From assembly GCF_021129305.1 (NCBI RefSeq), contig NZ_JAJOMB010000005.1, forward strand, positions 1 to 64,000: a DNA stretch of 64,000 nt, written 5' to 3'. The translations under genes and the position numbers were made by a program. Origin of the DNA: Kineosporia babensis (lineage in GTDB: Bacteria > Actinomycetota > Actinomycetes > Actinomycetales > Kineosporiaceae). Positions 1 through 64,000 of this stretch are shown here, in pieces; the first letter of the stretch is position 1, and each line of letters opens with the position of its first letter. Below the pieces are notes generated by a model. That model was not told where the DNA came from and searched no databases. It was given only the letters and a program-made list of their open reading frames with translations.

Positions 1-14
1 AGGGCAACCTTTCC

Positions 15-43
15 AACCTACCCGGCTGGTCCAGCGGTGTAAA
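15..43 (-). promoter_or_regulatory. Candidate rRNA operon promoter P2, reading off the left edge
   Basis: On the minus strand a -35 box TTTACA (38-43) and a -10 box TAGGTT (15-20) are separated by exactly 17 bases. The bases after the -10 box end in GGTTGCCCT, which resembles the start region of actinobacterial rRNA promoters as I remember it. In many actinobacteria an rRNA operon lies next to tyrS, so the 16S gene is expected just outside the window. The boxes are seen; the rRNA assignment is inferred. Confidence 0.55.
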
Positions 44-197
44 CCTTACCAGAAGATTTTCACTGCTTTTTCCATCCGACCCCGAGCGAACTTCAGCGAC
101 TCGAGCCGCGAGGCTAGAGCTGCTGAGACTTCCGGGGGAGCTGGCTCCGGGACCGGCCACTTTCGTGTCCGTCGCTCCCGCGCTGCCAACACGTAGA

Positions 198-226
198 ACT
201 TTACGGATGGCCAACGGGCAGGTCAA
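198..226 (-). promoter_or_regulatory. Candidate rRNA operon promoter P1, reading off the left edge
   Basis: The minus strand has TTGACC (221-226), a 17-base spacer and TAAAGT (198-203), a near-consensus vegetative promoter pointing left. Together with the second promoter about 180 bases downstream it makes a tandem array typical of rRNA operons. No convincing protein gene lies between here and the left edge. Confidence 0.6.
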
Positions 227-772
227 ATCCTGGTGTCAAGCACCACTCGACCAGGCTATATGACGCACCGGAATCGCCCGAGCACATGCAGCCACGGCGT
301 GTCGGCGAGCCTCCGGTGGACACCAACTCCACGCATGTACATCGCGTACCGGGCGTGCCGTGTGTACACAGTTCGGTTCCCTCCCCGCAGGCACAGAGCC
401 CAGGCCCGTGGTGGAAGTTGAGAAGTGGGAGATGACCCTGATGGCTCATTCGGGCGCGCAGGTCTGCCCGGCCAGGTCGCATCCCAAGAGAGCCCCCGGC
501 GGAATGACCGCTTGACCTGTGACCTTGCCAGGCGGAGCAGGATGGGCCGAGTCGTTCGTCCAGGTCGGCGAAGATTCGCCGAATCACGTAAACGAAGTGT
601 GGCCAGATCGCGCTTGGTTTACGCGTTGTCGCGGACCCGCAGAAAAGCCAGAACCTCTGCGGTCGCCGGTGACGGATCTTCAGCGACTGGGCGCCGGCCC
701 GGGTGGCAGCTCAGGTCACGGGCTGAGTTGAAATGTCCGGCGGACAAGCTGATTTCTGGGCGCAAACGATGA
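227..772. other. Intergenic stretch upstream of the putative rRNA promoters
   Basis: About 550 bases between the tyrS terminator and the tandem promoters. Short open frames exist on both strands but none has a plausible start with a ribosome-binding site or recognisable protein features. It probably serves as the upstream region of the rRNA operon. I see no tRNA gene or mobile element here. Confidence 0.4.
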
Positions 773-806
773 CAGGGCCCGCACACGGTGAGGTGTGCGG
801 GCCCTG
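773..806 (-). terminator. Intrinsic terminator of tyrS
   Basis: A perfect 14-bp stem, CAGGGCCCGCACAC paired with GTGTGCGGGCCCTG, closes a 6-base loop 14 bases past the tyrS stop codon. The stem is very GC-rich and only weakly followed by T residues, as is usual for high-GC actinobacteria. It insulates tyrS from the promoters further left. Confidence 0.85.
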
Positions 807-820
807 CGGGACGAACTGCC

Positions 821-2146
821 TTACTCGCCGACCAGCTCTACCGCGGCGAGCTGGCGGCGGCCTCGGCGGACCAGGATCCAGCGGTCGTGCAGCAGGTCCG
901 AGGTGCTGACCGTGGCGGCCTCTCCCCCGGTCACCTTGGCGTTGTTCACGTAGCCGCCGCCGTCGGACAGAGTGCGCCGGGCTTCGGACTTGCTCTTGGA
1001 CAGGCCGGTGGCCACCAGGAGGTCGATCACCGAGTGCTCGCCGCGCGGCAGCTGGGCCTTGGGCAGTTCGGCGAGCGCGTCACCCAGGGTGCCCTCGTCG
1101 AGGCCGGACAGGTCGCCCCCGCCGAACAGGGCCTTGCTGGCCTCCTCGACGCGGGTGGCCGCCAGTTCGCCGTGCACCAGGGTGGTCATCTCCCGGGCCA
1201 GGGCGCGCTGGGCCTCGCGGGCCTGCGGGCGGGTGGCCGCGGACTCGGCCAGCTCGGCGATCTCCTCGGCGGTGCGGAAGGTGAACACCTTGAGGTAGTC
1301 GACGATCTTCGCGTCCTCGGCGTTGACCCAGAACTGGAAGAACGCGTAGGGCGAGGTCATCGTCGGGTCCAGCCAGATCGCGCCGCCCTCGCTCTTGCCG
1401 AACTTGGAGCCGTCGGCCTTGGTGATCAGCGGCGTGGACATGGCGTGCACGCTCTGCTCGGGGCGCACCCGGTGGATCAGGTCGATACCCGCGGTCAGGT
1501 TGCCCCACTGGTCCGAGCCGCCCAGCTGCAGGGTGCAGCCGTGGCGCCGGTTCAGCTCCAGGTAGTCCATGGACTGCAGGATCTGGTAGCTGAACTCGGT
1601 GTAGCTGATGCCGGCGTCGGAGTTCAGCCGGGCGCTGACCGCGTCCTTGGACAGCATCTTGCCGACCCGGAAGTGCTTGCCCATGTCGCGCAGGAACTCG
1701 ATGGCGCTCATCCCCGAGGTCCAGTCCAGGTTGTTCACCATGGTCGCGGCGTTGGGGCCGGTGAAGTCGAGGAAGGGCTCGATCTGGGCGCGCAGCTTGT
1801 CCACCCAGCCGGCCACCACCTCGGGCGAGTTCAGGACCCGCTCGGCGGTGGGCCGCGGGTCGCCGATCAGGCCGGTGGCGCCGCCGACCAGGGCCAGCGG
1901 CCTGTGCCCGGCCTGCTGCAGGCGGCGCATGGTGAGGATCTGGACCAGGTGGCCGATGTGCAGGCTGGGGGCGGTCGGGTCGAAGCCGATGTAATAGGTG
2001 ACCGGCCCGGCTCCGAGCATCTGCTTCAGCGCCGTCTCGTCGGTCGACGCCGAGATCAGGTTGCGCCAGGTCAGCTCGTCCCAGACGTTGGCCGCAGGCG
2101 CGGAGGTCACGGATTCTTCGGTACTCACGGTCACGCGCCCAAACAT
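821..2146 (-). CDS. tyrS: Tyrosyl-tRNA synthetase
   Basis: Class I aminoacyl-tRNA synthetase that charges tRNA-Tyr with tyrosine in the cytoplasm. With the chosen start the product is 441 residues. The HIGH signature is at about residues 63-66, the tyrosine/ATP pocket GGSDQWGN at about 209-216, and the KMSKS equivalent KFGKS at about 248-252. The C-terminal 60 residues form an S4-like RNA-binding domain. The ATG at 2146 is preferred because GGTGAGG lies 8 bases upstream; GTG codons at 2134 and 2128 are alternatives that would give a more typical length. The gene ends in a strong hairpin terminator. Confidence 0.96.
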   Translation of the reverse strand: MFGRVTVSTEESVTSAPAANVWDELTWRNLISASTDETALKQMLGAGPVTYYIGFDPTAPSLHIGHLVQILTMRRLQQAGHRPLALVGGATGLIGDPRPTAERVLNSPEVVAGWVDKLRAQIEPFLDFTGPNAATMVNNLDWTSGMSAIEFLRDMGKHFRVGKMLSKDAVSARLNSDAGISYTEFSYQILQSMDYLELNRRHGCTLQLGGSDQWGNLTAGIDLIHRVRPEQSVHAMSTPLITKADGSKFGKSEGGAIWLDPTMTSPYAFFQFWVNAEDAKIVDYLKVFTFRTAEEIAELAESAATRPQAREAQRALAREMTTLVHGELAATRVEEASKALFGGGDLSGLDEGTLGDALAELPKAQLPRGEHSVIDLLVATGLSKSKSEARRTLSDGGGYVNNAKVTGGEAATVSTSDLLHDRWILVRRGRRQLAAVELVGE

Positions 2147-2177
2147 AGGGCCGACCTCACCCTGGATGGGAACCGCA

Positions 2178-2819
2178 TTAACTACCTGGGGACGCCGGTG
2201 GTCGCCGTTTGCGCGGGACCGCGGGTCGGTAGGCGGAGACCGTGGGATCACCGTCGATCCAGTACCGCCAGGGAGACTCCGCCCCGGCAGCCACTCCCAC
2301 CCGGGGACCGCTGCGCAACCGCCGCTGCGGGACCGCCTTGCCGGCCAGAACCTCGAGGGAACCTCCCGAGCAGACGTCGCGCCCATCGTCCTCACGCACG
2401 AAGCCCAGCGCACTGGCGAGCCGCGCGGGCCCCTGAGCCAGATCGCTGTCGCGTTTGCTGGAGGGACGCCGGGAGCGAGCTACGTCCAGCCCGGAAACCA
2501 CCTCGCCGGCCCGGAGCAGTACCCCGCCGGAAGTGCCCTCCGGGCGGCAGACCAGGTTGGCGCAGTAGTGCATGCCGTAGGTGAAGTAGACGTACAGGTG
2601 GCCGGGAGGGCCCCACATCGTCTTGTTCCGGGGCCTGAGGCCCTTGTGCGAGTGCGAGGCCGGGTCTTCGCCCTCGCCGAGGTACGCCTCCACCTCGGTC
2701 AGCCGGACCTCGACCGTCTGCCCGTCGCGTTCATGCCGCAGGATCGCGCCCAGCAGGGCAGGCGCCACGACCAGGGGTTCACGGGCGAAGAACGAGCGCG
2801 GCAGCGGGGCGGGTAGCAC
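2178..2819 (-). CDS. mpg: 3-methyladenine DNA glycosylase (AAG/MPG family)
   Basis: Base-excision repair glycosylase that removes alkylated purines such as 3-methyladenine. The 213-residue product shows the AAG-family features LLGAILRHE near the N-terminus, TEVEAYLGEGEDPASHS (whose Glu is the expected catalytic base), and the fold motif YVYFTYGMHYCANLV. The length suits bacterial family members. The start is a GTG. It lies 31 bases upstream of tyrS on the same strand, a neighbour pair common in actinobacteria, so co-transcription is likely. Most of the upstream 340 bases are unusually AT-rich for this window and could hold its promoter. Confidence 0.92.
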   Translation of the reverse strand: MLPAPLPRSFFAREPLVVAPALLGAILRHERDGQTVEVRLTEVEAYLGEGEDPASHSHKGLRPRNKTMWGPPGHLYVYFTYGMHYCANLVCRPEGTSGGVLLRAGEVVSGLDVARSRRPSSKRDSDLAQGPARLASALGFVREDDGRDVCSGGSLEVLAGKAVPQRRLRSGPRVGVAAGAESPWRYWIDGDPTVSAYRPAVPRKRRPPASPGS

Positions 2820-3029
2820 AGGGCGAGCCTCTCATGGAGGTCGTAACCCCGCGCCATGGGCGGCTGTTCGTGTGAGGTGGGGAATTCTGATGCGTGGACC
2901 GCGCCATTGCGACCCACGCACGGCTCAGTCTTACCCCTGCTCTCACAGACGACAAGACACCAATTTTGCCCGCAACACCAAAAACCCTGCGGCACAGCGC
3001 TTTATCTATTTCAGAAATGTTTCGCAGAC
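2820..3029. other. Relatively AT-rich intergenic region upstream of mpg
   Basis: This gap is visibly richer in A and T than the coding DNA around it. I see AT-rich tracts suitable for a minus-strand promoter of mpg, but no clear -35/-10 pair and no small gene. The argH terminator hairpin adjoins it on the right. Confidence 0.4.
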
Positions 3030-3091
3030 GGTTCGTGACGGTTGCTTTACGTAACAAACCTGACCGGCTGTCACAGCAACCGCCACGAACC
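3030..3091 (-). terminator. Long hairpin, probable terminator of the arginine operon
   Basis: Arms GTTCGTGACGGTTGCT and AGCAACCGCCACGAAC form a 16-17-bp stem whose single mismatch becomes a G-U pair in the minus-strand RNA. The loop is 28 bases. It lies about 70 bases past the argH stop codon and is followed on the minus strand by a T-containing stretch (ACATTTCTG). The long loop is less typical for a terminator, so an mRNA-stabilising structure is the alternative. Confidence 0.6.
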
Positions 3092-3161
3092 CGCAGTTTT
3101 ACCGCTCACTCCCCCGAGGCGAATCCATCGTCCCCGGAACGGGTTTGATCACGGTTCGGCC

Positions 3162-4628
<1,467 letters not shown>

Positions 4629-4640
4629 TCACAGACGTCT

Positions 4641-7319
<2,679 letters not shown>

Positions 7320-7323
<4 letters not shown>

Positions 7324-8228
7324 GAAGGACTTCCGTTCTGTGCGGAGGAGGGCACGACCATGGTTCCCGCGCCTTCGGAGGTGAAGACCTCCAGCAGCAG
7401 GCTGTGCGCCACCCGGCCGTCGATGACGGTGGCCGTGGGCACGCCGCCGCGCACCGCCCGCAGGCAGGCCTCCATCTTCGGCACCATTCCGGACTGCAGG
7501 CTGGGCAGCATGGTCTCGAGTTCGTCGTCGGTGATCTCGGACAGCAGCGAGGACTTGTCCGGCCAGTCCGCGTACAGCCCCTCGACGTCGGTGAGCACGA
7601 CGAACTTACGGGCCTGCAGGGTGATCGCCAGGGCCGCGGCCGCGGTGTCGGCGTTGACGTTGAGCACCTGGCCGTCGTCGTCCGGCGCGACCGTGGAGAT
7701 GACCGGGATCCGCCCCGCGTCGATCAGGTCGATCACCGCCGCCGGGTCGACCTCGACCACGTCGCCGACCAGGCCGATGTCCACCTGCTCACCGTCCACC
7801 ACGGCGTCGCGCTTCTCGGCCAGGAACAGCCCGCCGTCCTCGCCGGACATCCCGATCGCGAGCGGGCCGTGCTGGTTGATCAGCCCGACCAGTTCCCGCC
7901 CGACCTGACCGGTGAGCACCATCCGGACCACGTCCATGGTCTCCGGGGTGGTCACCCGCAGGCCGCCGCGGAATTCGCTGTCGATGCCGAGCTTCTTGAG
8001 CATGGCCGAGATCTGCGGGCCGCCGCCGTGCACCACCACGGGTTTCAGGCCGGCCGCGCGCAGGAACACCACGTCCTCGGCGAAGGCGCGCTTGAGCTCG
8101 TCGTCGATCATCGCGTTGCCGCCGTACTTGATCACCGCGATCGCGCCCTGGAAGCGGCGCAGCCAGGGCAGCGCCTCGACCAGGACCTCGGCCTTCTGGC
8201 CGGCGCTGAGGTGCGGGAGGCCGATCAC
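7320..8228 (-). CDS. argB: Acetylglutamate kinase
   Basis: Phosphorylates N-acetylglutamate, the usual arginine-inhibited step. The 302-residue amino-acid kinase has the N-terminal VIKYGGNAM motif, [11 protein letters not shown], the substrate motif [14 protein letters not shown] and the late [12 protein letters not shown] motif. The GTG at 8228 is chosen because it forms a GTGA overlap with the argJ stop; longer in-frame versions would run deep into argJ. Confidence 0.95.
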
Positions 8229-9379
8229 GACGAGTACGCGCTGTTCTCGTGGACGTACGCGTGGGTGAGGTCGTTGGTCCACACCGTGGCGGTGGCGTCG
8301 CCGGCCTTCAGGTCGATGGTGACGCTGACCTGACGCGGGTTCAGGTCGATGCCGGAGGGGTCCTCACCGGGCTCGCTCTTGCGGCAGACCCACACGCCGT
8401 TCAGCGCGACGTCCAGGTCGGCCGGGTCGAAGGCCGCCGTGGTGGTGCCGACCGAGGCCAGGATCCGCCCCCAGTTGGGGTCCTTGCCGAAGATCGCGGC
8501 CTTGAACAGGTTGCTGCGGGCGACCGAACGGCCGACCTCCACCGCCTCTTCCTCAGAAACGGCGTGCAGCACCTCGATCGCGATGTCGTGGTCGGCGCCC
8601 TCGGCGTCGGCCAGCAACTGCTGGGCCAGGTCGTGGCAGACCGCGGTGACGGCGGCGGTGAACTCCTCGGCCGAGGGGGTGACTCCCGAGGCGCCGGACG
8701 ACAGCAGCGCCACCGTGTCGTTGGTGGACTGGCAGCCGTCGGAGTCCAGCCGGTCGAAGGTGACCCGGGTGGCGGCCCGCAGCGCGGAGTCCAGCCCGGC
8801 CGGATCGACCTGGGCGTCGGTGGTGATCACGACCAGCATGGTGGCCAGCGCCGGGGCGAGCATGCCTGCGCCCTTGGCCATCCCGCCCACCGTCCAGCCC
8901 TGCGGCGAGGTGACCGAGGCCTGCTTGGAGACGCTGTCAGTGGTCATGATCGCCTGCGCGGCGTCCGCCCCACCGTCGGCGGTCAGCTTCGAGGTGGCGT
9001 CGGCGACCCCGGCCAGCAGCTTGGGGCGCTCCAGCAGCGGGCCGATCAGGCCGGTGGAGCAGACCACCACGTCGAACGCGTCGATGCCGTTGAGCTTGGC
9101 CACCTCCTCGGCGGTGGCGTGCGTGGTCTGGAACCCTTCCGGGCCGGTGTAGCAGTTGGCGCCGGCCGAGTTCAGCACCACGGCGCGCAGCCGGCCGTCG
9201 ACGACGGCGCGCTCGCTCCACAGCACCGGGTTGGCCTTGCAGCGGTTGCTGGTGAACACGGCGGCCGCCGCGTCGTTCGGTCCCTCGTTCAGGACCAGTG
9301 CCACGTCGGGGGCCCCGGTGCTCTTCAGCCCGGCGGCCACCCCGGCGGCGCGAAAGCCCTTGGCCGCGGTGACGCTCAT
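8225..9379 (-). CDS. argJ: Glutamate N-acetyltransferase / ornithine acetyltransferase
   Basis: Transfers acetyl from N-acetylornithine to glutamate, recycling the acetyl group. The 384-residue product is the usual length. It carries the self-cleavage region in IMTTDSVSK at about residues 144-152, where the Thr becomes the nucleophile of the beta chain. Also typical are [11 protein letters not shown] near the N-terminus and DPNWGRILA in the C-terminal half. The gene lies between the ACT protein and argB. No argA or argE is seen, in keeping with a cyclic pathway. Confidence 0.95.
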
Positions 9380-9405
9380 AATCTGTTTCCTCTTTCCAGA
9401 AAGGG

Positions 9406-9795
9406 CTATTCGGCGTCTTCGGTCACGGTGTAACCGGCGTGACGCCAGACCGAGGCGGCCACCACGGACTGCGCGGCGGGCACGAGCACCCAGTCGGTGT
9501 CGAAGGTGGAGACGTTGAGCACCGGGATCCCGGCGTCGGCGAGCGGTTTCAGCAACCGCATGAGCACGCCGATCTGCGAGAACTCCAGCGCCCCGGCGGC
9601 CCGGGTGACGGTGAACGGCCCCTCCACCGGCCCGGGGACCGGCTCGGGCAGGCTGGTGGTCGGGCAGACCACGCTGATCTCGTCGGCGGTGCGGGAGACG
9701 CTGACCAGCGGGGCGCCGACCGCCCAGTCCGGCTCCGGGCTGTCCGGGGTGAGGCGGACCAGGGCCATCGCCTGGCGGTACTGGATCAGATGCAC
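9406..9795 (-). CDS. ACT-domain-like small protein inside the arg operon
   Basis: A 129-residue protein with the alternating beta/alpha pattern of tandem ACT-like domains; GIPVLNVSTFDTDWVLVPA near residues 90-108 is characteristic of the ACT_7/CASTOR-like family. ACT domains bind amino acids, so an arginine-pathway sensor is an attractive but unproven role. The GTG at 9795 is chosen for its GGAGG 7 bases upstream; a TTG 27 bases earlier would overlap argC. It lies 16 bases after argC and 26 bases before argJ, so it is surely co-transcribed. Confidence 0.75.
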   Translation of the reverse strand: MHLIQYRQAMALVRLTPDSPEPDWAVGAPLVSVSRTADEISVVCPTTSLPEPVPGPVEGPFTVTRAAGALEFSQIGVLMRLLKPLADAGIPVLNVSTFDTDWVLVPAAQSVVAASVWRHAGYTVTEDAE

Positions 9796-9811
9796 GAGAA
9801 CGCCTCCATGC

Positions 9812-10898
<1,087 letters not shown>

Positions 10899-10966
10899 GC
10901 GGTGTGACACAGGGAACCATGAACGATACCCCTGGTGAACTGGCCGGGCGAGAGCGTGGTTCCAAT

Positions 10967-10984
10967 CAGGGGACGTCGCCCCTG
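10967..10984. repeat. Small secondary hairpin near the pheT terminator
   Basis: CAGGGG and CCCCTG enclose a 6-base loop. The sequence GGGACGTC within it also occurs in both arms of the neighbouring strong hairpin, so the two may compete or have arisen by duplication. A function is not clear. Confidence 0.4.
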
Positions 10985-11014
10985 CCCCAGTCGCGCACGA
11001 ACCGCCAAAACAGG

Positions 11015-11045
11015 GACGTCCCCGCTCAAGTTGAGCGGGGACGTC
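11015..11045 (-). terminator. Terminator of the infC-pheT operon
   Basis: A perfect palindrome with 15-base arms, GACGTCCCCGCTCAA and TTGAGCGGGGACGTC, around one central base (in RNA a stem of about 14 bp with a tiny loop). It starts 15 bases past the pheT stop and is followed on the minus strand by TGTTTTGG. It separates the pheT operon from the argC promoter. Confidence 0.85.
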
Positions 11046-11059
11046 CACCATTGGGGTTG

Positions 11060-13572
11060 TTACCCCCGCTGCACCGCACCCGTACGCTCGGCCGCCACCG
11101 CGACAGCAGCATCGCGCGCAGCCGCGGTTTCTTCCGCCGTCAGCGTGCGGTCCGGCGCCCGGAAGCGCAGCGCGAAGGCGAGCGACTTGTGCCCCTCTTC
11201 GATCGGCGCCTGAACGTAGACGTCGAACAGCCGCGCGGACTCCAGCAACTGCCCCGCCCCGGCGACCAGAGCGGCGTGCACGTCCTGCGCCTGGACCTCG
11301 TCCTTGACCACGAGCGCCACGTCTTCCTTCGCCAGGGGGAAGGTCGAGATCGGCTGTGCCGGGACGATCCCGCCGGACGCCTGGATCAGCACGTCCAGGT
11401 CGACCTCGGCCGCGACCGTACGCGGCGGGAGCCCCAGGGCAGCGACCACCTTGGGGTGCAGCTCACCGGCGTGACCGAAGAGCTTGCCGTCGATCTCCAG
11501 CCGCGCGCAGCGACCCGGGTGCCAGGGAGCGTGATCCGGGTCCTTGACCACAGTCGGCTCGATCTTGGCCGCCCGCGCCACCAGCAGCGCCGCCTCCAGG
11601 GCGTCGGACCAGTCGGCCGCCCGGCCCGCGCTGTTCCAGCCCTGCAGTTCCCGCTGACCAGTCATCACGACCGCAGCGCGCAGCGGCTGGTGCGGGATGG
11701 CCTGGTCCAGCTGCTCGAGCTCGGCGTCGGAGGGGCGGCTGCCGGCCTGGGGGTGACCGGCCTTCGCCTCCGTACCGTTCGGCCGGGTGACCGAGCCGAT
11801 CTCGTACACGGCCAGATCGGTGTTGCCCCGGCTGACATTGCGCTTGACCGCATCCACCAGCGTGGCCAGCAGCGAGGTACGCATGTACGGCTGCTCGTCC
11901 GACAGGGGGTTGGCCAGCCGCAGCGCCTGCCGCCGCTCGTCGTCCTTGGGCAGACCGAACGCGTCGTGAACGGATCCGCTCATGAACGGGTAGGTGAGAA
12001 CCTCGACGATGCCGTGCTCGGCCAGCGACCGGGCCACGGAACGACGCAGACGCTGCCCGTGGGTCAGACCGCCGCCAGGAGGAGCGACCGGCAGCACGGA
12101 CGGGATCTGGTCGTACCCCCGCAGCCGCGCCACCTCTTCGGCCAGGTCCACGCCCACGCCGAGGTCGGGCCGCCAGCTCGGCGCCTTCACCGTCAGCACG
12201 TCGGAACCGCTGACCTCGCAGCCGATCTGCTCGAGGCTGGAGACCACCTCTTCGCGGGTGTAGTCCAGGCCGACCACGCGCGCCGGGAAGTCCGCTGCCA
12301 TCTCGATGACCGCACCTTCGGCGGCGACGCCGACATCGGTGACCGGGCCGACCTCGACCGCCGGGCCGCCGTACTCGACCAGCAGCCGCACGGTGAGTTC
12401 GGCCGCGACATCGGCGAGCTGGGTGTCCACCCCGCGCTCGTAGCGCTTACCCGCCTCGGTGGACAGCTTGTGCCGGCGCATCGTCCGGGCCACCGTGATC
12501 GGGTCCCAGTGCGCGGCCTCGACCAGCAGGTTCGTGGTCTCGGCGGAGACCTCGCTGCTGGCCCCGCCCATCACCCCGGCCAGGCTGAGCACGCGCGAAC
12601 CGCGCCCCTCGGGCGAGTCGGTGACCAGCAGGTCCTCGGCGTCGAGCTTGCGCTTCACGTCGTCCAGCGTGGTCAGCTGCTCGCCCGGCACCGCCCGGCG
12701 CACCACGATCGGCGCCACCAGCTTGTCCAGGTCGAAGGCGTGCAGCGGGTGCCCCACGGCCAGCATCACGTAGTTCGTGACGTCGACGGCCAGCGAGATC
12801 GGGCGCATCCCGGCCTGTTCCAGCCGACGCTGCATCCAGCGCGGGCTGGAGGCGGTGGCGTCCACCCCACGGACCACCCGGGCAACGAACCGGTCGCCGC
12901 CGAGCACACCGTTGATCGGGGCCTGGTCGTCCAGTTCGACCTCGAAGCCGTCCGCCGCCGGGGCCGGTACCTCGATCAGCGCCGGATCGGTGAAGGCGGC
13001 GCCGGTGGCGTGCGAGTACTCCCGGGCGATCCCGCGCAGGCTGAAGCAGTAGCCACGGTCGGGGGTCACGTTGACCTCGACCGTCTCCTCGGCCAGGCCG
13101 AGCAGCGCGATCGCGTCGTCGCCGGGCTTGACCTCGTCGAAGCCCCACTCGGTGAGCCGGATGATCCCGTCGTGGTCCTCGCCGAGGCCGAGTTCCAGCG
13201 CGCTGCAGATCATTCCGTCGGACTTGTGGCCGTACGTCTTGCGCGCGGCGATCTTGAACCCGCCGGGCAGCTCGGCCCCCGGCAGCACCGCGACCACCAG
13301 GTCGCCCTCGAAGAAGTTGCCTGCGCCGCAGACGATCCCGCGCGGCTCGGCCTCACCGACGTCCACCTGGCACCAGCGGATCGTCTTGCCGTTCTTCTGC
13401 TTCTCCGGGGTGAACTCGAGCACCCGGGCGACCACCAGCGGGCCGGTGACCCCGCCGCCGTGCACCGCTTCCTCTTCCAGGCCGACCTTGACCAGGTCGG
13501 CGGCCACCTCGAGAGCCGTTGCGCCCTTGGGCAGCTCGACGTACTCGGCCAGCCATGACAGTGGGGCGCGCA

Positions 13573-13573
<1 letters not shown>
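11060..13573 (-). CDS. pheT: Phenylalanyl-tRNA synthetase beta subunit
   Basis: Large subunit of the heterotetrameric PheRS, carrying tRNA recognition and editing. The 837-residue protein has the N-terminal MRAPLSWLAEYVELP, an OB-fold tRNA-binding domain (about 40-155, VARVLEFTPEKQ), the B3/B4 editing domain in the middle (VDVTNYVMLAVGHPLHAFD), a B5 domain and the C-terminal FDX-ACB anticodon-binding domain (STFPLAKEDVALVV). Its ATG shares one base with the pheS stop codon. Length and order are standard. Confidence 0.97.
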
Positions 13574-14688
<1,115 letters not shown>

Positions 14689-14763
14689 TCAGACAGCGGC
14701 CAGCGGATTGTTCTCCCCGGCCTGCGGGCAGAAGTGAGTTGACGGCGGAGCCCGGGTGGCTGA

Positions 14764-15762
14764 TCAGCCGGCTGCCGGGTCCGCCTTGGTAAATCGGCGC
14801 TCCTGGCGGCGTTGGGCCCGCGCGGTGGCGTAGAGGCACACGGTGGCGGCGGTACCCAGGTTGAGGCTCTCGGCCCGGCCGTGCACCGGTACCCGGACCA
14901 CCGCGTCTGCGAGTTCGCGGTCCGTCTCGGGCAGGCCCCAGGCCTCGTTGCCGAACACCCAGGCAACGGGGTTCTCCAGATACGGGCTGCTTTTGGACGT
15001 TGTGGGCACCGATCGGGCAGGCGTGGACGAGTCGGTGGTCGCGTTCGCGCGGTCTTCCGCGTCGTCGCCGAGCACGTCCAGGTCGTGCTCCCCCACACCG
15101 TCGGCGGCGAGCACGGTGATGCCCTGGGCCTTGAGCGCCTGCACCGCGTCGGCCAGGGGCACGCCGGTGACCACCGGGAGGTGGAAAAGGCTGCCCGCAG
15201 TGGACCGTACGCACTTGGGGTTGTGCACGTCGACGCTGGACTCGGTGAGCACCACCGCATCGGCCCCGGCGGCGTCGGCCGCGCGGATCACGGTGCCGGC
15301 GTTGCCCGGGTCTCGGACCTGGGACAGCACAGCGACCAGGCGGGGCTGCTGCTCCAGGACGGTCTCGAACGGCACGGTGATCAGGTCGCAGACCGCGAGA
15401 AGCCCTTGCGGGGTGGTGCTTCCGGCCCCCGCCAGCATGGCCTCGAGCACCTCGTCGGTGACCAGGCGGGCCCAGATGCCGGAATCGATGGCCTGATCGA
15501 TGATCTCGGGGTAGCGGGCAGCCGCCTCGGGGGTGGCGTACAGCTCGCGCAACGCACCCGGCGCGTCCACCGTCCGGCGCCGGCCGTCGTCGCTGTGGTT
15601 GGCGGCGTGCTCGGTCACGGCCTCACGCACCGCCTGCGGGCCCTCGGCCAGGAACCGGCCGGCCCGCTGACGTGCGGAACGCCCGGACAACCGGGCCACC
15701 GCCTTCACCCGGTCGGACCGGGGGTTGGACAGCGCCTCGAGTGCCGGGCGTTCCGTGGTCAT
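14764..15762 (-). CDS. TrmH/SpoU-family RNA 2'-O-methyltransferase
   Basis: A SPOUT-fold RNA ribose methyltransferase, probably acting on rRNA or tRNA. The 332-residue product has an N-terminal substrate domain and the three family motifs: VRDPGNAGTVIRAADAAGA (about 170-188), VFGNEAWGL (about 270), and VPVHGRAESLNLGTAATV near the C-terminus, which forms the knot. A Ser/Thr-rich insert of about 25 residues precedes motif 2. The location between rplT and pheS is conserved in actinobacteria. The exact target nucleotide cannot be told from sequence. Confidence 0.9.
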   Translation of the reverse strand: MTTERPALEALSNPRSDRVKAVARLSGRSARQRAGRFLAEGPQAVREAVTEHAANHSDDGRRRTVDAPGALRELYATPEAAARYPEIIDQAIDSGIWARLVTDEVLEAMLAGAGSTTPQGLLAVCDLITVPFETVLEQQPRLVAVLSQVRDPGNAGTVIRAADAAGADAVVLTESSVDVHNPKCVRSTAGSLFHLPVVTGVPLADAVQALKAQGITVLAADGVGEHDLDVLGDDAEDRANATTDSSTPARSVPTTSKSSPYLENPVAWVFGNEAWGLPETDRELADAVVRVPVHGRAESLNLGTAATVCLYATARAQRRQERRFTKADPAAG

Positions 15763-15809
15763 TTCTGTTTCCCGCTGGCCGCAGGCCCGTTTCCGGGCGC
15801 GCGTGTGGC

Positions 15810-16190
15810 TCAGGCCGCAGAGGTCTCGGCGGTCGCCGGGAGGGCGGCCTTGGCCAGCACGACCAGGGCGGCGAAGGCGGCCTCGTCGTTCACGGCCAGC
15901 TCGGCCAGCATGCGACGGTCGACCTCGATCTCAGCGGCCTTCAGGCCCTGGATGAAGCGGTTGTACGTCATGCCGTTCGCGCGGGCAGCGGCGTTGATGC
16001 GCTGGATCCACAGCTTGCGGAAGTCACCCTTGCGCGCCCGACGGTCGCGGTAGGCGTAGACCAGCGAGTGCGTGACCTGCTCTTTGGCCTTGCGGTAGAG
16101 GCGTGAGCGCTGGCCGCGGTAACCGCTGGCGCGCTCGAGGACCTCGCGGCGCTTCTTCTGGGCGTTGACTGCCCGCTTGACGCGTGCCAC
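15810..16190 (-). CDS. rplT: Ribosomal protein L20
   Basis: Early-assembly protein of the 50S subunit. The 126-residue product begins [19 protein letters not shown] and contains [23 protein letters not shown], both classical L20 motifs. It is very basic in the N-terminal half, with a short acidic/alanine-rich C-terminal extension (about 10 residues). In Firmicutes and Proteobacteria L20 represses this operon by binding its leader; whether that holds here is unknown. Confidence 0.97.
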
Positions 16191-16257
16191 GTGGAGTCTC
16201 CTTGGTTCTGATCACCGGTCGGCACGACCGGCGACGGGGGTTACGGGAAGCGGGAAA

Positions 16258-16452
16258 TCAGAGGCCGAGCAGGCGCTTGACAGCCTTCAGGTTGCCGTCG
16301 GCGACGGGCTCGTCCGAGGCCAGGCGCCGGGTGCGGCTGGACGGCTTGCCCTCGAACAGGTGGCGACGGTTGGCCTGCTCACGCATCAGCTTGCCCTTGC
16401 CGGTCACCCGGAAGCGCTTCTTCGCACCGCTGTGCGTCTTGTTCTTCGGCAC
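16258..16452 (-). CDS. rpmI: Ribosomal protein L35
   Basis: Small basic 50S protein of 64 residues, starting [21 protein letters not shown], as expected for L35. It lies between infC and rplT in the conserved infC-rpmI-rplT order. Confidence 0.97.
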
Positions 16453-16566
16453 GTCTGTGTCTCCTCATCGATCCGCGCGCGGGTGATCCGCGCGCGGAAG
16501 GTGTGTCGGGACCGGGCGAACTGCAGTGCTGAAGTTCGCCCGGTCACCGGGCTTACGCGGCTGCCG

Positions 16567-17859
16567 TCAGGCGTCGGCGGCCGCTTGCTGCTCGGGGGAA
16601 GCAGCCGGCTTGGCGGCTTCCTCCGCGGGCTTCGCCTCGGCCGCAGGCCCCGGGGTGGGACGCGGACCGGGGCGCGGGCCGGGGCCCGGGGTCGGACGCG
16701 GGCCGATGGAGCCCGGTGTGGGCCGCGGACCCGGACCCGGCATCGGGCGCGGCGTGGGCCGCGCACCGGGAACCGGGGTGGGTCGCGGACCCGAAGCCGG
16801 CGTACCGGTGCCGGGACCGGCAGCCGCCGGACGCGGACCGGACGGACCAGCAGCCGCCGGACGCGGGGCGCTGCTGGGCGCCGGACGCGACGACGGACCA
16901 CCGGGACGGTCGCCGTAGGACGGACGGTCGCCACGCGGCGGACCCGCAGGGCGGTCGCCACGCGGACCGGACGGGCGGTCGCCGTAGGACGGACGATCGC
17001 CACGCGGACCCGAGGGACGGTCGCCGTAGGACGGACGGTCACCCCGCGGACCCGACGGGCGGTCGCCGTAGGACGGACGATCGCCACGCGGGCCACCCGG
17101 GCCACCGGAGGGTCGGGAGGAGTACGAGGACGGCGCACCGGACGACGCGGGCGCAGCGGCAGCCGGAGGCGGCGTCGCGCGCTTGATGAAGATCGGCTCG
17201 TCGTCGTTCTCGGCCTTCAGCGCCTCGGCGGCAGCGGCGGCAGCAGCAGCGGTCTTCTCCGCGGCGGCAGCAGCCTCCTGGCGACGCTTCTCGGCGCGGG
17301 CGGCCCGCTCCTCGTCCAGCACGTCCTTCTGCTCGGCCTTGGCCTCGGCCTTCTTCTTGTTCGGGCCGATCACCATGACCATGTTGCGGCCGTCCTGCTT
17401 GGGGTTGCTCTCGACGTAGCCGTCCTCGGCGACGTCGGCAGCCATCCGTTGCAGCAGGCGGTAGCCCATCTCCGGGCGCGACTGCTCGCGGCCCCGGAAC
17501 ATGATCATGACCTTGACCTTGTCGCCGCCCTCGAGGAACCGGACGACGTGACCCTTCTTGGTCTCGTAGTCGTGCGGGTCGATCTTCAGGCGGAGACGGA
17601 TCTCCTTGAGGATCGTGTGGGCCTGGTTCTTGCGGGCCTCACGGTCCTTGATCGCGGACTCGTACTTGAACTTGCCGAAGTCCATGAGCTTGCAGACCGG
17701 CGGCCGCGCCTGGGGCGCGACTTCGACGAGGTCGAGGTCGGCCTCCTGGGCGAGACGCAACGCGTCCTCGACCCGGACGATGCCGACCTGCTCCCCGTTG
17801 GGGCCGACCAGCCGCACCTCAGGGACGCGGATACGGTCGTTAATCCGGGGCTCGCTGAT
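16567..17859 (-). CDS. infC: Translation initiation factor IF-3 with a long low-complexity tail
   Basis: IF-3 binds the 30S subunit, controls start-codon fidelity and prevents early 50S joining. Residues 1-80 form the N-domain ([20 protein letters not shown]) and 85-170 the C-domain. Unusually, about 260 residues follow: an Ala/Lys/Glu stretch, then a Pro/Arg/Gly-rich region with [14 protein letters not shown] repeats. The start is an AUC codon (17857-17859): GGAG lies 6 bases upstream, an in-frame TAA is two codons before it, and beginning at the first standard start (GTG, 17817) would delete the conserved ISEPRINDR segment. Rare start codons allow IF-3 to repress its own synthesis. Confidence 0.95.
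16897..17091 (-). repeat. Tandem codon repeats in the infC tail
   Basis: About 195 bases encode five copies of a [13 protein letters not shown]-type unit (IF-3 residues about 257-321). The units are 36-45 bases long and nearly identical in DNA, which favours expansion or contraction by slippage. This is an in-gene protein repeat, not a CRISPR array: there are no unique spacers. Confidence 0.85.
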
Positions 17860-17869
17860 GTGTTACTCC
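17857..17869 (-). promoter_or_regulatory. Ribosome-binding site and AUC start codon of infC
   Basis: GGAG (17866-17869) is followed by TAACAC and then the ATC that opens the conserved IF-3 N-terminus. The TAA between them is in frame, so no upstream start can be used. This fixes the start as AUC. Confidence 0.85.
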
Positions 17870-18023
17870 TTCGTACGGTTACGGAGACCGCCGGCAAACA
17901 GGAGAAGGCTCCCGGTCGCAGGCGCTCGGGAGCCTCATCAACGGTCGTACGACAGCCAGGTATTCCACTGCCGTACAGCCCCACCCAGGTACGGCGGGAC
18001 AGCTCCTCCTGGTCGGGAGGAGC
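17870..18023 (-). ncRNA. Structured 5' leader of the infC-rpmI-rplT operon
   Basis: Three hairpins precede infC on the minus strand. The first, GCTCCTCC/GGAGGAGC (18002-18023), includes a Shine-Dalgarno-like strand. The second, GCCGTAC/GTACGGC (17970-17995), is followed by the palindrome GTCGTACGAC (17944-17953). The third, AGGCTCCCG/CGGGAGCCT (17906-17935), looks like a terminator. This resembles known infC or L20 autoregulatory leaders in layout, not in recognisable sequence. A short leader peptide was not identified. Confidence 0.55.
17906..17935 (-). terminator. Probable attenuator hairpin before infC
   Basis: Perfect 9-bp stem AGGCTCCCG/CGGGAGCCT with a 12-base loop. On the minus strand it is followed by TCTCCTGTTTG about 35 bases before the infC ribosome-binding site. 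Its place inside the leader suggests premature termination rather than the end of a gene. Confidence 0.6.
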
Positions 18024-18332
18024 GGACCGGGACCCGATGCCATGCGATCCGGCCGGGGCCGGACTCTGACGCCGGGTGGGAGAGACTCCACTTGGCGCAC
18101 CGAACCCGGCCGGGAACTCTGCGGTTGAGGCAGGCTCCACGACTGAACTCGGTCGGTCAGTAGGCCAGACTACCAGTACCGATGCCGTACCGGCGACCGC
18201 GACCGGCGGCACCGGCGATCTCCGCAGGTAGCGACCACTGAGTGGGAGTTCCGTGGTGAGCACGGATGCCAGCGCACCAGCCCTCGCCCAGGCTCGATCC
18301 CGTACCCGATCACGAGCCGAAGGGGTTAGACC

Positions 18333-19400
18333 GTGACCATCACCGCTGTCGACGAGAGCAAGCTGCACGCCTTCGTGGGCCAGGCCGTCACCGACCTGGG
18401 CGCCGCCATCTCCGGGCTGATGCTGCACCTGGGTGACCGGCTAGGCCTGTACAAGGCTCTGGCCGGAGCCGGCCCGATCACCGCCGCCGAACTGGCCCGG
18501 CGCACCGGCACGGCCGAGCGTTACGTCCGCGAGTGGCTGGCCAACCAGGCGGCCGGGGGCTACGTGGTCTACGACCCGGCCCAGGCCACCTTCGAGCTGC
18601 CCGCGGAGCAGAGCCTGGTGGTCGCCGACGAGACCAGCCCGGTGTTCCTGGGCGGCGCGTTCGAGGCGGTGGCCTCCTGCTACTCCGATCACGACCGGCT
18701 GGCCGGGGCCTTCCGGACCGGCCGCGGGATCGGCTGGCACGAGCACGACGACCGGCTCTTCTCCGGCGTCGAGCGGCTCTTTGCGCCCGGATACGCCGCG
18801 CACCTGGTGCAGAGCTGGCTGCCCGCCCTCGACGGGGTGGCCGACAAGCTGCGGGCCGGGGCCTCGGTGGCCGACGTGGGCTGCGGGCTCGGCGCCGCCA
18901 CGGTGATCATGGCGCAGGCGTTCGAGCACTCCAGCTTCGCCGGGTTCGACCTGCACCAGCCTTCGATCGAGCAGGCCCGGCGGGCGGCCGAGGCGGCCGG
19001 GGTGAGCCACCGCGCCCGGTTCGAGGTGGCGGCGGCCACGGACTTCCCGGGCGAGGGCTACGACCTGGTCTGCGTGTTCGACGCGCTGCACGACCTGGGC
19101 GACCCGGTCGGCGCGGCCCGGCAGATCCACCGCTCGCTCGCCCCGGACGGCACGCTGCTGCTGGTCGAGCCGAACGCCAACGACGGCCTGGAGAACAACC
19201 TGAACCCGGTGGGGCGGACCTACTACGGCCTGTCCACGGCGATCTGTACCCCGGGCTCGCTGGCGCAGGAGGTCGGACTCGGCCTGGGTGCTCAGGCCGG
19301 GCCGGGGGTACTCACCGCTCTCCTGACCGAGGCCGGGTTCTCCAGCGTTCGGCAGGTGGCGGCAACCCCGCTCAACATCATTCTCCAGGTGCGGCCCTGA
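18333..19400 (+). CDS. SAM-dependent methyltransferase with N-terminal winged helix
   Basis: The 355-residue protein has a winged-helix dimerisation domain at about 20-95 (ITAAELARRTGTAERYVREWL), a linker, and a Rossmann methyltransferase core. Motif I is VADVGCGLGAAT (179-190); VCVFDALHDLGDP is the acidic/post-II region. The build matches Rv2258c-like and O-methyltransferase-type small-molecule enzymes; the substrate is unknown. The start is a GTG after AAGGGG. It is one of the few plus-strand genes, placed between infC and sseB, and its 3' end overlaps the convergent regulator gene by 23 bases. Confidence 0.85.
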   Translation: MTITAVDESKLHAFVGQAVTDLGAAISGLMLHLGDRLGLYKALAGAGPITAAELARRTGTAERYVREWLANQAAGGYVVYDPAQATFELPAEQSLVVADETSPVFLGGAFEAVASCYSDHDRLAGAFRTGRGIGWHEHDDRLFSGVERLFAPGYAAHLVQSWLPALDGVADKLRAGASVADVGCGLGAATVIMAQAFEHSSFAGFDLHQPSIEQARRAAEAAGVSHRARFEVAAATDFPGEGYDLVCVFDALHDLGDPVGAARQIHRSLAPDGTLLLVEPNANDGLENNLNPVGRTYYGLSTAICTPGSLAQEVGLGLGAQAGPGVLTALLTEAGFSSVRQVAATPLNIILQVRP

Positions 19401-22059
19401 CCCCCAGCTCCGCCAGCACCTGCTCGCCTTCCGGTTCCCCGGCCAGCACCAGCGTCCGGGCGTACTGGTAGCGGCAGGGGCGCAAGGTGGCGGCCGTGGC
19501 CAGTAATCGGCCGCGGTCGCCACCTTCGGCCAGGGCGGCAGCCCGTTCGACGATGGCCGTCGCGAGCGGATTACCCTCGCTCGAGCGCCGGGCCCGCCGA
19601 ATGCGCTCTTGCGGGTCGGAAAGCCCGGCCAGCACCGCCGATTCGGCCCACAACGCCGCATACCAGGGCCGCCACAGGGCGCTGAACCACTGGTCGAGTT
19701 CCTCGGGCGGGGTGGCCAGGCGCTGCACTGCTTCGTCCGGCCGGTTCTGGTGCAGGAGCACCTGGGCGTCGAAGAACTCGTCCACATGGATCTGCGAGAT
19801 CGGACGCCCGGGAGTCACCAGGCCGTCGATGACCCGCAGCCATTCCTGGTGCTGGGCCTCGTCGGCGCGCAGGGCGTACATCCCGGCCGCCGCGCAGGCC
19901 GCCCGGCTGAAGTTACCTGCCTGCGGCTGCCCGGCTCGTTCCCACCCCTGGATGAACTGTCCGGCCAGCTCATCGGCCCGGTCCCACTCCCCCGTGAACA
20001 CCGTGACCATGAGCAGCCGGGACGCGGCCAGGTGCAGCTCTTCCCGGTAGAACGGCAGAGCGCGCAAACGGACGGCGAGGGCCCGGGCGGTCGGCAGGTC
20101 ACCGGCGGCGACGGCACAGTCGGCTCCCATCTGCAGGCTGTCGAACATCTCGAGCGCAGTCATCGAGGTCGGCGGCAGCGGAGCCAGGATCTCGGTACGA
20201 CGGATCGCGCTGGTGGCCGCCGCGCGTACGTCGCCCTGGCTCAGTTGCATGGCGGTGAGCTGGTCCAGAGCGGAACTCTCGGTCAGCGGATCGGTGGTCT
20301 GCTGGGCCAGGGCGATGGCCTCTTCGATGCGCTGCCGGTTGCCGGGCTCGGCGATCGGGTGCACGGACACCTCGGCGATCAGCAGGTGGGCCCGGGCGCT
20401 CGGGTCGTCGCCGGCCAGTTCCCAGCCGCGGGCGATCAGCCGGGCCACCTCCCCTTCGGGCGGGGCGGTCGCCATCAGGCCCGGCCCTCGGTTGATCAGC
20501 TCGGCGTTGCCGGCGAGGTCGGCTGCGGCACCGGCCCGGTCACCGGCTCGCAGCGCGGCTTCCGAGGCCTGAAGTCTGAGCCTGAGCGCATCCAGACCGA
20601 CGTGCCGGGCCACCGCCGCGCCGGCTGCGCTGCGCCAGGTCTCGGCGGCTACGGCGTCGTTCTCGGCCAGGCTTGCGGCTTGTTCGTAGCGGCGTTGTGA
20701 TTCGGCCGGCCGTCCGTGCCGGAAGCTCAGCTCGGCGGTGGTGATGGCCAGGGCGAAGGCCTCGGCGCGGCTTTCCGGTTGGGTGCAGGCCCAGGTCAGG
20801 GCGCTGCGGGCCTCGTTCATCAGGGTGTCGGACCAGTCGGTTTCCAGCCGGCTTCGAACCCACAACAGGTGACGTCGGTGAGCGGCTTCGGTCTCGCCGG
20901 TCTCGTTGAGCAGTTCGCCACCGTACTGACGAACGGTTTCCAGCACCCGGTAGCGCATCCCGTCCGGGCCCGGGACGGCGATCAGCAGGCTCTGATCGGC
21001 GAGCGCGGCCAGCGCGGCGGGGATCCTCTCGGGCGGGAGCAGTTCGTCCTGCAGCACGGCAATGGCGGCCGGCAGCGGGAAAGGGTCTGCGAAGACCGAG
21101 CTTCGGCGTAGCGCAGTCTGCTCGGGCGGACTGAGCAGAGCGTGGCTCCAGTCCAGGGTGGTGCGCAGCGAACGGTGCCGGTCGTCCATCCGGCGCCCGC
21201 CGGTGAGCAGCCGGAACCGGTCGGCCAGGCCGAGTTCCAGGCCGTCCAGCCCGAGCGAGGCGTAGCGGGCGGCGGCCAGTTCGATGGCCAGGGCCATGCC
21301 GTCCAGGGCCCGGCACAGTGCCACCACCCGCTGCGTCTGTTCGTGGCCCACCGGGTTGCCGCCGGCTGTGGCCCGGGTGCTGAACAGTTCGACGGCGTCG
21401 GTCTCCACGGCCAGCCCTGGCACCGGGAACACCTGCTCGAACGGCACCAGCAGACGGGCCCGGCTGGTCGCCAGCACCCGCAGGCCCGGACTGCTCGCCA
21501 GCAGGCGCTCCACCAGAACGACCACACCGTCGAGCAGATGCTCGCAGTTGTCCAGCAGCAGAAGGGTTTCCCGGGTGGCCAGCCATCCGGCCACGCCGTC
21601 GGCCGCCGACCCGCCGGGGCGCTCGCCGATCCCCAGTGCCTCGGCGATGGCCGGGGCGATCATCTGCGGGTCGAGCACCGGCACCAGGTCGACGTAGCCG
21701 CTGCCGTCGGCGAAGTCGCTGCTCAGGTCGGTGGCCACGCTCAACGCCAGCCGGGTCTTGCCCACCCCGCCCGGGCCGACCGCGGTGACCAGGCGATGGT
21801 GCCTCAGTGCCGCTTTCAGAGCTTCCCGCTCGGTCTGCCGGCCGATGAAGGGGGTCAGCGGGGTAGGCATCGCCCGGGATGGGGTGTGGGCCAGGGCGGC
21901 GAGGGCGCGGCGGTCGTCGGCGCCGAGTTTGCGCAGTAACGACGAGACGTGGCTCTCGACCGTGCGGATCGAGATGAACAGCCGCGCGGCGATCTCGGCG
22001 TTGGTCAGGTGCTCGCCCAGGGCCGCGAGCACCTGACTTTCCCGGTCCGAGACGGCCAT
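19378..22059 (-). CDS. LuxR-type HTH / NB-ARC ATPase transcriptional regulator
   Basis: Large 893-residue regulator. A LuxR-type HTH is at the N-terminus (residues 1-60, SDRESQVLAALGEHLTNAEI and RTVESHVSSLLRKL), followed by an NB-ARC/STAND ATPase with Walker A GPGGVGKT (95-102) and Walker B LLLLD (166-170), then a long helical TPR-like region of about 500 residues. The HTH-first order is the reverse of classical MalT/LAL proteins. Such proteins act as ligand-gated switches. The target may include the adjacent methyltransferase gene, but this is inference from position only. Confidence 0.88.
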   Translation of the reverse strand: MAVSDRESQVLAALGEHLTNAEIAARLFISIRTVESHVSSLLRKLGADDRRALAALAHTPSRAMPTPLTPFIGRQTEREALKAALRHHRLVTAVGPGGVGKTRLALSVATDLSSDFADGSGYVDLVPVLDPQMIAPAIAEALGIGERPGGSAADGVAGWLATRETLLLLDNCEHLLDGVVVLVERLLASSPGLRVLATSRARLLVPFEQVFPVPGLAVETDAVELFSTRATAGGNPVGHEQTQRVVALCRALDGMALAIELAAARYASLGLDGLELGLADRFRLLTGGRRMDDRHRSLRTTLDWSHALLSPPEQTALRRSSVFADPFPLPAAIAVLQDELLPPERIPAALAALADQSLLIAVPGPDGMRYRVLETVRQYGGELLNETGETEAAHRRHLLWVRSRLETDWSDTLMNEARSALTWACTQPESRAEAFALAITTAELSFRHGRPAESQRRYEQAASLAENDAVAAETWRSAAGAAVARHVGLDALRLRLQASEAALRAGDRAGAAADLAGNAELINRGPGLMATAPPEGEVARLIARGWELAGDDPSARAHLLIAEVSVHPIAEPGNRQRIEEAIALAQQTTDPLTESSALDQLTAMQLSQGDVRAAATSAIRRTEILAPLPPTSMTALEMFDSLQMGADCAVAAGDLPTARALAVRLRALPFYREELHLAASRLLMVTVFTGEWDRADELAGQFIQGWERAGQPQAGNFSRAACAAAGMYALRADEAQHQEWLRVIDGLVTPGRPISQIHVDEFFDAQVLLHQNRPDEAVQRLATPPEELDQWFSALWRPWYAALWAESAVLAGLSDPQERIRRARRSSEGNPLATAIVERAAALAEGGDRGRLLATAATLRPCRYQYARTLVLAGEPEGEQVLAELGVRAAPGE

Positions 22060-22120
22060 GATCCGATTGTGCCGTTCACCGCCCGGTCAGGCCGGGCCAC
22101 GGCCAGATCGGTTCAGGCCG

Positions 22121-22139
22121 GTTCCGATTGGTTCGGAAC
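22121..22139. repeat. Small dyad GTTCCGA/TCGGAAC between sseB and the regulator
   Basis: The 82-base gap holds GTTCCGA and TCGGAAC around a 5-base loop, plus repeated GGTTC words. It could be a weak terminator of sseB or an operator for the LuxR-type regulator gene whose start is at 22059. Neither role is established. Confidence 0.35.
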
Positions 22140-22142
22140 GAT

Positions 22143-22895
22143 TCAGACCGAGCGGACCGCCAGCCGGACCGAATCGGTGCGCTCGGTGACCATCTGGTCG
22201 GTCAGCAGCAGTTCGCCGATCCGGGTGGTGGTGGCCCGCACCTGCTCACGCTCCAGGCCCGGGGGCAGGCCGAGAACCACGATCAGGCCGGCCTCACCGT
22301 CCGGTTCGCAGCGGTGCGCCTTGACCTCCGGCACGGCCGTGACCAGCGCCGCGATACCGGCCAGGAGCTCCGGGTCGGTGGCCGGAGGTACCCAGTCCCG
22401 GCCCTGGGCCACCGCCCAGACCGCGGGCCGGGGCAGCTCGACCGAGGCACCGGCCGGGTCGATCACGATCCGGGGGCACTCCTCGACCACCGCCGCCTGG
22501 GCCGCCCGCGCGGCCTCGACCGGGACCGGCCGGGCCTTCGGGTTCCAGTTCTGCAGGGCCGCCACGCTGGTGAAGACCGGCAGCACCTTGGCCTCGTCCT
22601 CACCCACCAGCGTGACCAGGGCCATGTCCGCACTCTTGTCGCCCTGCGCGGCCACCAGCTCGGCGTCGTCGTCGCCCTCGCCGAGCACGGCGACGATCGG
22701 GACCATCGCCCGGGTCGGCGCCCAGGCCCGGGTGATCGCCGCCAGGTCGCCGCCGGCCAGGGCCTCCAGCAAGGCCGGGTCGGCGGAGCCGTCGTCGCCC
22801 GGGAACGGCTGAGCGGTCAGCGTCCGGCCGGCCCAGGGCACGCCGGCCGAGTCGCCCTCGGGGTTGGAGTTGATTCCGTGGGCCACTGCGCTCAC
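22143..22895 (-). CDS. SseB-family protein
   Basis: A 250-residue protein with an N-terminal SseB domain ([17 protein letters not shown] is typical) and a C-terminal SseB_C-like domain (about 170-250). Its biochemical role is unknown. It commonly follows hisA in actinobacteria. The GTG at 22895 forms a GTGA overlap with the hisA stop; a second GTG 9 bases on is possible. Confidence 0.8.
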
Positions 22896-23647
22896 CCGGC
22901 CACGTGCAGAGCCTGCTCGAGCGTGAAAGCGCCGCTGTACAGCGCCTTCCCGACGATCGCACCCTCCACCCCGACCTGGGTCAGGGCGCGCAGGGCGGCG
23001 ATGTCGTCGAGGTTGGAGATGCCGCCGGAGGCCACCACCGGCTTGCTCGTGCGGCGGCAGACCTCGGCCAGCAGGTCCAGGTTCGGGCCCTTCAGCGTGC
23101 CGTCCTTGGTGACGTCGGTGACCACGTAGCGGGCGCAGCCGTCGGCGTCGAGGCGCTCCAGCACCTCCCAGAGGTCGCCGCCCTCCTTGGTCCAGCCGCG
23201 GCCGGCCAGGGTGGTGCCGCGCACGTCCAGGCCCACCGCGATCCGGTCGCCGAACTGGGCGATCGCGTCGCGGGTCCACTCCGGCTGCTCCAGCGCGGCG
23301 GTGCCCAGGTTGATCCGGCGGCAGCCGGTGTCCATCGCGGCCTGCAGGCTGGCGTCGTCGCGGATCCCGCCGGACATCTCGACGTTGACGCCCAGTTCGC
23401 TGAGCTCGGCGCAGACCCGGGTGATCAGCTCGCGGTTGCTGCCCCGGCCGAACGCCGCGTCCAGGTCGACCAGGTGCAGCCATTCGGCGCCGGCCTGCTG
23501 CCAGGACCGGGCGGCCTCCAGCGGGTCGCCGTAACCGGTCTCGCTGCCGGCCTCGCCCTGGGTCAGGCGCACGGCCTGCCCGTCGACGACGTCCACGGCG
23601 GGCAGCAGCTCGAGCTTGCCGGGCGGTGCGACGGCGGTGTCAGACAT
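22892..23647 (-). CDS. hisA: Phosphoribosyl-formimino isomerase HisA/PriA
   Basis: TIM-barrel isomerase of histidine synthesis acting on ProFAR. The 251-residue product starts at an ATG giving [20 protein letters not shown]. The catalytic Asp in [13 protein letters not shown] is present near residue 19, and the phosphate-binding loops [12 protein letters not shown] and the mid-barrel MSGGIRDD are intact. In most actinobacteria this protein is the dual-specific PriA, also replacing TrpF; that is family knowledge, not shown here. A 444-bp gap separates it from hisH, so it probably has its own promoter. Confidence 0.93.
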
Positions 23648-24091
23648 GGTGGAACCCTTCCCAGCGAGGCGCCGGTCGGGCAGTAGACCGGCGGTAAAAG
23701 TCGGCAGCCACGCTATCGCGGTCTCGGTGCGGACACGGAGCGCAGGGGTGGGCACGACCGTCGGCCGCCCGCTGACGGCGCCCCGGCCGCCGAGCGACTC
23801 GTTGCCATCGCCCCGCCGGCCTCAGACCTCCAACCGCCCACAGCCTGTTATCGCCCACGCGGTAGCCGAAACTTCTATCGGGAAGACAAAACAACGCCAG
23901 TGCGTGCTTTGTCTTCCCGATATCGCGGGATGATCGCGAGGTGCACCGGCCCCGCGAAGTCGGGTACGTGGGGTCGAGCGGGACTGGACCGGGCACTCAG
24001 CTGGAGGTCTGCCGCCCAAGGCGCGCACCCCGTCCGTAAGCAGCTACGAAAACTGGACGCGAGCGCCCGGCGCAACCACAAACGTCTCCAG
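23648..24091. other. Intergenic gap between hisH and hisA
   Basis: 444 bases with no credible gene, unusual because these genes are normally adjacent or overlapping in actinobacteria. Apart from the inverted repeat near its middle I see no promoter pair of good quality and no mobile-element gene. Confidence 0.5.
23876..23922. repeat. Perfect 15-bp inverted repeat, possible terminator or mini-element
   Basis: TATCGGGAAGACAAA and its exact complement TTTGTCTTCCCGATA flank 17 bases. The arms are AT-richer than the neighbourhood. It lies about 170 bases after the hisH stop and could end hisH transcription, but no T-run follows the stem on either strand. A remnant of a small palindromic mobile element is equally possible. 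Confidence 0.65.
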
Positions 24092-24739
24092 TTACAAGGT
24101 GTTGAGCCAGTTCCGCAGCAGCTGGCTCCCCGCCTCGCCGGACTTCTCCGGGTGGAACTGGGTGGCCATCAGAGCGCCGTTCTCGACCGCGGCGACGAAC
24201 CGGTCGCCGTGCTCGGACCAGGTGACCAGCGGCGGCTTGAGCGTGGCGAGCGGGTCGCCGGGCTCCAGCAGCTCCCACTTCTGCACGCCGTAGGAGTGCA
24301 CGAAGTAGAAGCGCTCGTCCTCGATGCCCTTGAACAGCACGGTGTTCTCCGGCACCGCGACGGTGTTCCAGCCCATGTGCGGCACCACGGCGGCGGGCAG
24401 CCGCTCGACGGTGCCGGGCCATTCGCCCAGGCCTTCCACGTCGTCGCGGCCGAACTCCACCGACTGCTCGAACAGCACCTGCATGCCCACGCAGATGCCC
24501 AGGACCGGGCGGCCACCGGCCAGCCGACGGCCGATCATCCGGTGCCCGCCGACCGCGCGCAGCTGTTCCACCACCGAGGCGAATGCCCCGACGCCGGGGA
24601 CCACCAGGCCGTCGCAGTCGACCGCGTGCTTGAAGTCGGCGGTCAGCTCCACCTCGGCGCCGGCGCGCTCCAGCGCCCGCACGGCCGACCGGACGTTGCC
24701 GGAGCCGTAGTCGAGAACAACCACGTGGGGTGAAGTCAT
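24092..24739 (-). CDS. hisH: Imidazole glycerol phosphate synthase, glutamine amidotransferase subunit
   Basis: Class I glutaminase that supplies ammonia to HisF. The 215-residue protein starts [13 protein letters not shown]. The nucleophile Cys is in [11 protein letters not shown] (about residue 84), and the His-Pro-Glu of the triad is in TQFHPEKSG near the C-terminus. The start at 24739 gives the expected N-terminus. No ribosome-binding site is visible; a TAGAAT box ends 7 bases upstream, suggesting a leaderless mRNA. hisF is not in the window. Confidence 0.95.
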
Positions 24740-24746
24740 ACGGACG

Positions 24747-24752
24747 ATTCTA
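24747..24752 (-). promoter_or_regulatory. Candidate -10 box for leaderless hisH
   Basis: TAGAAT on the minus strand is followed by 7 bases and the hisH ATG. The sdhB terminator lies just upstream, so hisH needs its own promoter. No good -35 box is seen at 16-18 bases. Confidence 0.5.
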
Positions 24753-24760
24753 ATGAGCGA

Positions 24761-24794
24761 AGGGGGTACCCCGGCCACTGCCGGGGTACCCCCT
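24761..24794 (-). terminator. Terminator of the sdhCAB operon
   Basis: Perfect 15-bp stem AGGGGGTACCCCGGC/GCCGGGGTACCCCCT around the tetraloop CACT, 5 bases past the sdhB stop. It cuts the sdh operon off from hisH, which begins 22 bases further on. Confidence 0.9.
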
Positions 24795-24799
24795 CAGGA

Positions 24800-25549
24800 C
24801 TACGCCTTGTTGGACTGCTGCACCGCGCGCCGGTACTCCTTGTTCAGGTTGGCGATGCTGGTGAAGGGGATCTCCTTCGGGCACGACACCGTGCACATGC
24901 CGGTGTTGGTGCAGCCGCCGAAGCCCTCCGCGTCCATCTGCTCGACCATGTCCAGGACCCGGGTGGTGCGCTCGGGCTGGCCCTGCGGCAGCAGGTTCAG
25001 GTGGGTGACCTTGGCCGAGACGAACAGCGAGGCCGAGCCGTTCGGGCAGGCGGCCACGCAGGCGCCGCAGCCGATGCAGGTGGCGTTGGCGAAGGCGGCG
25101 TCGGCGTCCGGCTTGGGGATCCGGGTGCTGTTGCCCTCGGGCGAGGAACCGGTCGGGGCGGTGATGTAGCCACCGGCGCCGATGATCCGGTCGAACGCGC
25201 CGCGGTCGACCACCAGGTCCTTGATCACCGGGAACGGAGCCGCGCGCCACGGCTCGATGATGATCTCCTCGCCGTCCTTGAACGAGCGCATGTGCAGCTG
25301 GCAGGTGGTGGTCTGCTCCGGGCCGTGTGCGTCACCGTTGATCACCACACCGCAGCTGCCGCAGATGCCCTCGCGGCAGTCGTGGTCGAAGGCGACCGGG
25401 TCCTCGCCCTCCATGATCAGCTTCTCGTTGAGGGTGTCGAGCATCTCCAGGAAGGACATGTCGGTGGACACGCCCTCCAGGTCGTAGGAGACCATGCCGC
25501 CGGCGTCGACCGCGTTCTTCTGGCGCCAGATCTTCAGCTTGAGCTTCAT
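24800..25549 (-). CDS. sdhB: Succinate dehydrogenase / fumarate reductase iron-sulfur subunit
   Basis: Carries electrons from the flavoprotein to the membrane quinone site. The 249-residue protein has the [2Fe-2S] motif [10 protein letters not shown] (about 61-70) with a later Cys in TTTCQLH, and two ferredoxin-like motifs [14 protein letters not shown] and [15 protein letters not shown] for the [4Fe-4S] and [3Fe-4S] centres. It follows sdhA by 19 bases and ends in a strong terminator. Confidence 0.96.
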
Positions 25550-25568
25550 CGAATTGCCTTTCGGACGA

Positions 25569-27548
<1,980 letters not shown>

Positions 27549-27549
27549 T

Positions 27550-28245
27550 TCAGTCCACCAACCCGAAGACGACGCTGTAGGGAATGAGCAGGAAGCCGAA
27601 CGCGACCGCGAGCGCGAAGACCACCGCGAAGGTGCGGAAACCGGCCGTGGTGGCCCGGTTCCAGCCCAGCGTGTTGGCCGCGCTCCAGAGGCCGTGCCAG
27701 ATGTGCGCGCACAGGGCGCCCATCGCCAGGGTGTAGAAGACGACGTTGTACCACTCGCCGAAACCGGAGGTGATCCGGTCGTAGGGCTCGTTGGTGGTCG
27801 CCGGGTTCACCGTGCCGGTGGTCATGTCGAGGATGTGGTAGACGATGAAGAGCGCCAGCGTGACGCCGCCCCAGCGCATCAGGGTGGTGGCGTAGCCGCC
27901 CTTGCGCTTGGCCTGGTACTTGACCGGGCGGGCCTTGACGTCGTGGCGGGACAGCGTGATGGCGGCCCAGAAGTGCGCCACCAGGGCGACAATCAGGCCG
28001 ACCCGCATGATCCAGAGGAACCACTCGTGGTGCAGGGCGGGCTCACCGATGGTGCGCAGCCAGTGCGCGTACTCGTTGAACTCGGTCTCCCCGAAGAAGA
28101 TCTTCAGGTTCCCGACCATGTGCACGACGACGAACCCCAGCATGGCCAGCCCGGAGACGGCCATGATCATTTTCCGCCCGATGGTCGAGCGGTGCAGGGT
28201 GCCGAATCCCGTCACTCGCGGGTTCTTGCTCAGCGTCTCTACCAC
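27550..28245 (-). CDS. sdhC: Succinate dehydrogenase cytochrome b subunit (b558 type)
   Basis: Membrane anchor of the complex. The 231-residue product has five predicted membrane helices and His residues placed to bind haem ([33 protein letters not shown]). A single five-helix subunit without sdhD is the type B arrangement of Bacillus and many actinobacteria. It begins with GTG and is divergent from a LysR-family gene, which is a plausible regulator. Confidence 0.92.
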
Positions 28246-28277
28246 GGCGGAAAGGTATTCCCTAGAGGCTGATTAGG

Positions 28278-28298
28278 TCCAAGAGATGACACATTGGA
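28278..28298. promoter_or_regulatory. Dyad between sdhC and lysR, candidate regulator site
   Basis: TCCAA and TTGGA are separated by 11 bases, forming an interrupted palindrome in the short divergent gap. LysR-type proteins bind such dyads between their own gene and the target operon. The motif is not an exact T-N11-A palindrome, so the assignment is tentative. Confidence 0.5.
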
Positions 28299-28339
28299 TC
28301 TCAATAGGCAGGGGCTATCGACCTGGTTACCCTGTGCTT

Positions 28340-29278
28340 GTGCAACTACAGCAGCTCGTGTATTTCCTCACGGTCGCGGAGACCAAGCACTTCACCCGTG
28401 CGGCCCAGCTGCTGGAGATCGCCCAGCCTTCGCTCTCGCAACAGATCCGGGCGTTGGAAGCATCACTCGGTACCGAACTCTTCGACCGGGTGCGCGGCAA
28501 CATCACCCTGACCCCGGCCGGCGAGGCGCTGCTGCCGATCGCCCAGCGGATCACCGCCGACGTGGAGACCGCGCAGCAGGAGGTGCGGGAGCTGATCCAG
28601 TTGCGCAGCGGGCGGGTTCGGCTGGGGGCCACGCCGAGCCTGCTGACCGGTCTGGTGCCGGAGGTGGCCCGGCGGTACCGGCGGCGTTACCCCGCGATCC
28701 GGCTGGTTCTGGAGGAAAGCGGCTCGCGCGATCTGGTGGCCAAGACCGCCTCGGGGCTGATCGATCTGGCCTTGCTGGTACTGCCGCTGCACTCCGACGA
28801 CCCCGCGCTGGAGACCGTTCCCCTGCTGCGCGAAGACCTCGTGGTGGTTTCTTCTTTCCGTGAGCCGGCTCCCACCGACGGGCGGCCGATCGCCATTGCC
28901 CAGTTGCGCGGCCGGCCCCTGGTGATGTTCCGCAACGGGTACGAGCTGCGGGACGTGACGGTCGGGGCTTGCCGGAGAGCCGGTTTCGCGCCGTCCCTCG
29001 CGGTTGAGGGTGGGGAGATGGACGCAGTACTGAGCATGGTCGAGGCGGGGCTGGGGCTGGCGGTTGTGCCCAGCACAGTTGTCGCCGGGCGGTCCACTCA
29101 CCGGGTTACGCCGATTGCTGCGCCGGGGTTGTCGCGGACGATCGGGCTGGCACATCGGCGAGGGGCTCAGCCCTCCCGGGCTGCGCAGGAGTTGCGGGCC
29201 GAGTTGCTGGGGTACCTGGGCTCGGCTTCGGTGGACGGGACGCTGCCTCCCGGCACCGAGTTGATTGCGCCTGCCTGA
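28340..29278 (+). CDS. LysR-family transcriptional regulator
   Basis: A 312-residue regulator with an N-terminal winged helix (residues 1-60, FTRAAQLLEIAQPSLSQQIRALE) and a periplasmic-binding-protein-like effector domain (about 88-295). The GTG at 28340 gives the usual start QLQQLVYFLTVAE; a GTG 6 bases earlier is possible. TACCCT ends 6 bases upstream, so the mRNA may be leaderless. It is divergent from sdhCAB, its likely target. Its stop lies one base from that of the convergent hisB, with no terminator between. Confidence 0.92.
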   Translation: MQLQQLVYFLTVAETKHFTRAAQLLEIAQPSLSQQIRALEASLGTELFDRVRGNITLTPAGEALLPIAQRITADVETAQQEVRELIQLRSGRVRLGATPSLLTGLVPEVARRYRRRYPAIRLVLEESGSRDLVAKTASGLIDLALLVLPLHSDDPALETVPLLREDLVVVSSFREPAPTDGRPIAIAQLRGRPLVMFRNGYELRDVTVGACRRAGFAPSLAVEGGEMDAVLSMVEAGLGLAVVPSTVVAGRSTHRVTPIAAPGLSRTIGLAHRRGAQPSRAAQELRAELLGYLGSASVDGTLPPGTELIAPA

Positions 29279-29279
29279 T

Positions 29280-29879
29280 CTAGAGCGAGCCCTTGGTGCT
29301 GGGGATGCCGGTGACGCGGGGGTCGGGCTCGACGGCCACGCGCAGGGCCCGGGCCAGGGCCTTGAACTGGGCCTCGACGATGTGGTGGGGGTCGCGGCCG
29401 CCCATCACCCGGATGTGCATGGCGATCGCGGCGTGGTGCGAGATGGTCTCGAACACGTGCCGGGTCAGCGAGCCGATGTAGTTGCCGCCGATCAGCACGA
29501 ACTGCTGGCCCTCGGGTTCGCCGCTGTGCACGCAGTAGGGCCGGCCGGACACGTCGACCACGGCCTGCACCAGCGCCTCGTCCAGCGGGACCATCGCGTC
29601 GCCGAAGCGGCGGATGCCGGCCTTGTCGCCCAGCGCGATCTTCAGGGCGTCGCCCAGCACGATCGCCACGTCCTCGACCGTGTGGTGCGCGTCGATGTGC
29701 AGGTCGCCGGTGGCCCGCACGGCCAGGTCGATCAGCGAGTGCTTGGACAGGCTGTTCAGCATGTGGTCGTAGAAGCCCACGCCGGTGGAGATCTCCGCCT
29801 TGCCGGTGCCGTCCAGGTCCAGCTCGACGACGACGCTGGACTCCTTGGTCGTCCGCTCGATCCGGGCAGTGCGCGACAT
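29280..29879 (-). CDS. hisB: Imidazoleglycerol-phosphate dehydratase
   Basis: Converts imidazole glycerol phosphate to imidazole acetol phosphate. The 199-residue monofunctional enzyme has the metal-binding motifs [24 protein letters not shown] and [10 protein letters not shown] typical of the family. In the standard actinobacterial order hisH would follow directly; here a LysR gene and sdhCAB separate them by about 4.5 kb. Confidence 0.96.
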
Positions 29880-29976
29880 GGATTCTCCTTCGAAAAGCTT
29901 TGATTTGAGACGTTTGGGGGCACGAACGCCGGTACCGGCACCTGCGGTGCCGTTCCCCGGTCCGGAGGACGCAGGT

Positions 29977-31113
29977 TCAGGCCGGCACGGGGGCGTCCAG
30001 CAGCGAGTCGGCCAGGGCGTCCAGGAAGGTCGTGGTCTCCCCCGGGGTGCCCGCGGTGACCCGCAGGAAGCCGGGCAGGCCGTTGTCGCGGATCAGCACC
30101 CCGCGCGAGAGCAGCGAGCGCCACAGCGCCTTCTCGTCGGCGAACCCGCCGATCAGCACGAAGTTGGCGTCGCTCGGGGCCGGCTTCAGGCCGAGCTCCT
30201 GGGCGGAGGTGACGATCCGGTCGCGCTCGGCCTTGATCGCCTCGACCGTGTCCAGCAGCACGTCGGAGTGCCAGAGCGCGGCCTGGGCGGCGGCCTGGGT
30301 CAGCGAGGACAGGTGGTACGGCAGGCGGACCAGGCGGATCGCGTCCTGCACGGCCGGGTGCGCGGCCGAGTACCCGAGCCGGGCGCCGGCCAGGGCGAAG
30401 GCCTTGCTCATGGTGCGGCTGACCACCAGGCGCTCGCGGCCGGGCAGCAGGGTGAGGGCGCTGGGGGTGCCGGGCCGGGCGAACTCGGCGTAGGCCTCGT
30501 CCACGATCAGCAGGCCGTCGGTGGCCTCGTACGCGGCCTTGACCACCTCGAGGTCGAGCGCGGTGCCGGTGGGGTTGTTCGGCGAGCACAGGAACGTGAC
30601 GTCGGGCCGGTGCTGCTCGATCTGCGCCACGGTCTGCTCGACGTGCAGGTCGAACTGGTTCGGGTCGTCGGCGTTCTCGGTGCCCAGGCCGCGCTTGCCG
30701 TCCACCCAGGTGGCGCCGGTGCCGACGGTGATGATCGAGTGCATCGAGTAGGTGGGGGTGAAGCCCAGCACCGTGCGCCCGTGCCCGGCGAAGGCCTGCA
30801 GCAGCTGCTGGATGACCTCGTTGGAGCCGTTGGCGGCCCAGATCTGGTCGGCCTCCAGGTCGTGGCCGAGGTAGTTGGCCAGGTCCTCGCGCAGGCCGGT
30901 GAACTCGCGGTCAGGGTAGCGGTTGAGCTGGCGGGCCTGCTGGCGCACCGCGTCCAGGATCGCCGCGACCACCTCGCCGGGCACGTCGTAGCTGTTCTCG
31001 TTGGTGTTCAGCCGGACCGGCACCTCGAGCTGCGGCGCACCGTAAGGGGTGCGGCCACGCAGGTCTTCCCGCAGGGGCAGCCGGGCGAGGACGTCGCTCC
31101 TGGACTCGTTCAC
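29977..31113 (-). CDS. hisC: Histidinol-phosphate aminotransferase
   Basis: Pyridoxal-phosphate enzyme that transaminates imidazole acetol phosphate. The 378-residue class I/II aminotransferase has NENSYDVP near the N-terminus, the cofactor Asp in [12 protein letters not shown], and the Schiff-base Lys in [16 protein letters not shown]. The GTG at 31113 is chosen for length and because TAGACT lies 7 bases upstream, implying a leaderless mRNA. hisB follows after 97 bases. It is separated from hisD by two plus-strand genes and a DUF1697 gene. Confidence 0.94.
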
Positions 31114-31120
31114 GGCCGCG

Positions 31121-31126
31121 AGTCTA
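31121..31126 (-). promoter_or_regulatory. Candidate -10 box for leaderless hisC
   Basis: TAGACT on the minus strand, 7 bases before the hisC GTG. The spacing matches the -10 boxes at hisH and hisD. No convincing -35 box is seen. Confidence 0.5.
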
Positions 31127-31291
31127 GCTACCACCACCGACAGGACCGACCGCGAGCCGGTAGGTCTCATCAGTCACAGTCGGCGAGCCCGGGAGCACGG
31201 GGTGCAGGTACCGGCCGTGTCCGGAGGCCGCCGCACCTGGCATGATCCGCAGGGGTCGCGCGGGGACTCACGTGGCAGGAGGGCAATACCT

Positions 31292-32188
31292 TTGGACGAG
31301 GTCGGCACCGGCCGGATCACGGTGCTTGCGGCCGGTTGGGCGTTTCGTCGCCCGGCGCAGGCGGCTGCCCTCCAGCGAGTGGCCGGCGGCGATCGGGTCG
31401 AGGCCTACCTGGTGTCCCGCGTGCTTACCCAGGCCGAGGCGGAGGAACTGGCACAACTCGGCTGGACTCCGGCAGATCTGGCCCGCCTGGTGCGTTTTGA
31501 GCGACCCCGCCGGCTGATGCCCGACCCGCAGGCGATCAGCGAGGAGCACCCGGATCCGCACGCCCCCGAACGCCGCTGGTCTCCACCGCCGACCCGGCCC
31601 GACCTACCCCGCCGCAACGAACTCCCCTTCGGCGAACTGGTGGCCTGGGCCCGGCTGCGCCCCCGGGACCGCGCCTGGCTGACCGGGATCACCAGCACCG
31701 AACTCCGCTCGCTCGGGCTCTCCCGGATCATGGAAGTGCTGGCGCCGTACCTGGCTTCCCCGCTGGAGATCGATCCCGGCACGGCGTTGGCCATGGCCCG
31801 CCGGTATGTGCCGTTCACCCTGTTCGAGACCGCAGTGAAGGCCCGCGGGGCGTCGGACCCGGGCATGGCGGGCGAATGGATCGACGTGGTGCTGGGCAGC
31901 CGCTGGATCCACGAGGTACCGGAATGGGAGACGGCGGGCTGGATCTCGCACCCGTCGCAGGCCGCGCTGCTGTTCTCGGTGCAGGACTCGCAGCGGGACC
32001 CGATCACCCGCTGGGAACGCTGGCGCCCGGTCGCGCGGCTGGGCGGGCCGGAAGGCATTCACCCGGCCGACTGGTGGGCCGCCGGATTCTCCCCCGACGA
32101 GGCGCTGCGGGCCTTCGAGAAGAACCGGGTACCGGATCGCTCCACGCTGGCGGCCATGGCCGTGGTGCGCGGCAAGACTCCCCGATGA
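31292..32188 (+). CDS. Uncharacterised 298-residue protein
   Basis: No recognised domain. The protein is soluble, rich in Arg, Pro and Trp. It has an N-terminal segment of repeated short helices (about 10-70, QAEAEELAQLGWTPADLARL) and a central Pro-rich linker. The C-terminal part has patterns such as WWAAGFSPDEALRAFE that recall short helical repeats for binding partners. The TTG start is chosen because AGGAGG lies 9 bases upstream; without it no good site exists. It lies within the split his cluster, divergent from hisC and ahead of a tetR gene. Confidence 0.7.
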   Translation: MDEVGTGRITVLAAGWAFRRPAQAAALQRVAGGDRVEAYLVSRVLTQAEAEELAQLGWTPADLARLVRFERPRRLMPDPQAISEEHPDPHAPERRWSPPPTRPDLPRRNELPFGELVAWARLRPRDRAWLTGITSTELRSLGLSRIMEVLAPYLASPLEIDPGTALAMARRYVPFTLFETAVKARGASDPGMAGEWIDVVLGSRWIHEVPEWETAGWISHPSQAALLFSVQDSQRDPITRWERWRPVARLGGPEGIHPADWWAAGFSPDEALRAFEKNRVPDRSTLAAMAVVRGKTPR

Positions 32189-32270
32189 TCCGCCGGGCCG
32201 AACCTGAACCCCTGCGTTGAACGACAGGTTTCTTGCTGAGTAACAATGGGCTTCGGCGCAGGAGGTGTAG

Positions 32271-32849
32271 ATGAGCGGTTCCGCGGACCGGCCGTTGCGG
32301 GCCGACGCCCGGCGTAACCGGGAACGGCTGCTGCAGGCCGCGGTGCGGGCGTTCAGCCGGGACGGCACCGAGGCCTCGCTGGAGGGCATCGCCAAGGACG
32401 CGGGCGTGGGCATCGGCACGCTGTACCGGCACTTCCCGAGCCGGGACGAGCTGGTCGAGGCGGCCTACCGCAACGAGCTGGCCAAACTCTGCGACGCGGC
32501 CGAGGAACTGCACGCCGTGCTGCCCACCGACCAGGCCCTGCGCCGGTGGATGGACCGCTTCGTGGACTACATGAGCACCAAGCGCGAGATGGCCGATGCG
32601 CTGCGGGCGGTGATCGCCTCGGGCCGCAACCCGTACGCCACCAGCCGCGACCGGATGACGGCGGCGGTGAAGCTGCTGCTGGACGCGGGCGCCGCGGCGG
32701 GCACCCTGCGCGAGGACGCCCAGCCGGAAGACGTCCTGCTCTCGATCAGCGGGATCACCATGGCCACCGCCCAGCCCGAACAGCGCGAGCAGGCCGGGCG
32801 GATGCTCGACCTGCTGATGGACGGGCTACGGGTTCGTCAGGACCTCTAG
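32271..32849 (+). CDS. TetR-family transcriptional regulator
   Basis: A 192-residue regulator with an N-terminal TetR HTH (about 10-60, RLLQAAVRAFSRDGTEASL and GVGIGTLYRHFPSRDELVEA) and a helical ligand domain. The ATG is preceded by an excellent AGGAGGTG site. Its target is unknown. The 3' end overlaps the convergent DUF1697 gene by 24 bases, so the two transcripts could form antisense contacts. Confidence 0.93.
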   Translation: MSGSADRPLRADARRNRERLLQAAVRAFSRDGTEASLEGIAKDAGVGIGTLYRHFPSRDELVEAAYRNELAKLCDAAEELHAVLPTDQALRRWMDRFVDYMSTKREMADALRAVIASGRNPYATSRDRMTAAVKLLLDAGAAAGTLREDAQPEDVLLSISGITMATAQPEQREQAGRMLDLLMDGLRVRQDL

Positions 32850-33344
32850 CTTCTTCACCGTGTTCCAGTTCCGGGTGGTGGCGGGCGAGCCCTTCACCTT
32901 GCCCACGGCGATCGAGAGCTTGCTGTCGGCAAAGCCGTTGGGCAGGCGCAGATACAGCTCGGTGCCGTGCGCCACCAGCTCGTCCGGGGCGTACTCGGCC
33001 GCATCGATCTGGACCTCGAGCGGCTCGCGGAGGAACACCACCGCGTGCCGGGAACCGTCCGCGTCCGCAGTGGGAAAGGGGTTCGCCGCGACGATCGCCG
33101 ACAGTTCGGCGCCCGAGCGCACCATCACATCGGTGCGCAGACCCACATCGGCGAGCAGACGCGTCTCCAATTCGGCAGCCACCTCGGCCGGCGGACGCTC
33201 GGTGGCCACGATCGCCTGACCGCTGGCCATCAGCGTCTTCACCTCGGTGTGCCCCAGGTCGGCCAGCAGTGCGCGCAGGTCGGCCATCGCCAGCTTCCGG
33301 CTGCCGCCCAGGTTCACACCCCGCAGCAGCAGAGCCAGCCTCAT
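32826..33344 (-). CDS. DUF1697 family protein
   Basis: A 172-residue protein typical of DUF1697: it starts [20 protein letters not shown] and has ADLGHTEVKTLMASGQAI and the C-terminal ATTRNWNTVKKLEVL. The function of the family is unknown. Its ATG shares one base with the hisD stop, so it is translationally coupled to hisD although it is not a known histidine gene. Confidence 0.85.
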   Translation of the reverse strand: MRLALLLRGVNLGGSRKLAMADLRALLADLGHTEVKTLMASGQAIVATERPPAEVAAELETRLLADVGLRTDVMVRSGAELSAIVAANPFPTADADGSRHAVVFLREPLEVQIDAAEYAPDELVAHGTELYLRLPNGFADSKLSIAVGKVKGSPATTRNWNTVKKLEVLTNP

Positions 33345-34669
33345 CAGAACCTGGCCGTCACGGCTTCGCCGTGGGCCGGCAGATCCTCCGCGTTGGCCAG
33401 CGCCACCACGTGTGGCGCCACGTCCTGCAACGCCGCCCGGTCGTAACTGACCACGTGGATCCCGCGCAGGAACGACTGCACGCTCAGCCCGCTGGAGAAG
33501 CAGGCGCAGCCGCCGGTCGGCAGAACGTGGTTCGAGCCGGCGCAGTAGTCGCCCAGGCTGACCGGCGAATACGGGCCGACGAAGATCGCCCCGGCATTGC
33601 GCACCCGGGCGGCCACCGCATCCGCGTCGCGGGTCTGGATCTCCAGGTGCTCGGCGGCGTAGGCGTCGACCACCTTCAGCCCCTGGTCGATGCCGTCGAC
33701 CAGGACGATCGCCGACTGCGGCCCGGACAGCGCGGTGGAGACCCGTTCGGTGTGCTTGGTCTGGGCGACCCGGACCGCGACGGCCTCCTCGACCGCCTCG
33801 GCCAGCGCCACGGAGTCGGTGACCAGCACCGCCGCGGCCATCGGGTCGTGCTCGGCCTGGCTGATCAGGTCGCTGGCCACGTGGTCCGGATCGGCCGTGT
33901 CGTCGGCGAGCACCGCGATCTCGGTGGGCCCGGCCTCGGAGTCGATCCCGATCACGCCGCGCAGCAGCCGCTTGGCGGCGGTGACCCAGATGTTGCCCGG
34001 GCCGGTGACCAGGTCGGTGGGCTCGCAGATCCATTCACCGGTGGCGTCTTTGGCACCGTAGGCGAACATCGCCACGGCCTGAGCGCCGCCGATCGCGTAG
34101 ACCTCGTCCACCCCGAGCAGGGCGCAGGCAGCCAGGATGGTGGGGTTGGGCAGGCCCTCGAAGCCGGCCGGGTTCTCGCGCTGGGCGGGGCTGGTGATCG
34201 CGATCCCCGGCACACCGGCTTCCTGCGCGGGCACCACATTCATCACGACGCTGCTGGGGTAGACCGCCCGGCCGCCCGGCACGTACAGGCCGACCCGGTC
34301 CACCGGCACCCAGCGCTCAGTGACGGTGCCGCCGTTGACCACCTTGGTGGTCTTGTCCTCGCGGCGCTGGTCGGCGTGCACCAGGCGGGCGCGGCGGATG
34401 GACTCCTCCAGGCCGGCCCGCACGTCGGGGTCGAGCTGGGCCAGCGCCCGGGTGAGCGCCTCTGCAGGAACACGGATGGAATCGATCCGGGTGCCGTCGA
34501 ACTTCTCCGTGAGCTCGATCAGCGCGGGGACGCCCTCGGTGCGGACCCGTTCACAGATCGGGCGCACGGTCTCCAGCGCATGCTCCACGTCCATCTCGGC
34601 GCGGGGCACGACGGCCCGGAGGTCACGGGAGCTCAGCTGCTGGCCACGCAGGTCAAGTCGGCGGATCAC
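33344..34669 (-). CDS. hisD: Histidinol dehydrogenase
   Basis: Zinc enzyme catalysing the last two steps of histidine synthesis with NAD. The 441-residue product has [19 protein letters not shown], the [14 protein letters not shown] segment, the catalytic Glu-His in [12 protein letters not shown], and [17 protein letters not shown]. The GTG at 34669 gives the common VIRRLDLRG start and lies 7 bases after a TAGGAT box. It is the first histidine gene of the region. Confidence 0.95.
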
Positions 34670-34676
34670 GGCAGTA

Positions 34677-34682
34677 ATCCTA
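34677..34682 (-). promoter_or_regulatory. Candidate -10 box for leaderless hisD
   Basis: TAGGAT on the minus strand with 7 bases to the hisD GTG. No ribosome-binding site could fit between box and start. Confidence 0.5.
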
Positions 34683-34747
34683 GGGGCTGGCGATCGGGAC
34701 AGACGGAAGGTCCGCTCTACCCCAGGCGCGAACGCTGCAACTTTGAT

Positions 34748-34753
34748 TAGTTT
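34748..34753 (+). promoter_or_regulatory. Candidate -10 box for the leaderless LON-domain gene
   Basis: TAGTTT is followed by 6 bases and a GTG start, the same geometry as at hisD on the opposite strand. The two divergent promoters lie within about 90 bases. Confidence 0.5.
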
Positions 34754-34759
34754 GGTCCC

Positions 34760-35413
34760 GTGGCGACCCGGCTTCCCCTCTTTCCGCTCAGCACCGTGCT
34801 GGTGCCGGGGCTCGTGCTGCCGCTGCACATCTTCGAGCAGCGTTACCGGTTGCTGGTTGGTGCGCTGCTCGACCTGCCGGAGGGAGCGCCCCGGCACTTC
34901 GGGGTGATCGCGACCCGGCCGGGGAAGGACCCGGAGACCCTGGAGGGCCTGTACCCGGTGGGCTGCACCGCCCAGATCCGCGAAGTCACCCCCTACGACG
35001 ACGGCAGGTACGACCTGGTCACGGTGGGCCAGATGCGGTTCTCGCTGCAGGGTCTGGACAAGGAGGCGGACACGCCGTACCACACCGGCCTGGTGGACTT
35101 CATCGGTGAGCCGGACGGTCCGGGCGACATCGACGCCGCCGCCGAACTGGTGGGGCTGCGCTTCGCCGCCTACCGAGACCGGTTGCGGGTGGAGCAGTCC
35201 GGGGTCCCGACCGAGCCCCGGGTGTTGTCGTACCTGGTCGCCGCTGCTGCTGTCCTGGAGCTGCCGGAGCGGCAGGCGCTGCTCGAGGCGCCCAGTACGC
35301 ACGAGCGCCTGACCGCGGAGCTGGGTTTGCTGCGGCGGGAGATCGCGATGCTGAACGCGTTCAACTCGCTGCCCGCGGTGGAGCTGACCAAAGAGCCTCC
35401 GACTCCCAATTAG
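34760..35413 (+). CDS. LON substrate-binding-domain protein
   Basis: A 217-residue stand-alone LON N-terminal domain. [21 protein letters not shown] at the start and [20 protein letters not shown] are hallmark segments, and a helical bundle follows. It lacks the ATPase and protease domains of Lon, so it may be a protein-binding adaptor; the role is unknown. The last codon pair is AAT-TAG: the G of the stop, and on the TIR alignment also its A, belong to the inverted-repeat element that follows, so the original C-terminus may have been longer. Confidence 0.88.
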
Positions 35414-35576
35414 GGCCTGTCCTGTGGATCAGTGCCGTAGCGAGGAGGTGCCCGGGGCGCTGGCTGGGCGTGGCCGGTGGGGCCCCTCGCAATGGTTTTG
35501 CGTGGGGCCACGCCGGACGCGTCCAGACGGCGTCCCGGGTGCCCCGCAGTAGGCAAAGATCCACAGGACAGGCCCT
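35412..35576. mobile_element. 165-bp miniature inverted-repeat element (MITE-like)
   Basis: Terminal repeats AGGGCCTGTCCTGTGGATC (35412-35430) and the exact complement (35558-35576) are 19 bp and perfect. The interior is also partly self-complementary, so the whole element can fold back. No protein gene is inside. If the ends are taken as GGGCC...GGCCC the flanks are TTA and TCA, compatible with a TNA target duplication of IS5-like transposases with one later change. The element supplies the end of the LON gene's stop codon and lies 47 bases upstream of the ybaK start. Confidence 0.8.
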
Positions 35577-35623
35577 CAAGACGTTCGTATCTCTCGTTTG
35601 TTCGGGTAGGCCAGAATCCTCGC

Positions 35624-36142
35624 GTGGCCAAGAAGAAAGATGCGGGGGCGTCGACCCCGGCGGTGAAGGTTCTGACCGGTGCTGGGGTTGAGTTCACGAC
35701 GCACACGTTCGAGGCGGAAGACCGCAGCCGGTCCTCGTCCTCGCCGCGGGTGTCGTTCGGCGCCGAGGCGGCGAGCGCGCTGGGGGTCAGTGAATCCCGG
35801 GTGTTCAAGACGCTGATGGCCGACGTGGACGGCGCCCTGTGGGTGGCGGTGGTGCCGGTGAACGGGCAGCTCGACCTAAAGGCTCTGGCCGCGGCCGCCA
35901 GCGGTAAGAAGGCCGCGATGGCTGATCCCACCGCGGCCGAGCGCAGCAGTGGCTATGTGGTGGGAGGCATCAGCCCGCTCGGTCAGCGCAAGGCTCTGCC
36001 CACGGTGGTTGACTCCTCCGCCCTGGAATACCCCACTGTGTTCGTCAGCGGGGGCCGGCGCGGGCTGGACCTGGAGCTCGCCCCGCAAGACTTGGTGCGG
36101 CTGACCCGGGCCCGCACCGCACCGATCGGGCGCGCGAACTAG
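35624..36142 (+). CDS. ybaK: Cys-tRNA(Pro) deacylase, YbaK/EbsC family
   Basis: Hydrolyses mischarged Cys-tRNA-Pro or related aminoacyl-tRNAs in trans. The 172-residue protein has FGAEAASALGVSESRVFKTLMAD, the KKAAMADPTAAE segment and GYVVGGISPLGQRKALPTVVD, all typical. The GTG start has no clear ribosome-binding site; CAGAAT lies 6 bases upstream. Its stop codon shares the palindrome CTAG with the stop of the convergent siderophore-interacting gene. Confidence 0.92.
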   Translation: MAKKKDAGASTPAVKVLTGAGVEFTTHTFEAEDRSRSSSSPRVSFGAEAASALGVSESRVFKTLMADVDGALWVAVVPVNGQLDLKALAAAASGKKAAMADPTAAERSSGYVVGGISPLGQRKALPTVVDSSALEYPTVFVSGGRRGLDLELAPQDLVRLTRARTAPIGRAN

Positions 36143-36939
36143 ATCGTGATGGCCAGGTCGTCGATGTCGTCCAGGTTCCCGCCGTCGGCCAGGATCCGCT
36201 GGTAGTTGGCCAGCCGGTACTGGTCGATCTCGGTGTTGCTGAGCCCGCGCTTCCAGTAGCCGTACAGCGCCACGTGTTCCTTGGCCAGACCGACCGTGCT
36301 GCGGAAGTGTGAGCGCAGGGCCCGCATGTCTTCGCGTTCCCCGGCGCCCCAGACCACGTACTGCTCGGGGTTGGGCAGTACGTGGGCGCGCTCCAGGAGA
36401 CCGGTTTCGATGCGGTGCAGTTCGAGGCCCGGGACGGACGGCAGTTCGGCGAAGGCAGCGGCATCTTCGGTCCGGACCCAGCCCACTCCCCCGACACGTT
36501 CCGGCCAGTGGGCGAGGATGGCGTACAGCGCGGGAATTGCTGTCGCGTCCAGGAAAAGCGCTACCGGGCGAGCAGGTTCGTCCGGGATGACGAAATGCTG
36601 ACGGGGACCGCGAAAGGCTACCTCCAGCCCGAGCCTGAGACCCGCGGCCCATTGCATCATCGGGCTCTCGCCAGAATGCAGCACCACGTCCACCTCGATC
36701 GTGGCGGCGGTCGGGTCGAATCGCCGGACTGTGTACACCCTGGAGACGTCGGCGCTGAGTTCCAGCCGCAGGGTGACGTTCGGGGTGCCCCAGGTCGGAT
36801 CGGCCGCTACCGGTGCCGGCAGTTCGGCGGTGAACCGGAGGAGGTGTGGGGTTGGGTGGTGGATCCCGGTGATCGTGGCGGTGGCGTCGTGCATGGCGCG
36901 GTTGTGGTCGGCGCTGCGCAGTGGGGCGGTCTCGGTCAT
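36139..36939 (-). CDS. Siderophore-interacting protein (ferric-siderophore reductase family)
   Basis: A 266-residue flavin- and NAD(P)H-dependent reductase that would release iron from siderophores in the cytoplasm. The SIP FAD-binding part shows VYTVRRFDP and VVLHSGESPMMQWA; the C-terminal SIP domain shows EYVVWGAGEREDMR-like residues (here QYVVWGAGERED) and YGYWKRGLSNTE. AGGAG precedes the ATG. It is divergent from an AraC-type gene, a pairing common for iron-uptake loci. Confidence 0.92.
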   Translation of the reverse strand: MTETAPLRSADHNRAMHDATATITGIHHPTPHLLRFTAELPAPVAADPTWGTPNVTLRLELSADVSRVYTVRRFDPTAATIEVDVVLHSGESPMMQWAAGLRLGLEVAFRGPRQHFVIPDEPARPVALFLDATAIPALYAILAHWPERVGGVGWVRTEDAAAFAELPSVPGLELHRIETGLLERAHVLPNPEQYVVWGAGEREDMRALRSHFRSTVGLAKEHVALYGYWKRGLSNTEIDQYRLANYQRILADGGNLDDIDDLAITI

Positions 36940-36968
36940 GTCGGCTCCTGATCGGTGGCTCTGAGACC

Positions 36969-36987
36969 TCAAGTTAGGCTTCTGCCT
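36969..36987. promoter_or_regulatory. Possible degenerate iron box (IdeR/DmdR half-site)
   Basis: TCAAGTTAGGCTTCTGCCT matches the left 12 positions of the actinobacterial iron box well (10 of 12) but the right half poorly. It lies between the siderophore reductase gene and the divergent araC gene, where iron control is expected. Weak candidate. Confidence 0.35.
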
Positions 36988-37012
36988 GGCCAGAGACTTT
37001 GCGGGAGGCGCC

Positions 37013-38455
37013 ATGGTGTTATCACCCGGACAACAGGTGCTCCCGCCGAGCAGGCTGACCGCCGAGGCCGGGCCGGAGAGCGTTCTGCTGGTGGTGCTGA
37101 CCGGATCGGCCAAGGTCAGAGCCTCGTCAGCCACGGTGAAGGTGGGTCCGGGCCAGGCGCTGCGGATCCCGCCCGGCACCAGTCACACGATCATCACCGC
37201 AGCGGACACAGTCGCCCTGCCGATCCGCCTGGCAGCCGGCCTGAACGAGGAGGACCTTCCGCCCGACCTACGCAGCACCACCGATCCCGTCCCTAGCTAT
37301 GTCTCCCCCGACTGGTATCTCCGCCTGGTCCACCTTTTCGCCCGCAACCTGGGCTACCTCGATCTCCCTGAGCCGACGAACGCGGTCCCCGCCGGTTCGC
37401 TCCCCCGGTCACCGGACGCGTTCGCCGTAGCTCGCCTGTTGTTGGAGAACCCGACGCGCGAAGATTCCCCCGCAGCGCTCGCCGCCCGCGTGGGGATCAG
37501 CGAGCGCACGCTGCAACGCCGATTCGCCGACGAGACAGGGCTTTCGTTCTCCACGTGGCGCAGCCGGCTGCGAGTCCAGATCGCGGCGCAACACCTGCAA
37601 GAGGGACGCGGGGTGAGCTGGGTGGCAGCGCAGGTGGGTTTTCGGAGTGCGAGCGGTTTCGCCCGAGCCTTTCGAGAACACCAGGGGACGTCGGCGCGCG
37701 AGTTCCGCCGAAACTCCACCTCAGGGAGCGGGGCGAGTCAGGTCTCGGTTCCGCAAGCCGTTCCCCCGTCGCAGACCTGGCCCCGGGTCAATGGATCGCA
37801 TGTTGCGGTGTGGATGTACCGGGGGTCAGCCGAAGCAGTCGTCGGCGGGAGGGCTTTCGCGTTGACCCAAGGCGATGCTCTGATCCTGCCAGCCGGAATC
37901 AGCACGCAGGTAAGGGTTGCTGCCGATTCTCTCTTGCTGCCGCTGGGCTTCCGCTCCGGAGGCGGCGCTCCCCTATCGGTGGATTCGCTCACCACCACGC
38001 GGTTTTCCGCAGCCGACGAGAACTATCTGCTGCACCACCTCATCGCCACGTACACCCAGTTGCGCCCAGGCGGACACCGCAGCACCGACGTCTTCGATCT
38101 GGTTGCCGCCCGTACGACCATCCTGCCCAACCTGGATCCGGCAGCCGACCTGGCCGTTCGAATCGCCCGGAACCCGCTGGAGCACGGGGGTCTGGCCGAC
38201 TTTTCCGGCGTGGACGCCCAGGCGTTCCGGGCGGCCACCGGCTTGGACTTTGCGAACTGGCGCCGCCAGGCCCGGCTCACGCTCGCCCGGGAACTTCTGC
38301 TACGCGGACTGCCGCCCAGCGCCGTCTCACGCCAGGTCGGCTACGCCCATCTGTCCGGGTTCAGCCGGGCCTTCAGCGCCGCCTACGGCATCTCGCCCCG
38401 ACGCTTCGCTGCTCAGATCCCGCCCGTACCCGCACATCCGGCGCGGGTCAGTTGA
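37013..38455 (+). CDS. Tandem-duplicated AraC-family regulator (cupin-HTH-cupin-HTH)
   Basis: A 480-residue protein with two full AraC-type units. Unit one: cupin-like sensor (about 20-75) and AraC HTH pair (about 150-235, LAARVGISERTLQRRF and WVAAQVGFRSASGFARAF). Unit two: cupin-like sensor (about 260-312) and a second HTH pair (about 390-470), in which the first helix-turn-helix is degenerate (LADFSGVDAQAFRAATG) but the second is good (VSRQVGYAHLSGFSRAF). Typical AraC regulators are 250-320 residues. No stop or frameshift lies at the join. GGGAGG precedes the ATG. The divergent siderophore reductase is the likely target. Confidence 0.88.
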   Translation: MVLSPGQQVLPPSRLTAEAGPESVLLVVLTGSAKVRASSATVKVGPGQALRIPPGTSHTIITAADTVALPIRLAAGLNEEDLPPDLRSTTDPVPSYVSPDWYLRLVHLFARNLGYLDLPEPTNAVPAGSLPRSPDAFAVARLLLENPTREDSPAALAARVGISERTLQRRFADETGLSFSTWRSRLRVQIAAQHLQEGRGVSWVAAQVGFRSASGFARAFREHQGTSAREFRRNSTSGSGASQVSVPQAVPPSQTWPRVNGSHVAVWMYRGSAEAVVGGRAFALTQGDALILPAGISTQVRVAADSLLLPLGFRSGGGAPLSVDSLTTTRFSAADENYLLHHLIATYTQLRPGGHRSTDVFDLVAARTTILPNLDPAADLAVRIARNPLEHGGLADFSGVDAQAFRAATGLDFANWRRQARLTLARELLLRGLPPSAVSRQVGYAHLSGFSRAFSAAYGISPRRFAAQIPPVPAHPARVS

Positions 38456-38894
38456 AATCCGGCTGCAGGTCAGATCGGGAGGCCAGCTCGAGCCGGCGCG
38501 AGGTCCAGGGCATGATCGCGCCGATCATGATCACCACCGCAGTGGTGGCCGGCCAGATGAACGCCGAGCCGATCGCCCGCAGGGGCAGCTCCGGATTGTC
38601 CAGCCGGTCGCCCAGCTGCCAGGCGATCGCAGCGCCGATCGTGCAGGTGAGAAGCAGCGCCACCACCCGCACCACCGGCCGACGCCCGGGCCAGACCAGG
38701 GGGTAGACGCCGGTCAGCACCCCGGCGACCAGGCCCAGCCCGGCCAGCGTTCCGTCCACCGCCGCCTGAACCTCCTGCTCATCGCCCAGGTTCTGGGTCG
38801 AGGGCAGGATCACCCGCCAGATCACCGCGATCAGCACGCCCAGCAACAGCGGGACCACCAGAGCCGGGGTCTCGCCGGATCGTTTCTGCTTCAT
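38448..38894 (-). CDS. Small membrane protein of unknown function
   Basis: A 148-residue protein with four hydrophobic segments (about 10-30, 50-70, 78-95, 108-130) and a charged N- and C-terminus. No family recognised. Its start is 3 bases after the stop of the upstream zinc-ribbon gene, so it is part of the dnaE transcript. The 3' end overlaps the convergent araC-like gene by 8 bases. Confidence 0.7.
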   Translation of the reverse strand: MKQKRSGETPALVVPLLLGVLIAVIWRVILPSTQNLGDEQEVQAAVDGTLAGLGLVAGVLTGVYPLVWPGRRPVVRVVALLLTCTIGAAIAWQLGDRLDNPELPLRAIGSAFIWPATTAVVIMIGAIMPWTSRRLELASRSDLQPDFN

Positions 38895-38897
38895 CTC

Positions 38898-39188
38898 TCA
38901 GCTGTTCTTTTCCTGCGCCGTCGCGAGCCAGTTCGCCAGCAGTGCGGTGCCCTGCTCGAAGGTGTCGGCGCCGATCGCCCCGTGCACCGCGAAGTAGGTC
39001 ACCAGCGGCCCGCCGTCCGGGTCGTCGATGTCGCACGCCTCGCACAGCACCACGGTTCGCGATTCGCCGCCCGGTTCCGGGACCAGGGCCGAAAGGATGC
39101 CCTGGGTACCGCATTCGGGGCAGTCCGGGGCGGGTTCCGGGGTGGTCTCCACCGTCACCGGAACCTCGTCGCCGGACCGCCCGGTCAC
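38898..39188 (-). CDS. Small zinc-ribbon protein of unknown function
   Basis: A 96-residue protein with two Cys pairs, CPEC (about 23-26) and CEAC (about 49-52), spaced as in a zinc ribbon. The C-terminal part FAVHGAIGADTFEQGTALLANW is helical. It starts at a GTG that overlaps the dnaE stop by 4 bases (GTGA). No function is assigned; the tight coupling to dnaE is the only hint. Confidence 0.7.
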   Translation of the reverse strand: MTGRSGDEVPVTVETTPEPAPDCPECGTQGILSALVPEPGGESRTVVLCEACDIDDPDGGPLVTYFAVHGAIGADTFEQGTALLANWLATAQEKNS

Positions 39189-42100
39189 AGCACGACCGCA
39201 GTCGAGCCGAGCAGCGCCTTAAGCTCACCCATCAACGCCCCGCTGATCGCCACCGGGTAGTCCGGCAGCTCCATCACCGTCTCCCGGCGGTTGTGCGACT
39301 TCAGGCACAGGTGCACGGGGGTGTCACCGGGGTGACTGGTCAGGATCTGGCGCATCTTCTCGGCCAGCTCCGGCACCACCCGGTGGGTGGGCACGGTCAG
39401 CACGATCGGCGCGGTCCCGCCCGAGACCCCGGACACGTCCAGGATCTTCAGCTCCCGGCCCATCATCGAGAACACGCCGTCGCGGTCCTGGATCACCCCG
39501 GTCACCGAGACCACCAGGTCCTCGGACAGTTCCGGGGCGATCGCCATGTACGACTGGCCGAAGAACGAGACCTCGATCGAGGCGTCCTTGTCCTCGACGA
39601 AGATCTTGCCCCAGGGGTTGCCGGACTTCGCCGAGATCCGTCGCTCCACCGTGGTGATCAGCCCGGACACCGTGACATTGCCCTGCGGGGCGCCGTCCTG
39701 GGAGTGCAGCTCGGCGATGGTCAGGTCCCGCTCGCGGGCCAGGATCCGCTCGGTGCCGTCCAGCGGGTGGCTGGAGACGTACAGGCCCAGCATGTCCCGC
39801 TCGAAGGCCAGCAGCTCCTTGCGCGACCACTCGGTCTCGTCCAGATCCAGCTGCAGGCCGAACGACTCGTCGGCCTCGGTGTCCAGGGTGCCGAACAGGT
39901 CGTCCTGGCCGATCCCGGCCGCCCGCTTCACCCCCATCACCGCGTCGATCGCCGGCTCGGCCACCTTGACCAGGCCCTTGCGGGTGTGGCCGAGGGAGTC
40001 GAAGGCACCACCGCGGATCAGCGAGTCGATCGCCCGCTTGTTGCAGGCGGGCAGGTCGATCTTGTCCAGGAAGTCGGCGAACGAGGTGAAGGCGCCCTTC
40101 TCCTGGCGGGCCTCGACGATCGACTCGATCACGTTGACCCCGACGTTGCGGATCGCCTTCATCCCGAACCGGACGTTCTCGCCGACGGCGGTGAAGTCGG
40201 CCACCGACTCGTTGATGTCCGGCTGCATCACCTTGATCCCGATCGAGCGGGCGTCGGCCAGGTAGATCGCGGCCTTGTCCTTGCTGTCGTCGACCGAGGT
40301 GAGCAGGGCGGCGGCGTACTCGGCCGGGTAGTTGGCCTTCAGGTAGGCGGTCCAGTAGGCGACCAGACCGTAACCGGCGGTGTGCGACTTGTTGAAGGCG
40401 TACCCGGCGAACGGGAGCATGACGTCCCACAGCGCCTTGATCGCCTCGTCGCGGTAGCCGTTGCTCTTCATCCCGGCCTCGAAGTTCTTGAACTCCTTCT
40501 CCAGGATCTCGACCTTCTTCTTACCCATCGCCCGGCGCAGCAGGTCGGCCTGGCCCAGGGTGTACCCGGCCACCGCCCGGGCCGTGGCCATGATCTGCTC
40601 TTGGTAGACCAGCAGGTGGAAGGTGGTTCCGAGGATCGGCTCGAGCACTTCCTCGAGGTCGGGGTGGATCGGCACCACGTCCTGCTTGCCGTTCTTGCGC
40701 AGCGCGTAGTTGATGTGCGCGTTGGCCGCCATCGGACCCGGCCGGTACAGCGCCAGCACGGCCGCGATGTCCTCGAACCGGGTGGGTTCCATCAGCTTCA
40801 GCAGCGCCCGCATCGGCCCGCCGTCCAGCTGGAACACGCCCAGGGTCTCGCCCCGGGCCAGCAGCTGGTACGTCTTCTCGTCGTCCAGCGGCATGGTCAG
40901 GGTGTCGAGCTCGACCCCCCGGTTGGCCTTGATGATCTTGATCGCGTGATCGATGATGCCCAGGTTGCGCAGGCCCAGGAAGTCCATCTTCATCAGGCCC
41001 ATTTCCTCGCACTGAGGATAGGAGAAGCCTGTGAGCAGGGTTCCGTCGGAGGCGCGCTTGTGCATCGGGACCAGGTCGAGCAGCGGCGCGGAGGAAAGGA
41101 TCACCGCAGCCGCGTGCACGCCGGTACCGCGGATCAGGCCCTCGACGCCCAGGCCGGTGTTGTAGATCTTCTTGACGTCCGGGTCGGTCTCGATCAGCGT
41201 GCGGATCTCGCCGCCCTCGGCGTACCGGCCGTGGTCCTTGTTGAACAGGTCGCCGAGCGGGACGCCCTTGCCCATCACGTCCGGCGGCATCGCCTTGGTG
41301 ATCCGGTCACCCATCGCGAACGGGTAGCCCAGGATCCGGTTCGAGTCCTTGATCGCGGCCTTGGCCTTGATCGTGCCGAAGGTGTTCACCTGGGCGGTGT
41401 ACTCGGCGCCGTACTTCTCGGTGACGTACTTGACCATCCGGTCGCGCTGGCGGTCGTCGAAGTCGAGGTCGACATCGGGCGGGCTGATCCGGTCCGGGTT
41501 CAGGAACCGCTCGAACAGCAGCTGGTGCTCCAGCGGATCCAGCTCGGTGATCCGGGTGGCGTAGGCGATGATCGAGCCGGTGGCCGAACCACGGCCCGGG
41601 CCCACCGGGATGCCGTTGTCCCGGGCGTACTGGCAGATGTCGGAGACGATGAGGAAGTAGCTGGAGTACCCCATCGGCCCGATGACCTTCATCTCGGTCT
41701 CGTACCGCTCGATCACGTGCTCGGGCAGCGGGTCGCCGTAACGCGCCTTCAGCCCGACCTCGACCCGCTGGCGCAGGTACGACTCCTGGGTCTCGCCCGG
41801 CGGCACGTCGAACTGCGGCATCCGGTCGACGTAGGTGAACACCTCGTCGTAGCCCTCGACCATCTCGGCCACCCGCAGCGTGTTGTCGCACGCCTCGGGC
41901 AGCTCGGAGAACAGCTCGCGCATCTGCTCGCTGGTCTTGAGGTAGTAGCCGCTGCCGGAGAACTTGAACCGGTTCGGGTCGTCCTTGTTCTTGCCCACCC
42001 CGATGCACAGCAGGCTGTCGTGCGCGTCGGCCTCTTCCTCGAGCACGTAGTGGCTGTCGTTGGTGGCCAGCAACGGGATGTCCAGGTGCTTGGCCAGCTT

Positions 42101-42745
42101 GAGCAGGTCCATCCGGACCTCGCGCTCGATGTCCAGGCCGTGGTCCATCAGCTCGAGGAAGTAGTTCTCCTTGCCCAGGATGTCCTGGTAGCTGGAGGCG
42201 ACGGCGACCGCCTCGTCCCACTGGCCCAGCCGCAGCCGGGTCTGGATCGCGCCGGACGGGCAGCCGGTGGTGCCGATGATCCCCTCGGCGTGCTGGGAGA
42301 TCAGCTCCATGTCCATCCGCGGCTTGCCGGCCGGGAACTGCCCCTCGTACGAGGCCACCGAGGAGAGCCGGAACAGGTTGCGCAGGCCGGTGGCGTTCTT
42401 GGCCCACATCGTCATGTGGGTGAAGCGGCCACCACCGGAGACGTCCTTACCGGCCTCGGAGCCGTCGGCCGCCACCCCGCGCTGGCCGCCCTTGCCCCAG
42501 AACACCTGGCGCTTGTGGTGGCGCGACTCGGGGGCCAGGTAGGCCTCGATCCCGATGATCGGCTTGACCGGGCCCTTCTTGGCGGTCTGGTAGAACTCGT
42601 ACGCCCCGAACATGTTGCCGTGGTCGCTCATCGCGATGGCCGGCGCACCCTGCCGTTCCGCCTCGGCGAACAGCCGTTTGTTCTTCGCCGCCCCGTCCAG
42701 CATGGAGAACTCGGTGTGGACATGCAGATGGACGAAGTCGCTCAC
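39185..42745 (-). CDS. dnaE: DNA polymerase III alpha subunit
   Basis: Replicative polymerase, 1186 residues with the chosen GTG start, which gives the standard VSDFVHLHVHTEFSMLDG beginning. The PHP domain (about 1-280) keeps HLHVHTEFS and SDHGN. The palm has the catalytic acidic motif PDVDLDFDDRQRD (about 420) and later QLDGGPMRALLK. A helix-hairpin-helix, OB fold (VTVSGLITTVERRIS) and C-terminal domain follow. It is the DnaE1 type, not the error-prone DnaE2/ImuC type, judging by the neighbours and length. Confidence 0.96.
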   Translation of the reverse strand: MSDFVHLHVHTEFSMLDGAAKNKRLFAEAERQGAPAIAMSDHGNMFGAYEFYQTAKKGPVKPIIGIEAYLAPESRHHKRQVFWGKGGQRGVAADGSEAGKDVSGGGRFTHMTMWAKNATGLRNLFRLSSVASYEGQFPAGKPRMDMELISQHAEGIIGTTGCPSGAIQTRLRLGQWDEAVAVASSYQDILGKENYFLELMDHGLDIEREVRMDLLKLAKHLDIPLLATNDSHYVLEEEADAHDSLLCIGVGKNKDDPNRFKFSGSGYYLKTSEQMRELFSELPEACDNTLRVAEMVEGYDEVFTYVDRMPQFDVPPGETQESYLRQRVEVGLKARYGDPLPEHVIERYETEMKVIGPMGYSSYFLIVSDICQYARDNGIPVGPGRGSATGSIIAYATRITELDPLEHQLLFERFLNPDRISPPDVDLDFDDRQRDRMVKYVTEKYGAEYTAQVNTFGTIKAKAAIKDSNRILGYPFAMGDRITKAMPPDVMGKGVPLGDLFNKDHGRYAEGGEIRTLIETDPDVKKIYNTGLGVEGLIRGTGVHAAAVILSSAPLLDLVPMHKRASDGTLLTGFSYPQCEEMGLMKMDFLGLRNLGIIDHAIKIIKANRGVELDTLTMPLDDEKTYQLLARGETLGVFQLDGGPMRALLKLMEPTRFEDIAAVLALYRPGPMAANAHINYALRKNGKQDVVPIHPDLEEVLEPILGTTFHLLVYQEQIMATARAVAGYTLGQADLLRRAMGKKKVEILEKEFKNFEAGMKSNGYRDEAIKALWDVMLPFAGYAFNKSHTAGYGLVAYWTAYLKANYPAEYAAALLTSVDDSKDKAAIYLADARSIGIKVMQPDINESVADFTAVGENVRFGMKAIRNVGVNVIESIVEARQEKGAFTSFADFLDKIDLPACNKRAIDSLIRGGAFDSLGHTRKGLVKVAEPAIDAVMGVKRAAGIGQDDLFGTLDTEADESFGLQLDLDETEWSRKELLAFERDMLGLYVSSHPLDGTERILARERDLTIAELHSQDGAPQGNVTVSGLITTVERRISAKSGNPWGKIFVEDKDASIEVSFFGQSYMAIAPELSEDLVVSVTGVIQDRDGVFSMMGRELKILDVSGVSGGTAPIVLTVPTHRVVPELAEKMRQILTSHPGDTPVHLCLKSHNRRETVMELPDYPVAISGALMGELKALLGSTAVVL

Positions 42746-42897
42746 GGCGGGTGCTGCTCCTGCACTTCGATGTCGGGGGGCTCGAAGTGGCCAGTTTAGG
42801 CACCCGCCGTTGCCTCGCGAGACCCAACACGCGATTCGCACCCAAGGCGGGACCGACGTCTCAAATCAGGGGTTGCAGCCGGCGGCTCGCGGTCGTT

Positions 42898-43827
42898 CTA
42901 ACTGGCGGCCTGGAGTCGTTCCAGCGCAACCGCCAGGTCGTCCGGGTACTCGCTCTCGAACTCGACCCACTCGCCGCTGCCCGGGTGGTCGAACCCCAGC
43001 CGCATGGCGTGCAGCCACTGCCGGCTGAGGCCCAGGCGGGCGGCCAGCTTGGGGTCGCAGCCGTACATCGGATCGCCGACGCAGGGGTGACGCAGGGTGG
43101 AGAAGTGCACCCGGATCTGGTGGGTACGCCCGGTCTCCAGATGAACCTCGACCAGGGACGCGGCGCGGAACGCCTCCAGCGTCTCGTAATGGGTGACGCT
43201 CGCCTTGCCTCCAGTGACCACGGCCCACTTGTAGTCGTGGGTGGGGTGGCGGCCGATCGGCGCGTCGATGGTGCCGCGCAGCGGGTCGGGGTGGCCCTGG
43301 ACGATCGCGTGGTACGTCTTGTCCACCGTGCGGTCGCGGAAGGCCTGCTTGAGCACCGAGTACGCGTACTCGCTCTTGGCCACCACCATCAGGCCGCTGG
43401 TACCTACGTCGAGGCGGTGCACGATGCCCTGCCGCTCGGGCGCCCCCGAGGTGGCGATCGAGTAGCCGGCCGCGGCCAGACCCTGGGTGACCGTAGGACC
43501 GGTCCAGCCCGGGCTGGGGTGCGCGGCCACGCCGACCGGTTTGTCGATGACCACCAGATCGTCGTCGTCGTGCACGATCCGCATCCCTGGAACCGGCTCC
43601 GGCGGGGGTAGCTCGTCCTTCTCGGCACCCGGCAGAGTGATCTCCAGCCAGGCCCCGGCCCGCAGGCGCTCGGACTTGCCGACCGCCGAGCCGTCGAGCA
43701 GTACCGCCCCGTCGGTCGCCAGGTCGGCCACGGCATTGCGGGACAGGCCGAACAGCCGGGCCAGGCCGGCGTCGAGGCGCTCCCCCGCCAGCCCGTCCGG
43801 CACCGGCATCGAGCGCACCTCAGGCAT
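42898..43827 (-). CDS. rluD: RluA-family rRNA pseudouridine synthase (RluD-like)
   Basis: Makes pseudouridine in rRNA, by analogy with RluD in helix 69 of 23S rRNA. The 309-residue protein has an N-terminal S4 domain (about 14-75, [17 protein letters not shown]) and the catalytic motif [16 protein letters not shown] (about 140), with the conserved Asp. [11 protein letters not shown] is also typical. It overlaps lspA by 8 bases. The pairing lspA-rluD is common in bacteria. Confidence 0.93.
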
Positions 43828-44428
43828 CGTCGTCTTTCTCGTTCTTCTTCTCCGGCTTCTCGGAGGTCACCTTCTGGCCGTCCAGGCCGATGCCGATCAC
43901 GCTGAGCACCGCGATCAGCACCGCCGCGCAGGTGATCGAGACGTCGGCGAAGTTGAAGATCGGCCAGTTCGGCAGCTCGAGGAAGTCGACCACGTGACCG
44001 CGGAACACCCCGGGCGAACGGAAGATCCGGTCGGTCAGGTTGCCCACCGCACCGCCCAGGAGCAGGCCGAGCGCGACCGCCCAGCCCCAGTGCCCGAGGG
44101 TGCGCGACATCCGGATGATGAAGATCGCCACGGCGATCGCGATCACCGAGAAGATCCAGGTGGCGCCGGTGGCCATGGAGAACGCGGCGCCCGGATTACG
44201 GATCAGGTAGAAGCCGAACAGGTCGCCGACCACGTCGATCCGGCCGCGGCCGGCCAGCTCCTCCACCGCGATGTACTTGGTGAGCTGATCCACCCCGAGC
44301 ACGATCAGGGCGATCAGCGGCACGGCGGCGGAGTAGGCGCGGCGGCGCCGGGGCGGCGGCGGGGTCTGCCCGTCCTCCGGGGCGTCCGGAGTCTGCGTGG
44401 GCGGGGTGGGCTCAGTCATCGTCCTCAT
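43820..44428 (-). CDS. lspA: Lipoprotein signal peptidase (signal peptidase II)
   Basis: Aspartic membrane peptidase that cleaves prolipoproteins after lipid attachment. The 202-residue protein has four membrane helices and both catalytic Asp motifs, [12 protein letters not shown] and FNFADVSI. It has a Pro-rich cytoplasmic N-terminus (about 30 residues) and a Lys/Glu/Asp-rich C-tail. The ATG 9 bases downstream (44419) is an alternative start. Confidence 0.95.
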
Positions 44429-44459
44429 AGGGTGCCATGACTGGCATGCGCCGATGCAC

Positions 44460-44972
44460 CTAGCGCCGTTCCTGCTTCTGCTTGCAGCTCACGCACAGCG
44501 CCGCCCGGGGGAAGGCCTCCAGCCGGGGTAGCGCGATCGGCTCGGCGCAGGACTCGCAGACGCCGTAGGTACCGGCCTCGATCCGGCCCAGGGCCGCTTC
44601 GGTGTCCCGGATGGATTCGTCGATCTGCGACAGCAGCGCCTGCTCATGCTCGCGCTCGAAGGTCTTGCCGCTGGCGTCGGCCGGGTCGTCGCCCGAGCCC
44701 ACCTGGCTGTCCCGGATCACCTCGGCCAGACCGGCCAGGCCGGCTTCCCGCTCGCCCTGCATCCGCAGCAGGTCGGCCTGCAGTTCGGCGCGGATGCCCT
44801 CGTACTGGCCGTTCTGGCCGGTCTTGTTCCGGACGGCGGTGGGTGAGCCGGTGGTCGGTGCCGTCCGCTTGGCCGCCTTGGCTGCGGTGGCCGGCTTCGC
44901 GCTCTTGCTCGCCGGGCTTCTACCCGTCTGCGTGGTCGCGGTGGCAACACTCTTGCGCTCGGCCCGTGGCAC
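44460..44972 (-). CDS. TraR/DksA-type zinc-finger protein
   Basis: A 170-residue protein with a helical region (about 55-130) and a C-terminal zinc finger CESCAEPIALPRLEAFPRAALC with a final CVSC. The N-terminal 50 residues are Lys/Ala/Thr-rich and low in complexity. DksA-like proteins bind RNA polymerase through the secondary channel, but many actinobacterial homologues are unstudied. The start is a GTG; an internal start after the basic tail is possible. It lies between lspA and wag31. Confidence 0.82.
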   Translation of the reverse strand: MPRAERKSVATATTQTGRSPASKSAKPATAAKAAKRTAPTTGSPTAVRNKTGQNGQYEGIRAELQADLLRMQGEREAGLAGLAEVIRDSQVGSGDDPADASGKTFEREHEQALLSQIDESIRDTEAALGRIEAGTYGVCESCAEPIALPRLEAFPRAALCVSCKQKQERR

Positions 44973-44999
44973 GTAACCATCCCCCTACGGCAACGCGAA

Positions 45000-45095
45000 G
45001 CGGCGCCGGGTCGAGGCTGGACCCGGCACCGCTCGCAAAACGGCTAGCGGCAGATTCAGACAAGTCTGAACCCGCCGAGCCGTGGTGGCTAGCCG
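45000..45095 (-). terminator. Multi-hairpin terminator region after wag31
   Basis: Three nested or adjacent dyads lie just past the wag31 stop: CGGCTAGC (45041-45048) pairs with GCTAGCCG (45088-45095) and encloses TTCAGAC-AA-GTCTGAA (45055-45070). Further on, a 13-bp GC-rich hairpin with one mismatch (45000-45032) forms the likely terminator proper. The next gene on the strand begins at 44972. Confidence 0.7.
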
Positions 45096-45112
45096 TCACG
45101 GCCAGCCGATGT

Positions 45113-45880
45113 TCAGTTCTGCCCGCCGAAGGGGTACTGCGCGGGGGCGTCGGCACCGGAGTCGTAACCACCCCGGGTCGGCAGGGGCGCTCCGTAGGGA
45201 GCAGCACCGACACCGGCCGGCTGGGACTGCGGCTGCTGCGGGCCCCGGGTGGGCACGACGGCGGCCTTGGACTCCAGCTCGCGCAGCTGGCCCTCCAGGT
45301 AGGACTTCAGGCGGCTGCGGTACTCCCGCTCGAAGGCCCGCAGCTCGTCGATCTTGCGCTCGAGCAGCGAACGCTCCTGCTCCAGCGAGCCGAGGGTCTG
45401 ACGCTGCTTCTCCTCAGCCTCACGGATCAGGCGGTTGGAGTGCTCGCGAGCCTCGCCCACGATCCGGTCGCGGGTCTGCTCACCGTTGCGCACGTACTCG
45501 TCGTGCAGCTTCTGGGCCAGGGCGAGCATGCCGGCTGCGGCCTCGGGGCCCTGGGCCGGCGACTCCATGACGGCGGGAACCCGGACCGGCTCCGGAGCGA
45601 CCGCGGCCACCGGCTGCGGTGCGGGCTGCGGGGTCGGCATCGGGGCGGGCGCCGGCGGTTCGGGGGCGGACTCGCGGGCCACGTTGGCACGGGACAGTTC
45701 GCCCACGCGGCGCTCGCAGGAGCTCAGCTTGCCGCGCAGCTCCTCGTTCTCCTCGCCGAGACGACGCAGCTCGTTGACGACCTCGTCCAGGAAGTCGTCT
45801 ACCTCGTCCTGGTCGTAGCCCTCACGAAACTTTGTCGCCTGGAAGCGCTTATTAACAACGTCTTCGGGCGTCAACGCCAT
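45113..45880 (-). CDS. wag31: Polar growth and division protein DivIVA/Wag31
   Basis: Coiled-coil scaffold that gathers at curved membrane and directs polar wall growth in actinobacteria. The 255-residue protein has the N-terminal lipid-binding domain (residues 1-60, LTPEDVVNKRFQATKFREGYD), a Pro/Ala-rich linker (about 70-115), and a long coiled coil (about 115-205, EAREHSNRLIREAEEKQRQ). The C-terminus is Gly/Pro-rich. ATG start. Placement beyond yggT and sepF is standard. Confidence 0.95.
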   Translation of the reverse strand: MALTPEDVVNKRFQATKFREGYDQDEVDDFLDEVVNELRRLGEENEELRGKLSSCERRVGELSRANVARESAPEPPAPAPMPTPQPAPQPVAAVAPEPVRVPAVMESPAQGPEAAAGMLALAQKLHDEYVRNGEQTRDRIVGEAREHSNRLIREAEEKQRQTLGSLEQERSLLERKIDELRAFEREYRSRLKSYLEGQLRELESKAAVVPTRGPQQPQSQPAGVGAAPYGAPLPTRGGYDSGADAPAQYPFGGQN

Positions 45881-46050
45881 CTGGTCACCTCGCGTTGGTC
45901 ACTCAATCGGAAGTGCGGAGCCGCTGCTACGCCACCGTACCGGAAGCTGACGCTACACAAGGTCGGAGCAGAAGACCACTTCCGGAGCAACGGACCGTCA
46001 TGTGTCACGCACGCTGTGTCACCTAAAGGTGCGACGTACGCCATTCGAGG

Positions 46051-46332
46051 CTACGGCCGCAGCACCTGCATCAGGATGCTCACTATGAGGAACAACACGA
46101 TGAAGGCGAGATCCAGTTGGATCGCCCCGATGCGCAGCGGCGGGAGCAGCCGGCGCAGCGCCTTCAGCGGCGGATCGGTGCCCGAGTAGATCCCCTCGGC
46201 GATCACCAGCACCACGCCCCGCGGGCGCCAGTCCCGGGCGAACACCTGGATCCAGTCGATCACCAGCCGGCCGATCAGGATGATGAAGAACAGGAAGACG
46301 ACGTAATAGAGCAGGTACCTGATCACGTCCAC
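46051..46332 (-). CDS. YggT-family membrane protein
   Basis: A 93-residue protein with two hydrophobic segments (about 3-30 and 70-92) around a conserved loop with PLKALRRLLPPLRIGAIQLDL, typical of YggT. The family is linked to division clusters in Gram-positive bacteria; its role is not settled. The GTG at 46332 is chosen for family length; a GTG 6 bases further in is possible and a much longer version has no homology-like features. Confidence 0.88.
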   Translation of the reverse strand: MDVIRYLLYYVVFLFFIILIGRLVIDWIQVFARDWRPRGVVLVIAEGIYSGTDPPLKALRRLLPPLRIGAIQLDLAFIVLFLIVSILMQVLRP

Positions 46333-46805
46333 GACGGTTACGACTCCGCTTGCACTCAAGGTTCGGAACGGTCCGGCCCGGACCACGTCTCGTGGCGGGC
46401 CGGCCGAGAAGGACGGCTGCAGTCGAACGGCGTTCACCGTAGCGAACCGGGCATCGATGTATCCGCCCGGATCGCCTAGGATGATCCATGTTGCCCGTCA
46501 CGGCGGCCCGACCGGCCGGATTCGACGGGAACAGTCGTCCTATGCATCAGCCGGTACAACGCACCGGCTGGCCGTGCGGTGCCCACACTCGCCCGTCCGG
46601 CGGAAAGCGACCTCGGGCGGCCCATCGGCCGCGCAACACCGCCCGCACGGGCAGGCAAGCTTCAAGCGAAGGCTGCCCCGGCGGGCCCACTGGCATGCCC
46701 GGATCCGCCCGGACACACGAAAGAAACCGTCCACCCCTGCGCCAAGCAGGTGCGACGGGAGTGCAGATCCGCCCGGTCAGCGGGCGGTTGCCGTACCCCG
46801 GAAGA
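46333..46805. other. Intergenic gap between sepF and yggT
   Basis: 473 bases without a convincing gene; open frames here are arginine- and proline-rich noise. A small hairpin CCGCCCG/CGGGCGG (46769-46787) just past the sepF stop may be a terminator. The rest presumably holds the yggT promoter, which I could not identify with confidence. Confidence 0.45.
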
Positions 46806-47300
46806 TCAGGACTGGTTGAAGAACGCCGAGCGCTCGGTCGGCCGGGGCTTCTCCGGGGTCGCCACCTCGACGTTCGCCGGGGACAGCAGGAAGACCTTGC
46901 CGGTCACCTTCTCGATCGACCCGTGCAGACCGAAGACCAGCCCGGCGGAGAAGTCGACCAGACGCTTGGCGTCCGCGTCGTCCATGTCCGTCAGGTTCAT
47001 GATCACCGGCGTACCGGAGCGGAAGCTCTCGCCGATGGTCTTGGCCTCGTTGTACGTCCGGGGATGGATCGTGGTGATCCGGTGGATCTCGGCCGAGGGG
47101 TGCGCGACCACCCGGGCGATGTTCCCCTGGCCGGCGGCGCGGCCGATCGGCGTGACCGCCGCCCGGCGCTCCTCGCGCTCATCTTCGTCGTCCACGACCG
47201 GATCGAAGTCCTCGTCCTCGTACTCGTCGTACGCCGAGTAGCGGTCGTCGTCCTCGGCAAGGCCCAGGTACACCATGGTCTTGCGCAGTGCGCCGCTCAT
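46806..47300 (-). CDS. sepF: Cell division protein SepF
   Basis: Membrane anchor and bundler of FtsZ in actinobacteria, which lack FtsA. The 164-residue protein starts with an amphipathic helix ([13 protein letters not shown]), has an acidic linker rich in Asp, Glu and Tyr (about 20-48), and the SepF core (about 75-155, [31 protein letters not shown]). The ATG at 47300 is chosen because GGAGG lies 5 bases upstream; an in-frame codon 24 bases earlier is less likely. Confidence 0.95.
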
Positions 47301-47646
47301 CGAAACCTCCGCATGTTCGCTCACCCTGCGACGAAGCTACCCGAGGGGCGGCCCCGGACCGGGGACCACGCTTCCGACACGCAGATGACTTGCTCCGTGA
47401 CTCAGCGCTTGCACAAATTCCCCGGTCTCGCCACCGGAAAAGGCGGTTGCCTCCGGGTGCTTGATCAGTAGATGCAGGAAGAGCCGCAAAAGTTCGCAAT
47501 CGCCCCGATCTGGGGCCCAAGTCACAACAACTGCGGGCCGACGGACCCGACACGGGCGGTGATCACGCCCGTCACCGGACCGCTCGCCGAATCCGAAGAT
47601 CACGACTTGGTCTCGCTCGTGTCGTTCGGCGCGTCGGGCAAACGAA
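47301..47646. other. Intergenic gap between ftsZ and sepF where pgeF and yggS are expected
   Basis: In most actinobacteria two genes, pgeF (YfiH) and yggS, lie between ftsZ and sepF. Here there is only a short intergenic stretch with no frame resembling either. The sepF promoter must be here, since ftsZ ends in a strong terminator, but no clear boxes were found. Confidence 0.55.
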
Positions 47647-47690
47647 ACCGGGGCGACGAGGTGAGCTGCAGCACACTTCGTCGCCCCGGT
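47647..47690 (-). terminator. Terminator of ftsZ
   Basis: Perfect 13-bp stem ACCGGGGCGACGA/TCGTCGCCCCGGT with an 18-base loop, starting 10 bases past the ftsZ stop and followed on the minus strand by TTCGTTTG. Confidence 0.85.
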
Positions 47691-47699
47691 CCCGGTGTC

Positions 47700-49100
47700 C
47701 TACTTCAGGAAATCAGGGACATCCAGGTCGTCGTCGTCCAGCACGATCGGCCGCGGGGTGCGGGCCGGGCGCGGATCCGTCACCTCGATCACCCGCGGCG
47801 GGGTGGGCGTCGGGTCGTTGTGCACCTCGGACTGCTCGGCGTACTCGGCCTCGCCGGAGTGCCGCCAGCTCTCGGCCTCCGGCTCGGGGGCCGGCGGGTT
47901 CAGCGGCGTCGGCTGGGCGTAGCCGTGGTTGCCGCCCTGCCCGTAGCCGTTGCCGGCGATCGGGATCGGGGTGGGCGCGGTGACCGGCTGCTGCGGGATC
48001 GGCCCGGTGCCGTACTGGCTCGGCGCCGAAGCGCCGGCCGGCAGCGGGGTAGCCGCCTGGACGTGCGCCGGGCGTTGCTGGCCGGAGCTCGGAGGTATCT
48101 GTTGCCGCCCGCTGACCTGCCCCAACGCGTTCTGGTCGGAGCGTTTCACCGGGCTGCCGCCGTCGAAGCCGGCCGCGATCACGGTGACTCGCACCTCGTC
48201 GCCCAGGGCGTCGTCGATCACCGCACCGAAGATGATGTTGGCCTCCGGGTGGGCCGCCTCCTGGACCAGCCGGGCCGCCTCGTTGATCTCGAAGAGGCCC
48301 AGGTCGGAGCCACCCTGGATGGACAGCAGCACACCGTGCGCGCCGTCCACGCTGGCTTCCAGCAGTGGCGAGGAGATCGCCGTCTCGGCCGCCTGGATGG
48401 CCCGGTCCTCACCGCGGGCCGAGCCGATCCCCATCAGCGCGCTGCCGGCCCCCTGCATCACCGACTTCACGTCGGCGAAGTCCAGGTTGATCAGGCCGGG
48501 GGTGGTGATCAGGTCGGTGATGCCCTGGACACCGGACAGCAGCACCTGGTCGGCCGAGCGGAAGGCGTCGAGCACGCTGACGTGCCGGTCGCTGATCGAC
48601 AGCAGCCGGTCGTTCGGGATGGTGATGAGGGTGTCGACCTCTTCGCGCAGGCTGGTGATGCCCGAGTCGGCCTGGGTGGAGCGGCGCCGGCCCTCGAAGG
48701 TGAACGGCCGGGTGACCACACCGATCGTCAGGGCGCCGAGCGAGCGGGCGATCCGGGCGACCACCGGCGCACCACCGGTGCCCGTGCCACCACCCTCGCC
48801 GGCGGTCACGAAGACCATGTCGGCGCCCTTGATCACTTCTTCGATCTCTTCGGCGTGGTCCTCGGCGGCCTTGCGGCCGACCTCCGGATCGGCGCCGGCG
48901 CCCAGGCCACGGGTGAGCTCCCGGCCTACGTCGAGCTTGACGTCGGCGTCGCTCATCAGCAGCGCCTGCGCGTCGGTGTTGATCGCGATGAACTCGACGC
49001 CCTTGAGTCCCACCTCGATCATCCGGTTGACCGCGTTGACGCCGCCGCCACCGATACCTACAACCTTGATGACCGCGAGGTAGTTCTGCGGAGCTGCCAC
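47700..49100 (-). CDS. ftsZ: Cell division protein FtsZ
   Basis: Tubulin-like GTPase that forms the division ring. The 466-residue protein has the N-terminal [16 protein letters not shown], the T4 loop [13 protein letters not shown] (usually ...GAAPVVA), and the T7 loop region [12 protein letters not shown] long variable linker (about 320-450, Pro/Gln/Gly-rich) ends in the conserved tail [11 protein letters not shown], which binds SepF and other partners. GTG start after GAGAGG. It has its own promoter and terminator. Confidence 0.97.
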
Positions 49101-49153
49101 GTCGGGGTGCCTCTCGCTCGCCGGATCCGTAGACCCTCACCCTCAACTGGAGG

Positions 49154-49182
49154 GTTATAGTTATGTCAGCCTGTCCTGATAA
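49154..49182 (-). promoter_or_regulatory. Candidate promoter of ftsZ
   Basis: TTATCA (49177-49182) and TATAAC (49154-49159) are 17 bases apart on the minus strand, 54 bases before the ftsZ GTG. It lies in the 202-base gap after ftsQ, which also fits the separate control of ftsZ seen in other actinobacteria. Confidence 0.5.
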
Positions 49183-49302
49183 GCGAACGTAGGTGTCCTC
49201 CCGGGGCCTTTCAACGACCTCGGGGGTGTGTCGCCCGGCGGAGTCAATCCCCTGGCCGGGCAACCGGGCCGAAGCCTTCGATCACCTTGCGTTCGCGGGG
49301 AA

Positions 49303-50355
49303 CTACGAAGCGGTGGACGGCATCTCCGGCGCCCGCACGTCGTAGCTCTTCGCCTTCTGCTTGAGCAGGGCCGTCAGCACGGTGGCCTTCTGCTCGCCCT
49401 GCTCCGCATCGCCCCACTGCACCAGCACGGTGCGGTTCCCGGCGTTCTTCAGCGGGGCGGAGAGTCTCAGCCAGATCCCGTCCGGGGAGCTGGTGCCGAT
49501 CGCCTTCAGCCGGCTGCTGAGGTTCTCCGGCAGGCCCTCGCGCACCGCCAGCACCCCGCGCAGGTTGGCGACGCTGTTCTTGTGGCCGAGCTCGACCTCG
49601 ATCTGCGGCACCCCGGCCGGGACGTTCTTGGCCGGGCGGGTCTCGATCACCACGCCCTCGTCGTCGACCAGCTGCATCATCAGCATCGGGCCGGTCGACT
49701 CCCCGGCGGTGGAGTTGCCCGCCACCCGGCTCGAGGGCAGCGCCGCCACCGGCCGCCGCTCGTTCACCTCGACCTGCAGGACACCCGGCCAGGACCGGCT
49801 GACCTCGACATCCTTGACCAGCCGGAGCTTCCCGACCTGCGCACCGATCTCCCCGGTACGGGCCAGCAGGAGTGAGTGCCCCAGCTCGGTCTCCGCGACC
49901 GCGCGCACCTCGGACTCGCTGACCCGGTCCAGCCCGGCGATCTGCACCTGGTTGACCGTGGCCCACGGCGAGAAGATCACCGCCCACACACCGGCGGTGA
50001 CGGCGATCACGGTGGTCACCGCGATCAGGGTCTGCCGACGCCGGCGGGCCCGGGCCCGCGCGGCGAACCGCTGGGCCGAGGTCTTGGACACCACCGAGCG
50101 GGTCCGGACCGGGGCCGCGGCCAGGCCGGCCGAGCGACTGGCCGTGACCGTGCGCTTCGCCTTGGCCTTGGCCACCGGCTTCTTCTTCGGAGTCGGCTTC
50201 TTCTTCGGCCCAGGCTTCGGCTGAGCAGTGCTTTTACCAGCGGACGCGGCCCCGCCCGGCTTGCGTCGGGGAGCGGATCCCCGGCCCGTCGCCGTGCGGG
50301 GCGTGGCGCTTCGACCCGGTCGCCGGCCAGGTCCGCTGGAAGCGTTGCGGCTCAT
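49303..50355 (-). CDS. ftsQ: Cell division protein FtsQ with basic N-terminal tail
   Basis: Bitopic divisome protein linking FtsB/FtsL to the ring. The 350-residue product has an exceptional cytoplasmic tail of about 110 residues full of Lys, Pro and Ala (PKPGPKKKPTPKKKPVAKAK). One membrane helix (about 113-132, TLIAVTTVIAVTAGVWAVIF) follows, then a POTRA domain (VNQVQIAGLDRVSESEV) and the FtsQ beta domain. It overlaps murC by 4 bases. Confidence 0.92.
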   Translation of the reverse strand: MSRNASSGPGRRPGRSATPRTATGRGSAPRRKPGGAASAGKSTAQPKPGPKKKPTPKKKPVAKAKAKRTVTASRSAGLAAAPVRTRSVVSKTSAQRFAARARARRRRQTLIAVTTVIAVTAGVWAVIFSPWATVNQVQIAGLDRVSESEVRAVAETELGHSLLLARTGEIGAQVGKLRLVKDVEVSRSWPGVLQVEVNERRPVAALPSSRVAGNSTAGESTGPMLMMQLVDDEGVVIETRPAKNVPAGVPQIEVELGHKNSVANLRGVLAVREGLPENLSSRLKAIGTSSPDGIWLRLSAPLKNAGNRTVLVQWGDAEQGEQKATVLTALLKQKAKSYDVRAPEMPSTAS

Positions 50356-51887
50356 GCCGACCGGTGCTCGCCGTCGCTGTGGCGCAGGGCCGCCAGAATG
50401 GCCGGGCCCAGGGTGGTGATGTCGCCGGCGCCGATGGTCAGCACCAGGTCGCCCTTCTGCACCCGGGCCACCACTTCCTCGACCGCGGCCGCGGCCGTGG
50501 CCCGGTAGGCCACCTGGGACTGCGGCAGGCGTACCGCGTTCGAGACCAGTTCGCCGGTGACGCCGGGCTCGGGATCCTCCCGGGCGGCGTACACGTCGAG
50601 CACCACCACCTCGTCGGCCAGCGACAGGGCGGCGCCGAAGTCGTCGGCGAAGATCCGGGTCCGGCTGAACAGGTGCGGCTGGAACACCGCCAGCACCCGG
50701 CCCTCCCCCACCACGGCCCGGGCGGCCTTCAGTACCGCCCGCACCTCGGTCGGGTGGTGCGCGTAGTCGTCGACCACCCGCACCCCGTGCTCGGTGCCCT
50801 TGTCCTCGAACCGCCGGCGGGTGCCGCCGAAGCTGCGGACCGCGGTCAGCGCAGGCGCGCCGGAGACCCCGAAGTGCCGGGCCACGCACCAGGCCGCCAC
50901 CGCGTTCAGGGCGTTGTGCACCCCCGGGACCCGCAGCGTGACCGGGCCGATCCGGGTGCCGTCGGGCCGGGCCTCGATCGCGAACTGCACACCCTCGGGC
51001 GTCTCTTCGAGGTCGACCAGGCGTACGTCGTTGTCCTCGCCCAGGCCGTAACGGCAGATCCGCACGGCGTGGCCGGCCAGCTCGTCGTGGGCCTGCTCCA
51101 GCACCCGGCGCACGCCCGGGTCGTCGCCGCAGCCCACGACCATGCCGCCGGGCACCACCTTCTGGCTGAACTCGACGAAGGCGGCCTCGACCGCCTCGGC
51201 GCTGCCGTAGTGGTCCAGGTGGTCGGGCTCGACGTTGGTGATCACCGCGACCTCGGGCCGGTAGAGCAGGAACGAGCCGTCCGACTCGTCCGCCTCGGCC
51301 ACGAAGATGTCGCCGGAGCCGTCGTGCGCACCCTGCCCACCCTCGGTGAGCTCGCCGCCGATCGCGAACGAGGGGTCCAGCCCGCACTCGCGCAGCAGCA
51401 CCGTGGTCATGCCGGTGGTGGTGGTCTTGCCGTGGGTACCGGCGATCGCCACCGGGCGGCGGCCGGTCATCAGCGCGGCCAGCGCCTCGGAACGGTGCAG
51501 CACCCGCAGGCCCTTCTCCCGCGCCTCGAGGAGCTCCGGGTTGTCCGGCCGGACCGCGGTGGAGATCACCACGGTGGAGCCGGCCGGCACCTGGTCGGCG
51601 CTGTGCCCGATGAACACGGCGGCGCCCCCGGCCCGCAGCCCGGTCAGCACCGGGCTGTCCCGGCTGTCGCTGCCGGAGACCACGGCGCCGCGGGCCAGCA
51701 GCAGCCGGGCGATGCCGGACATCCCGGCCCCGCCGATCCCGATCAGGTGCGCGGCCAGGATCGGTTCGTCCACCAGCGGCGCACCGTCGGCGCTGGTCAC
51801 CGTGGCCTCGCCGGAGATCCGGCCACCGACCCGCTGGCCACCGATGGTGGGCACGCTCAGCTCGGCGTCCTGCTCGGGTTGCGTCAT
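50352..51887 (-). CDS. murC: UDP-N-acetylmuramate--L-alanine ligase
   Basis: Adds the first amino acid of the wall peptide. The 511-residue enzyme has IGIGGAGMSGIARLLL, the P-loop GTHGKTTTTGM, EADESDGSFL, the DHLDHYGS motif, GVHNALNAVAAW, GTRRRFE and YAHHPTEVRAVL. All ligase motifs are intact, in contrast to the murD homologue nearby. An N-terminal extension of about 40 residues precedes the core. Confidence 0.96.
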   Translation of the reverse strand: MTQPEQDAELSVPTIGGQRVGGRISGEATVTSADGAPLVDEPILAAHLIGIGGAGMSGIARLLLARGAVVSGSDSRDSPVLTGLRAGGAAVFIGHSADQVPAGSTVVISTAVRPDNPELLEAREKGLRVLHRSEALAALMTGRRPVAIAGTHGKTTTTGMTTVLLRECGLDPSFAIGGELTEGGQGAHDGSGDIFVAEADESDGSFLLYRPEVAVITNVEPDHLDHYGSAEAVEAAFVEFSQKVVPGGMVVGCGDDPGVRRVLEQAHDELAGHAVRICRYGLGEDNDVRLVDLEETPEGVQFAIEARPDGTRIGPVTLRVPGVHNALNAVAAWCVARHFGVSGAPALTAVRSFGGTRRRFEDKGTEHGVRVVDDYAHHPTEVRAVLKAARAVVGEGRVLAVFQPHLFSRTRIFADDFGAALSLADEVVVLDVYAAREDPEPGVTGELVSNAVRLPQSQVAYRATAAAAVEEVVARVQKGDLVLTIGAGDITTLGPAILAALRHSDGEHRSA

Positions 51888-51895
51888 CGGGCTTG

Positions 51896-52987
51896 TTACC
51901 TTCCTGCGTGCGAGCGGGCCGCAGCCACCTCGACCATGGACGCGAGCCGCTCGTCGGCGTCGCGGATGCCGAACCGGGCCGCCGCATCGCCCATCGCGTG
52001 CAGCCGGGCCGGGTCGCTGAGCAGCGGGACCAGCACGTTCGCGACCCAGGTGGGGGTGCAGGCGGCGTTGTCGATCAGCAGCCCGCCACCGGCCGCGACC
52101 ACCGGCTCGGCGTTGTGCCGCTGCTCGCCGTTGCCGATCGGCAGCGGCACGTAGGCGGCGGGCAGGCCCAGCGCGGTGACCTCGCTGACGTTGCCCGCGC
52201 CGGAGCGGCAGACCACCATGTCGGCGGCGGCGAAGGCCAGGTCCATCCGGTCGAGGTACTCGGTGACCACGTAGCCGGCGGGCGGCTCACCGTCGAACGG
52301 CACGCTCTTGCCCCGGCCGGCGGTGTGCAGCACCTGGATCCCGGCGCCGTTCAGCAGCCAGGCGGTCTTGCCGAAGGTGTCGTTCAGCTGCTGCGCGCCG
52401 AGCGAGCCGCCGGTCACGAACAGCGTGGTCTGGTTGGGCTTCAGGCCCAGCGCCACCCGGGCGGTCTCACGCTGCGAGTACCGGTCCAGAGTGGTGATCT
52501 GCCGGCGCAGCGGCAGGCCGATCACCTGGCCGTTGCGCAGCGGGGTACCCGGGAAGGTGACACCGACGTGCGGCGTGAGCCAGGAACCGAGGCGGTTGGC
52601 CAGACCGGGCCGGGCGTTGGCCTCGTGCACCACGATCGGCACCCCGAGGCGGCGCGCGGCCAGGTAGGCCGGCGAGGACACGTAGCCGCCGAAACCGACC
52701 ATCACGTCGGCGTCACGCAGCACCGCGGCGGCCGCGTCGATCGCAGCCTTCAGCTTGCCCGGCAGCTTGAACACCTCGGGCGAGGGCTTGCGCGGTAGCG
52801 GTACCCGGGGCATCAGCTCCAGGTCGTAGCCCGCTGCCGGGACCAGCCGGGCCTCCAGGCCCTCGGCGGTGCCCAGCGCGGTGATCTTCGTGGCCGGGTC
52901 GCGACGGCGCAGGCAGTCAGCCAGTGCCAGAAGCGGGGCGATGTGGCCGGTGGTGCCACCCCCGGCCAGTACGACGGACAGACTCAT
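51896..52987 (-). CDS. murG: UDP-GlcNAc:lipid I N-acetylglucosaminyltransferase
   Basis: Makes lipid II from lipid I at the inner membrane face. The 363-residue GT-B enzyme has GGGTTGHIAPLLALA at the N-terminus, HEANARPGLANR, the mid-loop GGSLGAQQLND (usually GGSQGA), and the C-terminal CRSGAGNVSEVTALG and PIGNGEQRHNA. Two motif residues differ slightly from the commonest form (Q to L, T to N). It overlaps ftsW by 4 bases. Confidence 0.94.
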   Translation of the reverse strand: MSLSVVLAGGGTTGHIAPLLALADCLRRRDPATKITALGTAEGLEARLVPAAGYDLELMPRVPLPRKPSPEVFKLPGKLKAAIDAAAAVLRDADVMVGFGGYVSSPAYLAARRLGVPIVVHEANARPGLANRLGSWLTPHVGVTFPGTPLRNGQVIGLPLRRQITTLDRYSQRETARVALGLKPNQTTLFVTGGSLGAQQLNDTFGKTAWLLNGAGIQVLHTAGRGKSVPFDGEPPAGYVVTEYLDRMDLAFAAADMVVCRSGAGNVSEVTALGLPAAYVPLPIGNGEQRHNAEPVVAAGGGLLIDNAACTPTWVANVLVPLLSDPARLHAMGDAAARFGIRDADERLASMVEVAAARSHAGR

Positions 52988-54246
52988 CGGCTCCTGCCTT
53001 CCCTGCGTACCGGCAGCACAGCGAGGGAACGCTGTACCAGTCCGGCCCGTGCGGCCAGTGCCTCGGCCGCTCCTGATTCGCGCCGGGCGAAGCCCAGCAC
53101 CATGCCGATCGCGGCGAGCATCGTGACCAGTGCCGTACCGCCGCTGGAGACCAGCGGCAGCGGCATCCCGACGATCGGGAGCAGGCCGACGACCCCGCCG
53201 ATGTTGATCACCGAGTGGGTGACCACCCAGACCAGAACGCCTGCGGTGGCGATCTTCACGAACAGCTCCTCGGTGCGCAGCACGATCCGGGCCAGGCTGA
53301 GACACAGGGTCAGCAGCAGACCGATCACCAGCAACGTACCGATGAGCCCGAGCTCCTCGCCGATGATGGCGAAGATGAAGTCGTTGTGCGCCTCGGGCAG
53401 CAGGCCCCACTTCTCCCGGCTGCCGCCCAGGCCGACGCCGCCCCAGCCGCCGGTGGCCAGCGCCCACTGCCCGTGCACGCTCTGGAAGCAGCCGTCCATC
53501 ACGCTCTCGCTGGAGGCGTCGCAACCCTGCAGCCAGGTGCCGATCCGGCTCAGCCGGTTCCCGCTGACCAGCACCAGCATCAGCACCGCGAACATCAGCG
53601 CGCCGGCCGCCGCGGCGAAGATCCGCAGCGGGGCCCCGGCCACGAACAGCAGCCCGGCCACGATCGCCATCACCACCATCGCGGTGCCCAGGTCCTTGCC
53701 GCCCATGATCAGCAGGAGCAGCACCCCGGCCCCCGGCACCACCGGGATCAGCGCGTGCAGCGGCTGGTCCATCAGCGAGCGCTTGCGCACCAGCACGGTG
53801 GCGGACCAGACGATCAGCGCGAACTTGCCCACCTCGGCGGGCTGCAGGTTGAAACCGGCGATCGAGATCCAGCCGTAGTTGCCGTTGGTACCGGCCCGGA
53901 ACGGCGGGATCAGGGTGAGGAACTGCAGGACGAACGAGAACAGCAGCAGCGGCCAGGACAGCACCTGCCAGGTGCGGACCGGGATCCGCGAGCAGATCAC
54001 CAGGGCCGGGAAACCGATGGCGGCGAACATCGCCTGGCGCCAGAACTCGCTGAACGGCGAGGCCCCACTGGCGATCGAGGTGACGCTGGAACTGGAGAGC
54101 ACCATCACCAGACCGATGCAGGTCAGCGTGACGGTGGCCCCCAGCACCAGGTAGTACGAGGTCAGCGGCGCGTTCAGCCGGCCGGCCACCCGCTGCCCCA
54201 GACCCGGCGAGGCGCCGGCCCGGGGCGGATCGGCGGTGACGGTCAC
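52984..54246 (-). CDS. ftsW: Division-specific SEDS glycosyltransferase FtsW
   Basis: Polymerises glycan strands with FtsI at the septum. The 420-residue membrane protein has about ten helices, the conserved acidic motif GGKDLGTAMVV with the catalytic Asp, NLQPAEVGKFALIVW, and the C-terminal GMPLPLVSSGGTALV. Its ATG overlaps the stop of the murD homologue by 4 bases. Confidence 0.95.
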   Translation of the reverse strand: MTVTADPPRAGASPGLGQRVAGRLNAPLTSYYLVLGATVTLTCIGLVMVLSSSSVTSIASGASPFSEFWRQAMFAAIGFPALVICSRIPVRTWQVLSWPLLLFSFVLQFLTLIPPFRAGTNGNYGWISIAGFNLQPAEVGKFALIVWSATVLVRKRSLMDQPLHALIPVVPGAGVLLLLIMGGKDLGTAMVVMAIVAGLLFVAGAPLRIFAAAAGALMFAVLMLVLVSGNRLSRIGTWLQGCDASSESVMDGCFQSVHGQWALATGGWGGVGLGGSREKWGLLPEAHNDFIFAIIGEELGLIGTLLVIGLLLTLCLSLARIVLRTEELFVKIATAGVLVWVVTHSVINIGGVVGLLPIVGMPLPLVSSGGTALVTMLAAIGMVLGFARRESGAAEALAARAGLVQRSLAVLPVRREGRSR

Positions 54247-55673
54247 GCCACGTCCTTCACTGCGGCGGCGAAGGCCTGCCCCCGGGCCGAGAAGGCTTCT
54301 CCCGCGGGCGCCGGGAACGCCGGGCTGAGCAGCACCGTGTCACCGGCACGGGCCACCGCTTCGGCCTGCTCGACCGCGGCACGCATCACGGGCTCGATCT
54401 GGGGCACCTCACCAGTCTCCTGGACCGCCGAGTCGAAGACCGGGACATCAGGGGCGTGTCGACCGAGCGCCTCACGGATCGCGACCGAGCCCTCGCCCGG
54501 CAGCAGCACGACGCCCCGCAGCCGGCCCGCGTACTTCTGCACGGTCGCGTCCAGGTCCACCGGAGCCGGACCGTGTCCACCGGCGATCCAGACCACCGAC
54601 TCGAAGCTGGAAAGCCCTGCGGCAACCGCGAAAGCGTCGGTGGCGGCGGAGTCGTCCACCCAGTCCACCTCGGCGCTGCGGGTGAGCAGGTTCAGCCGGT
54701 GGGTCAGCGGGTAGTAGTGCCGCAGGCCGTCACGCACCGCCGACGGGTTCACCCCGTAGGCCCGCGCCAGCGAGGCCGCGGCCAGCGCGTTGAGCACGTT
54801 GTGGGCGGCCAGCACCCCGGCGCCCGCGGTGCGGACGTCCTCAGTCGTACCCAGCTCGGCCGCCGAGGTGGTGCGCTGAGGCACGAAAGCCCGGTCGCAC
54901 AGCACGTCCTCGACCAGGCCGAGCATCGAGACCGCGGGCGTGCCGCCGGAGAAACCGACGGCGCGGGCGCCCTCGATCACGTCGGCCTCGCGCACCAGTT
55001 CCTCGGTGGCCGGGTCGGCCACGTTGTACACGCAGGCGACCTCGGTGTTCTCGTAGATCCGCCCGTAGTCCTGGGCGAGTTCGGCCGGGCCGACGTTCAG
55101 GCAGACCGAGGCCAGCGGCTGCAGCGAGGACGACCAGCGCAGCTGGTGCGCCGACAACTGCACGGCGAGGACGTCGTACGGCTGCGGGTGCAGCACCGAC
55201 TCCAGCAGTGAGGTGCCGGCCTGGCCGGTCGAGGTGGCCCGCCGGCCGTGGGCCGAGAGCATGGTGGCCAGCATCGTGGCCGTGGTCGCCTTGCCCCGGG
55301 TGCCGGTGATGGTCAGCCAGGGCGCGGGCTCCTCGGCCGGGCGCAGCTGCCAGGCCAGCTCGGCCTCGGCCCAGACCGGGATGCCCGCGGCCAGGGCGTC
55401 GCGGACCACCGGGTGCTCGGAGTCCCAGCCCGGGGAGACGATCAGCAGCTCGGCCCCGACATCGGGCAGCCCGGCCACGTGCTCGGCGCCGAACCGGATG
55501 TCCGCGCCCAGCACCTCCAGCACGGTGCCCCGGTCGCGCCGGTTGCCGGAGTCGTCGGCCTCGATGATCGTCACCTGGGCGCCGCGTTCCAGCAGCGCGT
55601 CGGCACAGGCGAAGCCCGAGATCCCGATCCCCGCGACGACGACCTTGAGGCCGTCCCACTTCAAGGACGTCAT
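54243..55673 (-). CDS. murD: MurD homologue that has lost the catalytic motifs
   Basis: In the slot of UDP-MurNAc-L-Ala--D-Glu ligase; 476 residues, in frame, with MurD-like N-terminus ([19 protein letters not shown]) and domain-3 start ([16 protein letters not shown]). But P-loop GTRGKATT (124-131) has Ala where Thr/Ser normally follows Lys; ELSSFQL is QLSAHQL (172-178, Mg Glu to Gln); about 10 residues with DHLD are deleted after LNVG (192-195); the carbamylated Lys before GRIYEN is Tyr (203); DSKATN is DSAATD (341-346); GGLAKG is GGHGPA; SPACASxD is SPAFPAPAG (450-458). It overlaps ftsW and mraY by 4 bases each. Likely a structural pseudoenzyme. Confidence 0.85.
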
Positions 55674-56755
55674 ATGCCCACCACCCACTCGGCGTAGAAC
55701 ACGCCCAGACCGAGCGCGGCGAACAGTCCGGCGATGATCCAGAACCGGATCACGATGGTCACCTCGCCCCACCCGACCAGCTCGAAGTGGTGCTGCAGGG
55801 GGGCCATCCGGAACACCCGTTTACCGGTCAGCTTGAACGAGCCGACCTGGATGATCACCGAGAGCGTGATCATGATGAACAGGCCGGCCAGCGGCACCAG
55901 CAGCAGTTCGGTGCGGGTGGTGATGGCCAGGCCGGCCAGGCCGCCGCCGAGCGCCAGCGAGCCGGTGTCACCCATGAAGATCTTGGCCGGGGAGGCGTTC
56001 CACCACAGGAACCCGAAGCAGGCGCCGGCCATGCAGACCGCGACCACCGCCAGGTCGCGCGGATCGCGGACCTCGTAGCACTGCGGGCCGGCCCCGGAGG
56101 CCAGCTGGCAGGACTGGTTGGACTGCCAGATCCCGATGATCACGTAGGCGCCGAACACCATCACGCTGGCGCCGGTGGCCAGACCGTCCAGGCCGTCGGT
56201 CAGGTTCACCCCGTTACTGGCGCCCGCGATCATGATGTACGTCCAGGCCACGTACAGGATCAGGCCGATCACCGGGCCGGCGAAGGCCAGGTCGACCGCG
56301 GTGTCACGGATGAACGAGATCGCGGTCGAGCCCGGGGTGCGGAAGCCGTCGTCCGGGAACTGCAGGGTGAGCACCGCGAAGGTGATCGAGACGAACGACT
56401 GCCCGGCCAGCTTGCCGCCGGCGGTCAGGCCGAGGCTGCGCTGTTTGCTGATCTTGATGAAGTCGTCCAGGAACCCGACCAGGCCCATGCCGGTGATCAG
56501 GTACAGCACCAGCAGGCCGGACGCGGTCGGCGGGCTCAGCGTGATCGCGTGCGCCACCACGTAGCCGATCAGCGCCGACATGATGATCACGGCGCCGCCC
56601 ATGGTCGGGGTGCCGCGCTTGACGTGGTGCGAGGTCGGGCCGTCGTCCCGGACGAACTGGCCGTACCGCCGCCGCACCAGGAACCGGATGAACAACGGGG
56701 TTCCGAAGAGTGCACAGATCAGCGACACGGCCGCGGCGATCAGGACCGTTCTCAC
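55670..56755 (-). CDS. mraY: Phospho-MurNAc-pentapeptide transferase
   Basis: Makes lipid I from UDP-MurNAc-pentapeptide and undecaprenyl phosphate. The 361-residue membrane protein has about ten helices, the DDG...KRGTPTMGG start, [22 protein letters not shown] and the active-site [12 protein letters not shown], and the late [10 protein letters not shown]. The GTG at 56755 gives the usual [11 protein letters not shown] start and forms a GTGA overlap with the stop of a short upstream frame. Confidence 0.96.
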
Positions 56756-56898
56756 GACGCTGCCTCGGTCTCTCTCGTTCGGCGCCGACCGGGGATCGGC
56801 GGCTTCGGGTACGTGCGGTGTTTCGGGGCGGTGCAACGGGGGATTGCGCGCATGCCGGACATCAGCTGGACGGACCCCCGCAAGTCCTGGGGGCGCAT
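56752..56898 (-). other. 48-codon open frame in the missing-murF gap
   Basis: An ATG frame of 48 codons ends in a TGA that overlaps the mraY GTG by 4 bases, as the stop of a real upstream neighbour would. The peptide starts [15 protein letters not shown] and is Arg/Pro-rich; it does not resemble MurF. It might be the leftover 3' end of a deleted gene or chance. The gap from murE to mraY is only 183 bases. Confidence 0.3.
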
Positions 56899-56938
56899 CG
56901 TCCGGCGCTCACCGTACCGAGCCGGGGCGGGGCCTGCT

Positions 56939-58561
56939 TCACCGGTTCCGCCCTTCCGGGAGCCGATCGGGACCTCGGTCCGCAGCCGGGCCGGTCAGGC
57001 TCAGGTCGGCCCGGGCGATCACGTCCGCGAGCACCTCCCGGTCGTCGAACGGGTGCACCACCCCGGCGATGTCCTGACCTCGCTCGTGCCCCTTGCCTGC
57101 CACCAGGACGGTTCCCTCGGGGCCGGCGTACGCGACGGCGGCCTCGATCGCCCGGCGCCGGTCGGCGATCTCGACGACCTCGGTGAGCCCGCAACCGGCG
57201 TCCAGGTTCGTTCGTGCCCCTTCGAGCACCGCAGCCCGGATCTCGGCCGGTACCTCGGAGCGGGGATTGTCGTCCGTCACCACGACCACGTCCGCGTGGA
57301 AGGCAGCCTCGGCGCCCATCTTCGGGCGCTTGGCCCGGTCGCGGTCTCCCCCGGCACCCAGAACGATCACCAGGAGGCCCTTACGGGCGGGCCGTAGGGC
57401 CTTCAGAGCGGTGGCTACGGCGTCGGGTGTGTGGGCGTAGTCCACGACCGCCAGAGGGGCGCTGGCGACCTGCTCCATCCGCCCCGGAACGGCCGGGGCG
57501 GCCGCCAGCTGACGGGCCGCATCGACGGCGGGAGTGCCGGAAGCGACCAGCATCAGCAGCGCCAGCACGGTGTTCGCGACGTTGAAGTCGCCCGGGAGCG
57601 GGCAGTGCCCCAGCACCTTCTCGCCACCGGGGCCCACCAGGACGAAGTCGGTGCCGCCCTCCTGGGGATCGGCCTCGGCCACCCTCCAGTCGGCTTCGAC
57701 ACCGGGCTTAGTGGCGAAAGTCACCACCGGGACGGCGGACTCGCGGGCGAGCCGGACCCCCCATTCGTCGTCCACGCAGATCACGCCCTGCCGGGCCCGC
57801 TGCGGGGTGAACAGCTCGGCCTTGGCCGCGAAGTAGTCCTCCATCGTGGGATGGAAGTCCAGGTGGTCCTGCGAGAGGTTGGTGAAGCCGGCCACGTCGA
57901 ACCGGATCCCGTCGACCCGGCCCAGGGTGAGGGCGTGGCTGGAGACCTCCATCGAGCAGACGTCCACCCCACGGGCCAGCATCAGCGCCATCAGCGCGGC
58001 CAGATCGGGGGCCTCGGGGGTGGTACGGACGCTGTCCACCTGCTCGTCGATGATCCGGGTGAGCACCGTGCCGATCAGGCCGCAGCGCCGCCCGGCCGCC
58101 CGCAGCGCCCCGTCCAGCAGGAACGTGGTGGTGGTCTTGCCGTTGGTGCCGGTGACGCCGAACATCAGCATCTGCTCGGCGGGCCGGCCGAACACCCAGG
58201 CCGCCAGGCCACCCAGGACCTCGCGGGGGTTCGGCACCACCACCAGGGGCAGACCGCTCTCGGCGGCCAGCTCGGCGCCCTCCGGATCGGTCAGCACCGC
58301 GGTGGCGCCCAGTTGCGCGGCCCCGGCGCTGAACTTCGCGCCGTGGGTACGCGCACCGGGCAGCGCGGCGTAGAGGTCGCCCGGCTGCACCGCTCTGGAG
58401 TCCAGGCAGACACCGGTGATCGTGACGTCACTCCAGGCCTGCGGCACGGTGGTACCGAGGACGTCGGCGACGTCGGCTAAGGATTGAGCGGGCGCGGGAT
58501 CGCGCGGCGGGACCGGCACGGTGGTCGAGGCTATCCGGTTCTGGCTACCGGTCAGGACCAC
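56939..58561 (-). CDS. murE: UDP-MurNAc-tripeptide synthetase, meso-DAP type
   Basis: Adds meso-diaminopimelate to UDP-MurNAc-L-Ala-D-Glu. The 540-residue enzyme has the P-loop GTNGKTTTTF, MEVSSHAL, the DHLDFH motif, the carbamylated Lys in YFAAKAELF, PGRMEQV, VDYAHTPDAV, and the DAP-binding DNPR (TDDNPRSE). All catalytic motifs are intact. The GTG at 58561 overlaps ftsI by 10 bases; a GTG 42 bases downstream is an alternative start. The expected neighbour murF is missing. Confidence 0.95.
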   Translation of the reverse strand: MVLTGSQNRIASTTVPVPPRDPAPAQSLADVADVLGTTVPQAWSDVTITGVCLDSRAVQPGDLYAALPGARTHGAKFSAGAAQLGATAVLTDPEGAELAAESGLPLVVVPNPREVLGGLAAWVFGRPAEQMLMFGVTGTNGKTTTTFLLDGALRAAGRRCGLIGTVLTRIIDEQVDSVRTTPEAPDLAALMALMLARGVDVCSMEVSSHALTLGRVDGIRFDVAGFTNLSQDHLDFHPTMEDYFAAKAELFTPQRARQGVICVDDEWGVRLARESAVPVVTFATKPGVEADWRVAEADPQEGGTDFVLVGPGGEKVLGHCPLPGDFNVANTVLALLMLVASGTPAVDAARQLAAAPAVPGRMEQVASAPLAVVDYAHTPDAVATALKALRPARKGLLVIVLGAGGDRDRAKRPKMGAEAAFHADVVVVTDDNPRSEVPAEIRAAVLEGARTNLDAGCGLTEVVEIADRRRAIEAAVAYAGPEGTVLVAGKGHERGQDIAGVVHPFDDREVLADVIARADLSLTGPAADRGPDRLPEGRNR

Positions 58562-60681
58562 GTGAGCGGGAACTGGCGCTTCTTGGCCCCGCTCGGCTCG
58601 ATCCCCTGCGAGATCAGCGCATCAGTCATGATCCGCTGGAACACCGGCCCGGCCACGGTTCCGCCGTAGTGACCCTTGGTCGGGTTCTGCACGAACACCG
58701 CGACCACCAGCTCCGGGTCGTCGGCCGGGGCCATCCCCACGAAACTGGCCGTGTACCCGTCGTAACGGCCGAGTTCCGCGCTGTAGCGCTGAGCGGTACC
58801 GGTCTTGCCGGCCACCCGGTAGCCCGGGATCTCGGCGTCCACCGCCGTTCCGTCCTCGCTGACCACGCTCTCCAGCATCAGCCTCAGGTCCTCGGCCGTC
58901 TTCTGGCTGATCACTCTGGTCTTCTCCCCGGCCGGCTCGGCCTCGAGCTGCCCGTCGGCCCCGGTGACCGCCTTGATCAGCTTCGGCTGCACCCGCACCC
59001 CGTCGTTGGCGACGGTGGCGAAGACACTGGCCGACTGCAGCGCGGTGACCGAGAGCCCCTGCCCGAACATCACGTTCAGCCGGGTCCGCCCGTCCCAATC
59101 CTGCGGGGTGCCGAGGATGCCGGCCGACTCGGCCAGCCCCACCCCGGTCTTGCTGCCCAGGCCGAACTTGGTCAGGTAGTCGTACATGGTCTGCGAGCTC
59201 ATCTTCTCGCCGACCATCACCGTGCCGGTGTTCGAGGACTGGGCCAGAACCCCGGCGAAAGTGAGCTTCTCGGTCTCGTGCTCGTGCGAGTCCCGGATCT
59301 GCCCGGCCGCCCCCCGGTCCAGCAGGTAGGGCACCTTCATCGGCGTGGTGGGCTCCACCTCGCCCTCCTCGAGGGCGGCCGCGGCGGTGATCACCTTGCT
59401 GGTCGAGCCGGGCTCGAAAACGTCCAGCAGGGCCCGGTTGTTGCGGTTCTCGACCTTGGAGCTGCCGGGCGAGTTGGAGTCGAAGGTGGGCACGTCGGCC
59501 AGCGCCAGGATCTCGCCGGTCCGCTTCATCACCACCAGCTGGGCGGAGTCGGCCTTGGAGCTCTTCACCACCTTCTCCAGGGCTTCCTGCGCCTTGAACT
59601 GCAGGTCCCGGTCGAGGGTGAGCTGAACCTGCTTGCCGTCCACCGGGTCGGTCTGCGAACTCACCCCGGTGGCGATCGGCTGGCCGTTCGAGCCGCGCTC
59701 GTAGCTGGACTCGCCGTCGGTGCCGTGCAGCAGCTCGTTCTGCGAGCTCTCGATCCCGGAGACCGCCTTGCCCTCGCTGTTGATGAAACCGAGCACGTTG
59801 GAGGCCACCGAACCGGCCGGGTAGGTGCGCCGGCTGGCCTGCACCCCGATCACGCCGGGGATCCGCAGGGCCGAGACATCGCGCCAGACCGTGGGTTCCA
59901 CGCTCTTGGCCACGTACCCGAACCGCTTGGTGCCCTCCAGCGACTTCTGGACGTCGGCCACCGGCAGATCGAGCACCGGGGCCAGGGCCCGGGCGGCCGC
60001 CGCCACGCCCTTCTCGCTCTCCGCCACCTTGGCGTACTTGTTGTACAGCGGCACCAGGGTCTGGTCGACGGTGATGTGCCGGCGCTCCACCGTGGTGGCC
60101 AGCACCGTGCCCTCGGTGTCCAGGATGTCGCCGCGGTGGGCGTACAGGGTCTCGGTGCGCATCCGGTTGTCCAGCGCCTCGGCCGAGAGTTTCTCCGACT
60201 CGAAAGTCTGCAGCTGCACCAGTCTTCCGGCGAGCACCACGAAGATCAGCACCACCACGGCGGCGGTCAGCCGCAGCCGGGCGTCCGGGGCACCGGCCCG
60301 CGGCGGGCCGAGGTTCAGCAGTGGCCCGCGCGGGCCCCGCGGACCACCTGAACCCGACCGGCGCCGCTTCTTCTGCGCCCGAGCAGTTCTCGCCACTGGG
60401 CCGAGCGCCGACCGGGTCAGCACCTTGGCCTTCTTGACCGGTTTGCGCGCTACCGGGCGCCGCGGAACACTTTTCCGGGCGACCGGTTTCGCCGTGGCCT
60501 TCTTCTTGGCCACCGGCTTCTTCGCCGCGGCCTTCTTCACCGCAGCCTTTTTCACCGTCGGCTTCTTCACCGCCGGCTTCTTCGCCGTCTTCTTGGCAGT
60601 GGAACTGGTAGCGGAACGGCCCGCCCCTCGCGGGTACTCGGCCCCGGACCGAGCGGCGGCGCCGCTACCTCTGGGGCTCAT
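58552..60681 (-). CDS. ftsI: Septal class B penicillin-binding protein FtsI (PBP3)
   Basis: Cross-links septal peptidoglycan with FtsW. The 709-residue protein has an unusual Lys/Ala/Pro-rich cytoplasmic tail of about 130 residues (KKPAVKKPTVKKAAVKKAA), like histone H1 tails. One membrane helix (about 140-158), a dimerisation domain, and the transpeptidase follow. The active-site motifs are STSK (EPGSTSKVITA), SSN (AQSSNTGTV) and KTGT (AGKTGTAQ). It overlaps the ftsL gene by 4 bases. Confidence 0.95.
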   Translation of the reverse strand: MSPRGSGAAARSGAEYPRGAGRSATSSTAKKTAKKPAVKKPTVKKAAVKKAAAKKPVAKKKATAKPVARKSVPRRPVARKPVKKAKVLTRSALGPVARTARAQKKRRRSGSGGPRGPRGPLLNLGPPRAGAPDARLRLTAAVVVLIFVVLAGRLVQLQTFESEKLSAEALDNRMRTETLYAHRGDILDTEGTVLATTVERRHITVDQTLVPLYNKYAKVAESEKGVAAAARALAPVLDLPVADVQKSLEGTKRFGYVAKSVEPTVWRDVSALRIPGVIGVQASRRTYPAGSVASNVLGFINSEGKAVSGIESSQNELLHGTDGESSYERGSNGQPIATGVSSQTDPVDGKQVQLTLDRDLQFKAQEALEKVVKSSKADSAQLVVMKRTGEILALADVPTFDSNSPGSSKVENRNNRALLDVFEPGSTSKVITAAAALEEGEVEPTTPMKVPYLLDRGAAGQIRDSHEHETEKLTFAGVLAQSSNTGTVMVGEKMSSQTMYDYLTKFGLGSKTGVGLAESAGILGTPQDWDGRTRLNVMFGQGLSVTALQSASVFATVANDGVRVQPKLIKAVTGADGQLEAEPAGEKTRVISQKTAEDLRLMLESVVSEDGTAVDAEIPGYRVAGKTGTAQRYSAELGRYDGYTASFVGMAPADDPELVVAVFVQNPTKGHYGGTVAGPVFQRIMTDALISQGIEPSGAKKRQFPLTWS

Positions 60682-61169
60682 CGCGACGGCTCACCCGTCT
60701 GCGTGTCGTCGCTCTTTTCCGGGGTCGGCGGCGAGGTAGCGGCCTCGGGCTCACCCTTCACACTGCCGTTGTCCGGGTTCAGGAAGACCGGGTTCGGCGC
60801 CGGCACCATGCCCAGCTTGCGCGCCTCGGCGGTCAGCCGGCCGGGCGCGGCCTGCTGCTGCACCTGCTCGGTCAGCGCCTGCCGCTGCTCCGCCAGCTCG
60901 CGCTGCTGGTCTTTCAGTTCCCGCAGTTCGTAGGCGCCTTCACCGATGCTGATGGTGAGCAGCAGGAGCATCAGCAGGCCGGTCCCGAGCAGACCCACGC
61001 AGAACAGCGCCAACCCGGCAGCCGAGCGCCGCGGCGCGGGCACCACCCGCAGCCGGGGACGGACGGCACGGACCGGCGGCCGGGCGGGTTGACGAACCCG
61101 GGCCGCGGCTGCGGCCGCCCCCGAAAGATGGTCCGTCGCAACCCTTGCGGTCGCGGTGTTGGTGCTCAT
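60678..61169 (-). CDS. ftsL: FtsL-like division protein
   Basis: A 163-residue bitopic protein with a basic cytoplasmic N-terminus, one membrane helix (about 52-73, [20 protein letters not shown]) and a coiled coil (about 80-110, [19 protein letters not shown]), then a Pro/Glu-rich tail. Sequence identity of FtsL proteins is low, so the assignment rests on topology and position between rsmH and ftsI. It overlaps both neighbours by 4 bases. Confidence 0.85.
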
Positions 61170-62260
61170 GCTGCGTCCCCTCCCCGTCGCCTGCGGTAGC
61201 CCGCCTTGTCACCTGCCGAAAACCTGCCCGATCCTGAGGACTTCGGGGCCGGGCGCAACCGCTCGGCCGCCCGCAGCCGGGCCGAGGCCGCCCGCGGGTT
61301 CTCGGCGTTCTCCGTCTCCGGCGGCACCTCGGCGCCCCGGGTCAGCAGCTGCATCCGCGGTGCGTGCTCGGCCAGTTCCACCGGCAGCCCCGGCGGGGTG
61401 GTGCTGCGGACCTGCTCGGCGAACGTCTGCTTGACGATCCGGTCCTCCAGCGAGTGGTAGGCCAGGACCGCGATCCGGCCGCCGACCGCAAGCGCGTCCA
61501 CCGCCGCAGGAACCGCCCGCTCCAGAACCTCCAGCTCCTGGTTGACCTCGATCCGCAGTGCCTGGAAGGTGCGCTTGGCCGGGTTGCCCCCGGTCCGCCG
61601 GGTGGCGGCGGGCACGTTGTCCCGGATCAGATCGACCAGCCGGGCGCTGGTGGTGAAGGGCCGCTGCGAGCGTTCGCGGACGATCGCCGAGACGATGCGC
61701 TTGGCGAACCGTTCCTCGCCGTAGTCGCGCAGGACCCGGACCAGGTCCCCGGCGTCGTAGGTGTTCAGGACCTCGGCCGCGGACATCCCCGTGCTCTGGT
61801 CCATCCGCATGTCCAGCGGGGCGTCGACGGAGTAGGCGAACCCCCGGTCCGCCTCGTCCAGCTGCAGTGAGGAGACGCCCAGGTCCATCAGGACGCCGTC
61901 GGCCTGCTCGATCCCCAGGTCCTCGAGCACCTGGGGGATGTCGTCGTAGACCGCGTGAGCCAGCCGGACCCGCTCGCCGAAGGGCGCCAGCCGGCGGCCC
62001 GCCAGCTCCAGGGCCTGCGGGTCGCGGTCGATCCCAACCAGCGTGACCTGGGGGCAGGCGGTCAGCAGGGCCTCGCTGTGCCCGCCCATCCCGAGCGTGG
62101 CGTCCACCACGATCGAGCCGGGATCGGCCAGGGCCGGGGCCAGCAGCTCGACGCAACGATCGCGCATGACGGGGACGTGGCGCTCGTGCGCCTGGGCGGT
62201 GTCTTCGTGCTGCATCTTCGTGGTGTTCTCAGAGCTTTCGGGGCGCTCAGGGCGGGTCAT
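61166..62260 (-). CDS. rsmH: 16S rRNA m4C1402 methyltransferase RsmH (MraW)
   Basis: Methylates C1402 of 16S rRNA. The 364-residue product has [13 protein letters not shown], the SAM motif [34 protein letters not shown], and the C-terminal [15 protein letters not shown]. The ATG at 62260 is chosen because GGGAGG lies 5 bases upstream. A hairpin precedes this site by about 25 bases. Confidence 0.96.
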
Positions 62261-62286
62261 CGCGACCTCCCCTCGGGGACGGGAAG

Positions 62287-62312
62287 GCACCCGGCCGTCC
62301 GTGGCCGGGTGC
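62287..62312 (-). terminator. Hairpin just upstream of rsmH, possible attenuator
   Basis: Perfect 10-bp stem GCACCCGGCC/GGCCGGGTGC with a 6-base loop, between mraZ and rsmH and just ahead of the rsmH ribosome-binding site. It may end mraZ transcription or control read-through into the division cluster. Confidence 0.6.
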
Positions 62313-62755
62313 TGGTGGGCTTCGGGCAGGAAGCCACGCGGGAGTCAGAAGCTCGAGCTGATCGCCCTCCGCCCTCGCCGGCTGGGTACCGGTGACGCCG
62401 GCCGGACTCGACAGCCACCGGAGCCGGTCCGGGACCGACGTCCGGCGATCAGGTCTCCATCCGCTCCGACCGAACTGCGGCCTGACACCGGGGAAGGTGT
62501 GTCAGGACGCCTCGGGCGGCTGGAGACCTCATCGTCGGCGAGTCGGACCGGCCGGTTGTCCAGCACTGGAGTTCTGCTCGTCGTCCGCAGTGCCCTATCC
62601 GGCCCGGCGTGGGCCGGCCGGAAGGAGCTCGGCGGTTCTGCTGAGGTCAGGAGTGCACGCGGCACGTCGTCGGGACAGTCGGTGGTTCGGTGGGCCGGCC
62701 GGGGAAGCGGCCGGACGCTCGCTCGGGTTGGTGCTCCTGCGGGGTGACATGTGCA
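62313..62755. other. Long mraZ-rsmH gap, possible structured leader
   Basis: About 440 bases without a convincing gene. A further hairpin CTGACAC/GTGTCAG lies at 62482-62505. A conserved actinobacterial RNA called the mraW motif has been described upstream of this gene in other genera; I cannot confirm a match by eye. A promoter for rsmH is expected here. Confidence 0.4.
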
Positions 62756-63187
62756 TCAGAACAACCCGGGGACGACTTCCTCGGCCTGCTCGGCGAACGC
62801 CTGTTCCTGCTCGCTGAGGTACGACTCCCACGCCGCCAGGTCCCAGATCTCGATCCGCTCCCCCGCGCCGATCACGGCGCAGTCGCGGTTCAGACCGGCA
62901 TAGGTCCGCAGCATGGCCGGGATGGTGACCCGGCCCTGCTTGTCGACCGCCTCGTCGGACGCTCCGGAGAGGAACACCCGTAGGTAGTCGCGGGCCTGTT
63001 TGCTGGTCACCGGAGCCTGACGCAACTGGCCGGCGATCCGGGAGAACTCGTCGACCGGGAAGACGTAGAGACAACGCTCCTGCCCTCTGGTCACGATCAC
63101 CCCTGCCTCCAGTTGCTCGCGGAACTTGGCCGGAAGAATCAGCCGGCCCTTGTCGTCGAGGCGAGGTGTGTGGGTGCCGAGGAACAT
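62756..63187 (-). CDS. mraZ: Transcriptional regulator MraZ
   Basis: AbrB-like DNA-binding protein that represses its own promoter and the division cluster. The 143-residue product has two MraZ domains: residues 1-50 ([24 protein letters not shown]) and about 75-120 ([19 protein letters not shown]). ATG start after GGAG. Its operator is the array of four repeats upstream. Confidence 0.96.
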
Positions 63188-63263
63188 CGGCGGTCCCCTC
63201 TCCTCGCCCCTCCCTATTCAGAGCAGCTGGAGCGTGAGGCGTCATCCGTGAAACTCCTCTCCG

Positions 63264-63299
63264 CTCCAGTGGCCTCCACATTACTCCACTTCCCCCCAC
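63264..63299 (-). promoter_or_regulatory. MraZ operator: four 6-bp repeats at 10-bp steps
   Basis: On the minus strand GTGGGG, GTGGAG, GTGGAG and CTGGAG start exactly every 10 bases with 4-base spacers (63294, 63284, 63274, 63264 on the plus strand). Regular TGG-type repeats upstream of mraZ are the known binding site of MraZ. The spacing places all copies on one face of the helix. Confidence 0.85.
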
Positions 63300-63305
63300 A
63301 CGCAA
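63278..63305 (-). promoter_or_regulatory. Candidate mraZ promoter inside the operator
   Basis: TTGCGT (63300-63305) and TAATGT (63278-63283) are 16 bases apart on the minus strand. The MraZ repeats fill the spacer and flank the -10 box, a layout that would let MraZ block RNA polymerase. The mRNA leader would be about 80 bases. Confidence 0.5.
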
Positions 63306-63830
63306 TGGCGGAACGGCGGATTCCACAGCCGCCACCTGCACGAACGTGCAGGTCACAGGCACAGGGGCGGAAGTGGGGAAGGTTTCCGACCGGGTGTCAT
63401 CCACAGCCTTGACAAGAGCCACCCGATCGGTCATATGTCCCCTTCGCAGGCCCTTGCGCCCGTTCGGGCGGGCCGTCGTGGGGCGAAGTGGGGGTGCGGG
63501 AAGATGAAGGACGCCCGCGGTGGGGGAAGGTGGGTACCCGAACGCCCGCAGGTGGTGGGTTGTGGGGGCGAGAGCCCCCGGTGACCCGGCCACTGCGCAG
63601 GGTGAGCGTCGGCACCCGGGCGGGTAACCGTCCTCAAGTTCTGCTCTATAACTGACCACCGGCCCGGCCGCGGGCACCCCTCAGGGACGCTGCACGATGC
63701 CTCAGCGTTTGAGAGACTGATCGGCACCAAGCACTGCACCGATAAGCGCATCAGACTGCATGAGACTGCCGGGCCTACCCGGACGACAGGTACCCCCGGC
63801 CACGGACCGGGAGGCACGGAGGCTGCACAC
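63306..63830. other. Intergenic region between mraZ and the divergent moxR-like gene
   Basis: About 525 bases. The plus strand has many GTGGGG-type runs between 63365 and 63575, similar in wording to the MraZ repeats but without regular spacing. I see no gene. A TATAAC box near 63646 could serve the moxR-like gene but lacks a clear -35. Confidence 0.4.
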
Positions 63831-64000
63831 GTGACGACCATGGCCGGCCCGCGGGAACTGGAGTACCTCGCCGGGGTGACCGGAGCTATCAAGTCAGCGA
63901 TCGAGTCGGTCATCGAGGGCAAACCTGATGTGGTCGACCTCGCTGTCACCGTGCTGCTGGCCGAGGGGCACCTGCTGGTGGAGGACGTGCCCGGGGTGGG
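63831..64000 (+). CDS. MoxR-family AAA ATPase, 5' part only
   Basis: The first 56 codons are in the window. The peptide has the N-terminal helical region and VLLAEGHLLVEDVPGVG, which leads directly into the Walker A motif of MoxR ATPases just past the right edge. The GTG start follows GGAGG by 8 bases. MoxR genes divergent from mraZ, followed by DUF58 genes, are common in actinobacteria. Confidence 0.85.
   Translation, partial: MTTMAGPRELEYLAGVTGAIKSAIESVIEGKPDVVDLAVTVLLAEGHLLVEDVPGV

Follow-up and report, generated by a model that had tools for sequence, protein, structure and literature searches.

A MurD homologue that appears catalytically dead is kept under purifying selection in the division cluster of Kineosporia

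We analysed a stretch of 64,000 nucleotides from the soil bacterium Kineosporia babensis (the window) and found that the murD gene of its division cluster encodes a MurD-family protein in which most MurD catalytic residues are gone. This gene (pseudo-murD) extends from 54243 to 55673 on the minus strand and encodes 476 aa, with the ATG at 55673 and the stop ending at 54243. Judged from its sequence, the protein appears to be without most catalytic elements of MurD, and this loss of motifs is well supported. It is equally well supported that the gene is kept under purifying selection. A takeover by the MurD2/MurL pathway is the likely cause of the dead cluster MurD. We consider it fairly probable that MurD2/MurL took over the chemistry, and that the dead MurD has been retained because it assists the precursor machinery as a partner without catalysis.

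The division cluster of the window reads mraZ, mraW, an ORF at the place of ftsL, ftsI, murE, mraY, pseudo-murD, ftsW, murG, murC, ftsQ and ftsZ. Family models confirmed MurC, MurE and MraY, and the remaining genes were named by sequence and position. The stop codon of mraY (55670 to 56836, minus strand; TIGR00445, 312.8 bits) overlaps the start of pseudo-murD by four bases (ATGA, 55670 to 55673, minus strand). The stop of pseudo-murD overlaps the start of ftsW by another four (GTGA, 54243 to 54246, minus strand). The ftsW gene (52984 to 54246, minus strand), one of those named by sequence and position, has homologues at the same place. The original prediction gave no strand for murD. It did describe both overlaps, which we confirmed and found in all six Kineosporia genomes. 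These genomes are drafts except for one (G065, a single contig), and their completeness is 97-99 %. Among named species the closest are Kineosporia rhizophila (86 %) and K. mesophila (78 %). The neighbouring ligase genes murE (56939 to 58561, minus strand) and murC (50352 to 51887, minus strand) are intact by family model and sequence, as originally proposed. MurC reached 474.8 bits (family cut-off 335.1) and MurE 570.6 bits (cut-off 476), and both P-loops were intact when inspected by eye. Among the ORFs read in the division cluster of the window there was no murF, which is absent between murE and mraY.

That pseudo-MurD is a full-length MurD homologue with an open frame, also part of the original prediction, was borne out. 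The MurD model TIGR01087 matched residues 10-473 with 231 bits (cut-off 211.95), and the frame is open in 6/6 Kineosporia genomes. The match to the middle domain of Mur ligases was weak (27.5 bits), compared with 86 bits for MurC and 155 bits for MurE.

We compared pseudo-MurD with 39 canonical actinobacterial MurDs. The alignments consisted of fetched loci alone (30 loci from 59 genomes searched and 30 loci from 61 genomes searched); an Acidobacteria sequence (L026) was excluded from the canonical counts, and L007, L017, L018 and L021 were removed as duplicates. All positions given for the aligned motifs are on the minus strand. The former P-loop (residues 124-131; 55281 to 55304) reads GTRGKATT in all six Kineosporia genomes, compared with the canonical GTNGKTTT; N126 is changed to R and T129 to A, and Lys128 is retained. 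Two residues found in 39/39 canonical proteins, an Asn and the Glu of ELSSFQL, are replaced by Gln151 (55221 to 55223) and Gln172 (55158 to 55160), and the same two exchanges occur in the Kineosporia pseudo-MurDs generally. The DH.DWHG segment is mutated or deleted in these proteins. In the window, residues 197-203 (55065 to 55085) mark the site of the deletion, where DWHG is gone and DH mutated; the stretch ends with Tyr203 at the former position of the carbamylated Lys. Residues 343-346 (54636 to 54647) are AATD, canonically KATN, with Lys343 changed to Ala or Ser and Asn346 to Asp across Kineosporia. Residues 365-372 (54558 to 54581) are GGHGPAPV where the canonical motif begins GGLAKG; the Kineosporia form is GG[HY]G.., with Pro, Asp or Thr in place of the Lys. 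The C-terminal motif at residues 450-461 (54291 to 54326; canonical APACASMD.F) is rebuilt throughout Kineosporia. In the N-terminal domain, GIGISG and SPGW are conserved in 6/6 genomes. We take the Glu of ELSSFQL, the His of DH and the carbamylated Lys to be catalytic, and the changed Lys to be the one that is carbamylated in MurD. The positions of Asn151 and Glu172 presumably belong to the metal and substrate site, and the lost Asn and His positions presumably contact the MurNAc-peptide side. The motif losses that had been predicted therefore stood when set against 39 canonical MurDs, except that the consensus is APACAS rather than SPACAS and that the Tyr is specific to the species of the window, other Kineosporia having Phe or Arg there.

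A total of 170 alignment columns were conserved in at least 92 % of the 39 canonical MurDs. All six Kineosporia proteins keep 123 of them and all six depart from 33, the remaining 14 being mixed. Among the 33 are the P-loop Asn and Thr, Asn151, Glu172, DH.DWHG, the carbamylated Lys and the Lys of both KATN and GGLAKG. Chance does not explain the pattern: the changes fall on the same motifs in each of the six genomes, and every one of these departs from the canonical state at 33 of the 170 conserved columns. Sequencing or assembly error was rejected because the six genomes agree. In 20 of the 33 changed columns the six proteins share one new state, which in four cases is a deletion. As yardsticks, 322 of 470 columns were invariant overall, and 78 of 154 among the weakly conserved columns. 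The share of 20/33 does not exceed the invariant share overall, so these columns have reached settled states but show no special fixation.

The AlphaFold2 model of pseudo-MurD has the three-domain MurD fold, predicted with a pLDDT of 86.4 (canonical control: 91.7) from an input alignment that contained canonical MurDs. When the model was compared with the PDB by Foldseek, the first 33 matches were MurD structures [TM (query) up to 0.81]. The retained fold and P-loop Lys, together with a TIGR01087 score of 231 bits against a cut-off of 211.95, would suit a changed but living enzyme, which might use ATP through Lys128 to join a different substrate or might have low D-Glu ligase activity. We regard this explanation as very unlikely. 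The protein has lost the Thr or Ser that follows the P-loop Lys, together with the Glu, the His, the carbamylated Lys and the KATN and GGLAKG lysines, all of which we assume to matter for activity. A defence-related role was also looked for; the PADLOC families gave no match, and this candidate was rejected.

We estimated pairwise dN/dS with our own GY94 script for six of the fifteen Kineosporia species pairs. The values for pseudo-MurD (0.033-0.127) were like those for FtsW (0.051-0.123) and MurE (0.050-0.125) in the same pairs; constraint was stronger on MurD2 (0.022-0.054), MurC (0.044-0.078) and MraY (0.018-0.050). Many synonymous distances were above 1, and the FtsI estimate for the pair G000-G061 was lost to saturation; for pseudo-MurD, the synonymous distances reached about 1.3, with a dN/dS of about 0.1. 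The original prediction of a dead-looking MurD that is maintained by selection and not decaying agrees with these values and with the frame being open in 6/6 genomes, and an ordinary pseudogene was rejected on the same grounds. A pseudogene that is only early in its decay would account for the lost catalytic residues, for a constraint weaker than that on MurD2 and MurC, and for the stubs or losses in other MurL lineages described below. The frames open in 6/6 genomes and the dN/dS of about 0.1 over such synonymous distances argue against it, and we consider it extremely improbable.

Selection on the protein also bears on the idea that the frame is a mere spacer coupling the translation of mraY to that of ftsW, its product being functionless. 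The ATGA and GTGA overlaps in 6/6 Kineosporia genomes are what such a spacer would show. However, a spacer needs neither a dN/dS of 0.03-0.13 nor 123 of 170 conserved columns kept in all six genomes. Moreover, in 7/22 other MurL-positive genomes mraY is followed by ftsW with no MurD match in between, and in a second genus (g81, see below) the dead murD genes stop before ftsW with no overlap. We hold the spacer explanation to be quite improbable.

In protein trees, the Kineosporia stem of pseudo-MurD divided by the mean outgroup distance was 1.32, versus 0.30-0.69 in six other cluster genes. The crown depth of pseudo-MurD (0.162) was close to that of MurE (0.159). Its stem/crown ratio of 3.60 was unexceptional (FtsW: 3.57; MurC: 6.37). 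These trees included six of the seven other Kineosporiaceae genomes (G067 was left out), and the MurC tree had 11 sequences instead of 12. Whether a burst on the stem is seen thus depends on the yardstick: it is visible against the outgroup distance and absent as a stem/crown ratio. The values suggest a change of pace of MurD on the Kineosporia stem, canonical MurD being a slow protein. The main claim on the dead MurD does not rest on the stem-burst or fixation arguments.

We found putative murL and murD2 genes side by side on contig C1 of the same genome that carries pseudo-murD. MurL matched NF041275 with 337 bits over residues 16-452 of 460 (E 1.1e-100); the cut-off of this model, which is named for Xanthomonadales, is 700. 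MurD2 carries the ligase motifs GTKGKST, EVSSYQ and DHLPWH. The parts of PMC8788868 that we draw on place Glu197, Arg358, Pro433 and Phe435 of MurD2 near the Glu site. When the alignment was inspected by eye, all six Kineosporia MurD2 proteins showed Arg, Pro and Phe at the sites reported there and Asp at the expected position of Glu197. An ordinary second murD was rejected, since the further MurD-like gene lies next to murL and is assigned to murD2. A search for a second, intact murD had been proposed as a check; the genome does hold a second MurD-like ligase, but that ligase appears to be MurD2, which is distinct from MurD and is paired with the epimerase MurL. TIGR01087, an NCBI model, accepts MurD2 as well as pseudo-MurD (6/6 Kineosporia genomes), so automatic annotation probably reports an ordinary MurD.

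No MurI glutamate racemase exceeded the TIGR00067 cut-off in this genome (best score 27.8 bits, cut-off 146.65). Pseudo-MurD occurs together with MurL, and with no MurI over the cut-off, in all six Kineosporia genomes. The other Kineosporiaceae (seven genomes from five genera) have MurI in 7/7 cases, MurL in 0/7 and canonical MurD motifs. The catalytic loss in the cluster MurD is probably tolerated because MurD2/MurL is encoded elsewhere and MurI over the cut-off is absent. Contig C1 also encodes a racemase of the aspartate/glutamate type [NF007569: 299 bits, cut-off 417; the broad TIGR00035: 246 bits, cut-off 93]. Some free D-Glu is therefore conceivable and may occur in the organism of the window. 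For the living enzyme considered above, this broad amino-acid racemase could supply some D-Glu, but the absence of a MurI over the cut-off counts against it.

Taking E <= 1e-30 as the threshold, 23 of the 394 genomes of the class, including that of the window, were MurL-positive. Three of the 22 others (G155, G215 and G430), which are 3/3 of the MurL-positive genomes of g81, keep a dead MurD of 318, 338 or 346 aa with N-terminal and middle domains. These proteins end at the middle domain, with no C-terminal domain and no P-loop, and none of the three genomes has a MurI over the cut-off. The genus mates examined (G110, G127 and G142) have a canonical MurD and MurI in 3/3 cases; they are absent from the MurL matches of the class search, in which their inclusion was judged from the numbering. 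In the tree the truncated proteins group with canonical MurDs from the same genus, apart from Kineosporia, which indicates that the losses in g81 and in Kineosporia were independent. Support was 90 for the three g81 forms together and 100 for G215 with G430, and the three may derive from one loss. Only these two dead-MurD lineages are known. The independent g81 form, without the P-loop Lys and without the C-terminal domain, further argues against a living enzyme.

The remaining MurL-positive genomes were varied. A canonical cluster MurD, with P-loop, DHLDW and DSKATN in 4/4 proteins, is present in 4/22 (G120, G391, G160 and G199; in G199 the MurD is canonical and its cluster position was not read). 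A C-terminal MurD stub occurs in 2/22 (G256 and G376, the latter at a contig end), and murL-murD2 itself lies between mraY and ftsW in another two (G083 and G230). In at least 7/22 the interval from mraY to ftsW contains no match to MurD (G128, G143, G157, G254, G389, G279 and G248), and four are unclassified for cluster murD (G088, G314, G352 and G368). MurI exceeded the cut-off in four of the 22 (G160, G199, G376 and, narrowly, G120), and G391 was just below it; in G376 MurI is present although MurD was seen as a stub alone. With no cluster MurD in at least seven of the 22, any extra job of MurD is not required in every lineage.

The residues kept in both dead-MurD lineages point to one stretch of the middle domain, residues 226-282 (54828 to 54998, minus strand), which was chosen after seeing the data. 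There, 122 of 126 canonical conserved cells are kept in Kineosporia and 62 of 63 in g81. Elsewhere in the first two domains the counts are 445/570 and 208/285. With residues 120-210, where the active site used to be, excluded as well, they become 301/348 and 148/174, so that the gap is smaller and still visible. Kineosporia MurD2 has 27 residues instead of 57 at this place, 4-6 of them identical. MurD2 is not always as short, that of G155 and G430 having 41 residues with 7 and 5 identical. Within Kineosporia alone, the mean identity of 226-282 ranks 57th of 476 circular windows. Being kept in both dead forms and short in Kineosporia MurD2, the segment suggests that the retained function would sit on its surface, one not provided by MurD2.

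The highest mean identity in Kineosporia (0.96) among the 17 stretches measured belongs to 151-175, part of the former active site. This hints at a retained pocket, with which ligand sensing might be possible. A ligand-sensing pseudoenzyme would bind UDP-MurNAc-L-Ala or a later precursor through the N-terminal domain and the remodelled pocket without catalysis, and would signal or buffer the precursor level to MraY, MurG or FtsW. The conservation of 151-175, with its Asn to Gln and Glu to Gln exchanges, fits this alternative, as do GIGISG and SPGW in 6/6 Kineosporia genomes. On the other hand, the C-terminal domain is missing from the g81 proteins and their pocket has not undergone the same changes, and the Asn and His that presumably touch the MurNAc-peptide side are gone. 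We think it unlikely that pseudo-MurD is such a sensor.

We infer that the pseudo-MurD protein is made and inactive, and we arrive in the same way at the order of events and at a scaffold or regulatory role. A structural or regulatory role would then be the best remaining explanation. For the favoured partner role, we propose that MurI glutamate racemase was lost and that the ligase activity of the division-cluster MurD was no longer needed. Catalysis would have disappeared on the stem of the genus Kineosporia and the gene itself been retained, because canonical actinobacterial MurD would also have a non-catalytic job for which MurD2 is no substitute. This job would most likely involve the central-domain segment 226-282, missing from Kineosporia MurD2, which might contact MurG, MraY, MurC/E or FtsW of the same cluster, or hold MurD2 together with them. 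It is plausible that MurD acts through such contacts, since MurD of Thermotoga maritima, like MurE and MurF, binds MurG according to the part of PMC6420597 that we use. Counting against a partner role are the weaker constraint compared with MurD2, MurC and MraY, the retained P-loop Lys128 and the overlaps, which allow translational coupling. A broader reading, which we offer tentatively and give somewhat less than an even chance, is that actinobacterial MurD has long carried a second function, needed for division or for the channelling of precursors. It would reside in the N-terminal and middle domains, centred on 226-282, and be independent of ligation; takeover by MurD2/MurL would have exposed it, and at least two lineages would have preserved it, independently of each other, in the form of a dead MurD.

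MurD is an antibacterial target and is viewed mainly as a catalyst. If our explanation is true, the dead copy selected in one genus and the truncated one of another would separate a structural role from the chemistry, and would provide a natural experiment on why the ligase genes of cell-wall synthesis remain in the division cluster. The PubMed Central literature searched, partly at the level of titles and abstracts, yielded no Mur ligase pseudoenzyme and no work linking Kineosporia with peptidoglycan and murD. New here are the likely cause (the MurD2/MurL takeover), the occurrence of the dead-looking MurD in each of the six Kineosporia genomes studied and the independent second case.

With MurD as defined by TIGR01087, pseudo-MurD shares the place between mraY and ftsW, homology over the whole length, the predicted fold and a score above the cut-off. 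It differs from MurD in being without most catalytic residues, in a Kineosporia genome without MurI over the cut-off. MurL is described in PMC5808125, as far as the portion used here goes. According to the sections of PMC8788868 that concern it, MurD2/MurL is an L-Glu ligase/epimerase route that bypasses MurD, found in Xanthomonas oryzae and confirmed in Micromonospora and Salinispora; the actinobacteria named with the pathway are Micromonospora, Actinoplanes, Verrucosispora and Salinispora. The adjacent murD2-murL genes of Kineosporia and the lack of a MurI over the cut-off resemble this pathway. Unlike in those sections of PMC8788868, where Kineosporia is not listed and a retained dead MurD is not described, the old gene stays in place here. 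Complexes scaffolded by MurG and MreB hold ordinary ligases, in the part of PMC6420597 concerned with them, whereas in Kineosporia a dead MurD would be kept for its contacts. Pseudo-MurD also resembles pseudoenzymes such as pseudokinases, in which fold and frame are conserved, catalytic residues are substituted and an active-looking relative is present in the same genome.

Both the dead MurD encoded in the division cluster (window 54243-55673, reverse strand) and MurD2, the ligase of the MurD2/MurL pair of the same genome (L008:8133-9476), passed the NCBI equivalog model for MurD (TIGR01087). Annotation would therefore probably name both proteins MurD.

The genome also encodes an aspartate/glutamate-type racemase (L012:1453-2214) that scored 299 bits against NF007569, below the cut-off of 417. 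This racemase could be a source of some free D-Glu. An additional MurL-like protein (28-31 % identity) was present in four of six Kineosporia (L181:2095-2982, L182:2820-3851, and genomes G062 and G064). In both stretches read (L181 and L182), its gene adjoins an ORF that by eye resembles a beta-keto acid cleavage enzyme.

No murF was found in the division cluster of the window (56837-56938, between murE and mraY), and it was likewise missing from one of the six other Kineosporiaceae clusters read (G015). Two MurF-family genes are located elsewhere in the genome (L009:7956-9317 and L010:7750-9219), one of which adjoins ORFs resembling, by eye, alanine racemase and D-Ala-D-Ala ligase.

Two MurC-like genes lie around the division cluster in five of nine stretches read from the grouping f36 (L163, L164, L166, L170 and L171). 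In two MurL-positive genomes of genus g103, only a C-terminal remnant of MurD of ~70-90 residues is seen adjoining mraY (L161:7353-7556; L162:8411-8650, where the contig ends at the remnant). In two genomes of genus g60, mraY and ftsW flank murL and murD2 (L165:8493-11094; L166:13452-16083), as if murD had been replaced in place.
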